A stretch of DNA of 64,000 nt from Alphaproteobacteria bacterium (GCA_022425485.1 JAKMFL010000058.1:1-64000), one strand, 5' to 3'; shown: positions 1 through 64,000, counted from the first letter of the stretch. Program-made: numbers and translations. Notes: generated by a model not told the origin, from the letters alone.

Positions 1-1
1 C

Positions 2-799
2 ATTGAAAATGCATGGTTCTCTGATGGAGCGGGTGGTATGGAATTGAAGCCTTTAACAGAAGGGCGCCCGATTACAAAAGATGATTTTGGTAACCTAATT
101 TATGGCAGAGGTGAAGTTAAGTTTTGGGTAGAATATGATGACGTTTCGTCTAAGAATGATGGTTCTGGGTCAACTTGGGGAGGTGGCACAACAATTTCCG
201 TCGTAACCACACGCGTTAAAACCGTAACAGACCCCACTACTAAAGAAAAAATTACTTACGAAGATCCAACGGTGCATTGGAAAGGGTTAGCTAGTGAAGC
301 TGAATCCTTCGTATTTTCTGATGCAACAATTAATGTCATCAATGTTACACAAACTGATATCACTGGCCAAGTGCACGATGACCTTACAGTGTATGGTACA
401 AACCAAATCGATTTAATTATCGGCGACGATTACGATAACCTAATTTTTGGTGGTGACCATAACGATATTATTTTTGGTGGTGGAGGCAAAGACACTATCT
501 ACGGAGAAGGTGGTTCTGATGTGATTATCGGTGGGAACATGGACGACATTCTTTATGGCGATTACGCACATGATGCAACTTATCCTGAAATCGAAACAGA
601 TACTCGCGGCAATATCTTAAATCCTGAAGAATTAGATGGCGATGATGTAATTGTTGGCGGTCAGGGCGATGACGAAATAGTTTCTGGTGAAGGCTCTAAC
701 GTAGTTGCCTCTGGTGACCTGTCCTCTGTTATCCTCAATACTGAGTTAGACAGCATGCATACATTTATCGACTACGATGAGGATGATCTTCCAGTTTGA
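2..799 (+). CDS. RTX-type calcium-binding repeat protein, 5' end outside window
   Basis: The frame is open from base 2 to the TGA at 797-799, so the ATG at 38 is probably internal and the gene starts before the window. About residues 125-185 (counted from that ATG) hold glycine/aspartate nonapeptides such as GGGGKDTIYGEGGSD and GGNMDDILYGD. These are hemolysin-type (RTX) repeats that form a calcium-filled beta roll in proteins secreted by type I systems. A second, weaker block follows (DGDDVIVGGQGDDEIV). No enzymatic domain is visible in the part present, so the function (adhesin, protease, S-layer or toxin) cannot be named. Composition is AT-richer than the chromosome to the right. The gene lies beside a small mobile-looking block and may belong to the same accessory region. 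Confidence 0.8.
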   Translation: MENAWFSDGAGGMELKPLTEGRPITKDDFGNLIYGRGEVKFWVEYDDVSSKNDGSGSTWGGGTTISVVTTRVKTVTDPTTKEKITYEDPTVHWKGLASEAESFVFSDATINVINVTQTDITGQVHDDLTVYGTNQIDLIIGDDYDNLIFGGDHNDIIFGGGGKDTIYGEGGSDVIIGGNMDDILYGDYAHDATYPEIETDTRGNILNPEELDGDDVIVGGQGDDEIVSGEGSNVVASGDLSSVILNTELDSMHTFIDYDEDDLPV

Positions 800-870
800 A
801 GCAATAATAAAGGTTTCTAGTTCTCATGACTTTTCTGGGTAACGTTAAACAATTTATTGTTGGTTTTGTT

Positions 871-889
871 TCTGAGGGTCTTTCTCAGA
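871..889. terminator. Weak inverted repeat between the RTX gene and the small-gene block
   Basis: TCTGAG at 871-876 pairs with CTCAGA at 884-889 around a 7-nt loop, in the spacer between two convergent transcription units. The tail is U-rich only in part, so termination is a guess. Confidence 0.3.
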
Positions 890-1002
890 TTGTATCTGTA
901 ATGAGAGATTTCTTATCTTCATCACCATCCCACCAACAACGACCTTTAACCACATCGGTTTTCTACCTTCGGTTAATGAATGGTACTCTCTAAATCTTAT
1001 CA

Positions 1003-1197
1003 TTACTTTCCTCCGTCTATGAACATCACAGAGAAATGACCATTTTGTTTATGGTATTTATCAAACATCTTATTAATGGTTTGTTTGTCTGAACTATTAA
1101 ACACCTCAACAACTTCAAACTTCGTTGAAGGTTTTAATTTTTGAATTACTGATACTAATTGTGTCTTTGATTGAGGTGATTTAGTTTGAGATATCAT
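1003..1197 (-). CDS. Small unknown protein, last gene of the AT-rich operon (64 aa)
   Basis: I do not recognise this protein. It is short, basic and lysine-rich, with a central segment reading KFEVVEVFNSSDKQTINKMF. It is likely real because its ATG overlaps the stop codon of the preceding RHH gene in a TAATG arrangement, and a GAGG ribosome-binding site lies about 5 nt upstream, both signs of translational coupling. It is the most distal of four genes read leftwards. The DNA is far richer in A+T than the housekeeping genes from 2.8 kb onward. A regulatory or accessory role in the element is an inference from position only. Confidence 0.55.
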   Translation of the reverse strand: MISQTKSPQSKTQLVSVIQKLKPSTKFEVVEVFNSSDKQTINKMFDKYHKQNGHFSVMFIDGGK

Positions 1198-1529
1198 TAC
1201 AACCTCAACAACCTATCTTCCCATTCATCATCTGATGTATATGGGATTAGTGGAGGTTCGTATTCATCTGTTATCTCTTTTTTGACTTCCTCTTTTAACT
1301 CTTTCTTATTTCGTTGAGTAAGATCTACCACCATTTGATTGAGGATATTATCTTCTTTTAATCGTCTCTGTTCAGAACGACAATAAGTCTCCATCAATTG
1401 AACTAACATTGATGTTCTACTTACTCTTTTCAATTTTACTAAATTATCAAAATTCTTAATCAGATAATTGGGTACATTAAAATTAATCAATTTGTGGTCA
1501 GACGAAATGTTCTGTGAGGTCATTTCCAT
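1197..1529 (-). CDS. Ribbon-helix-helix-like DNA-binding protein (110 aa)
   Basis: Residues about 14-50 fit a CopG/Arc-type ribbon-helix-helix: a strand (LINFNVPNYLI) followed by two helices (NFDNLVKLKRV and SRTSMLVQLMETYCRSE). Proteins of this fold are dimeric repressors, often controlling copy number, plasmid addiction or relaxase expression. The C-terminal half is a charged, probably coiled helix (RNKKELKEEVKKEITDEYE) ending in an acidic tail. An AAGG box about 9 nt before the ATG supports the start. It overlaps the upstream 97-aa gene by 32 nt and is coupled to the downstream 64-aa gene. The role as the element's own repressor is inferred from fold and operon position. The fold call is by eye. 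Confidence 0.6.
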   Translation of the reverse strand: MEMTSQNISSDHKLINFNVPNYLIKNFDNLVKLKRVSRTSMLVQLMETYCRSEQRRLKEDNILNQMVVDLTQRNKKELKEEVKKEITDEYEPPLIPYTSDDEWEDRLLRL

Positions 1530-1791
1530 TGGTTAATACCTTTCTTTGAGATGGTTCTATTAAGGGTTCAAAGAAAGTAAGGATTTCGGTTCTATTGGAA
1601 CTTTTGAATTCCTTTTCCCTCTCAATGAATTTGATAACTGAATTATATTGGTTGATAGTTATCGGTTGGTTGTTCTCTAATCGATTGATGATATTTTTGA
1701 GAACATTCTTCATATAGAGGTCTTTCTTTAATAAATATTGTTTGAGGTATCTGAGTAATAATGATTTTTTATAGTTAAATTCTGTATACAT
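1498..1791 (-). CDS. Unknown small helical protein of the AT-rich operon (97 aa)
   Basis: I do not recognise this product. It is basic and mostly helical in appearance, with a segment NRLENNQPITINQYNSVIKF near residues 37-56 followed by a charged EREKEF stretch. An AAGG box about 8 nt before the ATG supports the start at 1791. It sits between the HUH initiator gene upstream and the ribbon-helix-helix gene downstream, overlapping the latter by 32 nt in another frame, so the three are probably co-transcribed. Codon choice is strongly A/T-ending, like its neighbours in the block. No enzyme motif, signal peptide or membrane segment is visible. Confidence 0.5.
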   Translation of the reverse strand: MYTEFNYKKSLLLRYLKQYLLKKDLYMKNVLKNIINRLENNQPITINQYNSVIKFIEREKEFKSSNRTEILTFFEPLIEPSQRKVLTNGNDLTEHFV

Positions 1792-1896
1792 ATTAGTGAC
1801 CTTTGGAATTTAGGTAATATTAGTCATTAAAGAGAATCCAAACATTCTCTCTTTGACGGTGATTAAGATTGATTCAGTTAAAGGACTTTATAGTCA

Positions 1897-2376
1897 TCAA
1901 TTACTGAGAACTGTGGAGTTCACATAATCAATCGATGTACTCAATGAGACTTTGGTGTAGTCCTTCATTATGTAATCTAACCAACCATCCTCTCTTTGTT
2001 GGGAGGATGGTTTTTCTATGTGGATTTGTTCATATCCAAACTTAGTCACTGACCACACAGAATGAATCAGTGATACAAATTCTTCGAATTCATATCTCTG
2101 TGGTTGTTCAATTACACAATGTAGATGATGTCGTATGTCGGAACTGACTTCCCTAACCACCAACATTTGTAATTGTCTGTTGAATCGTTTGTAACCGTTA
2201 CCAAATACTTTACGATTCAACACATTTCTAAAGTGTCTGAAGTTTTGTTCAGATGAAGGGTCATCAATACGTTGACCATTCACATACTGTTTCTGAGTGA
2301 ATGTAACATTAATTGGATTAACCACTTTCTTAGACTTCAAATAGGTTCTTATTTGATTGTTTAAGGTACACTTCAT
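1897..2376 (-). CDS. HUH-type rolling-circle replication initiator-like protein (159 aa)
   Basis: Three motifs of rolling-circle Rep proteins appear in the expected order. Motif 1 is a beta strand NVTFTQK near residue 25. Motif 2 is the metal-binding HUH, seen as HHLHCVIE near residues 83-90. Motif 3 carries a nucleophile tyrosine followed by lysine, in DYIMKDYTK near residues 134-142. Such enzymes nick one strand at an origin and stay covalently attached. At 159 aa the protein is close to a minimal nuclease domain, with no helicase or extra DNA-binding region. I use the ATG at 2376 rather than the TTG one codon earlier. Inverted repeats lie directly upstream (2385-2467). Relaxase or transposase roles are alternatives. 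The family was judged by motif only. Confidence 0.65.
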   Translation of the reverse strand: MKCTLNNQIRTYLKSKKVVNPINVTFTQKQYVNGQRIDDPSSEQNFRHFRNVLNRKVFGNGYKRFNRQLQMLVVREVSSDIRHHLHCVIEQPQRYEFEEFVSLIHSVWSVTKFGYEQIHIEKPSSQQREDGWLDYIMKDYTKVSLSTSIDYVNSTVLSN

Positions 2377-2384
2377 CAAACACT

Positions 2385-2443
2385 CTAATTCGTTAAATTT
2401 GTATTTATGAGATATTTATCTCAGATTTATTTATACGAATTAG
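2385..2443. repeat. Nested inverted repeat upstream of the HUH gene (possible origin or operator)
   Basis: An outer 9-bp pair (CTAATTCGT at 2385-2393 and ACGAATTAG at 2435-2443) encloses an inner perfect 7-bp pair (TGAGATA at 2408-2414 and TATCTCA at 2417-2423, 2-nt gap). The structure starts 9 bp before the initiator ATG. Dyads in this position serve as nick sites or as repressor operators in rolling-circle replicons. Which applies here is not visible from sequence. Confidence 0.75.
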
Positions 2444-2447
2444 GTTC

Positions 2448-2467
2448 TCTACTGACGGTACAGTAGA
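2448..2467. repeat. Hairpin, 7-bp stem with 6-nt loop, next to the nested dyad
   Basis: TCTACTG at 2448-2454 pairs perfectly with CAGTAGA at 2461-2467, leaving loop ACGGTA. It follows the nested dyad by 4 bp, and a further small palindrome (AGACAGTCT) overlaps its right end. A loop-exposed nick site is the usual arrangement for HUH initiators, but no known nick consensus was recognised. Confidence 0.7.
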
Positions 2468-2487
2468 CAGTCTGAACTAATATCCCC

Positions 2488-2820
2488 TTAGAATTGAGTG
2501 GTGATGATTTTCAGTTTTTGAACTACTAAACGTTCCACTACTCTAATGACCTTATATGACCGACTTCTTTCTAATCGGCTATTGTACTTCTTTAAGGTCA
2601 CCCAAATTAGTTTGGGATAGTAGTCCTTACCCTTCGGAGTCTTAAGACCCTTCGAATTCAAATAATCGGATATCTGAACATTACTCATACCACTATCAGA
2701 TAGTGATTTTATGAGTTCTAATCTCTTTGTTCTTTGTGGGTTTAAAGTTATCAGAGAAGTGTTTTTGAGTTCTAATATAGTATTGAATTGAATGAATAAA
2801 CGGTGATCACCGTATATCAT
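2488..2820 (-). CDS. Orphan recombinase-type DNA-binding segment (110 aa)
   Basis: Residues about 30-80 resemble the 'Recombinase' DNA-binding domain of large serine recombinases: a helix GMSNVQISDYLNSKGLKTP, then the typical PKGKDYYPKLIWVTLKK. The serine catalytic domain that should precede it is absent, so the protein is at most a DNA-binding remnant or an excisionase-like factor. The first ATG lies 7 bp after the glmS stop codon on the same strand. No clear ribosome-binding site is seen, and the true start could be later. A+T-rich composition matches the block to its left and contrasts sharply with glmS, so the compositional border falls between this gene and glmS. Confidence 0.5.
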   Translation of the reverse strand: MIYGDHRLFIQFNTILELKNTSLITLNPQRTKRLELIKSLSDSGMSNVQISDYLNSKGLKTPKGKDYYPKLIWVTLKKYNSRLERSRSYKVIRVVERLVVQKLKIITTQF

Positions 2821-2827
2821 TCTAAAA

Positions 2828-4648
2828 CTATTCCACCGTTACGGATTTTGCCAAGTTTCGAGGTTGGTCAACATCTGTGCCCTTTTCAAACGCTGTTTGA
2901 TAGGCAAGTATTTGCGCTGGAACAGCCAGAATAATGGGCGCTAAAAGCGGGTCACAATCTTCTATCACCACTTTAAAGCTGGCAAAATCTACTTGTTTGG
3001 CTATGGTTTGTGTTGCGATCAGGATAATCGTTGCCCCACGCGCTTCGGCCTCTTTCAAATTGCTAATTGTTTTGGCAGAGAGCGTATCCTCATCTAACAG
3101 GCAAATTACCGGCAGCTCATCTTCAATAAGCGCGATAGGCCCATGCTTCATCTCACCTGCGGCAAAGCCTTCTGCATGAATATAGCTCAGCTCCTTTAGC
3201 TTTAGGGCAGCTTCGAGGGCAAGCGGATATAAACGCCCGCGCCCCAAAAACAAACAAGAGGGCGTTTTTTTCAGATGTTGTGCAACTGGTTGAACCTGCT
3301 CGAAACTCGCGATAGCTGCGCCTACCGCACCTGGAACCGCTAACAGTTTTTGTTGTAATTCAGCTACGTCTTCTGCGCTCAATCTGGCCTTTGCCCGGCC
3401 AAAATCCACCGCTAGGGCAAACAAAACCGTTAGCTGCGCCGTAAAAGCTTTGGTACTTGCCACGCCAATTTCAGGGCCGGCGCGTGTAGGCAAAATCACA
3501 TCCGCCTCTCTGGCAATACTGCTTTCTGGCACATTCACAATCGCAATCACTTTCATACCCTTTTCGCGAGCGTGGCGCAGTGCCATCAAGGTATCCAAAC
3601 TTTCACCAGATTGGGATATGGCAATCACAGCCCCGCCTGCCAAATGGGCTGGTGCGCGATAGCGATATTCAGATGCCGTTTCAACAGATACAGGTATCCC
3701 TGCAATATCTTCTAGCCAGTAGCGGCCAATTTGCCCTGCATAGTTGCTTGTACCCGCAGCTAGAATGACCAGATGCTGAATATCGCTGAGATCTGCCTCA
3801 GACAAGCCTGTGCGCAACGCGCCATCGGCGGCTGTCATAGCTGAAATTGTATGCGCGATAGCTTCTGGCTGTTCATGGATTTCCTTTTCCATGAAATGAC
3901 GAAAGCCGCCCTTATCAATAAGCGCCGGAGAAGCAGTAGTACGAATAACCTCCCGATTGGCGCGTTGACCATCGCGGTCATAGATTTGCACATCATCCAC
4001 GCCAAGGGCTGCGTAATCACCATCTTTTAGATAAATGACATTGCGGGTTAAATGGGCCATTGCCATCGCATCAGAAGCCACGCAAATAAGCCCATCTTCT
4101 ATGCCGATTGCCAAAGGCGAGGCATTCCGAGCAACAAATAGCTGGTCAGGGGCTTCCTGCAGCATTACCGCCAGTGCAAAGGCCCCTTTGATTTTTGCTA
4201 GAACAGCCTGCATAGCGGCGCTACCTGTCTGCCCCTGTCCCAGCGCGTCCAAAAACAGATGGGCCAGTACCTCACTATCGGTTTGCGAGGAAAATTCATG
4301 CCCCTTTGCCTGCAATTCTGTCTTTAATTCTGCATAATTCTCAATAATGCCATTATGAACAATCGCGACCTTATTACCTGCTACATGCGGATGGGCATTT
4401 GCCTCAGTGACGCCGCCATGGGTTGCCCAGCGCGTATGGCCAATACCAATCTGCCCAGCTTGCGGTTTTGACTGCAAGGCAGCTTCAAGATGACTAAGCT
4501 TTCCAACCGCACGCGTTAGGTGCAAGGCGTTCTGCTCTAGCGTGGCAATACCAGAGCTATCATAGCCGCGATATTCCAGCCTTTTTAGGGCATCCAGAAT
4601 GATGTCTGCTGCCTGTCCTTCTCCAATATAGCCTACAATACCGCACAT
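2828..4648 (-). CDS. glmS: Glutamine-fructose-6-phosphate aminotransferase (isomerizing)
   Basis: Makes glucosamine-6-phosphate from fructose-6-phosphate and glutamine in the cytoplasm, the entry step to peptidoglycan and LPS amino sugars. The start is the ATG at 4648 because the mature enzyme needs cysteine at position 2 (MCGIVGYIG). An upstream in-frame ATG would add 20 unlikely residues. The glutaminase domain spans about 1-240 (HTRWATHGG at 71-79). Two SIS sugar-isomerase domains follow (AAGTS at 297-301 and SQSGES at 345-350). The C-terminus AKSVTVE is the family's near-invariant end with the catalytic lysine. At 606 aa it is full length. It is divergent from glmU, with about 220 bp between. 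Its 3' end borders the AT-rich accessory block. Confidence 0.98.
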   Translation of the reverse strand: MCGIVGYIGEGQAADIILDALKRLEYRGYDSSGIATLEQNALHLTRAVGKLSHLEAALQSKPQAGQIGIGHTRWATHGGVTEANAHPHVAGNKVAIVHNGIIENYAELKTELQAKGHEFSSQTDSEVLAHLFLDALGQGQTGSAAMQAVLAKIKGAFALAVMLQEAPDQLFVARNASPLAIGIEDGLICVASDAMAMAHLTRNVIYLKDGDYAALGVDDVQIYDRDGQRANREVIRTTASPALIDKGGFRHFMEKEIHEQPEAIAHTISAMTAADGALRTGLSEADLSDIQHLVILAAGTSNYAGQIGRYWLEDIAGIPVSVETASEYRYRAPAHLAGGAVIAISQSGESLDTLMALRHAREKGMKVIAIVNVPESSIAREADVILPTRAGPEIGVASTKAFTAQLTVLFALAVDFGRAKARLSAEDVAELQQKLLAVPGAVGAAIASFEQVQPVAQHLKKTPSCLFLGRGRLYPLALEAALKLKELSYIHAEGFAAGEMKHGPIALIEDELPVICLLDEDTLSAKTISNLKEAEARGATIILIATQTIAKQVDFASFKVVIEDCDPLLAPIILAVPAQILAYQTAFEKGTDVDQPRNLAKSVTVE

Positions 4649-4867
4649 AATTTTATCGTTTCTGCTATTTTTGCCCCTATGCAAATGCTTCACGCAAATG
4701 CTGTGCACAGTTAAAAGTCGGCAAAACCAACCCTATCTGCGTGAAACAGTCTTACCCAATGCCCTCTACAAAGCCAAGATAATATTCTAATCTTTCCTTG
4801 GTTTCACCCATAATTTGTGTGCATGGTTGTGCTTGCGAAACCGTGTGTGACATGGCTATATAGGTCT

Positions 4868-6214
4868 ATGCAATTTAGTGTGATTATATTAGCCGCAGGG
4901 CAAGGAAAAAGGCTAAAGTCAGCCATCCCAAAACCCCTGCACCAGCTAGCAGGGCGTCCCCTAATCAGCTGGGTTATCAACGCCGCTAGCGATGCTGGCG
5001 CGGGTGCCAGCTTTATTGTAACGGGCGCCGATAATGCTGCCTTTATCCCGCATGTGCCAGAAGATGCAGAGCTTATCACACAGCACCCACCGCAAGGCAC
5101 GGGTCATGCCGTCGCCTGCTGCCTTGAGGGGCTATCCGTGCTAGACCCTGCCCATCCAGTCGTTATTTTATATGCCGACACCCCCCTCATCCAGCCAGAA
5201 ACCATTGCAAAGCTCGCAGGTGAAACCGCCAGCGGTTCTGATATTTGCTGTCTTGCTTTTCACGCTAGCAACCCAGCTGGATATGGGCGCATGGTAACAG
5301 AGGATGGCAAGCTAACGGCGATTATTGAAGAGAAAGATGCTAGCCCAGAGCAGCGAAAAATCAGTCTTGTAAATGGCGGGGTGATGAGCGCGAAAGCTGG
5401 AATTTTATGCCGGCTTTTACCACAGCTGGAAAAGGCAAATGCACAAGGCGAATATTATCTTACCGACCTTGTGATGCTTGCCAATAAAGCAGGTAATAAG
5501 GCTGGCTTCCTAAGCATAGCTGCACAAGAGCTAGCCGGCATAAATGACCGCCAACAACTGGCTGAATTAGAGGCGGTTATTCAGGTGAAATTACGCAAAA
5601 AGGCCATGATGGAAGGTGTCAGCATGCTTGCCCCAGATACTGTTTATCTGTCTAGCGATACCGAATTTGGCCGGGATATCGTGATAGAGCCGCATGTGGT
5701 TATTGGCAAGGGATGTAGCATTGGCGATGGATGCCATATCAAAGCTTTCAGCCATTTAGAAGGCGCGGCAATTGGATCAGATTGCATAATTGGGCCACAT
5801 GCCCGCCTGCGTTCCGGCACCATATTGGAAACAGGCGTTAAAATCGGTAATTTTGTTGAAACTAAAAACGCCCATTTTGAAACAGGTGCGAAGGCAAACC
5901 ACCTCAGCTATCTAGGTGATGCAACTATCGGCACAGATGCGAATATTGGTGCTGGCGTGATTACCTGCAATTATGATGGTTTTAATAAATCCAAGACAGA
6001 TATTGGTGCCAATGCCTTTATTGGCTCGAATAGTGCCCTCATCGCGCCCGTTAAAATTGGCGATTATGCCATTATTGGCGCTGGGTCTGTTATTGCAGAC
6101 ACTGTGGATGCCCACGCCCTTAGTCTGACGAGAGCGCCGCAAAAAACCCTAGCAAAAGGCGCCGATAAATTCCGTGTTAGAGCAAAATCCAAACAAGGAA
6201 ACAAAGCCAAATGA
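4868..6214 (+). CDS. glmU: Bifunctional UDP-GlcNAc pyrophosphorylase / glucosamine-1-phosphate acetyltransferase
   Basis: Acetylates glucosamine-1-phosphate and couples it to UTP to give UDP-N-acetylglucosamine. The N-terminal nucleotidyltransferase domain shows LAAGQGKRLKSAIPKPLH near residues 7-24. From about residue 240 the left-handed beta-helix is visible as hexapeptide repeats (IGDGC, IGPHARLR, IGNFVETK), with the acetyltransferase-site segment HLSYLGDA and NIGAGVITCNYDG. I start at the ATG at 4868, because the in-frame GTG at 4817 would add 17 residues before the family N-terminus MQFSVIILAAG. It is 448 aa, the normal length. Its stop overlaps the hldE start by 4 nt (ATGA), so the two are translated together. 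glmM is not in the window. Confidence 0.97.
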   Translation: MQFSVIILAAGQGKRLKSAIPKPLHQLAGRPLISWVINAASDAGAGASFIVTGADNAAFIPHVPEDAELITQHPPQGTGHAVACCLEGLSVLDPAHPVVILYADTPLIQPETIAKLAGETASGSDICCLAFHASNPAGYGRMVTEDGKLTAIIEEKDASPEQRKISLVNGGVMSAKAGILCRLLPQLEKANAQGEYYLTDLVMLANKAGNKAGFLSIAAQELAGINDRQQLAELEAVIQVKLRKKAMMEGVSMLAPDTVYLSSDTEFGRDIVIEPHVVIGKGCSIGDGCHIKAFSHLEGAAIGSDCIIGPHARLRSGTILETGVKIGNFVETKNAHFETGAKANHLSYLGDATIGTDANIGAGVITCNYDGFNKSKTDIGANAFIGSNSALIAPVKIGDYAIIGAGSVIADTVDAHALSLTRAPQKTLAKGADKFRVRAKSKQGNKAK

Positions 6215-7665
6215 CCCCCTCATCTGGTCGCTTATATGACTTTTTTCTAACCCTGCAACAAAAACCCGTCCTCGTCATTGGCGATGTGATGCTGGATCGC
6301 TATGTTCAAGGCGAGGTTGAGCGCCTATCCCCCGAAGCGCCTATTCCTATTTTAAGCGAAAAACACATCAGCATGACCACTGGTGGTGCTGCGAATGTTG
6401 CCCGCAACCTAGCGCAACTTGGCGCGCAGGTAAGTCTTATCGGGCTAATTGGTGATGATAATGCTGGAAATGAGCTTGGCCAAGCTATAGCCGAAGTCCC
6501 CCAGATTTTGTTCGCGCCTATCCTATGTTCAGACCGGCCAACCACCGTAAAGACCCGCTATCTGGCTTCTGGCCAGCAAATGTTGCGGGTAGATAGCGAA
6601 GTGACCACAAGATTGACAAGCGATGAAAGCGCAAAGTTGCTAGAACAAGCCAAAATTATGATGGCAAATTGCGAAATCCTAATCCTATCAGATTATGCCA
6701 AAGGCTGTCTTTCTCCAGACATTACATCGCAATTAATACAGGCCGCGCACCAACAAAACATAAGGGTAATTATTGACCCTAAATCGGTTAATTTTCAGGA
6801 TTATCGCGGCGCGGATGTCCTGACACCTAACCTTGCTGAGCTTAAAAAAGCAACCGGGATTACCGATGATAGTCTTGAGGCAATTGAAACAGCCGCCCGT
6901 CAGATGCTGGAGACATGCGCGATAGACCAGATGCTGGTTACCCTTAGTGCGCGTGGTATGATGACCGTCAGCAAAGAAGGGGCCAGCCATATCCCGGCAC
7001 GCCCTTGCGAGGTTTTTGATGTCTCTGGTGCGGGGGATACGGTTATTGCCTTGTTGGCTGCTGGGCTTCTCATAGGGCTGGATGAGGTAGAGGCAGCTGA
7101 AATAGCCAATATTGGCGCCTCTTTAGTAGTTGCAAAATCTGGTACAGCCTGTCTAGTGCCTGGCGAGATATTGGCGCAAAGCAACGGAAATAAGAATGCG
7201 CTATCGCTTGATGAGGCTAGGGAAAGCATCTCAAAATGGCGTCAAGCTGGGCAGAAAATTGGCTTTACAAATGGTTGTTTTGACCTGCTACATGCAGGGC
7301 ATATTCATATATTGAAACAATGCGCAACAGACTGCGATAGGCTGATTGTTGGGCTAAATGCGGATAGCTCTGTTAAAAAGCTGAAAGGCGCAGACCGGCC
7401 TGTTCAATCTGAAGAGGTGCGCGCCGCGGTTCTCGCTAACCTGCCCTTTATTGATGCGGTGGTGTTGTTTGAAGAAGACACCCCTAAACAGCTTATCGAG
7501 GCGTTTGTGCCAGACTGTTTGACCAAAGGCGGCGATTATCAAATAAACGATATTGTTGGTGCCGATATTGTGCAGGCAGCGGGCGGAATAGTGCGCTCTA
7601 TTCCGCTTCTAGAAGGCCATTCAACAACCCGCTTTCTAAACTTATCCGCCGTAAAGAGGCGCTAG
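6211..7665 (+). CDS. hldE: Bifunctional heptose-7-phosphate kinase / heptose-1-phosphate adenylyltransferase
   Basis: Provides ADP-heptose for the LPS inner core. The N-terminal ribokinase/PfkB-type kinase domain (about 1-320) shows GGAANVARNL near residue 55 and the ATP/anion-hole motif DVSGAGDTV near 270. The C-terminal cytidylyltransferase-like domain starts near 345 with TNGCFDLLHAGH. Both domains are complete (484 aa), so both activities should be present. The ATG overlaps the glmU stop by 4 nt. Pairing heptose activation with UDP-GlcNAc synthesis in one operon links two envelope precursors. The stop codon lies inside a hairpin (7655-7678). Confidence 0.95.
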   Translation: MTPSSGRLYDFFLTLQQKPVLVIGDVMLDRYVQGEVERLSPEAPIPILSEKHISMTTGGAANVARNLAQLGAQVSLIGLIGDDNAGNELGQAIAEVPQILFAPILCSDRPTTVKTRYLASGQQMLRVDSEVTTRLTSDESAKLLEQAKIMMANCEILILSDYAKGCLSPDITSQLIQAAHQQNIRVIIDPKSVNFQDYRGADVLTPNLAELKKATGITDDSLEAIETAARQMLETCAIDQMLVTLSARGMMTVSKEGASHIPARPCEVFDVSGAGDTVIALLAAGLLIGLDEVEAAEIANIGASLVVAKSGTACLVPGEILAQSNGNKNALSLDEARESISKWRQAGQKIGFTNGCFDLLHAGHIHILKQCATDCDRLIVGLNADSSVKKLKGADRPVQSEEVRAAVLANLPFIDAVVLFEEDTPKQLIEAFVPDCLTKGGDYQINDIVGADIVQAAGGIVRSIPLLEGHSTTRFLNLSAVKRR

Positions 7666-7678
7666 GTTAAGCGCCTCT
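7655..7678 (+). terminator. Hairpin overlapping the hldE stop codon
   Basis: AGAGGCGCT (7655-7663) pairs with AGCGCCTCT (7670-7678) around a 6-nt loop, a GC-rich 9-bp stem. No U-tract follows, so it may act as an mRNA 3' stabiliser or a poor terminator. It sits between the convergent hldE and sbmA-like genes. Confidence 0.5.
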
Positions 7679-7709
7679 AACACAGCAACATGCCGCGTGC
7701 GGCTCTATT

Positions 7710-7740
7710 CTTAATCTTCAGATGACTTAATCTTCAGATG
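7710..7740. repeat. Tandem duplication, 2 x 15 bp, 16-bp period, across the transporter stop codon
   Basis: CTTAATCTTCAGATG occurs at 7710-7724 and again at 7726-7740, separated by one A. The right copy contains the stop and last codons of the minus-strand SbmA/BacA-like gene; the left copy lies just outside the gene. Confidence 0.95.
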
Positions 7741-8977
7741 GTTTTGCCATGAATTCTTGGTCAATTTTTGGCAGTGGGGCATCTATAATGGCCGCTTCAA
7801 AGGCCTTTAAACGCTTATGGATAGACAGTAATTCAACAATCGTTGGCCATGAATTGACCAGATATTGAAAAGAATTAGAAACCTGACTAAACGCGGTTAG
7901 AATCTGTTGCATCAGCCCAAAGGTGATGCTCCCCACTACAATCGTTGGAATAAGCAGAAGATAGGCAAAGATGTTATCAGCTTGCAGATAAAAGCTCCGC
8001 GCCACATTGAAATACATATAATGAAAATATAGGCGGAAATAATTCCGGCGCACATTTGAAAACAGCTCTGTTAAGGTTGGCGGCTGGGCCCGTGTTTCAT
8101 CATCTTCGCCGTAAACCAGCTCTTTACGGTAAGCGGCCTCTACCCTTTGGTTTTTGAACTCAAGACCGGGTAGTTTCAGGCCGACCACTGCTAAAAACAC
8201 CGTACCGAACAAAGACCAGAAGATAGCAGCCATCAGTAATGGATTTGCAATCTCACCAACAAACGGAAGAGAGGTTATGTTCGAGGATAGCGCCATCAAT
8301 ACCGGCAGAAACGCAAATAATGTCATGATGGAATCTACAATCGCCACGCCAAGCCCCTCAACAATACCTGCAAAGCGCATCGTATCTTCTTGCACACGCT
8401 GGGAAGCGCCCTCAATATGCCGTACCTGCTTCCATTTCCCGACATAATAGTCGTTCATTGCCGTACGCCATCTAAACACGTAATGGCTGACAAAAAAGCG
8501 GGTAACCACATATACGCATATCCAGACAAAGGCTATTTGGGTGAAGATTAAAACTAAGCTGTAAAGATCAGCAGCTGTAGTTGTGCTTTCACCAGAAAGC
8601 GCATTTTGAACGGCATCAAAAAAGGGACGGCGCCAATTATTGATGGCAACCGATACCTGAACACTGAAATAAGTTGAAAATAATATCAGCTGGCTGCCAA
8701 GAATTGACCATCTCTGCCATTTATGCGGAAGATAACGAAACCAATAACCGGCAAAAATAGCACAAATGGCAATGTAATAAATATAAAACCAAAGAAATTC
8801 TGAGCTAATAAAATACCCGACCCCAACAATGGGATTATTCGGATCGGAATCGAGCGCAAAGCCAAGAGCACGGCCAATCTCCGTTCCGAAAATATACCAG
8901 ACAAAAATGGCCAAGGCCGCCCATAAAGCTGCACTTGTTAAAAATAATTTAGGACGCGGAAAAAAGCTTTCAAACAT
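7727..8977 (-). CDS. SbmA/BacA-family peptide transporter
   Basis: Inner-membrane protein of the SbmA/BacA family, which imports antimicrobial and other peptides using the proton gradient and in alphaproteobacteria affects very-long-chain fatty-acid lipid A. The N-terminus [20 protein letters not shown] and the segment [29 protein letters not shown] (in parts near residues 175-205) are characteristic. Several hydrophobic segments span the first 140 residues, 200-275 and 320-380. At 416 aa it is full length. It follows rodA on the same strand after 57 bp and may be read through from the rod-shape operon. Its last codons lie in a short tandem duplication. Confidence 0.85.
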
Positions 8978-9034
8978 GATGATTTTCTTGCCTTAGTTAA
9001 GTTGCACCTTGCAAAGGCTAGCCCTTGCAAAATA

Positions 9035-10138
9035 TTAATAAAAGTCACTATCCTGCATTTTGGTATGAAGCGCGATATTAACCACAACGCCAAGCGCCAA
9101 AAATACCGTCAACATCGCTGTGCCCCCATATGAGATAAGTGGCAAAGGCGCACCGACAACAGGCAACAGGCCTGTAACCATGCCAACATTCACAAAAATA
9201 TATAAAAACAACATGAAAGAAATGCCCATGCAGACAAGCCGTCCAAACCGGTGTTGACAGCGCAAACCTGTTAGTGCAACAGAGGCTAAAATCGCAAAAT
9301 AAATGAGTAAAACGGTTAAATTGCCAACAAATCCAAACTCTTCGCCTATCATGGTAAAAACAAAATCAGTTTGTTTTTCCGGCAGGTAATTGAGCTGGCT
9401 TTGTGAGCCTTGCAAAAATCCTTTTCCAAATAGCCCGCCTGAGCCAAGCGCAATCTTTGACTGGGTTATCTGATAGCCAGCGCCTAATACATCTGCCTCT
9501 GGGTTTAAAAAAGTCATAATGCGCGCTTTTTGGTAATCATAAAGCTGAGACCATAATATAGGCGCCGCCGCCGCCGCCGCTAAGGCCCCCGTAACCAGAA
9601 ATCGGCGCGGCACACCTGCCGCGAACACAACAGCCAGCCCCCCCATCAGCAACATGAAAGAGGTCCCTAAATCAGGCTGAATTAATACCAACCCAAACGG
9701 TACCCCCAGCATCAACATCACCGGCAGGTAAGAGATCAGCGATTGTACCTGTTCAGGGGTTTGGCCGCTTAGATAGCGGGCTAATCCGATAATTACAGCA
9801 AGCTTCGCAGGCTCTGAGGGCTGGAAATTAAAGGGCCCTAACTCTATCCATCTTGTTGCCCCTGTTCCAGTTCCAACAAAAGGCAGCGCAATAAGTATCA
9901 GAACAGCAACAGCTAACCCCCAATAAGACAAGCGGTGCAGCCATGGGGTAGGCATCATCGCCACCACAATCAGCAGCATCGTGCCGATAGCAGCGCGTAG
10001 CATCTGACGTTCAGCCCAAGGTGACCATGCCCCTTCTGAGGCAGAATAAAGCGCTAGCGTGCCTATAACAACCAAAGCAGCAGCAGATATAAGCAACAGC
10101 CAAGGCAGACGATAAAGAAGCTGAAGGATGCCTAACAT
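9035..10138 (-). CDS. rodA: Rod-shape peptidoglycan glycosyltransferase RodA
   Basis: SEDS-family polytopic protein that polymerises lipid II into glycan strands during elongation, working with PBP2. About ten hydrophobic segments can be counted in 367 aa. Family signatures include GTGATRWIELGPFNFQPSEPAK near residues 89-110, split here by one helix end, and PLISYGGTAM near 333. The start overlaps the mrdA stop by one base (TAATG), indicating coupling. A run of GCC/GCG triplets at 9563-9580 encodes six alanines in a membrane segment. It is last of five rod-system genes on this strand. Confidence 0.95.
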   Translation of the reverse strand: MLGILQLLYRLPWLLLISAAALVVIGTLALYSASEGAWSPWAERQMLRAAIGTMLLIVVAMMPTPWLHRLSYWGLAVAVLILIALPFVGTGTGATRWIELGPFNFQPSEPAKLAVIIGLARYLSGQTPEQVQSLISYLPVMLMLGVPFGLVLIQPDLGTSFMLLMGGLAVVFAAGVPRRFLVTGALAAAAAAPILWSQLYDYQKARIMTFLNPEADVLGAGYQITQSKIALGSGGLFGKGFLQGSQSQLNYLPEKQTDFVFTMIGEEFGFVGNLTVLLIYFAILASVALTGLRCQHRFGRLVCMGISFMLFLYIFVNVGMVTGLLPVVGAPLPLISYGGTAMLTVFLALGVVVNIALHTKMQDSDFY

Positions 10139-12129
10139 TATGCTGAAATCCCATCTGATTTTAACATAAAATCCATGATATCCCGCGCAATAGGCGCCGC
10201 AGCAGAAGAGCCACTGCCGCCATGCTCAACAATCACTGATATAGCATAGCGCGGCTTCTCATAAGGCGCGAAAGCAACAAACAGCGCATGATCACGCTCT
10301 TTCCAAGGCCGGTCGATATTATCTATTATGCCTTTTTCGCGTTGCTCTTTAGTAATGCGTTTCACCTGCACGGTTCCAGTCTTTCCAGCCATGCCTTGTT
10401 CAATATCATGTTTGCGTGCTGTCCCTAGCCCACCTGCCATGACTTTACGCATGCTTTTATGCAAGAAACGGATAATATCTGGAGAGACGTCCAGCGGCGG
10501 GAATACAGCGCTTTTCTCTGTTCTTTTCTCTGTTCTTCTCTCTGGGCTTCTCTCTGGGCTTTGCTGTGTTACTAGGCTTGGTGTAATCGCTGAACGGCCA
10601 TTCGCTATCCTAGCTGTCATCAGCGCAAGCTGTAGCGGCGTGGTCAGAACAAACCCCTGACCGATACCTGCTACTACCGTCTCGCCGGGTGTCCAAACGA
10701 CACCGCGCTTTTCCAGCTTCCAATCGCGATTGGGAATAATACCCTCTTTCTCGCTGATAAGGCCAAGGGCACTCACATCCCCAAGTCCTAGTCGGCGGGC
10801 CATATCATGAATGCGATTAATGCCGGTTTTTAACGCGATTTGGTAAAAATAAACGTCACATGACCGCTCTATTGATTGTTCAGCATTAACCAAGCCATGC
10901 CCACGTTCAAGCCAACAATGAAAATTTTGGCCGCCAAATTCAAAAGCACCGCTGCAATCAATCCGCGTCTTCTGACTAATCACACCTGCTTCTAATGCTG
11001 CAGCTAATACGACCATCTTGAAGGTTGAGCCCGGCGGGTATAAACCAGAAATTGCGCGGTTTAATAGCGGGGTGCGTGGGTGCTCATTCATGCGCTGCCA
11101 ATCGCGCACCGAAAGCCTGTTTGAAAATAAGTTGGGATCAAAGCTTGGGGTGGAAACCATCACCTTAATCTCACCTGTTTCAATATCCATCACCACAACA
11201 GAACCAGATTCAGGGGGGATAAGCCGGCCTTTTTCATCTTTTAAGACCAAATCATCCCCCATAGAGACATGGGCACGCAGCTCTTTATTTTTTAATAGAG
11301 CTTCTTGTACTTCTGGCATCTGCACTGGTACGGCTTGCCAGCGTCCCCGCCGCAACCGATCGGTCGCAAAAAATTGCGCCTTAGCATCTAGCGACAGATA
11401 CGCATCTTCGCCCGGATTAGCTTGTTGATCTCGCAGAACCCTGACCGGCTTTCCTCTTGCATTTACTTCGACCCGTTCAAACCCGAACAGCCCCCGTAAA
11501 TCAGGCTCCATATTATGTTCAATGCCGGTTCGGCCAATCCGCGTTTCTGGCAAATAACGTAAATCAGGCTCTCCATCTATATCGCGTTTATTCACTGGCG
11601 AAACATATCCTGTAACATGTGCGGTCATCCACCCTTGCGGATAAATACGCTTGTAGCTTTTTTGGAAAGAGGCCCCTTCTAGCACTGGCGAAAGCACCGC
11701 AAGACGGGATAATTCACGCTGGGTTAAATTAGATTTAACTGTCACTTCTAAAAACTTTGGTTGCTCTGCGATTTTTTCTAAAATTGTTTCAATATTTTCC
11801 GGCTTTAGCGTGATAAGGCGGCTAACACGTTTTAGCCAAGCCTGATGGTTACTAATCCGCGAAGGCAGCATCCGTAGCTCAAACACCTCAGAATTACCAG
11901 CTAGAAGCCGGCCTTTACGATCCAGAATACGCCCGCGCGGTGCAAGCACGAGCCGCCGGTCAAACTGGTTATTATCGGATAACCTGCGATAGCCCTCGCT
12001 TTGTGCAATCTGCAACTGATATAGCCGGCCAACCAGCAACGCGCCCAGCACCCCCTGTCCAGCGCCCAGCATCAGCATACGCCGTGTCATAATGGTGGAT
12101 AATTCTTTTTGCTCTTTGCGCTTCTTCAT
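10138..12129 (-). CDS. mrdA: Penicillin-binding protein 2 (elongation transpeptidase)
   Basis: Class B PBP that cross-links peptidoglycan in the elongasome, anchored by one N-terminal membrane helix (about residues 17-40). A pedestal/dimerisation domain comes first, with the transpeptidase at about 300-655. The catalytic motifs are STFK near 367, SCD near 427 and KTG near 585. Residues about 524-539 are an odd charged insert, two SPER-type units followed by two RTEK units, encoded by four 12-bp tandem repeats between the SxN and KTG motifs. At 663 aa the protein is a little longer than most PBP2s. It overlaps mreD by 4 nt and rodA by 1 nt. Confidence 0.95.
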   Translation of the reverse strand: MKKRKEQKELSTIMTRRMLMLGAGQGVLGALLVGRLYQLQIAQSEGYRRLSDNNQFDRRLVLAPRGRILDRKGRLLAGNSEVFELRMLPSRISNHQAWLKRVSRLITLKPENIETILEKIAEQPKFLEVTVKSNLTQRELSRLAVLSPVLEGASFQKSYKRIYPQGWMTAHVTGYVSPVNKRDIDGEPDLRYLPETRIGRTGIEHNMEPDLRGLFGFERVEVNARGKPVRVLRDQQANPGEDAYLSLDAKAQFFATDRLRRGRWQAVPVQMPEVQEALLKNKELRAHVSMGDDLVLKDEKGRLIPPESGSVVVMDIETGEIKVMVSTPSFDPNLFSNRLSVRDWQRMNEHPRTPLLNRAISGLYPPGSTFKMVVLAAALEAGVISQKTRIDCSGAFEFGGQNFHCWLERGHGLVNAEQSIERSCDVYFYQIALKTGINRIHDMARRLGLGDVSALGLISEKEGIIPNRDWKLEKRGVVWTPGETVVAGIGQGFVLTTPLQLALMTARIANGRSAITPSLVTQQSPERSPERRTEKRTEKSAVFPPLDVSPDIIRFLHKSMRKVMAGGLGTARKHDIEQGMAGKTGTVQVKRITKEQREKGIIDNIDRPWKERDHALFVAFAPYEKPRYAISVIVEHGGSGSSAAAPIARDIMDFMLKSDGISA
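10511..10558. repeat. Tandem repeat, 4 x 12 bp, inside mrdA
   Basis: Two exact copies of CTTTTCTCTGTT (10511-10522, 10523-10534) are followed by two exact copies of CTTCTCTCTGGG (10535-10546, 10547-10558). They keep the reading frame and encode the RTEK and SPER units of PBP2. Confidence 0.97.
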
Positions 12130-12677
12130 CTAATTCTACTATCCATTTTTGTGCGCAAAATAAATTGCCCCGCAGAAGCAGCAGATACCAAAAGAACATA
12201 AAAAATTGGAAACAGCAAAATCGTCATTCCCACTTGCAAAAAGATATCACTAATCGCTGGCAAAGACAGATAGGCTATAAAATAGATAACCATTTTAAAG
12301 CTGGAAAAAAACAGGACAATCAGCGAGAAAGCAGACCAAATTTCTAGAAAATCACTGTGAATTAAAACTGGACTTCGCCATCTGGTTATCAGCGCCACCA
12401 ACACCAGAGCTGTTGCATTCATTCCCAGCATTTCAAAAAACATCAGCTCTGAGAATAGACCAATTAAAAAGACAGCAATAATGGAAAGCTGATTAGAGAA
12501 AAATAAATTCATGTAAAATACATAGGCGAGGACAAGCAGTGGGCCAGCTACAAAAAACACCTTCCACTGTGCAAATGCACCTTCTGCCAATACTAGAAAA
12601 CAGCCAAATAGTGCCAATAAAATCTGAATGGGGATGGGCGAGCTAAGCTCAGCAGGGCGTTCAAGTGGGCTGGTCAT
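12126..12677 (-). CDS. mreD: Rod-shape determining membrane protein MreD
   Basis: Small polytopic inner-membrane partner of MreC in the elongasome. It is 183 aa with about five hydrophobic segments (for example ILLALFGCFLVLAEGAF and LIVLFFSSFKMVIYFIAYL). MreD sequences are poorly conserved, and the assignment rests mainly on topology, size and the place between mreC and mrdA. Four-nucleotide overlaps at both ends show tight translational coupling. Confidence 0.88.
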   Translation of the reverse strand: MTSPLERPAELSSPIPIQILLALFGCFLVLAEGAFAQWKVFFVAGPLLVLAYVFYMNLFFSNQLSIIAVFLIGLFSELMFFEMLGMNATALVLVALITRWRSPVLIHSDFLEIWSAFSLIVLFFSSFKMVIYFIAYLSLPAISDIFLQVGMTILLFPIFYVLLVSAASAGQFILRTKMDSRIR

Positions 12678-13594
12678 TGCAGCACATCCTTTGTGCTAAA
12701 CCCTTCTAACAGCCGTTTGTTATCTGTTTCCGGCAATGGCGTGAAGAAATCTGCAAACCCGCCTATTTCAGTTACGCCCTGACCTTCTGGTCGTACTAAA
12801 ATGGACACAAATGAGACTTTGCGCAAATCCACGACAGGCTGGATATAATATTCGCGCCCCACCCCTTTGATTACTCTACCCACTGGCAAGCCCGGGGGTA
12901 GTATCTCGCCATGGCCGGAGGTAAGTACCAGCTCATTTTCTTTTGGCACCGCTTCTAATGGCAGAAAAGAAAGCGAAAGCATATCGCTGTTCTGGCCAAT
13001 AGCTAGCCCCGGCCATGAAGAAGTGCTGAGCAAAATCGGTATTCTGGAATTGACATCACTTAGCATCAGCACCCAAGAATGGCGTTTACTGGCCTCAATG
13101 ATATAGCCAACCAAACCATCGGCCGTAACCACCGGATCCCCGCGGTGAATACGTTTATCCGTGCCATGGGTGATCATCATAGTATGCGAAAAACTGCTGC
13201 CAGGTGCGGCAATGGCACGCGCCGTAACAGCTTGGCGATCAGCAGGGATAACCGCGCCTAGAACGGTGCGCAATTGGCGGTTTTCAGATTCTAAAATCTC
13301 AGAACGTCTCTGCCAGCGTTTCAAACGCTCATTTTCGGCGCGTAGCCGTACCGTCTCTTCTCGCAGAGACGCAACAGTTCTCATCCCCTCAAACATGGTC
13401 TCTACCGCGCGTACAGGCGTTGCAACTACATTAAATAATGGTGCAAAAAGCGCTGAAAAACCGGTCTGGACGGTACGAACGGCCAGCATATCTGCTTTGC
13501 CAACAAAAATCAGGGCAAAGCCAAGCAGGATAATAATAAGATGCAGGAAGCGGCGAGGTTGGGCGGCACGCATCCTTCCCGTGCGACCAGCCAT
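12674..13594 (-). CDS. mreC: Rod-shape determining protein MreC
   Basis: Periplasmic bitopic scaffold linking MreB to PBP2/RodA. A basic N-terminus and one membrane helix (about 15-35) are followed by a coiled coil (REETVRLRAENERLKRWQ in parts, about 80-105) and the beta-barrel MreC domain with GLVGYIIEASKRHSWVLMLSD near 165-185. At 306 aa it is normal. It begins 5 bp after mreB ends and overlaps mreD by 4 nt. Confidence 0.95.
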   Translation of the reverse strand: MAGRTGRMRAAQPRRFLHLIIILLGFALIFVGKADMLAVRTVQTGFSALFAPLFNVVATPVRAVETMFEGMRTVASLREETVRLRAENERLKRWQRRSEILESENRQLRTVLGAVIPADRQAVTARAIAAPGSSFSHTMMITHGTDKRIHRGDPVVTADGLVGYIIEASKRHSWVLMLSDVNSRIPILLSTSSWPGLAIGQNSDMLSLSFLPLEAVPKENELVLTSGHGEILPPGLPVGRVIKGVGREYYIQPVVDLRKVSFVSILVRPEGQGVTEIGGFADFFTPLPETDNKRLLEGFSTKDVLQ

Positions 13595-13599
13595 AATAA

Positions 13600-14640
<1,041 letters not shown>

Positions 14641-14734
14641 CTAACTTTCCCGTACCGTCGTTATTTTCGCCTAAACTTCTCTGTATCATGCATTTTTTAT
14701 GCCTTGCATGCAACGAGGTCAGGCTTTTAGTAAA

Positions 14735-14760
14735 GAAGGGTATCTTTGTGGATACCCTTC
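14735..14760 (-). terminator. Rho-independent terminator candidate after ilvC
   Basis: A perfect 10-bp stem, GAAGGGTATC (14735-14744) with GATACCCTTC (14751-14760), and a 6-nt loop, 44 bp beyond the ilvC stop. Read on the minus strand, it is followed by TTTACT, a short U-run. It separates the ilv operon from mreB. Confidence 0.65.
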
Positions 14761-14803
14761 ATCACTATAGCTAAAATTGTGGTAAAATCGAGGCTTAAAT
14801 AAC

Positions 14804-15826
<1,023 letters not shown>

Positions 15827-15995
15827 CTATTCTCCTTACATTTGTAACGCAGTTAATTCTAATTTTGTTTTTAAAGCCCTCTGGCTAAAACCTTTTTTAA
15901 ATCTGTCTTGCCGTCATAAACAAAAAGCACGTCTAGGGGAAAGAAAAAACGCAAAATGACAGCAGATAATTGATATGACTTTACGGGTACTTCCT

Positions 15996-16523
15996 TCAAT
16001 CAGCATCTATCAGATCGATAGTATTTCCTCTGGTCATACCGCAAACACCAGTTCTGGCAATCTCCACCGTGCCTAGGGATTCCATTAGCTTGATAAAAGC
16101 GGATATTTTTGACGAATTGCCGGTAACCTCAAAGACAAAGCTATTTAGGGTACTGTCTAGGGTGCGCGCCCGAAAACTGTCTGCCACCCGCAACGCTTCT
16201 ACACGATCACTACCTTGATTAACAATTTTTACCAACGCCAATTCACGCTCGACATGGGCAGGCCCGGTGGTTAAATCTTCAACAACATGCACCGGCACAA
16301 GGCGTGCTAAAAGCTTTTTAATTTGCTCTATAACCAGAGGCGTTCCGCTCGTTACAACCGAAATCCGGCTGGTATGACGCTCCTCATCTACTTCCGAGAC
16401 AGTTAGGCTTTCAATATTATAGCCACGTCCAGAAAACAGCCCCACAACACGTGCCAGAACCCCCGGCTCATTATCGACCAGAACAGACAAGGTGTGCCGT
16501 TCGGTTTGTGTTGTATCCAGCAT
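15996..16523 (-). CDS. ilvH: Acetolactate synthase small (regulatory) subunit
   Basis: Regulatory partner of IlvB that confers valine feedback inhibition. An N-terminal ACT domain (about 8-80, LSVLVDNEPGVLARVVGLFSGRGYNIESL in part) is followed by the C-terminal small-subunit domain (about 90-165, ELALVKI and FVFEVTG). At 175 aa it is full length. It sits 176 bp after ilvB and 172 bp before ilvC, unusually long spacers for one operon in this dense genome. The ilvB-ilvH spacer contains 15-bp tandem repeats. Confidence 0.96.
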   Translation of the reverse strand: MLDTTQTERHTLSVLVDNEPGVLARVVGLFSGRGYNIESLTVSEVDEERHTSRISVVTSGTPLVIEQIKKLLARLVPVHVVEDLTTGPAHVERELALVKIVNQGSDRVEALRVADSFRARTLDSTLNSFVFEVTGNSSKISAFIKLMESLGTVEIARTGVCGMTRGNTIDLIDAD

Positions 16524-16628
16524 AACAAAGCTCCTAAAACTAAGAGATAATCTTGATGGGCAGATAAAGCCCGCTTTTAAATGGAAAACCCGCTTTTTAA
16601 TGAAAGATTAAATAGGGGCCCGTCAAGT

Positions 16629-16688
16629 AATGACCAACCAAATGATGACCAATCACATGATAACCAATCACATAATAACTGGCCATAC
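16629..16688. repeat. Degenerate tandem repeat, about 4 x 15 bp, between ilvB and ilvH
   Basis: Units start at 16629, 16644, 16659 and 16674. The second and third share ACCAATCACAT exactly, the first differs at three or four positions and the fourth is eroded. It lies in the ilvB-ilvH spacer immediately after the ilvB stop at 16700 (minus strand). Confidence 0.85.
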
Positions 16689-16699
16689 TAACCTGTTTA

Positions 16700-18535
16700 T
16701 CAGACCAAAATTTTACCTTCTTCTGACACGGTTGCGTTAGATTCCTCTGCTGCGCTTAACAGCATTTCATTATGCGCAGAACCTGACGGGATCATGGGGA
16801 AGCAGTTTTCTTCTTTCTCGATACAGATATCGGCAATAACAGGGCCATCTGTTTCCAACATTGTGGTAATTACGTCTTCTAGATCTTCCACCTTCTTGGC
16901 TCGAAGTCCAGTCATTCCAAAGGTTTCCGCCAATTTAGTGAAGTCAGGAAGCGACGCTGTATAGCTCTCAGAATAGCGCGAGCCATGATTGAGCTCTTGC
17001 CACTGGCGCACCATACCCATCCATTCATTATTCAAGATAAAAACTTTCACCGGCAGGCGATATTGCGAGATGGTCGATAACTCTTGCATATTCATTAAAA
17101 ACGACGCTTCGCCAGAAATATCAATCACGGTGGCATCTGGGTGGGCGATTTGAGTGCCAACGGCCGCAGGCAATCCATAGCCCATCGTCCCAAGACCGCC
17201 AGATGTCATCCAGCGGTTTGGCTGATGAAATCCGAAATACTGCGCGGCCCACATCTGATGCTGGCCCACTTCGGTGGTGACAAACACTTCCCGATCCCGG
17301 CTCATTTGATATAACCGTTCAATGGCGTGTTGCGGCTTGATAATGCTGGATTTTTGCTCATAGGCAAGGCAGTTTTTCCCGCGCCAACCATTAATCTGCT
17401 CCCACCAGCCAGACAAAGCCTTGGCGTTAGGGGCAAAGTTTTGCGCTTTCATTTCTTCGAGCAGAGCCGCAATAGTTTCCTTAACATCGCCCACAATGCC
17501 CAAATCTACCTGCACCACCTTATTAATCGAAGCGGGGTCAATATCGGCATGGACTTTTATACTATTAGGAGAAAAGGCATTTAAACGACCGGTTACGCGG
17601 TCATCAAAACGTGCACCCAGATTTAACATGAAATCACAGCCATGCATGGTTAGATTAGCTTCATACGTGCCATGCATACCAAGCATACCCAAGAAGTGCG
17701 GATCATCAGCCGACATCGCCCCCAACCCCATAAGCGTTAGCGTTGTTGGCCAGCCAGTCACCTCAACCAAACGGCGCAAATTAGCGGTCGCTTCAGGGCC
17801 GCTATTAATTAATCCACCGCCGCCATAAATTACCGGCCGCTTAGCAGCTTTCATCATCTGCACCGCTTTTTTAATAGCGGCTCTATCAGGTGAGATAGTG
17901 GGACGATAACGATGCGGGGTATCCTGCCAGACACCGCCTTCGATATAAGGCGCATCTAGCATCTGCACATCTTTTGGCAAATCAATGACGACCGGCCCCG
18001 GACGGCCAGTACGGGCAACATGGAAAGCTTCTTCAATAGAACGCTGTAAATCAGCGCTCTGTTTAACAAGATAATTATGTTTGGTACATGGGCGCGTAAT
18101 CCCAGAAGTATCGCCTTCCTGAAACGCATCTGTGCCGATAAGGTGGCTTGGTACCTGACCGGTTAAACACACCACCGGTACAGAATCCATCAAGGCATCT
18201 GTTAAGCCCGTGACCGCGTTCGTTGCGCCCGGCCCAGAGGTAACCAGAACCACCCCAACTTTGCCTGTTGAACGTGCATACCCCTCGGCTGCATGCACCG
18301 CTGCTTGCTCATGCCGCACCAAAATGTGGCGAACAGCATTACTTTTGAAAATCTCGTCATAGATCGGCAATACCGCGCCGCCCGGATAGCCAAAAATAAC
18401 TTCCACCCCTTCAGCTTCCAGCACCTTTAAAAGCAAGGCCGCCCCTGGCATCATTTGCGGCGTTTCCGCATGAGCTTTAGCGCTAGCGTTATTGGGCACG
18501 CGCTTAGTGGTTTCTATTTTTGCAGTCATGATCAT
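16700..18535 (-). CDS. ilvB: Acetolactate synthase large (catalytic) subunit
   Basis: ThDP- and FAD-dependent enzyme condensing pyruvate with pyruvate or 2-oxobutyrate, the first common step to branched-chain amino acids. The N-terminal ThDP (PYR) domain has the activating glutamate in LVRHEQAAVHAAEGYA (near residue 75). The central FAD domain spans about 220-360. The C-terminal PP domain holds DISGEASFLMNMQEL ending in LNNEWMGMV (near 480-510). At 611 aa it is full length with about 25 extra N-terminal residues. Two in-frame ATGs (18535, 18529) compete for the start. Upstream is 265 bp without a convincing gene. Confidence 0.96.
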   Translation of the reverse strand: MIMTAKIETTKRVPNNASAKAHAETPQMMPGAALLLKVLEAEGVEVIFGYPGGAVLPIYDEIFKSNAVRHILVRHEQAAVHAAEGYARSTGKVGVVLVTSGPGATNAVTGLTDALMDSVPVVCLTGQVPSHLIGTDAFQEGDTSGITRPCTKHNYLVKQSADLQRSIEEAFHVARTGRPGPVVIDLPKDVQMLDAPYIEGGVWQDTPHRYRPTISPDRAAIKKAVQMMKAAKRPVIYGGGGLINSGPEATANLRRLVEVTGWPTTLTLMGLGAMSADDPHFLGMLGMHGTYEANLTMHGCDFMLNLGARFDDRVTGRLNAFSPNSIKVHADIDPASINKVVQVDLGIVGDVKETIAALLEEMKAQNFAPNAKALSGWWEQINGWRGKNCLAYEQKSSIIKPQHAIERLYQMSRDREVFVTTEVGQHQMWAAQYFGFHQPNRWMTSGGLGTMGYGLPAAVGTQIAHPDATVIDISGEASFLMNMQELSTISQYRLPVKVFILNNEWMGMVRQWQELNHGSRYSESYTASLPDFTKLAETFGMTGLRAKKVEDLEDVITTMLETDGPVIADICIEKEENCFPMIPSGSAHNEMLLSAAEESNATVSEEGKILV

Positions 18536-18641
18536 ATTCTCTTGTGTAAATTATATATCGCGCGTAAATCTTCGATCCTCTGAGCAGACTTTGACGTTTT
18601 AAATACCCGTCCAAGAATTGACCAACTATCGCCCAATAATC

Positions 18642-18685
18642 GTCCCAAAAACACCCAAGATACGCCCCAGAAACACCCCAGAAAC
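18642..18685. repeat. Short tandem repeats in the leader region of ilvB
   Basis: CCCCAGAAAC is repeated exactly at 18665-18674 and 18676-18685 (11-bp period), preceded by two weaker copies from 18642. The 18,536-18,800 gap between ilvB and miaA holds only these repeats. An 87-codon frame there is rejected as low-complexity. Confidence 0.8.
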
Positions 18686-18800
18686 GACTAAGAATCAAAA
18701 AAAGGCCTTCAGATAAAGCGCCTTTTACTTTTGCTATCCTTAGCGACAGAAACCCGCAATATTTCAATGACGGTACTTTAGCATAGTCTTTAAGAGAGTG

Positions 18801-19742
18801 TCAAATGATTTTGAGAATTTTTGAAAAGAATTCTTCGAAGTTTCTTTTCGAATATAACTCTTCATTTAACAAATTTGTAATAAAATTATTACGAAACCAT
18901 GTCATCTGGCGTTTAGCATAGTGGCGCGTATCTCTTTTAGCGAGATATATAGCCTCCTCAAGGGTTTGTTTTCCTTCAAAATGATCTCGCAAGGGCCGAA
19001 CCCCCAATGCTTTCATCACCGGCAAATCATCTGGTAGCTTACGCCCAAGGAGCTGGCGAACCTCTTCCTGTGCTGTTGTTGCCATCATTTCATCAAGCCT
19101 TGTTTCAATGCGTTGATAAATTATCTCACGTGCGGGAAGATGGGTTATTTTCAATGCCTTTCCTTGCAATCCCCCAGATGGCGGTTGCTTTTGAAAGGTG
19201 CTTAAGCTGATGCCTGTATGGCGATAGACTTCCACCGCCCTTATTATGCGCTGGCTATCTCCTGCTTCTAGCCGGCTAGCTATTTCGGGATCAAACGCTG
19301 ATAACTGCGCCAGCATTGCCTGTCCACCCTTTTCGCTATGCTCGGCAACAACGCTTTGGCGGGTCGCATCTGGCACATCTGGAATAGCAGACAGTCCCGC
19401 TTCTGCAGCGCGTAAATAAAATCCAGTTCCCCCCACTAAAATAGGCCATTTCCCCTTTTTTCTGACCGCTTGAATATGCGCACGTGCCGTCTCAAGCCAC
19501 ATACCAGCTGAAAACCGAATTGCCCCATCAATCTCTCCATAAAGGCAGTGTTCTACCCTTGCTTCATCTGCTGGAGAGGGCCGCGCCGTAAGCACAGATA
19601 AATCTGAATATACTTGCATCGAATCTGCATTTATAATGATACCGTCCAACGCTTCTGCAAGTGCTAGCGCATAGGCAGATTTACCCCCTGCCGTTGGGCC
19701 AGCAATGATGATATAGTCGCGTTGTTTGTTAAAACGTTCCAT
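18801..19742 (-). CDS. miaA: tRNA dimethylallyltransferase
   Basis: Adds the dimethylallyl group to N6 of A37 in tRNAs reading UNN codons. The P-loop GPTAGGKSAYALALAEAL is at about 15-32. DSMQVYSDL (near 41) and the segment GGTGFYLRA (near 105) are family signatures. The C-terminus carries AKRDTRHYAKRQMTWFR (near 270), typical of MiaA. At 313 aa it is full length. It is divergent from serB with only 30 bp between the starts. The last 25 codons are AT-rich and low in complexity compared with the rest. Confidence 0.96.
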   Translation of the reverse strand: MERFNKQRDYIIIAGPTAGGKSAYALALAEALDGIIINADSMQVYSDLSVLTARPSPADEARVEHCLYGEIDGAIRFSAGMWLETARAHIQAVRKKGKWPILVGGTGFYLRAAEAGLSAIPDVPDATRQSVVAEHSEKGGQAMLAQLSAFDPEIASRLEAGDSQRIIRAVEVYRHTGISLSTFQKQPPSGGLQGKALKITHLPAREIIYQRIETRLDEMMATTAQEEVRQLLGRKLPDDLPVMKALGVRPLRDHFEGKQTLEEAIYLAKRDTRHYAKRQMTWFRNNFITNLLNEELYSKRNFEEFFSKILKII

Positions 19743-19772
19743 GCCCTGCCCCTTAAGCGATTAGAGATCTAA

Positions 19773-20654
19773 ATGCAAGCCTGTATCCTGTTTACTGCTA
19801 GCCCGCCCAGCCCCGAAAAATTTGCCGCTATTACCGCTTTATGCCAGCAATATGAGCTAGAACAAAGCCAGATGCTGTCCAATAATAGGAGCAGTTGCAT
19901 CGCGGCTCGTTGCACCATTAGCCGCCCCATTGATCTCTCTACTTTACGCAAGCAAGCTGCCCAGCATCAAATAGACGTCAATCAAATAGATTTTGAGGCG
20001 AAGCCAAAAAAACTGCTGATAGCCGATATGGACGCCTCCATTATTCGCGGCGAGTCATTGGACGAGTTAGCTGTGCTAGCTGGCATTGGCGAGGAAATAA
20101 GCCAGATTACGACACGCGCCATGGCAGGTGAGCTTGATTTTGAAGAAGCACTCGCAGCCCGCCTTGCCCTTCTGAAAGGCCAGCCTGTTAGCCTGCTAGA
20201 CAGGGTCGCAGCGAATACACAGATTACCCCCGGCGCAAAGGAACTGGTTAAAACCATGCGCGCAAATGGCGCGGCATGCTATCTCATCTCAGGCGGCTTT
20301 ACGTTTTTAACCTCTGTCATTGCCGAAAAGCTGGGTTTTACAGGCCATCACGCCAATGAAATTGCCATTGAGCAAGGCAAACTCGCAGGATATGCAGAAC
20401 CCCCTATTTTAGGCAAACAAGCGAAATATGATTTCTTGAGCCAGTATATTGAACAAATGCAGATTACGCCTTCGGATAGCCTGTGCGTAGGCGACGGGGC
20501 GAATGACATGATGATGCTACAGGCAGCTGGAATGGGGGTCGCTTTTGAAGGCAAGCCTGCCTTACGCAAGGCCATAGAGACACAGATATCCTATAGTGAT
20601 TTAACCGCGCTATTATATCTGCAAGGCTATAGCCACCATAATATCCGCTATTAA
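19773..20654 (+). CDS. serB: Phosphoserine phosphatase
   Basis: Last step of serine synthesis, a HAD-fold phosphatase. The catalytic aspartates sit in ADMDASII near residues 86-93, where the usual DxDST reads DxDAS, so serine replaces threonine at the fifth position. SGGFTFL (near 174) and GDGANDMMML (near 242) are the phosphate and Mg motifs. The N-terminal 75 residues form the ACT-like or SerB-type regulatory part. At 293 aa it is normal. It is divergent from miaA and ends at a strong bidirectional terminator. Confidence 0.94.
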   Translation: MQACILFTASPPSPEKFAAITALCQQYELEQSQMLSNNRSSCIAARCTISRPIDLSTLRKQAAQHQIDVNQIDFEAKPKKLLIADMDASIIRGESLDELAVLAGIGEEISQITTRAMAGELDFEEALAARLALLKGQPVSLLDRVAANTQITPGAKELVKTMRANGAACYLISGGFTFLTSVIAEKLGFTGHHANEIAIEQGKLAGYAEPPILGKQAKYDFLSQYIEQMQITPSDSLCVGDGANDMMMLQAAGMGVAFEGKPALRKAIETQISYSDLTALLYLQGYSHHNIRY

Positions 20655-20661
20655 TTAAAAA

Positions 20662-20688
20662 AAACAGCTGGCACCGGGCCAGCTGTTT
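20662..20688. terminator. Bidirectional rho-independent terminator between serB and degP
   Basis: An 11-bp perfect stem, AAACAGCTGGC (20662-20672) and GCCAGCTGTTT (20678-20688), with a 5-nt loop. A-tract on the left and T-rich sequence on the right (a run of T around 20698-20706) allow termination in both directions between the convergent genes. Confidence 0.85.
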
Positions 20689-20716
20689 CCTTAAGACTTT
20701 TTTTTATCGAAAGTTT

Positions 20717-22225
20717 TTATTCGCTTTCAAAGCTGACCTGAACAAAACGGGTTTGCCCCCCACTTTCAACCAACATCAAGACGCCGCGGCGGCCATTTTG
20801 TTTTGCCTCACGTATCTTATCGGCTAGTTGCTTTACAGAGGTCACGGCGGCCTGATTAATGCGGCGGATAACATCGCCGGGTTGAATACCGCGCTGACCA
20901 GCAGGCCCTGTTTCCGCAACATCCACTACGATCACGGTATTCTCATCCGCCTCCATGTCAAACTGCTCTGCTAATGCCTCCCCTAGCGGGGCAACCGCCA
21001 GACCGATATCTTCTAGTGTTTCTGGACTGCCAGGTTGCGTCTTACTGGTCAGCAATCCGCCATTTTCGGCCTGCTCAAGCTCGCCCAGCGTGACGGTTCT
21101 GACCAGCTTTTTGCCATTACGCACCAATGCGACCTCAACTGTCTTTTCCACAGCCGTTTCGGCAACAATACGCGGCAAATCACGGCTCTTTTCAACGTCT
21201 TTGCCATCGAATTTCAAGATAACATCGCCAGCTTGCAATCCAGCCTGATCCGCAGGGCCATCTTCGGTTACAGACGCGACTAGCGCACCATTTGCACTCT
21301 CAAGCCCAAGGCTTTCTGCGATATCATCCGTAACTTCCTGAATAAATACGCCTAGCCAGCCTCGGCGCGTACGGCCAAAATCCTGAAGCTGTTGTACGAC
21401 TTGGGTCGCCAAATTAGCTGAGATTGCAAAGCCTATCCCTACAGACCCGCCCGTCTGCGAGAAAATCGCTGTATTAATACCAATAACCTCGCCCTCTAAG
21501 TTAAAAAGCGGACCGCCAGAGTTCCCCCTATTTATGGAAGCATCTGTCTGGATAAAATCATCATAAGGCCCAGAGCCAATATCCCGCCCGCGCGCAGATA
21601 CGATACCAGCTGTAACCGTTCCCCCTAAACCAAAGGGATTGCCGATAGCCATTACCCAATCGCCAACGCGCAATTTATCTGAATCGCCGAAAGGTACAGC
21701 GGTTAGGGTGCTATCTCCGGGATCAATTTTCAAAACGGCAATATCCGTCTTTTGGTCGCGTCCAACCAATTCAGCTTCAAATACTTCGTCATTTGCGAGT
21801 ATCACTGAAATCTTGTCAGCATTCTCAATAACGTGATTATTCGTGACCACAATGCCTGATGCATCAATGATAAAACCCGAGCCTAGGGATTGGGTGCGCC
21901 GAGACTGGCCTTTATCTTCAAATTCCTTGAAAAAATCTTCAAAAGGTGAGCCTTCAGGAAAGCGTGGCAGCGAAGGGCCATTATCATCTTTTATCACTGT
22001 GGAAGTGGAGATATTCACCACTGCTGGTGATAGCCTCTCGGCTAAATCGGCAAAACTGTCTGGTCTATCTGCTGCACGGGCTGGACTTACCAGTACAAAC
22101 AAGCAAAGCCCAACCAGGCCAAGCAACGCCATAAACCAAAAAGGTTTTCTATCATCTATCGCGCGTGTTTTAACGACAGCGCGGCTACGTGTAATTTGAT
22201 GTTCACAAGAAATCATTTTTTCCAT
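20717..22225 (-). CDS. degP: Periplasmic serine protease of the Do/HtrA family
   Basis: Periplasmic chaperone-protease for damaged envelope proteins. A signal peptide or anchor is visible at about 28-52 (FWFMALLGLVGLCLFVLVSPARA then ADRP). The trypsin-like domain carries the triad in TNNHVIENAD (near 128), DQKTDIAVLKI (near 160) and GNSGGPLF (near 235). Two PDZ domains follow (about 290-390 and 400-495). At 502 aa it is complete. An AGGA box upstream of the ATG at 22225 supports the start. It follows hflK-hflC on the same strand after 200 bp containing two long-range inverted repeats, so all three may share transcripts. Whether it is DegP or a DegQ-type paralogue is not decidable here. Confidence 0.94.
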   Translation of the reverse strand: MEKMISCEHQITRSRAVVKTRAIDDRKPFWFMALLGLVGLCLFVLVSPARAADRPDSFADLAERLSPAVVNISTSTVIKDDNGPSLPRFPEGSPFEDFFKEFEDKGQSRRTQSLGSGFIIDASGIVVTNNHVIENADKISVILANDEVFEAELVGRDQKTDIAVLKIDPGDSTLTAVPFGDSDKLRVGDWVMAIGNPFGLGGTVTAGIVSARGRDIGSGPYDDFIQTDASINRGNSGGPLFNLEGEVIGINTAIFSQTGGSVGIGFAISANLATQVVQQLQDFGRTRRGWLGVFIQEVTDDIAESLGLESANGALVASVTEDGPADQAGLQAGDVILKFDGKDVEKSRDLPRIVAETAVEKTVEVALVRNGKKLVRTVTLGELEQAENGGLLTSKTQPGSPETLEDIGLAVAPLGEALAEQFDMEADENTVIVVDVAETGPAGQRGIQPGDVIRRINQAAVTSVKQLADKIREAKQNGRRGVLMLVESGGQTRFVQVSFESE

Positions 22226-22279
22226 CAGGATAATCCTGTCTCTTTGTTTGTTTAGCCTTTGATAAAGGCCCTCAAATGA

Positions 22280-22330
22280 GGAAAAGGCACGCTTTTTGTG
22301 AGAGAGAGACCTATCAGAGGTGCCTTTTCC
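22280..22330. repeat. 11-bp inverted repeat with 29-nt loop in the hflC-degP spacer
   Basis: GGAAAAGGCAC (22280-22290) is the exact complement of GTGCCTTTTCC (22320-22330). It would form a hairpin in the degP 5' leader or after the hflC terminator hairpin. No known element was recognised. Confidence 0.75.
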
Positions 22331-22357
22331 ATATTCAAAAACTAGAGGCTCAGAAAG

Positions 22358-22392
22358 GCCTCAATCCGGCACAAATCAGGCCAGATTGAGGC
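22358..22392 (-). terminator. Inverted repeat after hflC, possible terminator
   Basis: GCCTCAATC (22358-22366) pairs with GATTGAGGC (22384-22392), a 9-bp stem with a 17-nt loop, starting 32 bp beyond the hflC stop on the minus strand. It is followed by only a short U-run, so attenuation between hflC and degP is possible but unproven. Confidence 0.45.
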
Positions 22393-22424
22393 AGTTGTTA
22401 CACCCAAAAGGTAGGGTGCTTATC

Positions 22425-23294
22425 TTAATTCCCGTCCTTATCCTTGAAATAGCGGAAGAAGGAAGAATTCGGGGATAACACCATAGAGGTTCCAGATTCG
22501 CCTATCGCTTTGCGGTAAGCTTCCATAGAGCGATAGAATGAGAAGAATTCTGGGTCGCGCCCAAAGCTGTCTGCATAGATCCGGATGGCGTTTGAATCCC
22601 CCTCACCGCGAACTTCCTGAGCTTGTCTTTTAGCTTCAGCCACAATCACGGTTCTGGTTTTTTCTGCATCTGCTCTGATCTTCTGCGCTTCTTCTTCACC
22701 TGTTGCGCGGAACTCTTTTGCTTCCCGTTCCCGCTCAGATTTCATCCGGTTAAAGATGTTCTGACTGGTTGCCTCAGGATAATCAGCCCGGCGCAAACGC
22801 ACATCGATAATCTGAATCCCAAGTGAAGTAACAGACTGGTTTACCTCATCACGGATAGACCCGTTAATGCTCTCACGCTCTCCGGTTAGGATAGAGGCTA
22901 ATGTCTCGCGGCCTAACACCCGGCGAACAGAAGAATCGATAATAGATTCTAGACGGGCGCGGGCGCCAATCTCATTACGAACTGTCTGAAAGAACAGAAG
23001 CGGGTCTTCAATACGATATCGTGCATAAGCATCGACCTGAAGACGCTTCTGATCGGCCAAAATCACCTCTTCGGCATCTTGCGGAATCAAAGAAAGTACG
23101 CGGCGTTCATAATAAACAGCCTCTTGGATAAAGGGCAGCTTGAACTTCAAACCCGGCTCTTGGATAGTCCGCTTTGGCTCACCAAATTGCAGCACAAGTG
23201 CTTGCTGAGTCTGATTTACCATAAAAGCGGCTGAATAAGCGCCAAACAGCAAAACAGCCAGAAGCGCTAAGGTAATGTTACGTGTCGCTTTCAT
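22425..23294 (-). CDS. hflC: HflC subunit of the HflKC membrane complex
   Basis: Stomatin/prohibitin-family inner-membrane protein that with HflK forms a cage around FtsH and modulates membrane-protein degradation. One N-terminal membrane helix (about 7-25) precedes the SPFH domain (about 25-190, QALVLQFGEPKRTIQEPGL in part) and a long charged coiled coil (ERERE and AEKTRTVIVAEAKRQAQEVRGEG in part, about 190-240). At 289 aa it is normal. It starts 3 bp after hflK ends. Confidence 0.95.
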   Translation of the reverse strand: MKATRNITLALLAVLLFGAYSAAFMVNQTQQALVLQFGEPKRTIQEPGLKFKLPFIQEAVYYERRVLSLIPQDAEEVILADQKRLQVDAYARYRIEDPLLFFQTVRNEIGARARLESIIDSSVRRVLGRETLASILTGERESINGSIRDEVNQSVTSLGIQIIDVRLRRADYPEATSQNIFNRMKSEREREAKEFRATGEEEAQKIRADAEKTRTVIVAEAKRQAQEVRGEGDSNAIRIYADSFGRDPEFFSFYRSMEAYRKAIGESGTSMVLSPNSSFFRYFKDKDGN

Positions 23295-23297
23295 CGC

Positions 23298-24431
23298 TTA
23301 GTTACTCCCTTGGTTTGAATTGCTGTTACGGCCAAGTTCCTTTAGCGGCAAATATGGCACCACAGACTTGCCATCTTCATCGATAATAATTTTCTCGATA
23401 TTGCCGAACACTTCTTCGATAGTTTCGATATATATCCGCTCACGCGTTACATCTTTATCTACCTCATAGGCCGAATAAACTTGGTCAAAGCGAGACGCAT
23501 CACCTTCCGCGCGGCTTACAACTTCCTCACGATAGGCTTCAGCTTCTGCAATAAGCCTTGCCGCCTCACCTCTGGCGCGGGGCACGACATCATTACGAAA
23601 CGCTTCTGCTTCGTTCTTTAGACGATCCCTATCCTGACGCGCACGTTGCACATCATTAAAGGCATCAATAACATCTGAGGGCGGGTCAACGGCCAGCAAT
23701 TGCACTTCGCGCACCCGAACACCAGCTTTATATTCGTCTAACAGCTCTTGCAGCTTTTGGCGAACCGACACCTGAATGCTTTGACGCCCTTCGGTAAGAG
23801 CCGTTTGAATACGGGTCTGGCCGATAATCTCACGCATCACCGCTTCTGCGGCAACTTTAATGGTTTGGTCGGGGTCTGCTAGATTAAACAAATATTGACC
23901 AGCATCCGCGATACGCCAGAATACCACAAAATCGATATCGACAATGTTCTCATCACCGGTGATCATCTGGCTTTCATCAACAATGTCACGGCGCGCAACA
24001 CTACGCCCGCCCACATCGCGGAAACCAATCTCTAGCCTGTTATCACGGGTAACATCCGGGGTAAGCACACTTTCGATTGGAAAAGGCAAATGATAATGCA
24101 GGCCGGGCGGGGTTGTTTTTACCCATTCGCCGAAACGCAACACCACACCTTGTTCCTGCGGGTTAACACGGTAAAAACCAGTGGCCACCCAGAGACCTAG
24201 AATAACTACAAGGATAAGCCATAGCAGGCGCGAGGGCTTGCCACCGCCGGAGACCCCGCCACCGAAGTTATTTCGAAAATCTTTGAACATTTTGTCAAAA
24301 TCAGGTGGGTTGGGCCGATTAGGCTGACGAGAAGGGCCACCGCCGCCCCATGGACCGCCTTGGTTGCCGCCGCCACCCCAAGGACCCCCTTGATTGCCGC
24401 CTTGATTGCCGCCTTGATTATTCCAGGGCAT
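23298..24431 (-). CDS. hflK: HflK subunit of the HflKC membrane complex
   Basis: Partner of HflC. The first 60 residues are a cytoplasmic low-complexity tail of GGNQ and GGPWGGG repeats, produced by 12-bp and longer tandem duplications (24330-24424). One membrane helix follows (about 68-85, LLWLILVVILGLWVATGFY), then the SPFH domain (about 88-270) and a coiled coil. A GGGAG ribosome-binding site precedes the ATG. At 377 aa it is full length. It is divergent from mrp, with about 160 bp between. Confidence 0.95.
   Translation of the reverse strand: MPWNNQGGNQGGNQGGPWGGGGNQGGPWGGGGPSRQPNRPNPPDFDKMFKDFRNNFGGGVSGGGKPSRLLWLILVVILGLWVATGFYRVNPQEQGVVLRFGEWVKTTPPGLHYHLPFPIESVLTPDVTRDNRLEIGFRDVGGRSVARRDIVDESQMITGDENIVDIDFVVFWRIADAGQYLFNLADPDQTIKVAAEAVMREIIGQTRIQTALTEGRQSIQVSVRQKLQELLDEYKAGVRVREVQLLAVDPPSDVIDAFNDVQRARQDRDRLKNEAEAFRNDVVPRARGEAARLIAEAEAYREEVVSRAEGDASRFDQVYSAYEVDKDVTRERIYIETIEEVFGNIEKIIIDEDGKSVVPYLPLKELGRNSNSNQGSN
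24389..24424. repeat. Tandem repeat, 3 x 12 bp, in the hflK 5' end
   Basis: CTTGATTGCCGC is exact at 24389-24400 and 24401-24412, with a third partial copy at 24413-24424. It encodes GGNQ units near the HflK N-terminus. Longer imperfect copies of the same sequence extend to about 24340. Confidence 0.93.
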
Positions 24432-24593
24432 GATAATGTTGCTCCCTTATCGATTGCCGTTTGTATTTCAGATACAGGGTATAGCGAGCTTGTTGTGACT
24501 TGCCAAACTGAAAAGGCAAGCTTAAGTCATAAGCTAACTGATAACCAGAACCGCACCTGTTCTATATTTGAACGATTAGGGGAAAATTCAAGA

Positions 24594-25724
24594 ATGCCAA
24601 CCGAAATAACAGAACAAAAAATTCTGCATGCGCTAGAAAACGTTACCCATCCAGACCAGAAAGCCTCTCTCAGCGCTTCCGGCGCTGTATCTGGTATTGT
24701 GATAAAGAACGGGAATATTGGCTTTACCATCGAAATTGCTCCAGAATTCGCCGGTCAGGCAGAAACATTAAAAACAGAAGCTAAAAAAGCGGTCGAAGCG
24801 GTAGAAGGGGTGCTTTCGGTAACCGTTTTAATGACCGCGCATAGACCCGCTAGCCAATCCCCATCTGCTAGTCAACCTACTAGTCAACCTACTGGCCAGA
24901 ATGATGGCCAAAATGATTCTCGGCAAAGCGACGTTATTCGGCCTGCCAAGCATGTGATTGCCGTCGCCTCTGGCAAGGGCGGGGTAGGCAAATCCACCAC
25001 AGCAATTAATTTAGCTCTTGCACTTGCTGCGGCGGGTCAAAAGGTAGGCATTTTGGATGCTGATATTTATGGCCCTTCTCTGCCGCGCTTATTGGGTATG
25101 AATAAAAAGCCAGAAACAGAAGGAAATAAGCTGATACCGCTTGATGCATGGGGCTTACAAGCCATGTCTATCGGCTTTCTTGTAGAAGAAGAAAGCCCAA
25201 CAATCTGGCGCGGGCCTATGGTGATGTCGGCGGTACAGCAAATGTTGCGCGATGTAGCATGGACAGATCTAGATGTTTTAGTGGTGGATATGCCGCCCGG
25301 CACTGGCGATACCCAGCTAACATTATCCCAACGTGCAGAGCTAGCAGGAGCCGTAATTGTATCAACCCCCCAAGATTTAGCGCTGATAGATGCACGCAAA
25401 GGGTTGAATATGTTCAAGCGCGTAGATGTTCCTGTTTTAGGTATCGTTGAAAATATGAGCTATTTTCTGTGTCCCTCTTGCGGTGAGCGCGCCGATATTT
25501 TTGGAACTGGCGGGGCAGAAACCGAAGCAGCACGTCTTAACTTACCGTTTTTAGGGGCGATACCTCTGCATATGGAAATTCGGGAAACCTCTGATGCAGG
25601 CACCCCAATTGTAGCTAGTCAGCCAGATAGCACGCATGCAAAAATCTATCATGCCATTGCGGATAAAATTCTAGCTGAGTTGGCAAGAGGCAAGCGTGAG
25701 GCTCCAAAATTCATAATGGAATGA
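24594..25724 (+). CDS. mrp: Iron-sulfur cluster carrier ATPase Mrp/ApbC
   Basis: P-loop ATPase that carries Fe-S clusters to apoproteins. An N-terminal MIP18-like domain (about 1-80) is followed by a Ser/Gln/Asn-rich linker (about 85-120) made of 12-bp tandem duplications, then the ATPase with the deviant Walker A KGGVGKST (near 127). CPSCG near 295 holds the CxxC that binds the cluster. I start at the ATG at 24594 (AGGGG box 9 nt before) rather than the much earlier in-frame ATG, whose product would overlap hflK. It is 376 aa. Confidence 0.93.
   Translation: MPTEITEQKILHALENVTHPDQKASLSASGAVSGIVIKNGNIGFTIEIAPEFAGQAETLKTEAKKAVEAVEGVLSVTVLMTAHRPASQSPSASQPTSQPTGQNDGQNDSRQSDVIRPAKHVIAVASGKGGVGKSTTAINLALALAAAGQKVGILDADIYGPSLPRLLGMNKKPETEGNKLIPLDAWGLQAMSIGFLVEEESPTIWRGPMVMSAVQQMLRDVAWTDLDVLVVDMPPGTGDTQLTLSQRAELAGAVIVSTPQDLALIDARKGLNMFKRVDVPVLGIVENMSYFLCPSCGERADIFGTGGAETEAARLNLPFLGAIPLHMEIRETSDAGTPIVASQPDSTHAKIYHAIADKILAELARGKREAPKFIME
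24868..24917. repeat. Tandem repeats, 2 x 12 bp then 2 x 12 bp, in the Mrp linker
   Basis: CTAGTCAACCTA occurs twice (24868-24879, 24880-24891). GGCCAGAATGAT (24894-24905) is then followed by GGCCAAAATGAT (24906-24917). All stay in frame in the disordered linker. Confidence 0.93.
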
Positions 25725-25743
25725 TGCTTTTGGCCTCGCCAAG

Positions 25744-26319
25744 CTAGCTTTTAGGGATGAGATCGGCTAGCGGTGTTTTGCGTACCAGTCGGTGATAGTG
25801 AAAGGCGGGATAATCTTCTCCGCTAGCCATGCTTTCAAGGCAGCTATCTTGCCATTCATTTTCATCGAATTTAGGAAAGCGCACCCCTGATTCTGGCTCG
25901 GCATCGATAATGGTGGCTTCGATCACCTTACAATAATCTAGACCAGCAGCATAAATCTCGCCGCCGCCAAATAAGATAATGCGTCGCTCCCCCTGCCCTT
26001 GCGCTTGCAGCCAGTCTGCGCCTGCTGAAATAGCCGCCTCCATGCTGGCGACCGGCACAGCATCTGGGGCTGACCAGCGCGTATTACGGGTTAACACTAT
26101 GCTTAAACGACCCGGCAGGGCACGGCCTATGGAATCCCAAGTTCGGCGCCCCATAATAAGGGGGCAGCCCATGGTTAGCGCCTTCACCCGCTTTAAATCA
26201 CCTGGCAGATGCCAAATAAGACCCGTGCCATCGCCAATAACGCGGTTACGCGCCATCGCGACCACACACACCATTTCCAATTCTTTATTGCCAGATTCTT
26301 TATTGTCAGAATTTTCCAT
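25744..26319 (-). CDS. folA: Dihydrofolate reductase
   Basis: Regenerates tetrahydrofolate from the dihydrofolate that ThyA produces. The core begins at about residue 16 with MVCVVAMARNRVIGDGTGLIWHLPGDLKR, read in parts, including the catalytic-loop IWHLPGDL. GRRTWDSIG (near 56) and FGGGEIYA (near 118) are the cofactor motifs. The ATG at 26319 has an AGGGG box 6 nt upstream and is preferred. It adds 15 residues, SDNKE and SGNKE encoded by a 15-bp duplication. The alternative start is 26274. It lies 9 bp after thyA on the same strand. Confidence 0.94.
   Translation of the reverse strand: MENSDNKESGNKELEMVCVVAMARNRVIGDGTGLIWHLPGDLKRVKALTMGCPLIMGRRTWDSIGRALPGRLSIVLTRNTRWSAPDAVPVASMEAAISAGADWLQAQGQGERRIILFGGGEIYAAGLDYCKVIEATIIDAEPESGVRFPKFDENEWQDSCLESMASGEDYPAFHYHRLVRKTPLADLIPKS
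26281..26310. repeat. Tandem duplication, 2 x 15 bp, in the folA 5' end
   Basis: TTCTTTATTGCCAGA (26281-26295) and TTCTTTATTGTCAGA (26296-26310) differ at one base. They encode the five-residue duplicates SDNKE and SGNKE, offset by frame, in the DHFR N-terminal extension. Confidence 0.95.
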
Positions 26320-26328
26320 CTTCTGCCC

Positions 26329-27126
26329 CTACACCGCAATCGGCGCAGATATGGACGGGGCGGCTTCGTAGCCGCTTAGCTTTATATGCTCAAAGCGAAA
26401 TTCCGTTAACGTGTCTGGCGGGTTAATTAATTCCAGTTGGGGCAGTGGGCCGGGTTTACGCCCAAGTTGCAAACGGGCTTGTTCCATATGGTTCAAATAT
26501 AGATGCGCGTCCCCTAGTGAATGCACAAAATCGCCAACCTTTAAGCCAGTCACATGCGCCATCATATGTGTTAACAGCGCGTATGAGGCAATATTGAACG
26601 GCACGCCAAGAAAAATATCTGCAGATCGTTGATAAAGCTGGCAAGATAATTTTCCATCACTGACATAAAACTGGAACAAGCAATGGCAGGGCGGCAACGC
26701 CATATTCGGGATATCAGACGGGTTCCACGCAGAAACAATCAAACGTCGTGATTCGGGGTTCGTGCGGATAGCCTCTATCACATCTGCTAACTGATCGATA
26801 ACACGCCCTTCTTCTGGCGTTTTCCAGCGTCGCCATTGCTGGCCATAGACAGGCCCTAAATCCCCTTGCGCATCAGCCCATTCATCCCAGATGCTGACGC
26901 CATTTTCGCGCAGATATTTGATATTTGTGTCGCCCTGAATAAACCATAATAATTCATGGATAATAGAGCGCAGATGCAGCTTTTTCGTGGTCAGTACAGG
27001 AAAGCCTTGCTGCAAATCAAAGCGCATTTGCCAGCCAAAAACAGATTTTGTGCCTGTACCCGTCCTATCGCCGCGCTCATTGCCTTTTTCCAGCACATAT
27101 TCAAGAAGGTCTAGATACTGGCGCAT
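26329..27126 (-). CDS. thyA: Thymidylate synthase
   Basis: Methylates dUMP to dTMP using methylene-tetrahydrofolate. [13 protein letters not shown] near residue 20, the catalytic cysteine in [13 protein letters not shown] (near 147) and [19 protein letters not shown] (near 167-185) are conserved. I start at the ATG at 27126 ([12 protein letters not shown]), giving 265 aa, almost the same as E. coli ThyA. An earlier in-frame start would add 28 unlikely residues. It is first of the thyA-folA pair. Upstream and divergent is ssrA. Confidence 0.97.
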
Positions 27127-27250
27127 TTTGTTAAGGTCTCTCGTCTGTTTTAAAGGATTTAACTCAGCAGACACTAGCAAAACAATTACAGTGATGCCAG
27201 ATAGCGGCACGTGCTGATGTAAAAAACTTTCAAAAAATACCCATTCCAGC

Positions 27251-27256
27251 TATACT
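27251..27256 (+). promoter_or_regulatory. Candidate -10 box of ssrA
   Basis: TATACT lies about 7-12 bp before the first predicted structured element of the tmRNA precursor. The sequence about 17 bp upstream (TTTCAA) is a poor -35. The call rests on spacing to the RNA. Confidence 0.4.
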
Positions 27257-27261
27257 CCAAG

Positions 27262-27634
27262 ATGTCGGCTTCGGCTGACTATGACGATAAACATATTGCA
27301 AAATAAGCAGGGCGGACCCGGGGGCGGTACCCGGCGCCTCCACCAATACAAGCTCACTATTCTGGCCAGATAGTAACCAGTTTCGGACAGTATAGGTGTT
27401 TTGGGGGCGAAATAGGATCGACGCATGTGGTAAAGGCCTTATCTTCGTTCGGTATGGTACCCGCCGTTATCGGGCCATGTAGTAGTTGCAAATGACAACA
27501 CTGCTCCGGTTGCTGTTGCTGCTTAATGCGGTAACATGACCACTTTTAAAGTCCTGTTCGCTTGAGCTCGAGCAGGCGGGGTTCGGGGCTGCACCTGGCA
27601 ACAGAAGCGGCCCCACTACATTGCCACTAGGCCG
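27262..27634 (+). ncRNA. ssrA: Transfer-messenger RNA, circularly permuted two-piece form
   Basis: The acceptor piece comes first and the coding piece second, as in alphaproteobacteria. The acceptor piece starts with a UUCG-capped hairpin (about 27264-27279) and ends in a T-arm and CGCCTCCACCA at 27345. The coding piece begins at 27403 with GGGGGCG, which pairs with CGCCTCC to form the acceptor stem. The resume codon is GCA at 27488. The tag reads ANDNTAPVAVAA and stops at TAA 27524-27526. The roughly 57-nt intervening segment (27346-27402) should be excised. The RNA rescues stalled ribosomes and tags the nascent chain for ClpXP. The 5' boundary is approximate. sspB lies 69 bp downstream. Confidence 0.93.
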
Positions 27635-27643
27635 TTTTTTTTT
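27608..27643 (+). terminator. Terminator of ssrA
   Basis: CGGCC (27608-27612) can pair with GGCCG (27630-27634), followed directly by nine T residues (27635-27643). The stem is short, but its position and the U-tract fit the 3' end of the tmRNA precursor. Confidence 0.65.
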
Positions 27644-27702
27644 AAATTTGGCCATGCAAGTGGGAAGGGGAATAATAGTGAGGGCAAAAAAGGTGTGGCG
27701 GC

Positions 27703-28311
27703 ATGGATGACACAGAACAAAAGGCAGCAATTGATTATGAGCTGCTTGTTGAGGATGCTTTGCGCACGGTTGTCAGGGGCTCGCTCGCACTTGTAGAACA
27801 TGAAGGCCTGCCCGGTGACAGCCATTTCTATATCAGCTTCCAGACGACAGCAGATGGCGTGCAAATGTCAGAAACGCTAAAAGCTGCCAACCCGCAAGAA
27901 ATGACCATTGTTCTTCAGCATCAGTTTTGGGATTTGCATGTTAGCGAATCGCATTTTTCAGTTACCCTGTCTTTTTCTGGCGTGCATCATAATCTGAACG
28001 TACCCTTTTCTGCTGTTACACATTTCAATGACCCCTCGGTTGGATTCGGCCTGCAATTCAGCGCACCAGATACCCTAGAAACCCTGCAGCAAGATACAAA
28101 CTTACCCTTAGGGGAGATATCAGATATATCGCAGCTGGAAAGTGATATCTCACAGGATAGAAAATCAAAAAAAACGCCCAAAAAAGCGCCCGAAAAAGCA
28201 TCAGAACAAGGCAAAAATAAACCTGTTATTCAAGAAGTTGCACCCGCAGGAGATGGAGCAGAAATTGTCTCGCTTGATCGGTTTCGCAAAGATCCAGCAC
28301 CAAAAAAATAA
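27703..28311 (+). CDS. sspB: ClpXP adaptor SspB, alphaproteobacterial type
   Basis: Dimeric adaptor that tethers tmRNA-tagged proteins to the ClpXP protease. The N-terminal domain (about 1-130) has the family pattern IDYELLVEDALRTVVRG and a beta-sandwich segment FYISFQT, MTIVLQHQFWDLHV and FGLQFSAP. A lysine/proline-rich linker (about 145-180) with 12-bp quasi-repeats (28168-28203) leads to a conserved C-terminal tail EIVSLDRFRKD, the likely ClpX-docking end. At 202 aa it is longer than average because of the linker. It is 69 bp after ssrA on the same strand, so the substrate tag and its adaptor are genetically linked. Confidence 0.88.
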   Translation: MDDTEQKAAIDYELLVEDALRTVVRGSLALVEHEGLPGDSHFYISFQTTADGVQMSETLKAANPQEMTIVLQHQFWDLHVSESHFSVTLSFSGVHHNLNVPFSAVTHFNDPSVGFGLQFSAPDTLETLQQDTNLPLGEISDISQLESDISQDRKSKKTPKKAPEKASEQGKNKPVIQEVAPAGDGAEIVSLDRFRKDPAPKK

Positions 28312-28395
28312 GCGGCCATTATGGCTAAATTATTGCTTAGTTTCATGATTCTCCCTTATCCAAGATTAAACGCCTGAAATTAAAGGAAGTATAAA

Positions 28396-30003
28396 ATGGC
28401 GGATTTCGATTATAGCCCCCTATTGCCAACCAGCGGCGATGATACGCCCTATCGTCATATCTCTAGCGAGCATGTAACAACCCTAGAGGTAGATGGTCGC
28501 CAATTTATTAAAGTCGCTCCTGAAGGGCTGACCTTACTTGCACAAGAAGCTATGGCGGATGTATCGCACCTCCTACGCCCCTCTCATCTGGGGCAGCTAA
28601 AAGCTATTCTGGATGACCCAGAAGCCACAAATAATGACCGCTTTGTCGCGCTAGAGATGATCAAAAATGCGGTAATTTCGGCAGATCGCGTGCTGCCTAT
28701 GTGCCAAGATACCGGCACTGCTTTGGTGAATGCTAGCCGCGGGGAATGTGTGCTAACCGGGGGCAGCGATGAAGAAGCGCTATCGCGCGGTATCTATAAC
28801 ACCTATCAGTCTCATAATTTGCGTTTCTCACAACTTGCCCCGCTGAGCATGTTTGAAGAGAAAAACACCGCTAATAATCTGCCAGCACAAATTGATATCG
28901 CGGCCAGTGCAGGAGATGAATATAAATTTACCTTTATCCAAAAAGGGGGCGGTTCTGCCAATAAGACCTTTTTGCATCAAAAAACTAAGGCTGTTTTAAA
29001 CCCAGATAGTCTAAAGGAATTTTTAAAAGAAGCGATTGTCTCGCTAGGGACAGCTGCCTGCCCGCCCTACCACCTTGCGGTTGTCATTGGCGGCACCTCC
29101 GCTGAACATAATCTGAAAGTAGTGAAAAAAGCCTCTGTGCGCGATTTAGATACGCTGCCGGTAAAGGGGTCGATGTCTGGGCATGGTTGGCGCGATTTAG
29201 AATGGGAAAAAATTATTCTGGATATGACGAGAAACCTTGGGATAGGCGCGCAGTTTGGCGGTAAATATTATTGCCATGATGTGCGGGTCATTCGTCTGCC
29301 CCGTCATGGGGCTAGCTGTCCTATCGGTATTGGTGTTTCCTGTTCTGCTGACCGCCAAATCCGCGCGAAAATTACCGCAGATGGCCTGTTTCTGGAACAG
29401 CTTGAAACAGAGCCAGCAAAATATCTGCCGGAAATATCAGATGCGACAGAAGATGATGCGGTAGCTATCGATTTAAATCAGCCAATGAAAGATATTCTGG
29501 CGACTTTGACGCAATATCCAGTAAAGACACGGGTTAAGCTAACGGGCCCAATGGTGGTGGCACGGGATATCGCCCATGCTAAATTATTAGAGCAGCTTGG
29601 GGAAACAGGAAGCTTACCAGATTATATTAAAGACCACCCGGTTTATTATGCTGGCCCTGCAAAGACGCCAGATGGGATGGCGTCTGGCTCGTTTGGCCCT
29701 ACGACCGCGGGGCGGATGGATAGCTATGTTGACCGCTTTCAGGAAGCTGGTGGCTCTATGGTGATGCTAGCGAAAGGCAACCGTTCCGCCATGGTCAAGA
29801 ATGCCTGTAAAAAACATGGCGGCTTTTATCTTGGCTCTATTGGCGGTGTTGCCGCTAAATTGGCGCTTGAATCTATCAAAAAGGTTGAAGTTCTGGAATT
29901 TCCCGAATTTGGCATGGAAGCCGTCTGGCGCATTGAGGTAGAAGACTTCCCAGCCTTTATCATCACAGATGATAAGGGTAACGATTTCTTTGACTTATCT
30001 TAG
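28396..30003 (+). CDS. Class I fumarate hydratase (iron-sulfur)
   Basis: Hydrates fumarate to malate in the TCA cycle using an oxygen-labile 4Fe-4S cluster. Three cluster cysteines fit [10 protein letters not shown] (near 108), [16 protein letters not shown] (near 220) and [12 protein letters not shown] (near 305). The C-terminal domain contains [13 protein letters not shown] (near 437) and [13 protein letters not shown]. At 535 aa it is the long single-chain FumA/FumB form. An AAGGAAG box precedes the ATG. Its stop is followed by a short hairpin shared with the end of glcF. Confidence 0.94.
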
Positions 30004-30008
30004 AGGCC

Positions 30009-30027
30009 CGCGCTTTATTTAAGCGCG
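30009..30027. terminator. Hairpin between convergent fumarase and glcF
   Basis: CGCGCTT (30009-30015) pairs with AAGCGCG (30021-30027) around TATTT. It begins 5 bp after the fumarase stop and overlaps the glcF stop. There is no long U-tract, so it is a moderate candidate. Confidence 0.5.
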
Positions 30028-31325
30028 TCTTGCAAGCCTGCTGGCACGGGCCCTCCATAGGCCCAGTCCAGTAATTGCACCGTATGGCAAACAGGCGCGT
30101 CTGCCCCTGCAATCTGATTAATACACCCAAGGTTGCCAGCCGCAACAATATCTGCTTGCGCATGATTGATATTACCGATTTTGCGGCGTTGAAGCTGGTT
30201 TGCCATTTCGGGTTGCAGGATATTATAGACCCCAGCCGAGCCGCAGCATAAATGCGCTTCGGCTATCTGGCGCACCTCAAACCCTGCTTGGCTAAGCAAT
30301 GTTTTAGGGGTTGAGGTCACCTTTTGCCCATGCTGAAGAGAGCAAGCTGCGTGATAAGCAACAGACAAACCCTTATCTGGCAAAGGCGCAAGGTCTGTAT
30401 GCGCCGCTAGAAATTCAGTGATATCCATCGCAAGAGAGGCGATTTTTTCTCCCGTCTCACGAAGCTCAGCATCCGAAGATAGCAGCTGGCCATAATCCTT
30501 CAAGGTCGTCCCACAGCCTGATGTATTGACAATAATTGCGTCTAAATCGCCCTTATCAATATCTTTTTTCCAAGCATGAGCCGTAGCCCGCATCTGGCTG
30601 TGCGCACTATCGCTTTCATTAATATGATGTGCAAGCCCGCCACAACAGCTCGCAAGCTGGCGGACGATAACCTCTACCCCCACCCTAGATAACAGGCGCA
30701 AGGTAGCCGCATTAATTTCAGGGGCAATCGCCCTTTGCGCACATCCTTGCAGTAAAATCACGCGCTTTTGAACAGGTTTTTCAGGAACAAAAATCTTATC
30801 CTTTTCCCCAACTTCATCTACCGGGCCTATCGAGGCTGGCGCAGCCCCTATCATAGCCGCCAAACGCCGCGGCAATATAGGCGCAAACAGACGCGCACGC
30901 ATGGCAAGCTTCAAAGCAAAATTGAATAAAGTAGCGCGAGGTACCAGACCTGCTAGCAATTTGCGAATAAGCTTATCCCCTAACGAGCGAGAGGTGTTTT
31001 TCTCAACCTCTGCGCGGCCAATATCAACTAAATGCAGATAATCCACCCCAGAAGGGCAGGTCGTCATACAAGACATACAGCCAAGGCATCTATCCAGATG
31101 ATAACCAACCTGCTGCATATCCATCTGATCGCCAGTATCGCCGCCGCCAAGCGCATCGCGCATCATCCAGATACGGCCACGCGGACTATCACGCTCATCG
31201 CCAGTTAGCACAAAGGTAGGACAGGTTGCGGTACAAAACCCGCAATGCACACATTTGCGCAAAATATCATCTGCCATCTGAATTTCAGGACGCTGCAAAG
31301 CGGTCTTATCAAAGTGCGTTTGCAT
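30015..31325 (-). CDS. glcF: Glycolate oxidase iron-sulfur subunit
   Basis: Electron-transfer subunit of glycolate dehydrogenase. Two 4Fe-4S ferredoxin motifs near the N-terminus, CVHCGFCTATCP (near 25) and CLGCMSCMTTCPSG (near 79), are followed by two CCG domains with ASCCGGLAHH (near 232) and LCCGSAG (near 360). At 436 aa it is full length. It overlaps glcE by 17 nt, showing coupled translation, and is last in the order glcD-glcE-glcF. Confidence 0.95.
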   Translation of the reverse strand: MQTHFDKTALQRPEIQMADDILRKCVHCGFCTATCPTFVLTGDERDSPRGRIWMMRDALGGGDTGDQMDMQQVGYHLDRCLGCMSCMTTCPSGVDYLHLVDIGRAEVEKNTSRSLGDKLIRKLLAGLVPRATLFNFALKLAMRARLFAPILPRRLAAMIGAAPASIGPVDEVGEKDKIFVPEKPVQKRVILLQGCAQRAIAPEINAATLRLLSRVGVEVIVRQLASCCGGLAHHINESDSAHSQMRATAHAWKKDIDKGDLDAIIVNTSGCGTTLKDYGQLLSSDAELRETGEKIASLAMDITEFLAAHTDLAPLPDKGLSVAYHAACSLQHGQKVTSTPKTLLSQAGFEVRQIAEAHLCCGSAGVYNILQPEMANQLQRRKIGNINHAQADIVAAGNLGCINQIAGADAPVCHTVQLLDWAYGGPVPAGLQDALK

Positions 31326-32502
31326 CTGCCGCGCCTCCTAGTTCGATTTTCTGCGGGTTCAGAATATACATTGGATCAAAAGCGGTTTTAATCCGGCTTT
31401 GCAACCCGCCAAGCGCCGCATCTAAGGGCTGAAAAATAGGTTGCGACGCCTGAATAGCTTCGGGTGCGCGCATCAAAGTAGCATGCCCCCCATCTTGGCG
31501 CGCCAGAACCGCGCGTATAGCCGCGCCAAGCTCTGCCCCTGCCCCGCCTAGCCAGATAAGCCCGCCAGCCCAATCCAGCGCATAATCCACCTTATATTTA
31601 GCTTCTAATTCTGCGATAATTTGCGGCGCATAGGAGGGGGTAACAGATAGCTTCCAGACCTGCTCTGCGTCCTTTTGAAGGCACGAGATATCGCGCATCA
31701 TTTTCCAGAATTCACTGCTTTCCTCTGCTGACATAAGCCTGAGCGTGCCTGTTTTTTCGAGCAAAGCAGATAGAGAGGCTATTCTGTCATCTACCGAGAT
31801 TTTCACCCCCTCAAGGCGAAGAACAGCGTTAAAGCCGCCGCCAGATTTTATAATAGCACCGCCAGATGGCTCAGTTGCAGATCCAAAACCAATTGACAGG
31901 GCAGAACGGGCTTCGGCCAGACTAGCGCAAGTAACAGATAGGCTAGTCATAAACTCAGGGCGCGGCAGGACTTTTAAGGTTATCTCTGACATCACCGCCA
32001 ACATCCCAAAAGAGCCACACATCAGCTTAGAGAGATCATATCCGGTAACATTTTTCATCACTTTGCTACCAGAGCGGAAATAGCCCGCACGGCCAGATAT
32101 AGCATCAAACCCCAGCAAATAATCCCGTGCAGCCCCAGCCGATATGCGGCGCGAGCCTGATAAGTTACAAGCGATAACACCGCCAAGGGAGCCGGGCGTT
32201 GACTGGCCATAAAATTTGTCTAAATGAAGCGGCTCAAAACCCAGCATCTGCCCATTTTTATCTAATGTCTCTTCAATTTCGATTAGGGGTGTTCCAGAAC
32301 GCGCTACCATGACCAGCTCTTCTGGTTGATAGTCGGTTATTCCGCTATGGGCAGATAAGCTCAGCTCATCACGCGCTAAAACGCGCCCACCAAGGTTTTT
32401 TTTGGTGCCATAGCCAGTGACCTGCAATGGCGTTTTATTTTGCAGTGCGTCACGGATAATCTCTTCGATATCCGCACATTTCTCTGGCGTGTAGCGTGCC
32501 AT
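31309..32502 (-). CDS. glcE: Glycolate oxidase FAD-binding subunit
   Basis: FAD-linked subunit of glycolate dehydrogenase. The PCMH-type FAD-binding domain (about 15-190) shows SLGGVIACNLSGSRRISAGAARDYLLG, read in parts near 110-135, and the end MKNVTGYDLSKLMCGSFGML near 157-176. The C-terminal part is shorter than in GlcD, as usual for GlcE. It is 397 aa. It lies 67 bp after glcD and overlaps glcF. Confidence 0.94.
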   Translation of the reverse strand: MARYTPEKCADIEEIIRDALQNKTPLQVTGYGTKKNLGGRVLARDELSLSAHSGITDYQPEELVMVARSGTPLIEIEETLDKNGQMLGFEPLHLDKFYGQSTPGSLGGVIACNLSGSRRISAGAARDYLLGFDAISGRAGYFRSGSKVMKNVTGYDLSKLMCGSFGMLAVMSEITLKVLPRPEFMTSLSVTCASLAEARSALSIGFGSATEPSGGAIIKSGGGFNAVLRLEGVKISVDDRIASLSALLEKTGTLRLMSAEESSEFWKMMRDISCLQKDAEQVWKLSVTPSYAPQIIAELEAKYKVDYALDWAGGLIWLGGAGAELGAAIRAVLARQDGGHATLMRAPEAIQASQPIFQPLDAALGGLQSRIKTAFDPMYILNPQKIELGGAADANAL

Positions 32503-32569
32503 ATTACTTGCTTAACTCCCTTAAGCGGCTTTGGTCATAAAAGCCCCGCTAATTTTTATGTTTGACCTG

Positions 32570-34057
32570 TTAGAAACGGGGAATATCGGGGTGCGGCAAC
32601 TGGCCATGATGGACATGCAGACGCCCTAGCTCCGCACAGCGATGCAACACTGGAAATACTTTACCCGGGTTCAAAAGATGGTCAGGGTCAAACGCACATT
32701 TCAGGCGTTGTTGCTGCTTTAAATCATCTTCGGTAAACATTTCCCCCATCAGGTCACGCTTTTCAACGCCCACCCCATGCTCGCCTGTCAGCACCCCGCC
32801 TAATGCCACGCAATTGCGTAATATCTCCGCCCCAAATTCCTCAGCGCGTGCCAACTCCCCTTCTGCATTTGCATCAAACAGGATAAGGGGGTGCAGATTA
32901 CCATCACCAGCATGAAATACATTTGCTACTCTCAGGCCATATTTCTGGCTCATTGCCGACATTCTGGTTAGCATTTCTGGTAAAGCTTTACGCGGAATTG
33001 TACCATCCATACAAAGATAATCAGGTGATATACGCCCAACCGCAGGAAAGGCTGATTTGCGCCCTGCCCAAAACTGATTACGTTCTTCCTCAGACTGGCT
33101 AATGCGAATACTGCTCGCGCCTGCCCCCTTCATTAAGGTTGCAACCCTATCTAGCAGATAGTCCACTTCCACTTCGGGGCCATCTAGCTCAACAATTAAC
33201 AGCGCGGCGGCCTCTCTTGGATAGCCAGCATTCACAAAATCCTCAGCCGCATTAATGGCAGGATTATCCATCATTTCCATGCCCGCCGGAATAATACCTG
33301 CCGCAATAACGATACTAACCGCCTGTCCAGCTTCTTGGACAGTGTCGAACCCTACCAGCATGGCGCGTTGGGTAGCTGGTTTACGCAAAATACGCACCGT
33401 CACCTCTGTAACCACCCCAAGCAGCCCTTCAGAACCTGTCATAATACCCAAAATATCAAAGCCGGGCGCATCTAGATGCTTGCCGCCAATACGGACAATC
33501 TCGCCATCCATGGTGACCATCTCAATACCCAGCACATTATTGGTCGTCAGGCCATATTTCAGGCAATGCACGCCCCCTGAATTTTCAGCAATATTCCCGC
33601 CAATAGAACAGGCTATCTGGCTAGAAGGGTCTGGTGCATAATAAAAGCCATCATCCTGAACGGCCGTGGTAATCGCTAAGTTTGTTACCCCCGGCTGCGC
33701 TGTAACGGTGCGGTTTTCAAAGTCAATTTCAGTAATTTGATTAAACTTACCCAAGCCGAGCAACACCCCATCAGACAAAGGAAGGGCCCCGCCTGACAGG
33801 CTAGTTCCTGCTCCGCGCGGAACAATTTTTACCCCATTATCGCGGCACCATTTCATTACATCTGCTACTTGCTGGGTTGTTTCTGGCAAAACCACCACAA
33901 GCGGTAAATTCCGGTAAGCAGATAACCCGTCACTATCAAAAGCCTTCATGGTCGTGCGATCATCAATAACGCACCCTTTTGGCAATAGTGATTTTAGCGC
34001 GCCAACAATTTCATCGCGCCTATCTAGAATATTTTGTTCTGGTTCTGGCAATAGCAT
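32570..34057 (-). CDS. glcD: Glycolate oxidase catalytic subunit
   Basis: Flavoprotein oxidising glycolate to glyoxylate and passing electrons to the respiratory chain, salvaging phytoplankton or photorespiratory glycolate. The PCMH FAD domain has VPRGAGTSLSGGALP near 80, SIGGNIAENSGG near 150 and GSEGLLGVVTEVTV near 215. The C-terminal FAD-oxidase domain has VFHAGDGNLHP near 380 and GEHGVGVEKRDLM near 428. I use the ATG at 34057, since the next upstream option is a TTG. It is 495 aa. It is first of glcD-glcE-glcF; no GlcC-type regulator is adjacent. Confidence 0.95.
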   Translation of the reverse strand: MLLPEPEQNILDRRDEIVGALKSLLPKGCVIDDRTTMKAFDSDGLSAYRNLPLVVVLPETTQQVADVMKWCRDNGVKIVPRGAGTSLSGGALPLSDGVLLGLGKFNQITEIDFENRTVTAQPGVTNLAITTAVQDDGFYYAPDPSSQIACSIGGNIAENSGGVHCLKYGLTTNNVLGIEMVTMDGEIVRIGGKHLDAPGFDILGIMTGSEGLLGVVTEVTVRILRKPATQRAMLVGFDTVQEAGQAVSIVIAAGIIPAGMEMMDNPAINAAEDFVNAGYPREAAALLIVELDGPEVEVDYLLDRVATLMKGAGASSIRISQSEEERNQFWAGRKSAFPAVGRISPDYLCMDGTIPRKALPEMLTRMSAMSQKYGLRVANVFHAGDGNLHPLILFDANAEGELARAEEFGAEILRNCVALGGVLTGEHGVGVEKRDLMGEMFTEDDLKQQQRLKCAFDPDHLLNPGKVFPVLHRCAELGRLHVHHGQLPHPDIPRF

Positions 34058-34144
34058 AATTTTATCTCGCAAATGAAATAGAACATCTTATGTGATATCG
34101 ACTTTTCTCTATTGATGTCCAGCGCTTCTTTTCCGGCAAATAAA

Positions 34145-34172
34145 AAACCGCATGAACGCGGTCATGCGGTTT
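34145..34172 (-). terminator. Strong rho-independent terminator of rpmJ
   Basis: An 11-bp perfect stem, AAACCGCATGA (34145-34155) with TCATGCGGTTT (34162-34172), and a 6-nt loop. On the minus strand it is followed by a T-run (GGTTTTTTATT). It lies 46 bp after the rpmJ stop. Confidence 0.9.
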
Positions 34173-34217
34173 GGTAGTATCAGCCATATTCTCCCTAAAA
34201 AGAGAGCAAGGCAAACC

Positions 34218-34343
34218 TTAGCCCTGGCGAGCTTTCATGCGCGGGTTCTTTTTGTTAATAACATAGAGACGGCCGCGACGACGAACCACCTGACAGTTAC
34301 GATCGCGTGATTTTAGCGTTTTAAGAGAACTTGCAACTTTCAT
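34218..34343 (-). CDS. rpmJ: 50S ribosomal protein L36
   Basis: A 41-residue basic ribosomal protein. The translation begins [18 protein letters not shown] and ends [12 protein letters not shown], the family's conserved C-terminus. It has only one cysteine, so it is the zinc-independent form rather than the four-ligand zinc-ribbon type. An in-frame ATG at 34352 would add three residues; MKV is the usual start. It stands alone between glcD and msrA, with a strong terminator. Confidence 0.95.
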
Positions 34344-34436
34344 TTTAATCATCCATAGCCGCAGAGGCTGTAAAATCCGTAAATAGTGGGCGGACAATAA
34401 CCACAGGCGCGAAAAAGATCAAGCTTTTAGTTTAGC

Positions 34437-34481
34437 GTTACTAGGCGGGGCGTAACTAGGTGGGGCGCAACTAGGTGGGGC
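34437..34481. repeat. Tandem repeat, 3 x 15 bp, between msrA and rpmJ
   Basis: GTTACTAGGCGGGGC (34437-34451), GTAACTAGGTGGGGC (34452-34466) and GCAACTAGGTGGGGC (34467-34481) differ from one another at one to three bases. The array ends 12 bp before the msrA stop on the minus strand. It is the clearest example of the window-wide 15-bp duplications. Confidence 0.96.
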
Positions 34482-34493
34482 AGCCCGTCTTGG

Positions 34494-35126
34494 CTAATAC
34501 CGAACGTTACATCCCGACAGCCCACAATAGCCATTAGGCACCTTATGCAGATATTGCTGATGATAATCTTCAGCATAATAAAATATTTCTTTCGATTTAA
34601 TCTCTGTTGTTATTGGGCCGAATCCCTTTGCGGAAAGCTTCTGGCTATAATGCTTGGCACTGGCGCGGGCAGCCGCCAGCATATCTGCATCTTCTGTATA
34701 AATCACAGAACGATATTGCGTGCCCCTATCATTGCCTTGACGATTGCCTTGTGTTGGGTCATGCCCTTCCCAAAATCGAGCTAAAAGGGCATCGAACGAC
34801 AATAGTGAGGGCTGAAAGGCCACCAAAACAACCTCACTATGCCCGGTCTGACCAGAACATACTTCCTCATAGGTGGGGTTGGGCGTTCGCCCCCCTGCAT
34901 ACCCTACCGCAGTGCTATAAACCCCATCTTGTGTCCAAAACAGGCGCTCTGCCCCCCAAAAACATCCCAAACCTAGCTGCACAAGCTGTACATCCTCTGG
35001 AAAGGGCGCACCGATAGGCCGTCCATGTACGGCATGGGCGCCCGGATTTAAAATTGGCGTGCTGCGTCCTGCCAGAGCTTCGCTCACATCTGGCAAGCGT
35101 GATTTAAAGGGGTTCGTGAAAAACAT
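34494..35126 (-). CDS. msrA: Peptide methionine-S-sulfoxide reductase A
   Basis: Repairs methionine-S-sulfoxide in oxidised proteins. The catalytic cysteine is in [12 protein letters not shown] (near 53). [25 protein letters not shown], read in parts near 75-100, and [15 protein letters not shown] near 189-203 are conserved, the latter with the resolving cysteine. An N-terminal segment of about 45 residues precedes the core, as in E. coli-type MsrA. It is 210 aa and monocistronic. Confidence 0.96.
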
Positions 35127-35203
35127 TTTAATAGCACCTTTATAAAAAGGGTTCTAAGGAGGGGTTAAGGCTTTTAAAAAACTAAATGCCGCCCTCTTTA
35201 GAT

Positions 35204-36388
35204 TTAGGTATCACTGTCTAAAATAGCAATGCCTGGCAGCTCGCGCCCTTCAATCCATTCCAGAAACGCCCCCCCTGCCAGCGATACATAGCTAAACGCA
35301 TCCGCGCAACCAGCATGGTTTAGCGCCGCCACCGTATCGCCCCCGCCCGCAATAGAAACAAGGTCACTAGCAGCCGTTGCCTGTGCAACAGTATTAGCGA
35401 GCGCCGAAGTGCCAACATCAAAAGGCGGAATTTCAAACGCGCCCATAGGCCCGTTCCATAACACGCATTTTGCACTTGAGATCACAGCGCTATAATCCGC
35501 GATAGCCCGTGGCCCGATATCTAGCATCATCTCATCTTCTGCCAGCCCTTCATTAAGGATGGTACGCGATGGCGCGCCTTGTTTAAATTCACGTGCTGCC
35601 TGCCCGTCTACTGGCAGATGAATGGTACAATTTTGGGCCTCGGCGCGGCGCAAAATGTCACCCGCTATATCTAGTAAATCAGCTTCCATTAGCGAGCGTG
35701 CCATATCATAGCCCTTTGCCGCTAGGAAGGTATTCGCCATGCCGCCGCCTAATATCAAATGATCAACACGGCTGATCAGGTGGGTTAATACATCCAGCTT
35801 GGTGGAAATTTTTGCGCCGCCAACCACGGCTACTACTGGGCGCTTTGGCGTATCAAGCGCGGTTTTCAGGGCGCGAACTTCGCGCATCAATGCGGGCCCC
35901 GCATAGGCTGGCAAGTGCTGTGCTAGCGCGTGGGTAGAGGCATGCGCCCGGTGCGCACAAGAAAACGCATCATTGACATAAATATCACCCGCCCTTGCCA
36001 ATTTCTCAGCAAAACTTGCCTCATTCGCTTCTTCTTCTGGCCAAAAGCGCAGATTCTCTGCCATTACAAGCGTGCCAGCTGCTGGGCTTTCCAGCCTATC
36101 TAAATCCGAAATTAGTGGCACGGAAAGCTGATAATTCTCCTCAATATAAGCGCAAATAGGCGCAAGGCTCATCTCTGGTACTATCTGGCCTTTTGGCCGC
36201 CCTAGATGGCTGAGCAGGATAATTGCCGCCCCTTTTTCCAAAAGCGACTGGATACCGGGCATAATACGGTCTATTCGGGTTGCGTCACTGACCTTGCCAT
36301 TGGCTAGCGGGCAATTAAAATCAACACGCATCAAAATTGTCTGGCCATTAAGGTCTTCTGCGTGCATCTCTTCAATTGGCTGTATCAT
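35204..36388 (-). CDS. pgk: Phosphoglycerate kinase
   Basis: Interconverts 1,3-bisphosphoglycerate and 3-phosphoglycerate with ATP production. The N-terminal signature MRVDFNCPLANGKVSD (near 20-35) and HLGRPKG (near 61) bind phosphoglycerate. VVGGAKISTK (near 190) and the nucleotide loop GGGDTVAALN (near 355) are present. I start at the ATG at 36388, giving 394 aa, the family norm; the longer in-frame start adds 19 basic residues with no ribosome-binding site. No gap or fba gene is adjacent. Confidence 0.96.
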   Translation of the reverse strand: MIQPIEEMHAEDLNGQTILMRVDFNCPLANGKVSDATRIDRIMPGIQSLLEKGAAIILLSHLGRPKGQIVPEMSLAPICAYIEENYQLSVPLISDLDRLESPAAGTLVMAENLRFWPEEEANEASFAEKLARAGDIYVNDAFSCAHRAHASTHALAQHLPAYAGPALMREVRALKTALDTPKRPVVAVVGGAKISTKLDVLTHLISRVDHLILGGGMANTFLAAKGYDMARSLMEADLLDIAGDILRRAEAQNCTIHLPVDGQAAREFKQGAPSRTILNEGLAEDEMMLDIGPRAIADYSAVISSAKCVLWNGPMGAFEIPPFDVGTSALANTVAQATAASDLVSIAGGGDTVAALNHAGCADAFSYVSLAGGAFLEWIEGRELPGIAILDSDT

Positions 36389-36496
36389 CTGTTTATCTTT
36401 TCGTTTATGACGGTTATTGCCTGTCTTATGGCATATTGATCTCATAGCAAAACCCTATTATTTTGACCAGTATCTTGCTCAATTTCTGGAGCTTTC

Positions 36497-37207
36497 ATGA
36501 CCTCAGCTTTTGATGAATTTAAGCGCGGCGTATGTGATGAGATGCCGCTGCAAATTGGCATTTTTCCGTTTGGACTGGTCTATGGCGTTCTGGGTGTAGA
36601 AAGCGGGATGAGTGTGCTGGAAACCTGCCTCTTATCGGTCATTCTATTTGGCGGGGCAAGCCAGATTGTGTTCACCCAATTGCTGGCTAGCACGACACCG
36701 GCTGGCGTTATTCTGGCCACTGTTAGCACCGTAAATCTACGTCACCTTTTATATGGATTATCAATTGGCGCATATTTGCGGAGCCTGCCGCTACGCTGGC
36801 GTATTTTATTGGCCTATCTTCTAACAGACGAAGCTTATGCGATGTCTATTGCACGGTTCAGAGGGATGCCTGCCTCGCCTTTCATGCATTATCATCTGCT
36901 TGGCACCGGATCGTTGCTGTTTATTGTCTGGCAACTCTCTACTATCAGCGGCGCCTTTTTAGGTACTGCGGTACCGGAAAGCTTGCAACTAGGCTTTGCA
37001 GTGCCCCTATCCTTTATTGCGGTTCTAGCGCCAGTAATTAAAAGACGGGCTGAAATTATCGCTGCTTTCAGCGCTGGGGCAACTGCGCTATTGCTGCATG
37101 ATATGGCTTGGAATTTATGGCTTATTTGCGCAGCTATAGTCGGCATCCTATCTGGCTGGGCGTTCAGCACTTTTGAAAAAACACCGCTAATGGAGAACAG
37201 CAAATGA
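36497..37207 (+). CDS. AzlC family branched-chain amino acid exporter, large subunit
   Basis: Polytopic inner-membrane protein of the AzlC/YgaZ family, which with a small AzlD/YgaH partner exports branched-chain amino acids. The signature FPFGLVYGVLG near 24 and FGGASQIVFTQLLA near 52-65 are typical, as is NLRHLLYGLSIG near 83. It is 236 aa with about five to seven hydrophobic segments. It overlaps the downstream AzlD-like gene by 4 nt (ATGA). Confidence 0.92.
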   Translation: MTSAFDEFKRGVCDEMPLQIGIFPFGLVYGVLGVESGMSVLETCLLSVILFGGASQIVFTQLLASTTPAGVILATVSTVNLRHLLYGLSIGAYLRSLPLRWRILLAYLLTDEAYAMSIARFRGMPASPFMHYHLLGTGSLLFIVWQLSTISGAFLGTAVPESLQLGFAVPLSFIAVLAPVIKRRAEIIAAFSAGATALLLHDMAWNLWLICAAIVGILSGWAFSTFEKTPLMENSK

Positions 37208-37521
37208 GCTTATTTGTTCTGATATGCCTATGCGGTTTTTTCACCTACCTTACGCGGTTTTTGCCGCTAACAGGCTGGCTACCGGCGCAAATGCCCAACT
37301 GGTTTGAACGCGCCATGTATTTTGTTCCGATAGCGGTATTAACGCCAATTATTGTGCATTCTGTCTTTATCACCCCAGATAGCGGAATTACGCTGGCCGA
37401 TAATACGCGATTGCCAGCTGCTATTCTTGCGGTTCTCGTCGCCCTGCTTACCAGATCTGTTATCATCACCCTTATCGGCGGGTTTGCGTGTCTTTGGGCT
37501 ATCAGCTATTTTGGCCTTTAG
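37204..37521 (+). CDS. AzlD family small exporter subunit
   Basis: Small four-helix membrane partner of AzlC. It is 105 aa with hydrophobic segments throughout and the family pattern TRFLPL near 17 and FVPIAVLTPIIVHSVF near 43-58. Its start overlaps the AzlC stop. Its last 20 nt overlap the 3' end of the convergent EamA-type gene, an unusually tight convergent arrangement. Confidence 0.9.
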   Translation: MSLFVLICLCGFFTYLTRFLPLTGWLPAQMPNWFERAMYFVPIAVLTPIIVHSVFITPDSGITLADNTRLPAAILAVLVALLTRSVIITLIGGFACLWAISYFGL

Positions 37522-38425
37522 CCCAGTTTTTAATCGCCGGCCATAGCCGCCCATCCAGTATTGCAAGACCCACAACCACCAACGCAAAACCTGCTAGCTG
37601 GTTTGCCCCTACCCATTGGCCAAGAATAGCGGCATCCAACGCCACTGCAAATACCGGCACAATAATGGTTACGAGCAGTAAGTTAGAGGCGCCTGCCAAG
37701 CTTAATATGCGGAAATATAAAGGATAGGCAAAGGCAGTGCCTAGCACCCCGATACCAATGGCAAGTATTAATAATTCAGGAAGATAGGCAAGCTGAAACA
37801 AGGTTAATGACGGCGCACCAGAAAGCATAAAGCCTGCTGGAATAGATAAAATAGCAGAGCAGGTTAGCATCCCGCAGGCAACTTCTATTGCTGGCCAATT
37901 AGACAGCTTTAGCTTGCCCCACACCCCTGCTAGCGCATAAGACAGGGTAGCTAGCAATATCGCCAATGAGCCGATGATAGAGGCAGATGTCCCTTGCAAC
38001 GCATCAAAACCTATCGCTGCTGCCACCCCTAAAACCCCTAAAATGACCCCAGCAATTCGGTGTAGCTTCAAGGGCTCGGAGCGGAGAAATATAGCAGACA
38101 CCACAACACCAAAAAAAGCAGTATTGGCATTGATAATAGAGGCCATTCCGCCTGTTACAAAAAGCTGCCCCCACGCGATAAGAAAAAAGGGGGCCAAATT
38201 ATTAATAACGCCCATCACAAGAGATGCACCCCAAAATTGGCGCGTAAGGGGCAGAAACATGCCGCGTGAAATCAGATAGCCAAATAGGACAATAGACGCA
38301 ACGCTCAGGCGCAAACATACCAGCCAAGCTGGACTTAAATATTCCAGCCCCACCTCGATAAAATAAAAGGACGCCCCCCAGATAAAGGAGAGTAGCAGGA
38401 GCAATATCCAGACAAAGAATGACAT
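37502..38425 (-). CDS. EamA/DMT-family transporter
   Basis: Ten-helix drug/metabolite transporter family protein. Two EamA repeats are visible, the first starting ILLLLLSFIWGASFYFIEVGL near 6-26, the second near 160 (SYALAGVWGKL). The substrate cannot be predicted. It is 307 aa. It follows the TSUP-family gene by 9 bp and the carbinolamine dehydratase gene before that, so the three probably form one unit. Its 3' end overlaps azlD. Confidence 0.88.
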   Translation of the reverse strand: MSFFVWILLLLLSFIWGASFYFIEVGLEYLSPAWLVCLRLSVASIVLFGYLISRGMFLPLTRQFWGASLVMGVINNLAPFFLIAWGQLFVTGGMASIINANTAFFGVVVSAIFLRSEPLKLHRIAGVILGVLGVAAAIGFDALQGTSASIIGSLAILLATLSYALAGVWGKLKLSNWPAIEVACGMLTCSAILSIPAGFMLSGAPSLTLFQLAYLPELLILAIGIGVLGTAFAYPLYFRILSLAGASNLLLVTIIVPVFAVALDAAILGQWVGANQLAGFALVVVGLAILDGRLWPAIKNWAKGQNS

Positions 38426-38434
38426 AAGCGTGGA

Positions 38435-39205
38435 TCAGACCAATAAATTATAGGCTAATAGCGTATCGTATCCCATCTTCAAACCCATCACAAGAAACAT
38501 CCCTAATACCAGCTTGTGAAACAAGCTCGGCGCTATCTTAGGGCGGGCCATTGCCCCAAAATAAAATCCAGCAAACGCCCCAGCCACACCAGCACAGGCT
38601 GGCAAAAACGCTTCTTGTTTTAAAATGCCCGTCTGAAGATAACCAGCAGCAAGCGGAAAACAACCTATAAGAATCAAAAAGCCGGTCGCATCAACAAATT
38701 GCTTGGGCTTAAGCTGCTTCATCACCAGATAAATCGTCATTGGCACGCCCCAAATAGAGGTAAGCCCCCCCAATATTCCAGATAGGCCGCCCATCAAAAC
38801 TTGCCATCTGCTGTCATATTGCGGGTTCAAACGCCACTGCACACCAAAAAGATTATTCAAGGCGAAAATGAGCACTGAAATGGCAATCAGCATGCGAATA
38901 AAATCATTGCCTAACCCGGCCGCATAGAAGGATGCTATAAGTAAAAATACCACCATTACAGATGCAAATCGCCAATAATCACGCAGCAGCTGGCGATAGC
39001 TATCAGCGCGATGAAACTGATAAAGATTGGTGACCATCATCGGCAGAATATTGATCGCCATCGCTTCAAGCGGTGTAACGATGATGGTAAGCAATGCCAG
39101 CGCTGTCGTTGGCAGTCCAATGCCAATTATCCCTTTAATAAAGCCAGCTAGCACATAAACGCCAGCTATTATCCATAAGGTAGCAGGGTCGCTCAACACA
39201 GTCAT
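38435..39205 (-). CDS. TauE/SafE-family (TSUP) membrane protein
   Basis: Member of the TSUP permease family, associated with sulfite, sulfoacetate, taurine-derived or other small anions. It is 256 aa with about eight hydrophobic segments and two family repeats beginning [20 protein letters not shown] (near 21-40) and [19 protein letters not shown] (near 138-156). The start overlaps the carbinolamine dehydratase stop by 4 nt. The substrate is not evident from context. Confidence 0.88.
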
Positions 39206-39513
39206 GGAAGAAGCATGGCCCCTGTCTCTTGCGCAATCTCATCAATGGTTTTAGCAAGCAATTCATCCTTTTCGGATAGACCACCAACATCATGGGTGGT
39301 CAGCACTATCTTGACCTGATTATAGACATTTGACCATTCAGGATGATGGTTTTGTTTTTCTGCCGCAATCGCGATTTGCATCATAAAGCCCATGGCAGCT
39401 GGAAAATTACGGAACTTCAAAGCTGTCTCAATTGATTTGCCATCTTCTGCTAATTTCCAGCTACTTAGCTCTGCTGCAAGGGCATTGACCGCTGCTGTAT
39501 CTAATCGCGCCAT
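39202..39513 (-). CDS. Pterin-4a-carbinolamine dehydratase
   Basis: Dehydrates 4a-hydroxytetrahydropterin, recycling the cofactor of aromatic amino acid hydroxylases. The active-site motif [14 protein letters not shown] (near 54-67) and the end [13 protein letters not shown] (near 73-85) are conserved. I start at the ATG at 39513, with a GAGG box about 9 nt upstream, giving 103 aa. No phenylalanine hydroxylase gene is in the window, and many bacteria carry this enzyme without one. It leads a three-gene unit with the TSUP and EamA genes. Confidence 0.93.
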
Positions 39514-39532
39514 ATTCCTAAACCTCACTATT

Positions 39533-39562
39533 TGATTATTATCTCGCTGATTATTATCTCGC
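39533..39562. repeat. Tandem duplication, exact 2 x 15 bp, upstream of the dehydratase gene
   Basis: TGATTATTATCTCGC is repeated exactly at 39533-39547 and 39548-39562, with four bases (TGAT) of a third copy following. It lies in the 226-bp divergent gap between the carbinolamine dehydratase and flavodoxin-like genes, which otherwise shows nothing recognisable. Confidence 0.97.
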
Positions 39563-39739
39563 TGATTGCGCTACCTGTTAGCGCGGATATCAAAACAAGA
39601 CATTGTAGAAGCTCCATGCTACGCTTTTCACTAAGGGCTTGCAATGCAGGCTGAGGCGTGGCCACGAACATATCATCAGGCCCCTTGAAAAAAAGAGGTA
39701 TAAAATCAAGGACGGTAAAAAACCAAGCGAGGTGTATTT

Positions 39740-40198
39740 ATGAAACAGTTACTTTTTACCGCACATACCCCTTCTGACAATACAAGAAAGCTAAGCCAGC
39801 GCTGCCTTGCTGAAATGCATGCGGCTAGTGAAACAATTGCGCTACATCATAAGACGCCATTAGAAATAACTTCAAAAGATGGCCTAGCCTGTGATGGGCT
39901 GGTTATCGCCACTACAGAGAATATCGGCTATATGGCAGGTCTGACTAAGGATATGTTTGACAGATGTTATAATGACTGGCTGTATCACACAGACGGATTG
40001 CCGGTTGCCTTTTACATTCGTGCTGGCCTAGATGGCACCGCAACCGCAAACACACTTGGCCGATTTGCACATGCGTTGCGATGGCGTATGGTGCGCCCTC
40101 CCCTTATTCTAAAAGGTGATTATACACCCGATTTTGAAGAACAGGTCGCAGAGCTAGGGGGCGGTTTCGCCGCCGGTCTAGAAGCTGGAATTTTCTAA
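39740..40198 (+). CDS. Flavodoxin-like/NADPH:FMN reductase family protein
   Basis: A 152-aa protein with a flavodoxin-like fold pattern: a beta strand QLLFTAHTPSDNTRKLSQ at the N-terminus with the phosphate-loop TPSDNTRK, then GLVIATTENIGYMAGLTKDMFDR (near 53-75), and FYIRAGLDGTA (near 95). It probably binds FMN and acts as a small cytoplasmic oxidoreductase. The partner is unknown. It lies 35 bp upstream of a YciB-like membrane protein gene on the same strand. Confidence 0.7.
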   Translation: MKQLLFTAHTPSDNTRKLSQRCLAEMHAASETIALHHKTPLEITSKDGLACDGLVIATTENIGYMAGLTKDMFDRCYNDWLYHTDGLPVAFYIRAGLDGTATANTLGRFAHALRWRMVRPPLILKGDYTPDFEEQVAELGGGFAAGLEAGIF

Positions 40199-40199
40199 A

Positions 40200-40223
40200 A
40201 AAATTAGAGCCCGAAAATTAGAG
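40200..40223. repeat. Tandem duplication, 2 x 10 bp at 14-bp spacing
   Basis: AAAATTAGAG occurs at 40200-40209 and 40214-40223 in the short spacer between the flavodoxin-like and YciB-like genes, just before the latter's start. Confidence 0.85.
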
Positions 40224-40233
40224 ACTTAGTGAT

Positions 40234-40794
40234 ATGAGACTTATTTCGATGGCGGCAGAAATCGCCCCACTAGCCGCCCTGTTTATTGGAAATGCACTAG
40301 CCGATATTTTTGTTGGCGCGATAGCCGCAGTAGCTTGCGCGGTCATTATCATTCTCTATAACCGGATAGTGGAGCGCAGATGGGCCGCTTTTGCCTTATT
40401 TTCAGTTCTGGTATCGGCTGTCTTTACGGTTGCTGCACTGCTGTTCGGGGATAGTCTGTTTATAAAAATTCAGCCAAGCCTGTTCAATGGCCTATTTTGT
40501 CTGATTCTATTGGGCGGATGGTTGCGCGGGAAAGCTGTGATGAAAATATTTTTTGGCGCACAGTTCCAACTTACCCATGATACATGGCGGCTATTATCCC
40601 TGAGATGGGGACTGTTTTTTGCCTTTTTAGCGCTCGCAAATGAGGGCGCTTGGCGGTTGCTAGATGATGATGGCTGGGTATGGTTTAAGGTATTTTTCGC
40701 TGCCCCATTAACAGGGGTATTTATGCTCGCACAATTACCGCTGACCTTGCGTGGCAGATTAGCCCCTGAAGAGGGCGCACAGAAAAGAAGGTAG
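40234..40794 (+). CDS. YciB/IspZ-like septation protein A homologue
   Basis: Inner-membrane protein of the YciB (intracellular septation protein A) family, implicated in envelope integrity and cell division. About five hydrophobic segments are seen in 186 aa. The conserved middle is present: FGDSLFIKIQPSLFNGLF near 72-89, MKIFFGAQFQLTHDTWRLLSLRWGLFFAF in part near 104-130, then WVWFKVFFAAPLTGVFMLAQ in part near 150. It follows the flavodoxin-like gene closely. Confidence 0.85.
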   Translation: MRLISMAAEIAPLAALFIGNALADIFVGAIAAVACAVIIILYNRIVERRWAAFALFSVLVSAVFTVAALLFGDSLFIKIQPSLFNGLFCLILLGGWLRGKAVMKIFFGAQFQLTHDTWRLLSLRWGLFFAFLALANEGAWRLLDDDGWVWFKVFFAAPLTGVFMLAQLPLTLRGRLAPEEGAQKRR

Positions 40795-40842
40795 TTAAAG
40801 CCGCCACCGCTAAAATTAAATAAAAAAATAGCGGAGAAAATT

Positions 40843-41997
40843 TTATTTGCGTGTAGCTTTAAGCTCTTCCAGCGTGGTGACACCGAGCTGAACCATCGTA
40901 TTTTGCAGCTCATCTTTTAAGATATCACCAACATGCTGACCGCCTTGTGCCCCAAGACAGGCGAGACCAAACATAAATGCCCGGCCTAATAAAACAAAAT
41001 CCGCACCGCTGGCCAGCGCACGCGCAATATCAAGCCCAGAGCGAACACCGCTATCGAAGAATAGTTTTATATCATTGCCTAAAGCTTGGCGAATCTGGGG
41101 AAGGATGGTTATAGAAGGCGGAGCTGCATCCAGCTGCCTGCCCCCATGGTTTGAGATAACCAGCGCATCTGCCCCTGCTTTTAAGGCTTGCCGCGCATCT
41201 TCCAAATGCAAAATGCCTTTGACCACTAGCGGCCCATCCCATTCGGCTCTAATCTCAGCAAGATAATCCCAAGTAAGCGAGCCGTTCAGCTGCCGCCCAA
41301 TAAAAGTTGTAATGTCATCCCCGTCCCCTTCTTTATTGTAGCGTACCAAGTTTTTGAAGCTAAACTTTCCGCCATTTGCAAGCGCCGCCAGCGACCAGCT
41401 TGGATGGGTCATACATTGCCAGAAAACACGGGGGGTTAACGCCATGGGATTGCGTGAACCAATAGGCGCGCCAGCCAAACGCATTTCTTCACGCCGGCTG
41501 GGGCCGGGAACATCCACCGTTACCACTAAGGTTTTAAAGCCAGCCGCCTTTGCTCTTTTCAGCAGGTCGCGCATCACCGCTTTATCACTAGGCGCATAAA
41601 GCTGATACCATGCCATATCCCCAGCAATAGGCCCGATTGTTTCCAGATCAGCCCCCGCCACCGTGCTAAGGGTATATGGGATTTGATGCGCTGATGCTGC
41701 CTTTGCTAATAACGCTTCGCCATTGGGCCAAATCAGCGATTGCAAGCCTACCGGTGCAATGCCAAAGGGGGCGGCATAATGTTGGCCAAACAGCTCAAGG
41801 CTGGTATCCGGGGCTACCCGTCCACGCAAAAAACGCGGCATAAGCTCTACCTCGGATAAAGCTTGCTCATTTCTAGACATTGCCTGACCAATACCCGTAC
41901 CCGCTGCCAAATAAGCATGCACAAATTTAGGTAATTTTCTCTCAGCTGGCGTAACCATATCGCTGATACGCGGATATTTCTGCATCATATCCATCAA
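40843..41997 (-). CDS. FMN-dependent alpha-hydroxy acid dehydrogenase (LldD-like)
   Basis: TIM-barrel flavoenzyme that oxidises L-lactate or a related L-2-hydroxy acid, usually feeding electrons to the respiratory chain. The FMN/substrate motifs are present: YQLYAPSD near 135, VTVDVPGPSRREEM near 158, the catalytic histidine in SNHGGRQLD near 284, and DSGVRSGLDIARALASGADFV in parts near 315-335. It is 384 aa. The exact substrate (lactate, glycolate, mandelate) cannot be told. A cytochrome c gene precedes it on the same strand after 85 bp, a plausible acceptor. Confidence 0.88.
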   Translation of the reverse strand: MMDMMQKYPRISDMVTPAERKLPKFVHAYLAAGTGIGQAMSRNEQALSEVELMPRFLRGRVAPDTSLELFGQHYAAPFGIAPVGLQSLIWPNGEALLAKAASAHQIPYTLSTVAGADLETIGPIAGDMAWYQLYAPSDKAVMRDLLKRAKAAGFKTLVVTVDVPGPSRREEMRLAGAPIGSRNPMALTPRVFWQCMTHPSWSLAALANGGKFSFKNLVRYNKEGDGDDITTFIGRQLNGSLTWDYLAEIRAEWDGPLVVKGILHLEDARQALKAGADALVISNHGGRQLDAAPPSITILPQIRQALGNDIKLFFDSGVRSGLDIARALASGADFVLLGRAFMFGLACLGAQGGQHVGDILKDELQNTMVQLGVTTLEELKATRK

Positions 41998-42082
41998 ATT
42001 TTATCCCCTGAAAAAATATACCAAAAAGCCCTGAGGTCAGAGCTTAGCCTAGATTTTGGATAAAAAACCAGCCCAAAGAAGC

Positions 42083-42460
42083 TTAATTCGAGAAGGTTTT
42101 TAGATAGGCGATAACATTTGCTCTATCTGCCTCTTTTTTAAGACCAGCATAGGCCATTTTCGTGCCTTTCAGATAGGCTTTCGGCTTGGTAAGGAAGCCA
42201 TCAAGAGTTTCTTCATTCCAAATAATACCGCTTGCCTTAATCGCTTTAGAATATTTTTTATAATCTTCTAGCGAGCCAGCTTCACGGCCAAACAAATTAA
42301 CCAGATGGGGGCCTGTCTTATGCTTCTCTTTATTCACCAAATGACAAGCCTTGCACCTTTTAAAAACTTTTTCACCCTTTGCTACATCGCCGGCCTGAAC
42401 AGCACCAGAGGCTAAAAAAAGAGCGATAGATGCGCTCAAGAAGATTTTGAAAAAATGCAT
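42083..42460 (-). CDS. Periplasmic class I cytochrome c
   Basis: Small electron carrier. A signal peptide (about 1-23, FFKIFLSASIALFLASGAVQA) precedes the mature start GDVAKGEKVFKRCKACH with the heme-attachment motif CKACH near 36-40. The axial methionine is probably in GTKMAYAGL near 104. At 125 aa it fits the cytochrome c2/c552 group. It is transcribed towards the hydroxyacid dehydrogenase gene. No biogenesis genes are nearby. Confidence 0.92.
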   Translation of the reverse strand: MHFFKIFLSASIALFLASGAVQAGDVAKGEKVFKRCKACHLVNKEKHKTGPHLVNLFGREAGSLEDYKKYSKAIKASGIIWNEETLDGFLTKPKAYLKGTKMAYAGLKKEADRANVIAYLKTFSN

Positions 42461-42692
42461 GGAAGGTGCCTCACTGTTGGAATAATCAAAGGGTCTCTAT
42501 TCTTGCTTAATATAAAGCAAATTAACAATCTGCCTATATAAAATCCTTTTGCTAGACGAAAAAACTCGTTTCACACATCAGCTATATAAGAGCCCCCTTA
42601 TGTTGACCATAATTTTGCCCTGATTTGGTTCTTAACTCTTTTCTACAACAGTACTTTTTGAAGTGCTGGATCACAACCAGAGGATAATGGTC

Positions 42693-43718
42693 ATGCGCAT
42701 TTTGTTGACTGGTTTGGTGCTGAGTTTCTTTACTGTTTTTGTCTCGTCTCCCCTAATATTAGCTCAGGCGTCAACCAAGCCTCAGCTTCTCTCGCCAGAG
42801 GCCTGCGGGAGGGTACCCATATCTATTGCCAGAGCATGGCCACTTACAGACTTCAACCAATGTACAGTGCCGATAACAGAGATACGTTCGGGCGGACCGG
42901 GGAAAGATGGTATTCGTTCTATCGAAATGCCTGAATTTCAACCTATCAGCAGCTCTGCGCTTGCAGATACAGAACCAGTTATCACGGTTAGCTTTGGCGG
43001 CGAATCTCGCACCTATCCATTGCAAATCCTGATCTGGCACGAAATTGTCAATGATGAGGTAGGCGGCGTGCCTATCGCGGTTACCTATTGCCCGTTATGC
43101 AATGCGTCAATTGTCTTTGACAGGCGTCTGAAGGATAAGATTTTAGAGTTCGGAACAACGGGCAATTTACGTCGCTCTTACCTTGTTATGTATGACCGCC
43201 AAACAGAAAGCTGGTTTCAGCAATATGACGGTACAGGTCTTTTTGGGGCGCTTGCAGGCGAGGTGTTAACAGCGTTGCCGGCACGTCTTGAATCTGTTGG
43301 CGATGTGCGCATGCGAGGCGGTAACAACCTTATTATGGCAACGCCAAAAGGTTTTCTGCGCCCCTATGGGGCAAACCCCTATGTTGGCTATGATACCAGT
43401 AATTTTCCATTCCTGTTTGATGGGCAGCTGCCGAAAGGCATTAAGCCTCTTGAATATGTAGTAATAGCGGATGACCGCGCTTGGGCATTAAATAGTTTGC
43501 AAACCGAAAAGCAGATTAAGGCAGGCGATCTATTGCTGGAATGGGAACCGGGTAGAGCTAGCGCCCTTGATAGCCGCAAAATCGCTGATGGGCGTGATTT
43601 AGGCGTGGTGACGGTTAGCCAAATAGACGCAACGGGCAGCAAAGAGCTTATCCCTTATAAGATCAGTTTTGCCTTTGTCTGGCATGCCTTTAATCCAGAT
43701 GCCGCCATTATCCGCTAA
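42693..43718 (+). CDS. Exported DUF3179 family protein
   Basis: The function is unknown for the family. A signal peptide is visible (MRILLTGLVLSFFTVFVSSPLILAQA, about 1-26, in two parts). The domain shows its typical core: QILIWHEIVNDEVGGVPIAVTYCPLCNAS near 112-140, read in parts, with the CxxC of YCPLC, and GTTGNLRRSYLVMYDRQTESW (in parts, near 150-170). I choose the ATG at 42693, 8 nt after an AGAGG box; 42687 and a GTG at 42663 are in frame. It is 341 aa. The 3' end overlaps the convergent dehydrogenase by 4 nt. Confidence 0.85.
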   Translation: MRILLTGLVLSFFTVFVSSPLILAQASTKPQLLSPEACGRVPISIARAWPLTDFNQCTVPITEIRSGGPGKDGIRSIEMPEFQPISSSALADTEPVITVSFGGESRTYPLQILIWHEIVNDEVGGVPIAVTYCPLCNASIVFDRRLKDKILEFGTTGNLRRSYLVMYDRQTESWFQQYDGTGLFGALAGEVLTALPARLESVGDVRMRGGNNLIMATPKGFLRPYGANPYVGYDTSNFPFLFDGQLPKGIKPLEYVVIADDRAWALNSLQTEKQIKAGDLLLEWEPGRASALDSRKIADGRDLGVVTVSQIDATGSKELIPYKISFAFVWHAFNPDAAIIR

Positions 43719-44659
43719 AGCAAACGAATGGGCGTGCCGCTTAAATAGGCCTCTAGGCTTTCTAGTGTTTCAGAATAGAACACACGCATTGTCTCGCTGG
43801 TCACATAGCCAATATGCGGGGTTAAAATTAGATTTGGCGTCGTGCGAAGCGGATCATTTTTCTGCAATGGCTCCCGGTGATATACATCCAAGGCTGCCCC
43901 GCCTAGCTTGCCTGTATTCAGCGCCGCAATAAGCGCGGCTTCATCAATGATAGGGGCACGTGATGTATTCACAATACACGCATCAGGCTTCATCCAAGCT
44001 AATGCTTCTGCCCCGACAAGGCCAGTGACGCGCTCAGAAAGCTTCAGATGAATAGAGATGAAATCAGAGGTGGCAAAAAAGGCTTTTTTATCCTTATAGG
44101 TAACCCCCTGTTCTGCTGCACGCTCTGGGGTAAGGTTTTGTGACCACGCTTGCACCTGCATGCCAAAAGCTTGGCCTAAGGCGGCCACTTGCCCCCCTAA
44201 ACGCCCAAGACCCAAAATGCCTAATGTTGCCCCCCTCAAATCGCGGCCCGTACCTACCTGCCAGCCACCTTGTGTCATCGAATTAGCCGATGGAATGATC
44301 TGGCGTGCCATAGCACCAATTAATATCATAGCAAGCTCAGCTGTTGCATGGCCGGGCGATGCCGTTCCGCTAACAACAATTCCCCGTCTCTTGCAAGCGT
44401 CCAAATCAATCGCTGCATTGCGCATACCACTGGTTATAATAGCTTTCAAATTTGGCAAGGCGTTTATTACATCCGCGGAGAACAGCGTGCGCTCTCGCAT
44501 CAGGCAGAGCACATCATAGGCTTGCAGGCGCTGGATAAGGGCATCCCCCTCGATAGTATCGTGATAAATATCCAGCTGATGATCTTTTTGGACACGCGCC
44601 CAATCCGCAAATTCATGGGCATTTTCCTGCCAGTCATCAAGAAGTGCAATTTTCATCAT
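43715..44659 (-). CDS. D-isomer-specific 2-hydroxyacid dehydrogenase
   Basis: NAD-dependent dehydrogenase of the D-3-phosphoglycerate/glyoxylate reductase superfamily. The Rossmann motif GILGLGRLGGQVA is near residue 148. The catalytic Arg is in NTSRAPIID (near 233), the Glu in HREPLQKNDPL (near 264) and the His in LTPHIGYVT (near 283). I start at the first ATG of the tandem ATGATG at 44659 (AGGA box just upstream), giving 314 aa; an in-frame upstream start adds 30 residues of poor composition. The substrate is unknown, and it is not clearly SerA because the C-terminal ACT domain is missing. Confidence 0.9.
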   Translation of the reverse strand: MMKIALLDDWQENAHEFADWARVQKDHQLDIYHDTIEGDALIQRLQAYDVLCLMRERTLFSADVINALPNLKAIITSGMRNAAIDLDACKRRGIVVSGTASPGHATAELAMILIGAMARQIIPSANSMTQGGWQVGTGRDLRGATLGILGLGRLGGQVAALGQAFGMQVQAWSQNLTPERAAEQGVTYKDKKAFFATSDFISIHLKLSERVTGLVGAEALAWMKPDACIVNTSRAPIIDEAALIAALNTGKLGGAALDVYHREPLQKNDPLRTTPNLILTPHIGYVTSETMRVFYSETLESLEAYLSGTPIRLL

Positions 44660-44833
44660 TTTATCCTTAGCTAGGCCCCTTAGCGCAGGGCAATATTTGT
44701 GTTTAGGCGCGTTTAAATGGCAATGCCTTGCTTTATGATAAGAAATCACGCATTTGTCTATTACATTACTTCAAGATTGGGGTACATATCACCCACTAGT
44801 AAGCGCAGTTAATTTTAAGAAGGTTTTTAGTAG

Positions 44834-45574
44834 ATGATCAAGGCAGTCATTTTTGACAAGGACGGCGTTCTGCTGGATTTAGAGGCAACATGGCTGAACA
44901 GCGCTATCGCCATGACGCATTTTATCGCTGGCCTGACAGACGGAATGCATCCCGCAGAAACGTTTCAGCAGATTATCGGTATTGATGAGAAATCGCGCCG
45001 CATTGATGCAGATGGGCTTTTTGCCGCTGGTTCGATGGCAACCCAATTCAACGCCATTGCCGAAGCTGTGCCGCAATTAGCCGACCAGCTACAACATGAC
45101 CAGAATATTCGGGAAAAACTGCGCGATGTGTTTTTGGATGCGCGGGATGAGACATTAGCCGGCGTTGGCTCGGTGGCCAATGGGGATGTAATCACACCCC
45201 TTAAACAGCTTCAAATGGAAGGGTACAAAATGGCCGTTCTGACCAATGATAGCGCAGAATCTGCTACCAGAGGCTGTGCTGATATTGGCGTTTCAGACTT
45301 CCTTGAGATGGTCGTAGGGTTTGATAGCGGCTTTGGCTCCAAGCCAGATCCAAAGGGGTTGCTAGCTATCTGTGATGCCCTGTCTTGCAACCCGCGCGAA
45401 GTGGCCATGGTTGGCGATACTTTTGCGGATAGGCACGCAGCAGAACAAGCCGGAGCTGGCGCGTTTATTGGTATCTCTTCTGTTTATCCAGATACGCCAA
45501 AAGCGCTAGAGGGTATTGAGCATTTACTGCCAGATTTAACAGGTCTGCCAAATGTCGTTCGCTCTATGCGATAG
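44834..45574 (+). CDS. HAD-superfamily hydrolase (phosphoglycolate phosphatase-like)
   Basis: Cytoplasmic phosphatase of HAD subfamily IA. Motif I is FDKDGVLLDLEATW near 8, where the second aspartate of the usual FDxDG is intact. Motif II is AVLTNDSAESATRG (near 136), followed by a lysine in GSKPDPKG (near 173) and MVGDTFADRHAAEQAG (near 198). The alpha-helical cap is inserted after motif I. At 246 aa it is near the Gph size. Phosphoglycolate is one candidate substrate, but distance from glc genes gives no support. It abuts the convergent ferredoxin reductase with no spacer. Confidence 0.85.
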   Translation: MIKAVIFDKDGVLLDLEATWLNSAIAMTHFIAGLTDGMHPAETFQQIIGIDEKSRRIDADGLFAAGSMATQFNAIAEAVPQLADQLQHDQNIREKLRDVFLDARDETLAGVGSVANGDVITPLKQLQMEGYKMAVLTNDSAESATRGCADIGVSDFLEMVVGFDSGFGSKPDPKGLLAICDALSCNPREVAMVGDTFADRHAAEQAGAGAFIGISSVYPDTPKALEGIEHLLPDLTGLPNVVRSMR

Positions 45575-46390
45575 CTAGCCAACAAACGCTTTTTCTAAAA
45601 CAAAATGACCGGGCGCAGAATTTGCCCCCTCTTGCAAGCCTGCATCCAAGCAAAGCTGTTTCATATCTTGGTTCATATTCATCGAACCACAAATCATTAC
45701 TCTATCTTCGTTTAAGGACAAATGCGGCAGGCTAAGACTATCAAACAACGCCCCACTTTCCATCAAATTAGTGATACGCCCCATATGCGCATAACTCTCG
45801 CGCGTGGTGGTCGAAAAATAAACCAGTTTTTCGGCGGCAATCTCACCGATAAGCGGGTCTCCTTTGGCACGCTCAACCAACTCCATACTGAAGCCTAATT
45901 CAGCTATCTCACGACAGGTATGGGTTAGAATCACTTGGTCAAACCGCTCATAAAGCTCTGGATCACGAAGAAGAGAGGCGAAAGGGGCAACCCCAGTGCC
46001 CGTCGAAACCAGATAACAGCGCTTGCCCGGCAATAACGCATCTAGAACCAGCGTGCCAGTAGGTTTGGTTTTCATTAAAATATAATCGCCGCTCTTGATG
46101 TGTTGTAGGCGCGAGGTAAGCGGCCCATCCTGTACCTTGATAGAATAAAAGCTCAAACTCTCTTCCCAAAAAGGAGAGGCAATAGAATAGGCGCGCAGTA
46201 AAGGGCGGCCAGCTTCATTTAGCAGGCCTATCATCACAAACTCGCCAGAACGAAAGCGGAAGCTTTGTGGGCGCTCCACCTCAAAGGAAAATAGCCTATC
46301 TGTCCAGTGCCTGACCTCAAGAACGCGCACCGCATCCGGCGTGGATGCATCGACAATCGGGAAAGATATATTTTCAGCTGGTTGGGACAT
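45575..46390 (-). CDS. fpr: Ferredoxin-NADP+ reductase
   Basis: FAD enzyme exchanging electrons between NADPH and ferredoxin or flavodoxin. FAD binding is by RAYSIASPFW near 66, the NADP loop by STGTGVAPFASLLRDPELY near 120-138, and the C-terminus VLEKAFVG ends as in bacterial Fpr. A GGAGGT box lies 6 nt before the ATG at 46390, which decides against two upstream in-frame starts. It is 271 aa. The stop codon directly abuts the HAD gene. Confidence 0.93.
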   Translation of the reverse strand: MSQPAENISFPIVDASTPDAVRVLEVRHWTDRLFSFEVERPQSFRFRSGEFVMIGLLNEAGRPLLRAYSIASPFWEESLSFYSIKVQDGPLTSRLQHIKSGDYILMKTKPTGTLVLDALLPGKRCYLVSTGTGVAPFASLLRDPELYERFDQVILTHTCREIAELGFSMELVERAKGDPLIGEIAAEKLVYFSTTTRESYAHMGRITNLMESGALFDSLSLPHLSLNEDRVMICGSMNMNQDMKQLCLDAGLQEGANSAPGHFVLEKAFVG

Positions 46391-46488
46391 ATTCATACCT
46401 CCGTGGCAAGAGATAGCCACATTGACTGACCTTTACATGAGAAACCTGCCCTCAAATGTCAATCGAAAGCCTGCATTTTAGGGAAATT

Positions 46489-46514
46489 GGCTAATAATTT
46501 TCTCCAAATTAGCC
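46489..46514. promoter_or_regulatory. Inverted repeat upstream of the metal exporter-like gene
   Basis: GGCTAAT (46489-46495) pairs with ATTAGCC (46508-46514) around 12 nt. A TTGACT -35-like hexamer follows at 46515-46520. It lies in the 274-bp divergent gap between fpr and the exporter and could be an operator. No known regulator consensus was recognised. Confidence 0.4.
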
Positions 46515-46664
46515 TTGACTAACTTCCTAAGCCCCTTAATTATTGTGATAAGCTTGCAAACTTATAAAGGCGACACTGTTTCCGCTAAAACGCAGATGCG
46601 ATGTGTCATATTTTAAAAATCATATATTTTAGGTATCAACCTATTCATTCAAAGGGAAAACTGC

Positions 46665-47843
46665 ATGACCACGGCAAATATTGTCACCGATGCCAAAACT
46701 GAGCGGCGTATAAATTTGCCGCTTTTGGTCATTGTTGTGGGATTTTGTGCCGCCCTTTTATATGACCTAACATTGTTTGAGGTGATGTTTGCTGCGATTG
46801 CAGATGCCTATTTGCAAGTATCCACCTTTGTTGCTGGCACCTTATTGCTATTTTTTCTGGCGGAGCGGGCTTTTAAGTTTGATCTGACCACCGCACTAGC
46901 AGAATCAGGAAAATGGCAGGTTCCTCTGGCTGCTGCGCTAGGGGCATTGCCTGGTTGTGGCGGCGCCATTATCGTGGTGACCAAATATGTATCAGGGCGC
47001 CTTAGTTTCGGCTCGGTTCTGGCAACTTTAACCGCGACAATGGGGGATGCTGCCTTTTTGTTATTGGCCAAAGAACCCTTGACCGGATTTTTTATTATTG
47101 GGCTAGGCTTTGGGGTAGGTGTTATCACTGGCTATATCGTTGACGCCCTGCATGGCCCAGATTTTATGCGCCCTAAAAATGCGCCTATAGATAGCCATCC
47201 AGATTTATCCGACCCCGAACATGATGATTTTTCCAACCCAGTTATAGATAAGGTTTGGATGCTGATTTTTGCGCCCGGCCTTATTTTGGGTTTAATGCTC
47301 GCATTCCAGATAGATGTGGATGCGCTATTGGGTACGGAAAACTTACCCGCACCTGCTAGCTTGCTTGGTTTTATTGGCGGCATGCTGTGTTTTGGCATGT
47401 GGGCATTGCCGCGTTTACTGCCGCAACTGCGCAGGAAGCATACGGAAATTGGCGGTGCTGAAAATGAAACGATTATTCGGCGCACCATTGCAGACACAAA
47501 CTTTGTTACCAGCTGGGTTATTTTTGCGTTTCTGTTGTTTGAAGTGGCCATTCATCTAACGGGTATAGATTTGAAATCTTTCTTTACCTCTGTAGCCGCA
47601 TTCGCCCCCCTCATTGCGGTACTGATTGGCTTTATTCCCGGATGCGGGGCACAAATACTGGTCACAACCTTATATCTGTCTGGCTATCTGCCGCTATCAG
47701 CACAGATAGGCAATGCGATTAGTAATGACGGGGATGCCTTATTTCCAGCAATTGCGCTAGCACCGGGCGCCGCCATAATGGCAACGCTTTATTCGGCCAT
47801 CCCTGCCTTACTTATTTCCTATGGCTGGTTTTTTCTAGCCTAA
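46665..47843 (+). CDS. Putative 10-TM metal (manganese/arsenic-type) exporter
   Basis: Polytopic inner-membrane protein of the DUF2899/ArsP_2-type family, annotated in databases as a putative manganese or heavy-metal transporter. Two related halves each carry a PGCG motif: LGALPGCGGAIIVVTKYVSG near 91-110, and GFIPGCGAQILVTTLYLSG near 325-343, followed by similar acidic TMGDAAFLLLA and NDGDALFPAIAL segments. Family naming is from memory, and the cargo is not shown by the sequence. It is 392 aa, preceded by AAAGGG, and monocistronic. Confidence 0.75.
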   Translation: MTTANIVTDAKTERRINLPLLVIVVGFCAALLYDLTLFEVMFAAIADAYLQVSTFVAGTLLLFFLAERAFKFDLTTALAESGKWQVPLAAALGALPGCGGAIIVVTKYVSGRLSFGSVLATLTATMGDAAFLLLAKEPLTGFFIIGLGFGVGVITGYIVDALHGPDFMRPKNAPIDSHPDLSDPEHDDFSNPVIDKVWMLIFAPGLILGLMLAFQIDVDALLGTENLPAPASLLGFIGGMLCFGMWALPRLLPQLRRKHTEIGGAENETIIRRTIADTNFVTSWVIFAFLLFEVAIHLTGIDLKSFFTSVAAFAPLIAVLIGFIPGCGAQILVTTLYLSGYLPLSAQIGNAISNDGDALFPAIALAPGAAIMATLYSAIPALLISYGWFFLA

Positions 47844-47893
47844 GCACCCCCAAACAGCCTAGCTTTATCACATAAGACAGGCGCATAACGGGC

Positions 47894-47915
47894 GCAAATA
47901 CCTAGCAAATACCTA
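47894..47915. repeat. Tandem duplication, exact 2 x 11 bp
   Basis: GCAAATACCTA is repeated at 47894-47904 and 47905-47915 in the short gap between the exporter and the acyl-CoA dehydrogenase, right beside the latter's stop. Confidence 0.95.
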
Positions 47916-49133
47916 GCCAGAAAAAGCCTGCAAGCCTGTTTGCGCACGTCCCAATATTAATGCATGCACATCATGCGTGCCTTCATAGGTATTGACGGTT
48001 TCCAAATTCATCAGATGCCGCATCACATGATATTCTTCTGAGATGCCATTGCCGCCATGCATGTCCCGTGCGGTGCGGGCAATAGCCAGCGCTTTACCAC
48101 AACTATTGCGCTTTACAAGAGATATCAATTCTGGCGCACAGGTGCCCTCATCTAGCATCTTGCCTACCCGCAATACCGATTGCAGGCCAATACCGATTTC
48201 GGTTTGCATATCCGCTAGCTTTAGCTGGATAAGCTGGTTTGCGGCCAGTGGCCGATTAAATTGCTTGCGCTCTAGGGTGTAGGTACGTGCCGCATGCCAG
48301 CAAAATTCTGCCGCGCCCATCACCCCCCAACTAATGCCATAACGCGCTTTGTTCAGACAGCTAAAAGGCCCTTTTAGCCCTTCCACATTTGGCAATAGCG
48401 CATCTTCAGAAACCTCCACCTCATCCATACTGATAGAGCCTGTTAATGACGCGCGAAGGGATAATTTCCCCTTTATAGGGTCAGCAGACAGCCCCTTCAT
48501 CCCCTTTTCCAGAACAAAGCCTTTAATCTTACCGTCATGCGCATCAGACTTTGCCCAGATAACAAATACATCAGCGATAGGCGCGTTAGATATCCACATT
48601 TTTGAGCCGTTTAGCACATAGCCCTTTTCGGTTTTGCGAGCCGTTGTGCGCATAGAACCGGGGTCAGAGCCAGCATCTGCTTCGGTTAGGCCAAAACAGC
48701 CGATAAGCTCGCCGGTCGCCAGCTTTGGCAAATAACGCTGTTTTTGCGCTTCACTGCCAAAGCTCTCAATAGGATGCATCACGAGCGAGGATTGAACAGA
48801 CAACATAGAGCGATAGCCTGAATCAATACGCTCTACCTCACGCGCTACCAAACCGTAACAGACATGGCTCATCCCTGCCCCGCCATAATTCTGATCCACG
48901 GTAATTCCAAGCAGACCAAGCGCACCCATTTCACGGAAAATTTCAATATCGGTTTTTTCTTCCCGAAAAGCTTCAATAATGCGCGGCATTAATTGCGCAT
49001 CTGCATACGCTTTGGCGGTGTCTCTAACCATCCGCTCTTCTTCGCTTAACTGGGCATCAAGGCCAAACGGATCTGCCCAGTCAAATACAGCTTTGGTTTT
49101 AGGCTTGGCCAACGGCTCTGCAATGCTATCCAT
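47913..49133 (-). CDS. gcdH: Glutaryl-CoA dehydrogenase-like acyl-CoA dehydrogenase
   Basis: FAD enzyme of the acyl-CoA dehydrogenase family, most like glutaryl-CoA dehydrogenase, which oxidatively decarboxylates glutaryl-CoA from lysine/tryptophan breakdown to crotonyl-CoA. The FAD/substrate motif [18 protein letters not shown] is near 152, [16 protein letters not shown] is near 265, and the C-terminal [16 protein letters not shown] is near 350. The catalytic base is the glutamate of NTYEGTHD near 384. It is 406 aa. No glutaryl-CoA transferase gene is adjacent, so the substrate rests on similarity. Confidence 0.88.
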
Positions 49134-49267
49134 GATACTATCCTCAAAATCGGTTATGCGCTATCCAATCTAACGCTACAAAGGGAAGCGTCAATTGAAA
49201 ACCCCCTTTATCATATGATGCGATAGAGGCAAGAAAACCACCCCTATTCTTTCCAGCTTTTTTGATT

Positions 49268-50203
49268 TTAGGCCTTCTTAATGATTTTTTCCCGTCGCCA
49301 TAAATATAAACCAGAGGCAATGATAATCGCTGCCCCGCCTAGCGTTGCCATGGATGGAATTTCAGCAAACACCATAAGGCCCCAGAACATAGCGAATACA
49401 ACAACCAGATAATTCAGCGGTGCCGTTTCACTCGCCTCAACATTTTGCAGCGATAAAATTAACGCATAATGACCAAGCCCGCCAAACAAAGACATGCTTG
49501 CCATCAGAATAATATCTGTTACTTGGGCTGGGGCCACCCAAATAAACGGCAGCATAAGGCTTGTACAAACGGCGCCAAAACCAGCCGTGAAAAACAAGGT
49601 TGTGTGCGGGTTTTCTGCGCCGCCAAGATTGCGTGTTAAGATAGAATAGCTGGCATAAAAGCTGGCAGCAGCTAGGGGGAGCAAAGATGCAGGTGTAAAA
49701 ATATCAGAATGGGGCTGGATAATAATGATGGCACCGACAAACCCGCCAATGACGCTAACCCCTCTGCGAATGCCAATCTTTTCTGCTAAAAACAACATTG
49801 CTAGTACCGTAATCAGCAAAGGCGCAACCATGAAAATAGCTGATGCTTGCCCCTGATCAAGATAACGCAAACTAAGATAGAAAAAAAAGGTGGCGCCAAA
49901 CAAGGCGGCAGACCGCGCAAGCTGCAAACGCGGAAATTGTGTGCGCACAACTTTATTTAAACGCGGGGCAAATAAGCACAGGATAAGGATAAACTGGCCT
50001 GTATACCGCGCCCAAACTACCTGCATCACAGGCTGGCTCCGTACCAGATATTTTGCCATTACATCCAAGGTTGGAGAGCAAAAAACAGCCACCACCATCA
50101 GCAAAAAGCCTTGCTGACGCGAAGAGAATTTCGAGAGAAAACCTAAATTAGGGAACACGATATGACTCCCCCAAAAGCAAAATAAGAGACAAAATCCGTG
50201 CAT
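49268..50203 (-). CDS. EamA/DMT-family transporter
   Basis: Second DMT-family permease of the window, with two five-helix repeats. The first starts about residue 31 (GFLLMVVAVFCSPTLDVMAK) and the second near 170 (AAASFYASYSILTRNLGG). It is 311 aa from the first ATG, which leaves an N-terminus of about 30 residues before the first helix; the true start is uncertain. The substrate cannot be predicted. It is transcribed away from the methylmalonyl-CoA mutase gene. Confidence 0.85.
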   Translation of the reverse strand: MHGFCLLFCFWGSHIVFPNLGFLSKFSSRQQGFLLMVVAVFCSPTLDVMAKYLVRSQPVMQVVWARYTGQFILILCLFAPRLNKVVRTQFPRLQLARSAALFGATFFFYLSLRYLDQGQASAIFMVAPLLITVLAMLFLAEKIGIRRGVSVIGGFVGAIIIIQPHSDIFTPASLLPLAAASFYASYSILTRNLGGAENPHTTLFFTAGFGAVCTSLMLPFIWVAPAQVTDIILMASMSLFGGLGHYALILSLQNVEASETAPLNYLVVVFAMFWGLMVFAEIPSMATLGGAAIIIASGLYLWRREKIIKKA

Positions 50204-50366
50204 GTCCCCTCATGTGATAACCATGAGGCAAGCCATAGCCGAATGTAAAGATGATTTACAAAAACACCCCCTTTTGAGGCGCGTGCATTCTTGGCACTCG
50301 AAATTTGTGCGCATATTTGCTATTCTAACCCCAATAGGTAAAGGGCCGCGCTAGAAAAGGTGTCTT

Positions 50367-52556
50367 ATGACCAAAGAGCAGAACAAAAAGGGGCAATGGG
50401 CGAAACAAGCTTCAGCAGAGCTAAAAGGGCGTGAGCTAGAAACGCTTGCCACCAAAACGGCTGAAGGCATCGATATCGCGCCGCTTTACACCGAGGCTGA
50501 CTTAGAGGGTTTAGACCATCTCGGCAACTTGCCAGGTGAAGCCCCCTTTACCAGAGGGCCACGGGCCACCATGTATACTGTTCGGCCATGGACTATCCGC
50601 CAATATGCGGGCTTTTCTACAGCAGAGGAAACAAATAAGTTTTTCCATAAAGCGCTAAAGGCTGGGCAGAAAGGCCTTTCTGTTGCTTTTGATCTGGCAA
50701 CGCATAGAGGCTATGATTCAGACCATGCGCGGGTGCGCGGTGATGTGGGCAAAGCTGGCGTGGCCATTGACACTGTTGAGGATATGAAACGCCTGTTTGC
50801 TGGCATCCCTTTGCAAGATATGAGCGTTTCCATGACCATGAACGGGGCCGTTCTGCCTGTCTTATCTGCCTTTATCGTGGCTGGTGAAGAGCAAGGCGCA
50901 TCCCAAGCTGCTTTGTCGGGTACAATTCAAAACGATATTTTAAAAGAATTTATGGTGCGTAACACCTATATTTATCCACCTGAGCCCTCTATGCGGATTG
51001 TGGCGGATATTATTGCCCATACTGCCCAGCATATGCCGAAATTCAATTCGATTTCCATCTCTGGCTATCATATGCAGGAAGCAGGAGCCAATCTGGTTCA
51101 GGAATTGGCCTTCACCCTTGCTGATGGTCTGGAATATGTAAAGGCAGCCAAAGCAAAAGGGCTTGATGTGGATGATTTTGCCCCGCGCCTATCCTTCTTT
51201 TTCTGTATCGGTATGAATTTCTTTATGGAAGCCGCAAAATTGCGGGCAGCCAGAACGCTTTGGGCACGCTGGATGGAAAAATTGTTTCAGCCAGAAAGTC
51301 AAAAATCACTGATGCTCCGCACCCATTGCCAGACATCAGGTGCCAGCCTTGCAGAACAAGACCCCTATAATAACGTCATACGCACCACTATCGAAGCGAT
51401 GGCCGCAGTTCTTGGCGGCACGCAATCTTTGCATACAAACTCCTTTGATGAGGCCATTGGCCTGCCAACAGATTTTTCTGCGCGTATCGCGCGAAACACC
51501 CAGCTTATCCTGCAACATGAAACCGGCATCACCAGCACCGTTGACCCGCTAGCAGGGTCTTATTATGTGGAAAACCTCACTGCTGAGCTGATTGAAAAGG
51601 CAGATGCGCTGATACATGATATCCAAGATATGGGCGGCATGACAGATGCTGTATTAGAAGGATTTCCAAAGCGCGAGATAGAAAAAATGGCAACCGCGCG
51701 GCAAGCACGTATTGATAATGGCGAGGATGTCATTGTGGGGGTAAACAAATATCGCCCAGATGAAGATAGTACGGTTGAGGTACTTGATATTGACAATGAT
51801 GCGGTGCGTGATGGCCAGACAAAGTCGCTTGATAAAATAAGAACAAGCAGAGACGATGAGCAGGTCAAAGCTAGCCTTGCCGCCCTGCAAGAAGCAGCGC
51901 GAAATAATAGCGGCAATTTGCTAGCTTTGAGCATTGAAGCGATGCGGGCGCGGGCATCTGTAGGCGAGCTATCCTCAGCATTAGAAGAGGTGTTTGGCCG
52001 CTATACAGGCAAGCAAGAAACGGTTCGTGATATCTATCGCCAGACCTATGGCAGTGCGCCTGAAATTGACGAAGTTGAAAACGCCTTTAGCCGCTTTTGT
52101 GACGAGGCAAAAGAAGTCCCTATTTTATATATGGCCAAGCTTGGTCAGGATGGCCATGACAGGGGCGCAAAAGTCATTTCCTCTGCATTTGGCGATTTTG
52201 GAATGGATGTACGTGTTGGCACGCTGTTCCAAACGCCTGAAGAAGCGGCCCAGAGCGCCATTGATATGGGCGCACATATTATTGGTGTTTCCTCGCTCGC
52301 AGCAGGGCATAAAACCCTACTGCCAGAACTGATAGAAATACTAAAGACAAAGGGGGCTGAAGATATTCTGGTCATCTGCGGCGGTATTATCCCGCAACAG
52401 GATTATCAATATCTGTATGATGCTGGTGTTGCTGCCATTTTTGGACCGGGCACCGCTATTCCCGAAGCCGCTACGAAAACGCTGAACGCGGCCACCGATA
52501 ATCTGATGCGTATGCATAATTATCGTAGTGACCGTCTATCCAAAGCAGCTGGCTAG
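50367..52556 (+). CDS. scpA: Methylmalonyl-CoA mutase
   Basis: Adenosylcobalamin enzyme interconverting methylmalonyl-CoA and succinyl-CoA, the last step of propionyl-CoA use. The catalytic TIM barrel (about 30-510) shows [20 protein letters not shown] (near 65-84) and [11 protein letters not shown] (near 320). The C-terminal cobalamin domain has the base-off motif [10 protein letters not shown] near 594-603, then [11 protein letters not shown] and [11 protein letters not shown]. At 729 aa it is the single-chain catalytic form. Propionyl-CoA carboxylase, epimerase and the MeaB/ArgK chaperone are not in the window. Confidence 0.95.
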
Positions 52557-52610
52557 CCCCCTGTCAGCCTATATCTATTTGATAGCCCTTAAACAGCCCC
52601 TTAATAGCTT

Positions 52611-54308
52611 TCAGCCGCCGCTGCGTAATTTTGTTAAGGTGGTGCGCGGTGTAATCGCATCCACATTGATATCTAGCTCTATCACGCCGCCATTTTCAGC
52701 CGTAACAGCTTTATCAAAAGCGGCCTCAAACGCCTCTGTTTTTGCAACCGTAAACCCAGCCATACCATAGGCCTGTGCTACCGCAGCAAAATCAGGATTA
52801 TAGAGATTGGTTCCAGAAATCCGGTCGGGATAATCGCGTTCCTGATGCATGCGAATAGTACCGTAAGAGCCATTATTCAGCACGATAATTATCAGCTTAG
52901 CGCCAGCCTGAATAGCGGTGCCAAGCTCTGCAATACCCATCTGAATATCACCATCCCCTGCAAAACAAACAACCTGCCGACCGGGATGGGCAACCCCTGC
53001 GGCAATCGCGGCAGGCAAGCCATAGCCCATTGCGCCACTTTGCGGTGCCAGCAACCGCTGTTTTGGGCCAAAACAAAATGCCTTATTCGGCCAGAGGGCA
53101 AAGTTCCCTGCCCCATTTGTTAAAATGGCATCCTCATCTAGCTTGTCTTGCAATATCGCCATGATAGCGGACATATCAACTGGGCTATCCTGCGCTGCTG
53201 GCCGCAGGGATGCGATATAGGCGTCTCTGTTTTTCTGGATAAAACCCTTGCGCTCAGATAGCTTAGCATCACTTACCGAGCTGCTTTCTAATGCCATAGC
53301 AAATTGATTGGGCCCTGCATGCAGGGATAAAGCAGGATGATAGATTTTACCAATTTCTAAATCAGACGCGTGCACATGGATAATTTTCTGTTTTGCATAG
53401 GGAACATCCAGCAACGTCCAAGCTTGTGTTGTTCCCTCCCCTAGGCGGATATTCAAGGCCAGAATAACATCTGCCTCCCGCATCGCTGCAGAAATATGCG
53501 GCGCCATACCAACACCGGCATCCCCAATATAGATAGGGCTGTGATTATCAATGACATCATGATAGCGAAAAGCGGCAGAAACCGCGATATTCTGGCTTTC
53601 AGCAAAATGCTGCAACGCTTTCTTGCCTGCCGCATTCCAGCCACCACCCCCTGCAATTATCAGCGGATTTTCGGCTGCTGACAGCATCTCCAAAGCCTGT
53701 GTTAGCCCATCTTTATCCACCCCAGCCTCAGCAATCATTACCGGCTGACATGGCTTGGATTCTGTTAGCGTTGTAAGCATATCTTCTGGCAGGGCGACCA
53801 CTACTGGCCCCGGGCGGCCAGAAAGCGCCATATGCCATGCACGGCTAATGATTTCTGGGATTCTATCTGGGTTATCAATTTCCGTTGCCCATTTTGCTAG
53901 CGGGGTAAAAAAGGCACGATAATCCACCTCCTGAAAAGCTTCCCGCCCCTTATCATTTACCCCAACTTGGCCAATAAATAATATCATTGGCGAGCTATCT
54001 TGCATCGCTGTATGTACCCCGATAGAGGCGTTTGTGGCGCCCGGCCCTCTGGTAACAAAGCCGATACCGGGGGCTCCGGTCAGCTTGCCATAAGCCGCAG
54101 CCGCGAACCCTGCTGCACTTTCATGACGGCAAAGGGTAAATTTGATGTCCGCATCATATAACGCGTCCAGAACGGCCAAATAGGATTCCCCCGGCACACC
54201 AAAACTTGTTGTTACACCTAAATTAGATAGGCATTCTACCAGAAGCTCTCCGCCTGTACGTGATGATGGGCTCACCGCTTTCTCTCCCCTTAGCCATTGA
54301 AAACACAC
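52611..54308 (-). CDS. Thiamine diphosphate-dependent enzyme, acetolactate synthase-like
   Basis: ThDP enzyme of the acetolactate synthase/glyoxylate carboligase/benzoylformate decarboxylase superfamily. The activating glutamate is in CRHESAAGFAAAAYG (near 60). The central domain lies near 190-330, and the cofactor loop GDGDIQMGIAELG ends in VLNNGSYGTI (near 453-487). At 565 aa it is complete. It differs clearly from ilvB at 16.7 kb and has no small-subunit gene beside it, so it is probably not the anabolic synthase. The real reaction is unknown. The start may be an internal GTG at 54275. Confidence 0.82.
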   Translation of the reverse strand: MCFQWLRGEKAVSPSSRTGGELLVECLSNLGVTTSFGVPGESYLAVLDALYDADIKFTLCRHESAAGFAAAAYGKLTGAPGIGFVTRGPGATNASIGVHTAMQDSSPMILFIGQVGVNDKGREAFQEVDYRAFFTPLAKWATEIDNPDRIPEIISRAWHMALSGRPGPVVVALPEDMLTTLTESKPCQPVMIAEAGVDKDGLTQALEMLSAAENPLIIAGGGGWNAAGKKALQHFAESQNIAVSAAFRYHDVIDNHSPIYIGDAGVGMAPHISAAMREADVILALNIRLGEGTTQAWTLLDVPYAKQKIIHVHASDLEIGKIYHPALSLHAGPNQFAMALESSSVSDAKLSERKGFIQKNRDAYIASLRPAAQDSPVDMSAIMAILQDKLDEDAILTNGAGNFALWPNKAFCFGPKQRLLAPQSGAMGYGLPAAIAAGVAHPGRQVVCFAGDGDIQMGIAELGTAIQAGAKLIIIVLNNGSYGTIRMHQERDYPDRISGTNLYNPDFAAVAQAYGMAGFTVAKTEAFEAAFDKAVTAENGGVIELDINVDAITPRTTLTKLRSGG

Positions 54309-54571
54309 TTTTTAGCTTATCTACACAACTGTATAATTGACAAGCCTTGAAAGCAGAGAAGTTACTTCCCACATATTTCATGAACGGCAAATAAAGTTGG
54401 TGGTGTATCACGGCCTTGTTTGCAGGCGAGAGCAAAAGAAGATGCCGCATATTGTTGGGTTTTCAGCCTTGCCCCTGCAAAACTAGAACGCAGGACTTCA
54501 TTATCAATAACAAAAAGCAATTGCGCTTAGATATCGTAAGGCAGAGGCTTCTTGATATGAGGAGTATAGAG

Positions 54572-57181
54572 ATGAACACAGAACATTTCACCGCAACCGT
54601 TAGAAAAGCTTTTGGCACGGCCCAGACCATTGCATTGCGCCGTCACCATCAGCGCATGACTGAGCTACATTTCCTAGCGGCATTATTAGAGGATGACGGG
54701 CAAGCTGCTAGCCGGCTATTAATGCGCAGTGGAGCCGCTATGGATGCGCTTAATGACGGGCTAGAGGCAGCTTTATCCAAACTCCCTGAGGTAACTGGAA
54801 GCGGCGCGGATAATTTACAGATTGATCCCGGCCTTGGCCGTATTGTAGCCGATGCAGAAAGCTGGACAAAACAACGCGGTGATAGCTTTATTTCCGTAGA
54901 TGCTATGTTAGTGGCTATTTGTGGCGGCAAAAGCACAGCTGCCAAACTGCTAGGCACAGCAGGCGTCCAGAAAAAACAGCTAGAAAGCGTTATTGATGAG
55001 CAGCGCAAAGGGCGCACAATCGACAGCGACGTCAGTGACGAGATGATGGAAAGTCTATCCAAATATGCAACTGACCTTACCGCATTAGCCATGCAGGGAA
55101 AGCTAGATCCAGTAATAGGCCGTGATGAAGAAGTCCGCCGTACCATTCAAATTCTGGCTCGACGGACAAAAAATAACCCTGTGCTTATTGGTGCGCCCGG
55201 CGTTGGCAAAACCGCTATTGCAGAGGGCCTTGCCCAGAGAATTGTGCAAGGGGATGTGCCTGAAGCCTTATCTGGAAAATCGCTCTTATCGCTGGATATG
55301 GGCGCCCTTGTTGCGGGGGCAAAATATCGCGGCGAGTTTGAAGAACGATTAAAAGCAGTTTTGGATGAAATCGACGCAGCAGAAGGCAATATCATTGTCT
55401 TTATTGATGAGATGCATCAGCTTGTTGGGGCTGGCAAAACAGATGGGGCGATGGATGCCTCTAATTTATTGAAGCCTGCTCTTGCGCGCGGCAAATTGCA
55501 TTGTATTGGCGCGACAACCTTAGATGAGTACCGTAAATATGTGGAGACAGATGCTGCCCTAACTCGTCGTTTTCAAACCGTTTTTGTTGGTGAGCCTTCG
55601 GTTGAAGATACTATTTTTATTCTGCGCGGCTTAAAAGAGAAATATGAGCTGCATCACGGTATTCGCATCACAGATGATGCGCTTGTTGCCGCCGCCCAGC
55701 TTTCCAACCGCTATATTAATGAGCGGTTTTTGCCCGATAAGGCGATAGATGTGGTCGATGAAGCTGCCAGCCATATACGCATTCAAACGGATAGCAAACC
55801 CCCTCAGCTAGAGGCAACAGACAGGCAAATAATGCAGCTGAAAATTGAGCAAGCTGCCCTGACGCGAGAGGCTGGTAATGCCGCCAGCAAAAAACGTTTG
55901 GGAAAACTGCAAGAGCAGCTAGAAACCTTAACATCAGAATCAGAACAGATGACAAAAAAATGGGACGCCGTAAAACGCCAGATGGCAGAGATTGCCACGC
56001 TGCAACAAAAAATTGAAGATTGCCGGTATAATCTTGAAGTCTCTCAGCGTCAAGGGGATTTGGAAAAAGCTGCCGAGCTTACTTATGCCACGCTACCTAG
56101 CCTCATTTCTGATCTTGAAACAGCCAAAGCAGCGCTTTCCGGCTCAGATCTGATAGAAGAGCAGGTCGAACAAAGGCATATTGCGCAGATTATCAGCCAA
56201 TGGACAGGTATTCCAGTGGCAAAGATGATGGAAGGCGAAGGCGAAAAATTGCTGGATATGGAAAGCGTGCTTAGCCGCCGCGTCATTGGCCAGAAGGAAG
56301 CCATCAACGCGATATCTAATGCAACAAGACGTGCGCGTGCCGGTCTAAATGATCCCAACCAGCCTCTTGGTAGCTTTCTCATGCTTGGGCCAACAGGGGT
56401 TGGCAAGACCGAAATGGCAAAAACACTAGCGGATTTCTTGTTTGATAATGAAGAAGCTATTTTGCGCTTAGATATGTCTGAATATATGGAAAAACATTCC
56501 GTATCACGTCTTATTGGCGCGCCTCCGGGCTATGTTGGCTATGATGAAGGGGGCGCCCTTACCGAAGCGGTGCGTCGGCGCCCCTATCAGGTGATTTTAT
56601 TTGATGAAATCGAAAAGGCACACCCTGATATCTTTAATATCCTCTTGCAGGTGCTGGATGACGGGCATTTGACGGACGGTCAGGGACGGCGTGTTGATTT
56701 CCGCAATACGATGATTTTACTGACCTCCAATCTGGGTTCAGCCCCCTTATTGGCCCTGCCAGATGACGCCTCAGTGGATGCAGCGCGTGATGCCGTTATG
56801 GCGGAGGTTCAAGATGCCTTCCGGCCAGAATTTCTAAACCGGCTTGATTCCATCCTGCTATTTCAGCGTCTAAGCCGTAACCATATGGGCGCCATTGTTG
56901 ACATTCAATTCAGCCGCCTAAAGGCGCGCCTTATCGACAGAGATATTCAGTTACAGCTTCATGAAGACGCACGCGAATGGCTAGCAGATAAGGGGTATGA
57001 TCCACAATATGGCGCCCGCCCTTTAAAAAGGGTGATGCAAAATGAGTTGCAAAACAAACTTGCAGAAGCCCTATTGGCAGGTGAGATAGGCGATGGCGCA
57101 AAAGTTGTCATTGAAAAAACAGATGTTCCGACCGGCTTGCATTTTAATATCACCCAAGCCTCACTAGCGGCGAGCGCGTAA
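54572..57181 (+). CDS. clpB: ATP-dependent disaggregase ClpB
   Basis: Hexameric AAA+ chaperone that extracts polypeptides from aggregates with DnaK. An N-terminal Clp-N repeat domain (about 1-145), nucleotide domain 1 with GAPGVGKTA (near 206), a middle coiled coil (about 400-520, rich in Q/E/K) and nucleotide domain 2 with GPTGVGKTE (near 605) are all seen. I start at the ATG at 54572, preceded by GAGGAG; the longest in-frame start adds 52 residues unlike ClpB. It is 869 aa. No convincing heat-shock promoter was found in the 260 bp upstream. Confidence 0.97.
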
Positions 57182-57319
57182 CTTTTCTGCGTTTGCTGGC
57201 GGTAAATAACAAGGCAAATGAAAGGAAGAGCAAACAACATTTTGTTCTGTTTGTTATTCGGCTTATGTTAGTCTTTGACGGGTTTATACTACCCTTGGCT
57301 ATGGGAGGTTGATATTGCA

Positions 57320-58531
57320 ATGATTTGCCGAAGGCCAATTTCAGATGCTGCTGAAAAGCTGGTATTGGCAGCCGGATTAATCGCAAGCGCTGTTTGGCTA
57401 GGCACCGCGATGCCGGCCATGGCAAAAACATCTGTCTGGCTAGATGAAACTACTGAAATTCGCTATAGCTCCGGGTGGTATCGTGCCAATGGTAGCGATG
57501 GGGATTTTATCGATATTAACATTTCTGATGTGGATATCTATGAGCGCGGCCAACAACGCGGCTATATCGAAAAGCTAGTCTTGAAAACAGATGGCATTGG
57601 TGAGGATATCGTTGCCATCGAAACAGCCTTATTGAAGAATTTTACCTATTCTACCGACAAAGGCGAAACCCTGGCCATTGGGCATGTTTCTGGTAAGCAT
57701 CTGGTGGTAGCTGACGATTATCGCATGGAGGAATACCGCGAACGCCATAGCGGACAAAGCCCATTGCGCAGTATGGCCGAAATAAAGAATATCCAGTTTT
57801 ATTCAGAAAATGAACATGTCGAATTCCAGATTTCCAGTATCAGCCTTGATGGCCTGCTAGCCCCTGCTGAGTTTGATGCCCTTCCCGATAATTCACGCAG
57901 TGAGATTAGCTTAAACGGTCTGGTGTTGCGGCAAATTCCGGGAGACAGAAGCCTGAGCGAAATAGATGCCTTTTTTGCTGTATTGGGCAGTGATCAGCTT
58001 GCCCTAGATATCAACATGAATTTTGAGAGTACCAAAAAAGCAGACGCCTTGAAATTACAGGGTATCATGAGCCTTTCTGCATCCAATTTGATGGATATAG
58101 AGGCCGACTTCACGCTGGATTTCACGAAACATGAATATCAAGCCTTAGACCAGATAGTGAAGTTTTATCTGGAAACACAAACACCGAAAGCAGAAGAAGC
58201 GGTTAGTCTTGCCTTGCTAAGCAGTGTTTCCGGCTTTTCAGTTGAACTAAAAGATGCAGGTCTATTGGAGCTTATCACCCGCCTACAAGGTAATCAGGCA
58301 ACAGACATAACAATTATGATCCTGCAAATGAGCTTAAACGAAATGCTGCCGCGTCATGCGCTCGCTATCGGCACCCCTATCGAAGCTTTTTTGAAACAAG
58401 GCGGCAGATTGCAGATGCGCACGGATATTGCCCCGCGCCTATCTCCAACCGAAATGCTGGCGTTGCAATTTGACCCAGAGCGCATTATTGACCGGATCAA
58501 ACTGCAATTTACCCATTCACGCCAAAATTAG
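57320..58531 (+). CDS. Exported protein of unknown function (403 aa)
   Basis: I do not recognise the family. A signal peptide is visible: RRPISDAAEKLVLAAGLIAS, then AVWLGTAMPAMAKTS, with cleavage probably after AMA near residue 35. The mature part is rich in beta strands with acidic, repeated patterns such as INISDVDIYERGQQRGYIEK and IEKLVLKTD, suggesting a periplasmic or surface-exposed beta protein. No catalytic motif or lipobox is evident. The ATG at 57320 fits the signal peptide and a GGGAGG box; an earlier in-frame start adds 15 residues. It lies between clpB and the convergent htpG. Confidence 0.75.
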   Translation: MICRRPISDAAEKLVLAAGLIASAVWLGTAMPAMAKTSVWLDETTEIRYSSGWYRANGSDGDFIDINISDVDIYERGQQRGYIEKLVLKTDGIGEDIVAIETALLKNFTYSTDKGETLAIGHVSGKHLVVADDYRMEEYRERHSGQSPLRSMAEIKNIQFYSENEHVEFQISSISLDGLLAPAEFDALPDNSRSEISLNGLVLRQIPGDRSLSEIDAFFAVLGSDQLALDINMNFESTKKADALKLQGIMSLSASNLMDIEADFTLDFTKHEYQALDQIVKFYLETQTPKAEEAVSLALLSSVSGFSVELKDAGLLELITRLQGNQATDITIMILQMSLNEMLPRHALAIGTPIEAFLKQGGRLQMRTDIAPRLSPTEMLALQFDPERIIDRIKLQFTHSRQN

Positions 58532-58540
58532 GCTAATGGC

Positions 58541-58585
58541 ATTAAGCCGCCCCGTATTAAGCAGGCCCGAATTAAGCGGATAGCC
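58541..58585. repeat. Tandem repeat, 3 x 15 bp, across the htpG stop codon
   Basis: ATTAAGCCGCCCCGT (58541-58555), ATTAAGCAGGCCCGA (58556-58570) and ATTAAGCGGATAGCC (58571-58585) share ATTAAGC. The htpG stop on the minus strand is at 58572-58574, inside the third unit. Each unit contains the same TTA, so all three carry a possible stop in the same frame. Confidence 0.9.
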
Positions 58586-60470
58586 CGCGCTCCATCAACC
58601 TTGTCATGCGTTTTGCAAATTCTGTTAGACTAGCAGGCGGGCGTCCTTCCAAAATCTGCGCCTGATCAAGCAACATTTTAGCCGCATCATCTAGCAGTGC
58701 AGGGTCACCATTGGCTTCGATTTGGCTGGCCATACCCTTAATCAACTTATGATCAGGATTTATCTCCAATATTCTTGGGCTGCCAGCAAAATCCTTATTA
58801 TGCGCCTTCATGAGCCGTTCCATCTGGATATCCATCCCCTCTTCATCAGCGACCAGACATACAGGGCTATCGGTTAAGGTTTTCGACAGTCTTACCTCTT
58901 TTACATCCTCGCCAAGGGTCGCTTTAACCTTTGTAATCAGGCTTGCAAACTCCTGATTGCGGGCATCATCATCTGGTATCTCTTCTGCCTTTTCACTATC
59001 TGACTTTGGAGCCACCTTATCGAGATCAGAAATCCCTCTGGTCGCAGACGCAAAGGCCTTGCCTTCAAACTCTGTTACAGCCTGCATCCAGAATTCATCT
59101 ACCGGATCTGTCATCAACAGAACGTCAATATCGCGGGCACGAAAGCCTTCTAAATGCGGCGAGGTTTCTGCCTGCTCAGCATTTTCCGCTGAAAGCGTAT
59201 AAATTTTATCCTGTGTATCTGGCATCGCGGCGACATAATCCGCAAGGCTGATAAGCGTGCCTGAACGAGCAGAGCGGAACAGGCAAATTTCTAAAATCTT
59301 ATCTCGGCTTTCAACATCTTCATATAAGCCTTCTTTTAAGACCATCCCAAACTGATCCCAAAATGCTTCATAGGCCTCTGGGTCTTTTTCTTTCTTTTTC
59401 TTAAGCTCGCCCAAAATACGCTTTATCAGCGCTTTACCAATTTTCTGAACCGAAGGGTTCTTTTGCAGCATCTCGCGGCTGACATTCAAATCCATATCTG
59501 GTGTATCGATGACACCGCGAATAAAACGCAGCCAAGGCGGGACGATATCCTCGCATTCATCCGTGATAAAGACGCGGTTAATATAAAGAGACATGCGTGA
59601 TTTACGATCTGGATTAAACAGATCAAACGGGCGCGAGGTTGGCACAAACAGCAAGCTTGTGTAATTGAGCATCCCTTCCGTGCTGTTATGCAGCGTCATA
59701 AAGGGTTCGTCATATACCGCTCCGATTTGGCGATAAAACTGCGTATAATCTTCCTCTGAGATATCCTTTTTAGCCCGCGTCCAAATCGCAGAACCGGTAT
59801 TAAGTTGGCGCGGCTCATCCACCTTTGGCGGCTGCCAATTTACCGCATAACCGAGATGATCTGAATATTTGCGCACCAGATAACCGATGCGCGTCTCATC
59901 TAGAAAATCCTTCTCCCCCTTTTTTAGATGTAGCGTAATATCGGTGCCAGCTTGCGCACGTTTCGCTTCATCAAGGCTGTATCCAGTTTTGCCATCTGAT
60001 GACCAATGCCATGCCTTTTCATCACCAGCTTTGCGGCTAATAACATCTATCTTATCTGCGACCATGAAAGCAGAATAAAACCCGACCCCAAACTGGCCAA
60101 TCAGCGAGAAAGCATCTTTTGATTTTTTATCGCTAGATGTTTCTGCCTGAATTTGTTCGATGAACGCTTTCGAGCCAGAGCGCGCGATAGTGCCTAGCGC
60201 GGAGGCCATATCAGCATCATCCATTCCCACCCCATTATCGGAAATCGTCAGGGTTTTAGCTTTTTCATCCGCAACAATGTGGATGGCGTAGCCTGTCTCA
60301 CTTTGCAGGGATTGGTCTGTTGCAGCCATATAGCGGCGCTTATCCAACGCATCTGATGCGTTTGAGATTAGCTCCCGCAGAAAAATCTCTTTTTCCGAAT
60401 AAAGAGAGTTGATAACGATATCGAGGATTTTGCCAGTATCGGCTTCGAAATCATGCTGTTTAGCGGCCAT
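58572..60470 (-). CDS. htpG: Molecular chaperone HtpG (Hsp90)
   Basis: Cytoplasmic Hsp90. The N-terminal GHKL ATPase domain (about 1-220) has FLRELISNASDALDKRRY near 26-43 and the ATP-binding DNGVGMD near 80. The middle domain (about 235-430) carries DCEDIVPPWLRF-type sequence (TDECEDIVPPWLRFIRGVID, read in part near 305-320). The C-terminal dimerisation domain follows. At 632 aa it is complete. It is convergent with the exported unknown protein. No clear heat-shock promoter was seen upstream. Confidence 0.97.
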   Translation of the reverse strand: MAAKQHDFEADTGKILDIVINSLYSEKEIFLRELISNASDALDKRRYMAATDQSLQSETGYAIHIVADEKAKTLTISDNGVGMDDADMASALGTIARSGSKAFIEQIQAETSSDKKSKDAFSLIGQFGVGFYSAFMVADKIDVISRKAGDEKAWHWSSDGKTGYSLDEAKRAQAGTDITLHLKKGEKDFLDETRIGYLVRKYSDHLGYAVNWQPPKVDEPRQLNTGSAIWTRAKKDISEEDYTQFYRQIGAVYDEPFMTLHNSTEGMLNYTSLLFVPTSRPFDLFNPDRKSRMSLYINRVFITDECEDIVPPWLRFIRGVIDTPDMDLNVSREMLQKNPSVQKIGKALIKRILGELKKKKEKDPEAYEAFWDQFGMVLKEGLYEDVESRDKILEICLFRSARSGTLISLADYVAAMPDTQDKIYTLSAENAEQAETSPHLEGFRARDIDVLLMTDPVDEFWMQAVTEFEGKAFASATRGISDLDKVAPKSDSEKAEEIPDDDARNQEFASLITKVKATLGEDVKEVRLSKTLTDSPVCLVADEEGMDIQMERLMKAHNKDFAGSPRILEINPDHKLIKGMASQIEANGDPALLDDAAKMLLDQAQILEGRPPASLTEFAKRMTRLMERGLSA

Positions 60471-60667
60471 AATTCACCTATATGCGGTCAGTAGTTATAT
60501 CTTTTTTATCAGACCTGCATGTGGGTGGAGAGGTGTATTTTTTCAAGAGGAGATAGAGAACAGAAGTCATAATTTTATGCCCCTTCTCACCCCAAGGGCT
60601 TACTATGGCTGCTACAATCCGCTATAAGGGCTGAAATATTCGAACTTTGCGGTAATTTAGCCTTATT

Positions 60668-61996
60668 GTGAACCACGCTCTTATCATCCAACCCGAATTG
60701 AAGCAGGCCAGTTTGAAGCAGGCCGGTTTAAAGCAAGCCGGTGCGCTTAGCGATATGCGCACCCCGCAAGATAGGCTTGAGGAAGCTTGCGGCCTAGCGG
60801 CAGCCATTGATTTGGAAATTGTGCATACTGAGATCATTACGATGGCACGCATACGTGCTGCTTCGCTTTTGGGCCCGGGGGTGGTTGAACGTATCGCGGC
60901 GACGGCCGAAGCCTTAGACCATCCGCTACTCATCATCAATGCCAGCTTAACTCCCGTACAACATCGCAACCTTGAACGCGCACTGGGCTGCAAGGTGATT
61001 GACCGTACCGCGCTGATTTTGGAAATTTTTGGCGCACGTGCCCAAAGCCATGCTGGCCGCCTGCAAGTAGAGCTAGCTGCCCTAACCTTTCAGAAAAGCC
61101 GATTGGTACGTTCATGGACACATCTAGAGCGACAACGCGGCGGCGGCGGCTTTCTGGGCGGGCCGGGGGAGCGCCAGCTTGAGTTGGATAAGCGGATGCT
61201 GACTGACCAGATAAAACAAATCCGCAAAGAATTAGGCGAGGTGAAGCGCACCCGCACCTTGCAGCGTGCAAACCGGAGGCGCTCGCAAACCCCAACCATT
61301 GCGCTGGTTGGCTACACCAACGCTGGCAAATCCACCCTTTTTAACCGGCTAACGGGTGCGGATGTGCTGTCCAAAGATATGCTGTTTGCCACGCTTGACC
61401 CAACCATAAGAGGGGTTGAGCTTCCCAGCGGACGCGCTGTTTTGATGGGCGATACGGTAGGGTTTATCAGCAATCTGCCTACAGAGTTGGTGGAAGCTTT
61501 TAAATCTACGTTAGAAGAAATTAATCAAAGTGATCTTATCTTGCATGTGCATGATGTTTCTGCCGCAGATTTTGAGCAAGAAGCAAGCGATGTACGCACC
61601 GTTCTAGGGGAAATTGGTATTGATGTTATGGAACAATCAAGCAAAGTTCTGAACGTCTACAACAAATCCGACAATCTGGACGCAGAAGCGCTAGCCATTT
61701 ACAGGGAAAGCCTAGATGGCGTTTTATGCTCAGCTAGCTCAGGTGCCGGGCTAGACCTTCTATGCCAGCATATAGAGGATATCTTTAATGAGGGCGATAT
61801 GTGCTTGTCTTTAGCACTGGCCCCGCAACAGGCCTCTGCTGGGGCGTGGCTTTACGAAAATGGTCAGGTTAGCGCCTCCAGCTATGATGAAAATGGCCAG
61901 CATCATATTACTGTTACCCTTAGCATCGCTGATAAGCAGCGCTTTGCGCGGCAATGGCCCGATATTGCTCTACCTGAAGCATCCCAGGCAAAATAA
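60668..61996 (+). CDS. hflX: GTPase HflX
   Basis: Ribosome-associated GTPase that splits stalled or heat-damaged ribosomes. The N-terminal HflX domain (about 20-190) includes a glycine-rich loop LERQRGGGGFLGGPGERQLE in part near 155-175. The G domain starts near 213 with GYTNAGKST, then GDTVGFISNLP near 265 and NKSD near 335. The GTG at 60668 is the only reasonable start seen. Residues about 11-25 are three copies of LKQAG, encoded by a 15-bp tandem repeat. It is 442 aa. It is unlinked to hflK/hflC, unlike the E. coli hfq-hflX-hflK-hflC order. Confidence 0.94.
   Translation: MNHALIIQPELKQASLKQAGLKQAGALSDMRTPQDRLEEACGLAAAIDLEIVHTEIITMARIRAASLLGPGVVERIAATAEALDHPLLIINASLTPVQHRNLERALGCKVIDRTALILEIFGARAQSHAGRLQVELAALTFQKSRLVRSWTHLERQRGGGGFLGGPGERQLELDKRMLTDQIKQIRKELGEVKRTRTLQRANRRRSQTPTIALVGYTNAGKSTLFNRLTGADVLSKDMLFATLDPTIRGVELPSGRAVLMGDTVGFISNLPTELVEAFKSTLEEINQSDLILHVHDVSAADFEQEASDVRTVLGEIGIDVMEQSSKVLNVYNKSDNLDAEALAIYRESLDGVLCSASSGAGLDLLCQHIEDIFNEGDMCLSLALAPQQASAGAWLYENGQVSASSYDENGQHHITVTLSIADKQRFARQWPDIALPEASQAK
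60698..60742. repeat. Tandem repeat, 3 x 15 bp, in the hflX 5' end
   Basis: TTGAAGCAGGCCAGT (60698-60712), TTGAAGCAGGCCGGT (60713-60727) and TTAAAGCAAGCCGGT (60728-60742) differ by one to three bases. In frame they encode three five-residue LKQA(S/G) units before the HflX domain. Confidence 0.97.
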
Positions 61997-62025
61997 TCCC
62001 AGGCCAAATAATAACAGCCAAATAA
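61982..62025. repeat. Tandem repeat, about 3 x 15 bp, across the hflX stop codon
   Basis: TCCCAGGCAAAATAA (61982-61996, ending in the hflX stop), TCCCAGGCCAAATAA (61997-62011) and a 14-bp copy ending AAATAA (62012-62025). The second copy carries the same stop in the same frame. Confidence 0.95.
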
Positions 62026-62052
62026 TCACCATAGAGGCCAAAAAACTCCCTT

Positions 62053-62895
62053 ATGAAAAAAACGCAGAAAACGATTTTAATCACCGGATGCAGCAGCGGT
62101 ATAGGACTGGATGCGGCGATGCGCCTACAACGCCATGGCTGGCTCGTTTTGGCCAGTTGCCGGCGTGAGGCAGATTGTGTCTTGTTACGTGAAAAGGGTC
62201 TGCATAGCTTTGTTTTGGATTATGCAGATAGCCGTTCCATTCAACGCGGATGGAAGCAGGCTATGGATATTACCGGCGGGAAGTTAGATGTATTATTTAA
62301 TAACGGCGCTTATGCGCTACCCGGCGCGATAGAAGATATACCTGTTGCGGGATTAAGAGAAAATTTTGAGGCTAATTTTTTCGGATGGCACGAGCTAAGC
62401 TGCCTTGCTCTGAAGGTGATGCGGGCCCAAGAAAATGGTCGTATCCTGATCAATTCATCTGTGCTGGGCTTTGCGGCTCTGCGCTTTCGTGGCAGTTACA
62501 ACGCCACTAAATTTGCACTAGAAGGTTGGGCAGATACCTTGCGGCTAGAGCTTGCCAATAGCCCCATTAAAATTGTGCTGATAGAGCCGGGGCCTATTCG
62601 CACACGCATCCGAATAAACAGCCTGCCGCATTTCCAGAAATGGATAAATTGGCAAGCCTCACCTTTAAAAAGAACCTATGAAGAAGAACTCATCCCGCGC
62701 CTAAATGCGCCAGAGGATGGCCCGAAAGATAGATTTGAATTGCCGGTAAGTGCGGTCAGTGACGCCGTTTTACATGCCTGTACCGCACGCCAGCCAAAGA
62801 TACGCTATAGGATTACCACGGCCACCAAACTAGCGAGTTTGTTTAAATGGGCGCTCCCTGCCCGGCTTTGGGACAAGCTAGCCGTCAGGCTTTAG
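62053..62895 (+). CDS. Short-chain dehydrogenase/reductase
   Basis: Classical SDR with cofactor motif TGCSSGIG near residues 11-18, NNGAYALPG near 86 and the catalytic SxnYxxxK (SVLGFAALRFRGSYNATKFALEGW, read in parts, serine near 138, tyrosine near 152, lysine near 156). The C-terminus is longer than in minimal SDRs (280 aa) with a basic, hydrophobic end, so membrane association is possible. The substrate is unknown. It follows hflX after 56 bp of tandem-repeat spacer. Confidence 0.88.
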   Translation: MKKTQKTILITGCSSGIGLDAAMRLQRHGWLVLASCRREADCVLLREKGLHSFVLDYADSRSIQRGWKQAMDITGGKLDVLFNNGAYALPGAIEDIPVAGLRENFEANFFGWHELSCLALKVMRAQENGRILINSSVLGFAALRFRGSYNATKFALEGWADTLRLELANSPIKIVLIEPGPIRTRIRINSLPHFQKWINWQASPLKRTYEEELIPRLNAPEDGPKDRFELPVSAVSDAVLHACTARQPKIRYRITTATKLASLFKWALPARLWDKLAVRL

Positions 62896-62943
62896 GCTCT
62901 AAGACCCTGAGACTCTAGGACTCTGAGACTCTGAGGCTCTGGG
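62896..62943. repeat. Tandem array of six 8-bp units between convergent genes
   Basis: Units GCTCTAAG, ACCCTGAG, ACTCTAGG, ACTCTGAG, ACTCTGAG and GCTCTGGG run without gaps from 62896 to 62943. They fill the entire space between the stop of the SDR gene (62895) and the stop of the small unknown gene (62946). Confidence 0.95.
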
Positions 62944-62945
62944 GG

Positions 62946-63359
62946 TTATCTCTTACTCGCTTTAACCACCGCCTGCTCAACACCAGCCTGCTCAATAACT
63001 TCATTAACCAAACCATTGACAAGAATTTCGCCTAATTGGTTTTCGGCAATAAAAATACCAAAATCCTTGCGACCATAGCTATAGGCAGGAACAAATGCGA
63101 AGATAGCTGTCTTATTATCTGGGCAAAGCTGACTAGCAATGTCGCGTAACTCATCATCCTGCCGGCTATCAAAACAGACCGAAACTGCGACAAAAAATGC
63201 CTGCATGCCGCTATCTTTAACCTCTATATCCACCTGCCAAGTGATCAGAATATTCGGCGTTTCTGTGTGTTCGGCTAATAGCGCAGATAGCTTGCCATCA
63301 TAATCTGCCATCACCTCATCAAGGGTTATCACAAGCGGGGCTGTATCTTTAGTCATCAT
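62946..63359 (-). CDS. Unknown small protein (137 aa)
   Basis: I do not recognise this protein. It is acidic, without a signal peptide or membrane segment, and looks alpha/beta: ILITWQVDIEV, AFFVAVSVCFDS and TAIFAFVPAYSYGRKDFGIF are likely strands. The C-terminus ends VIEQAG, VEQAV, VKASKR, where the first two are the product of a 15-bp duplication (62966-62995). The start at 63359 is a tandem ATGATG. It lies between an 8-bp repeat array and the MFS transporter gene on the same strand, 39 bp downstream of that gene. Confidence 0.65.
   Translation of the reverse strand: MMTKDTAPLVITLDEVMADYDGKLSALLAEHTETPNILITWQVDIEVKDSGMQAFFVAVSVCFDSRQDDELRDIASQLCPDNKTAIFAFVPAYSYGRKDFGIFIAENQLGEILVNGLVNEVIEQAGVEQAVVKASKR
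62966..62995. repeat. Tandem duplication, 2 x 15 bp, in the 3' end of the small unknown gene
   Basis: CCACCGCCTGCTCAA (62966-62980) and CACCAGCCTGCTCAA (62981-62995) share CCTGCTCAA exactly and differ in the first six bases. In the minus frame they give repeated IEQAG/VEQAV residues. Confidence 0.88.
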
Positions 63360-63398
63360 TTTTCCTTAGGCATATAGCGTTGCATTCTTGTAGCTGAT

Positions 63399-63998
63399 TT
63401 ATTCAGAGCGAGCATCATTTTTACGGTAAAATAGCGCTAGAACCGCCGCAAAAGCAGCGAATAAAGCGCTAATACGCAAGGTTTCCTGCAAAGAGCTGGC
63501 AAATAGGCCGCGAATGAGGCGCATGATGGTTTCCTGCTCACTAACAGGCCAGTCTGCTGGCAAGGTTATCGCCGCAATCATCGCCCGGTTATCTATCAGA
63601 AAAGCCTGTTTATCTGGGGACAAGCTTGTATCCCCCAACGCCGCTGTTAGGTTTGCAGCGTAATCTCCGCCTATCCAATAGCCGAATACGGCAATCCCCA
63701 GCAAGGGGCCAATCCGTGAGACTGCATTATTTACGCCGCTGGCCAACCCGTCGCGCCCCGGCCCTGCCGCCGCCATCGCCACCGTGGTCAGCGGGGCTGC
63801 AAATAATCCAACGGCGAATCCCATTACAATCATGCCCGGAAATACAGACCGCAGATAATCACCATCAGCAAAGCTTAACCAAAATAGCGATATCGACATG
63901 AGCGCAGCAGAGGAAAACAGAATAAGGCGTGGCCCGTAAATAGTTGCCATACGCCCAGCGCGCGCTGAGATAAAAAATACAATAACAGAAATAGGCAG
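63399..63998 (-). CDS. MFS transporter, C-terminal part (gene continues beyond window)
   Basis: The frame is open to the right edge of the window. Upstream of the internal ATG at 63950 it continues as ISARAGRMATIYGPR, which resembles a cytoplasmic loop of major facilitator transporters. The following helices (VFPGMIVMGFAVGLFAAPL, in part, and GVNNAVSRIGPLLGIAVFG) match the second half of 12/14-TM drug:H+ antiporters of the EmrB/QacA type. A periplasmic loop and a last helix (ISALFAAFAAVLALFYR) follow. Substrate and N-terminal half are not visible. Confidence 0.78.
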   Translation of the reverse strand: MPISVIVFFISARAGRMATIYGPRLILFSSAALMSISLFWLSFADGDYLRSVFPGMIVMGFAVGLFAAPLTTVAMAAAGPGRDGLASGVNNAVSRIGPLLGIAVFGYWIGGDYAANLTAALGDTSLSPDKQAFLIDNRAMIAAITLPADWPVSEQETIMRLIRGLFASSLQETLRISALFAAFAAVLALFYRKNDARSE

Positions 63999-64000
63999 GG

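Follow-up and report, generated by a model that had tools for sequence, protein, structure and literature searches.

A Rep cassette behind glmS in a genome of the SAR116 order and its probable relation to satellites of T4-like phages

Gene content and setting of the cassette

The window analysed here is a 64-kb stretch of a 1.99-Mb draft genome in 90 contigs, beginning at the first base of contig C32, and the host belongs to the order of SAR116. Next to glmS, the window carries a compact minus-strand operon with the gene order Rep-C-RHH-E-F (854-2435, Table 1), 0.85 kb from the contig end on its left. The five minus-strand ORFs picked out earlier by a reading of the sequence without database searches (hereafter the sequence-only reading) were all recovered, as were the overlaps that it had described between them (32 nt between C and the RHH gene, the RHH/E junction at 1197, and the E stop meeting the next start at 1003), and the A+T richness that it had remarked upon is real, the GC content being 0.31-0.34 in the cassette versus 0.40-0.53 over the next 9 kb rightward. 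The limits that it had drawn for the cassette were wrong: gene F was missed and the ORF at 2488-2820 was included. Nor did it notice the late promoter, the capsid-targeting leader on F or the putative origin.

The cassette ORFs are real genes since their order is kept in relatives and non-synonymous change is far rarer than synonymous (pN is far lower than pS for every gene compared, and dN/dS is about 0.07-0.31 between loci where dS is unsaturated). The ribbon-helix-helix assignment of one of the products stands in part: the sequence pattern is present, and no Pfam model reaches its cut-off for the window protein, while a syntenic relative in locus L059 weakly matches the CopG/HicB models. 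Judging by its sequence, this protein is probably the repressor of the operon. No integrase is found in reach of the window copy and F is truncated, and thus this copy may be stranded or may need help in trans.

Table 1. Position of the features at the left end of the window
Feature	Position	Strand	Basis or remark
glmS, whose 3' end serves as the integration hotspot that carries the cassette	2828-4648	-	
110-aa HTH protein, Recombinase-like (PF07508)	2488-2820	-	glmS-hotspot gene outside the Rep cassette
TATAAATA, T4-type late promoter, 56 nt before Rep	2428-2435	-	sole copy in the window
Perfect inverted repeat TGAGATA-AA-TATCTCA, between promoter and Rep	2408-2423	-	read from the sequence
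Rep, HUH rolling-circle initiator, 159 aa, single catalytic tyrosine	1897-2376	-	motifs, AF2 fold
Non-coding conserved block, candidate double-strand origin	1808-1895	-	covariation, position
Hairpin 1	1884-1895	-	within the origin block
Hairpin 2	1829-1852	-	within the origin block
TAATATTACC	1813-1822	-	within the origin block
C, 97 aa, function unassigned	1498-1791	-	kept in L015, L016, L019
RHH-like protein, 110 aa, probable operon repressor	1197-1529	-	pattern and synteny
E, 64 aa	1003-1197	-	E-like ORF also in the 2.87-kb complete element
F, 49 aa, truncated; N-terminus MIRFREYHSLTEG resembles a T4 leader for capsid targeting, prohead-protease site included	854-1003	-	

Motifs and predicted fold identify Rep as an HUH initiator

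The HUH identity proposed earlier from three motifs has held up, the HxH motif (H84/H86) and Y135xxK138 being invariant in 12 divergent aligned relatives. A structural check of the 159-aa product, which had been recommended, was also carried out: its AlphaFold model (AF2; pLDDT 81.5, pTM 0.81) matches Rep nucleases. In BFVD, the matches of the model are viral, the named ones are mostly replication initiators, and the E-values go down to 1.8e-5. In the PDB, the model matches SIRV1 ORF119 (Z 8.7) and, over 123 residues, the nuclease domains of AAV Rep (Z 8.6), with weak Foldseek E-values of about 1e-2, and ribosomal S6 and similar unrelated ferredoxin-like folds score equally high. The fold alone is thus not decisive, and it is the motifs and the predicted fold together that make the protein an HUH initiator. 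At the sequence level, the window Rep scores 22.5 bits against PF23343 (REP_ORF2-G2P), under the Pfam gathering cut-off of 27.8 bits, and the distant Rep of L022 scores 23.9 bits; the match of the window Rep to phrog_10883 has an E-value of 3.9e-6. An identity as a REP-associated transposase, with which the fold is shared (4er8, Z 7.3), was rejected because the relatives carry integrases with att repeats.

A T4-type late promoter precedes Rep

The late promoters of T4 have the consensus TATAAATA at positions -13 to -6, the first T of which is poorly kept in relatives of T4, and CTAAATA is found in Aeh1 (PMC1524935). The only TATAAATA of the window, both strands counted, stands before Rep. In nine loci the motif lies 28-65 nt ahead of Rep, in three of them in DNA with a GC content of 46-54%; the three remaining Rep loci have CATAAATA (L058) or CTAAATA (L018 and L020). 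Over 12 loci, TATAAATA alone precedes 9 of the 12 Rep genes and none of the 241 other ORFs (Fisher 2e-14), and when the CATAAATA and CTAAATA variants are admitted, which was done after inspection of the three loci lacking TATAAATA, a T4-type late promoter is present within 82 nt upstream of all 12 testable Rep genes versus 5 of the 241 other ORFs (Fisher 5.6e-17), but relatedness among the loci and the post hoc addition of the variants make both p-values overstate the certainty. Three of these five other ORFs are themselves genes of the elements. The only two copies of CTAAATA in the 12 kb of L020 are located before Rep and before E-RHH, as are two of the three copies in L018; at both loci, the position of the motif would give a leaderless Rep mRNA. 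A T4-like phage with an alphaproteobacterial host, the pelagiphage HTVC008M, has TATAAATA before ten genes including those of the tail sheath, portal and baseplate.

The inverted repeat between the promoter and Rep is a possible operator, and the ATAAATA units that are repeated upstream of Rep in the window could be protein-binding sites.

A candidate origin follows Rep

In eleven loci, Rep is separated from the next gene by a block of 84-98 nt. Its first hairpin has a 4-bp stem around TATAAA, in which GAC..GTC covaries to GAG..CTC and GGG..CCC, and none of 500 shuffles reached its covariation score. In the second hairpin the entire stem changes, the hairpin's own arms pair better than swapped ones, and the observed mean was reached in 0 of 20000 permutations. 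Hairpin 2 is followed by TAATATTACCTAAA or a variant of it; the window has a single AATATTACC, while AATATTACCTA is found at the same place in L058 and directly upstream of Rep in L061. Sequence in the block resembles the CRESS nonanucleotide, TAATATTAC. The site that Rep would be expected to nick is this block, with its hairpins and TAATATTACC.

F carries a leader of the T4 capsid-targeting type

The prohead protease of T4 cuts according to the rule [IL]xE. Full-length F proteins of the relatives, which have 82-89 aa, begin with MLRFKQFISE, MIRFKNFIELNE, MYSFKQFITINE and MLSFKSYTELKE, each ahead of a G, and with MLSFKNHLLLNNIRNLNE ahead of an S; the shortened F of the window begins with MIRFREYHSLTE ahead of a G. 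The internal proteins ipI, ipII and ipIII, taken from the T4 record, match this pattern: they share with F a short N-terminal leader ending in a site of the [IL]xE type, while the searches run detected no similarity of their bodies to F. In the Rhodobacteraceae copy at L055, the leader is retained at the position of F on an unrelated body. Because the pattern was built from F, only the L055 protein and T4 are independent tests of it; among 21 loci screened, no ORF fits besides the F proteins and that of L055. The pattern is not exclusive, since gene e also fits among the T4 genes read, and its background is 1 of 66 ORFs in the window, 0 of 74 in HMO-2011 and 3 of 188 in HTVC008M. The leader is disordered in the AF2 model of F, the pLDDT of which is low (65). 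Proteins of T4 enter proheads by way of leaders 10-20 residues long (PMC5694885). By the resemblance of its leader, F qualifies as a putative T4-type capsid-targeted protein.

Only some of the elements carry F: it was not seen in L018, L020, L021, L056, L058 and L059, and it is a pseudogene in five genomes of a related genus. At 1-799, the plus strand of the window holds the 3' end of a gene, interrupted by the contig end, for a calcium-binding repeat protein of the RTX type; F is cut short at about 854, where it runs into this RTX segment.

Relatives and complete elements

The cassette is sporadic and horizontally spread. Rep is absent from the 7 other genomes of the window's genus and present in 10 of 136 genomes of the order, of which the weakest three are distant or broken; in a sample of 385 genomes over the class it occurs in 6, and no further loci came from the orders of G213 and G433, which were searched as well. 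The Rep of Alexandriicola marinus (Rhodobacteraceae), of which the culturable strain LZ-14 has a Rep-RHH-F copy, is 55% identical to that of the window, versus 36-42% for several SAR116 copies. A search for the cassette at other loci, also suggested earlier, located it in islands at tRNA-Arg(CCT), tRNA-Arg(ACG), tRNA-Phe and tRNA-Met as well as after glmS, usually beside an integrase. With relatives at such different sites, the genes are not confined to vertically inherited positions; such a confinement is what the sequence-only reading had named as speaking against its interpretation. The order Rep-C-RHH-E-F recurs in L015, L016 and L019, and variant layouts are found in L017 (without C), L021 (Rep-C-RHH) and L055 (Rep-RHH-F').

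A complete element of 2867 bp resides in tRNA-Arg(ACG) of G075 (L018), bounded by an exact 59-bp repeat whose second copy is at 7744-7802, and contains an integrase, Rep, an E-like ORF, a 49-aa RHH-like ORF and one reverse 101-aa ORF. In G089 (L020), a 62-bp repeat at tRNA-Arg bounds 6.2 kb. Site-specific integration is thus seen in relatives, from these 59- and 62-bp att repeats at tRNA-Arg and the integrases, the window copy having no integrase in reach. Elements of about 9 kb lie between tRNA-Arg(CCT) and a 408-aa integrase in G082 and G119, and a 53-bp tRNA-Met repeat surrounds a larger island of about 26 kb in G034. Exact att repeats were not found for G082, G119 and L055, the far ends in G082 and G119 having tRNA-like fragments of about 80% identity. 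The G082 element encodes a 482-aa glucosyltransferase (PF20691, E 2.9e-29) that has about 40-48% identity with T4-like phage proteins, its relatives belonging mostly to Aeromonas, Tenacibaculum and Pectobacterium phages.

Several further observations were made at these loci. Behind the 2.87-kb element of L018, another tRNA-Arg repeat and a second related integrase (11978-13001) indicate a tandem integration in one tRNA. A conserved QHIRLWFEF protein of about 195-235 aa with no family match accompanies the elements in L016 (3-590), L017 (6431-7123), L021 (3077-3748) and L055 (12966-13673). A tyrosine recombinase of about 200 aa, which is not the main integrase, is encoded in L019 (3762-4364), L034 (3585-4184), L037 (10207-10806) and L016 (1948-2547).

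In the IMG/VR contigs, no confirmed relative of Rep, F or the QHIRLWF protein was found, and searches there with the Rhodobacteraceae Rep and the alternative F came out empty. Two IMG/VR matches were discarded: that of the Rep query to L004, which is antisense and inside a tail gene, and that of the alignment search to L047, a chance match of 19 residues in a phage gene. Rep and F have no significant match in phage records, and there was no match among the 72,556 plasmid records of one collection.

The glmS hotspot

The cassette follows glmS in the window and in G101. Members of the genus have different DNA past the glmS stop, in some genomes with serine recombinases or their remnants. With an E-value of 0.0024, which does not reach the cut-off, the product of the ORF at 2488-2820 is similar to the part of large serine recombinases that binds DNA (PF07508). 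As an element gene this ORF was dropped; it is a gene of the hotspot, because G001 has it without Rep. The first 0.4 kb at this site in G001, which holds this gene, is common with the window and is followed by an RHH remnant and an intact F. The Rep cassette at the glmS site is thus, at least in part, old and decaying, which fits the F pseudogenes in five genomes of another genus. A serine recombinase of the G001 type and the LysE gene, a marker of the other side of the glmS site, were looked for in the window's genome, and neither was found.

The 3' end of glmS (2820-2830 in the window; L026-L031, L022 and L023) is, in SAR116, an integration hotspot with large serine recombinases and small HTH proteins, with restriction-modification-like genes as well in L023; Tn7 uses the same end of glmS via a different enzyme. 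A second, distant Rep family of 161 aa with small genes of its own is also found beside glmS (L022, 6179-6664; L023, 1604-2089). This group has TATAAATA 57 nt before its 74-aa gene and may be a sister group of satellites.

A satellite of T4-like phages and its alternatives

We consider it likely that T4-like phages are the helpers of an integrative satellite and that the cassette, truncated in the window copy, is its replication-and-late operon. The link to T4-like phages comes from the late promoter of Rep, the leader of F and the glucosyltransferase of the T4-like-phage type in a sibling element. The "minimal integrated replicon or phage satellite" of the sequence-only reading was of the right kind, since the cassette recurs and has a complete 2.87-kb relative; its minimal integrated replicon is, in the window, an incomplete copy. 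In a broader reading, which we favour on balance, these are new satellites, spread over Alphaproteobacteria, that act within the late programme of T4-like phages with an HUH Rep and a capsid-targeted protein in one late operon, are copied as concatemers and load a protein of their own into T4-like heads, the smallest version being 2.87 kb.

The cycle of such a satellite might run as follows. The integrase-bearing relatives would reside in a tRNA gene or hotspot, and the RHH-like protein would keep the operon quiet until infection. Upon infection by a T4-like phage, a late sigma factor of the gp55 type would read the TATAAATA-class promoter before Rep, and Rep would nick the block directly downstream of its own gene. 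The rolling-circle replication that ensues would give head-to-tail concatemers of the 3-9 kb unit, which a helper with headful packaging could load. F, a product of this late operon too, would enter the helper prohead via its leader, be cut by the prohead protease and travel with the DNA. From excision through nicking, helper induction and packaging to the role of F, these steps are what we infer.

Other explanations must be weighed. Plasmids and IMEs, too, are known to combine an HUH Rep with a neighbouring integrase and RHH protein, and this set would also fit an integrative element, integrated plasmid or IME with no link to phages, where the rolling circle serves upkeep or conjugative mobilisation. 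The TATAAATA repeats would then be binding sites of Rep or the RHH protein, as the ATAAATA units and the inverted repeat upstream of the window Rep might suggest, and the leader of F would be a coincidence; the fact that no viral contig was found in IMG/VR agrees with this. However, no plasmid match was found either, the motif varies in the ways known for T4-type late promoters, CTAAATA among them, and in L018 and L020 stands before a second operon too, and both the leader on two unrelated bodies and the glucosyltransferase of the T4-like-phage type are left unexplained. We regard an explanation without phages as unlikely. An origin as a prophage fragment, a remnant of a single-stranded DNA phage or a transposon of the IS200/REP-associated type is very improbable: the Rep fold is common to microvirus and CRESS initiators and to the REP-associated transposase, but the likeness to those initiators is one of fold and not of close sequence, and the relatives have integrases and tRNA att repeats and no capsid gene of single-stranded DNA phages.

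The chances are not far from even that the stretch in the window serves no function today and is the dead remainder of a mobile element left behind in the glmS hotspot. Its F is shortened and no integrase is within reach, and elsewhere F has become a pseudogene in the five genomes of the related genus and Rep was lost in G001; yet none of Rep, C, RHH and E is broken, their dN/dS between loci is low, and the promoter and the origin block are intact. Such decay concerns the window copy and not the family, and is compatible with the satellite reading.

If the satellite reading is right, T4 late transcription and capsid targeting can be borrowed by a parasite of 3-9 kb, among the smallest satellites known, and HUH rolling-circle replication feeds a headful packaging motor in a natural system. 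The signature of a late promoter before Rep and a covarying origin would then allow such elements to be recognised where capsid and terminase genes are lacking. In the sea, T4-like phages belong to the common phages, and no satellite dependent on them was found described. Gene transfer by such elements could matter ecologically because SAR116 and Rhodobacteraceae are abundant in the ocean.

Comparison with known systems

With the Reps of PF23343 and of CRESS-DNA viruses, the Rep described here shares the HxH motif, the single-tyrosine YxxK, the fold and an origin sequence like TAATATTAC. It differs from them in its length of 159 aa, the absence of a helicase domain, its chromosomal position beside an integrase and its Pfam score below the cut-off. 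We found no published description of satellites of T4-like phages of this type, the literature on tycheposons and VEIMEs lying outside the comparison, and none that joins a phage satellite with a capsid targeting sequence or satellites with T4-type late promoters.

The PLE of Vibrio cholerae, the helper of which is ICP1, is an integrated satellite of a virulent myophage and, like the Rep family, has its own replication initiator; we know of no HUH protein, T4-type late promoter or capsid-targeting leader in PLE. Its size is about 18 kb (PMC10803314). Tycheposons and VEIMEs, integrated marine elements linked to virus particles (PMC10803314), may overlap with the Rep family.

The nearest experimental precedent for concatemer packaging is provided by the PICMI (phage-inducible chromosomal minimalist islands) of Vibrionaceae, which are likewise small and have an integrase and few genes (PMC10803314). 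PICMI115, of 6.1 kb, was called the smallest characterised satellite, and PICMI DNA is copied in a rolling-circle-like manner and packaged as concatemers (PMC10803314). PICMI have a virulent marine helper and no capsid-remodelling genes, and differ from the Rep family in encoding AlpA and a primase and in integrating at fis in vibrios (PMC10803314); by gene content and sites, no AlpA, primase or integration at fis was seen in L018-L021 and L055. The Rep family has instead an HUH Rep, tRNA and glmS sites, alphaproteobacterial hosts, a T4-type late promoter and a capsid-targeting leader.
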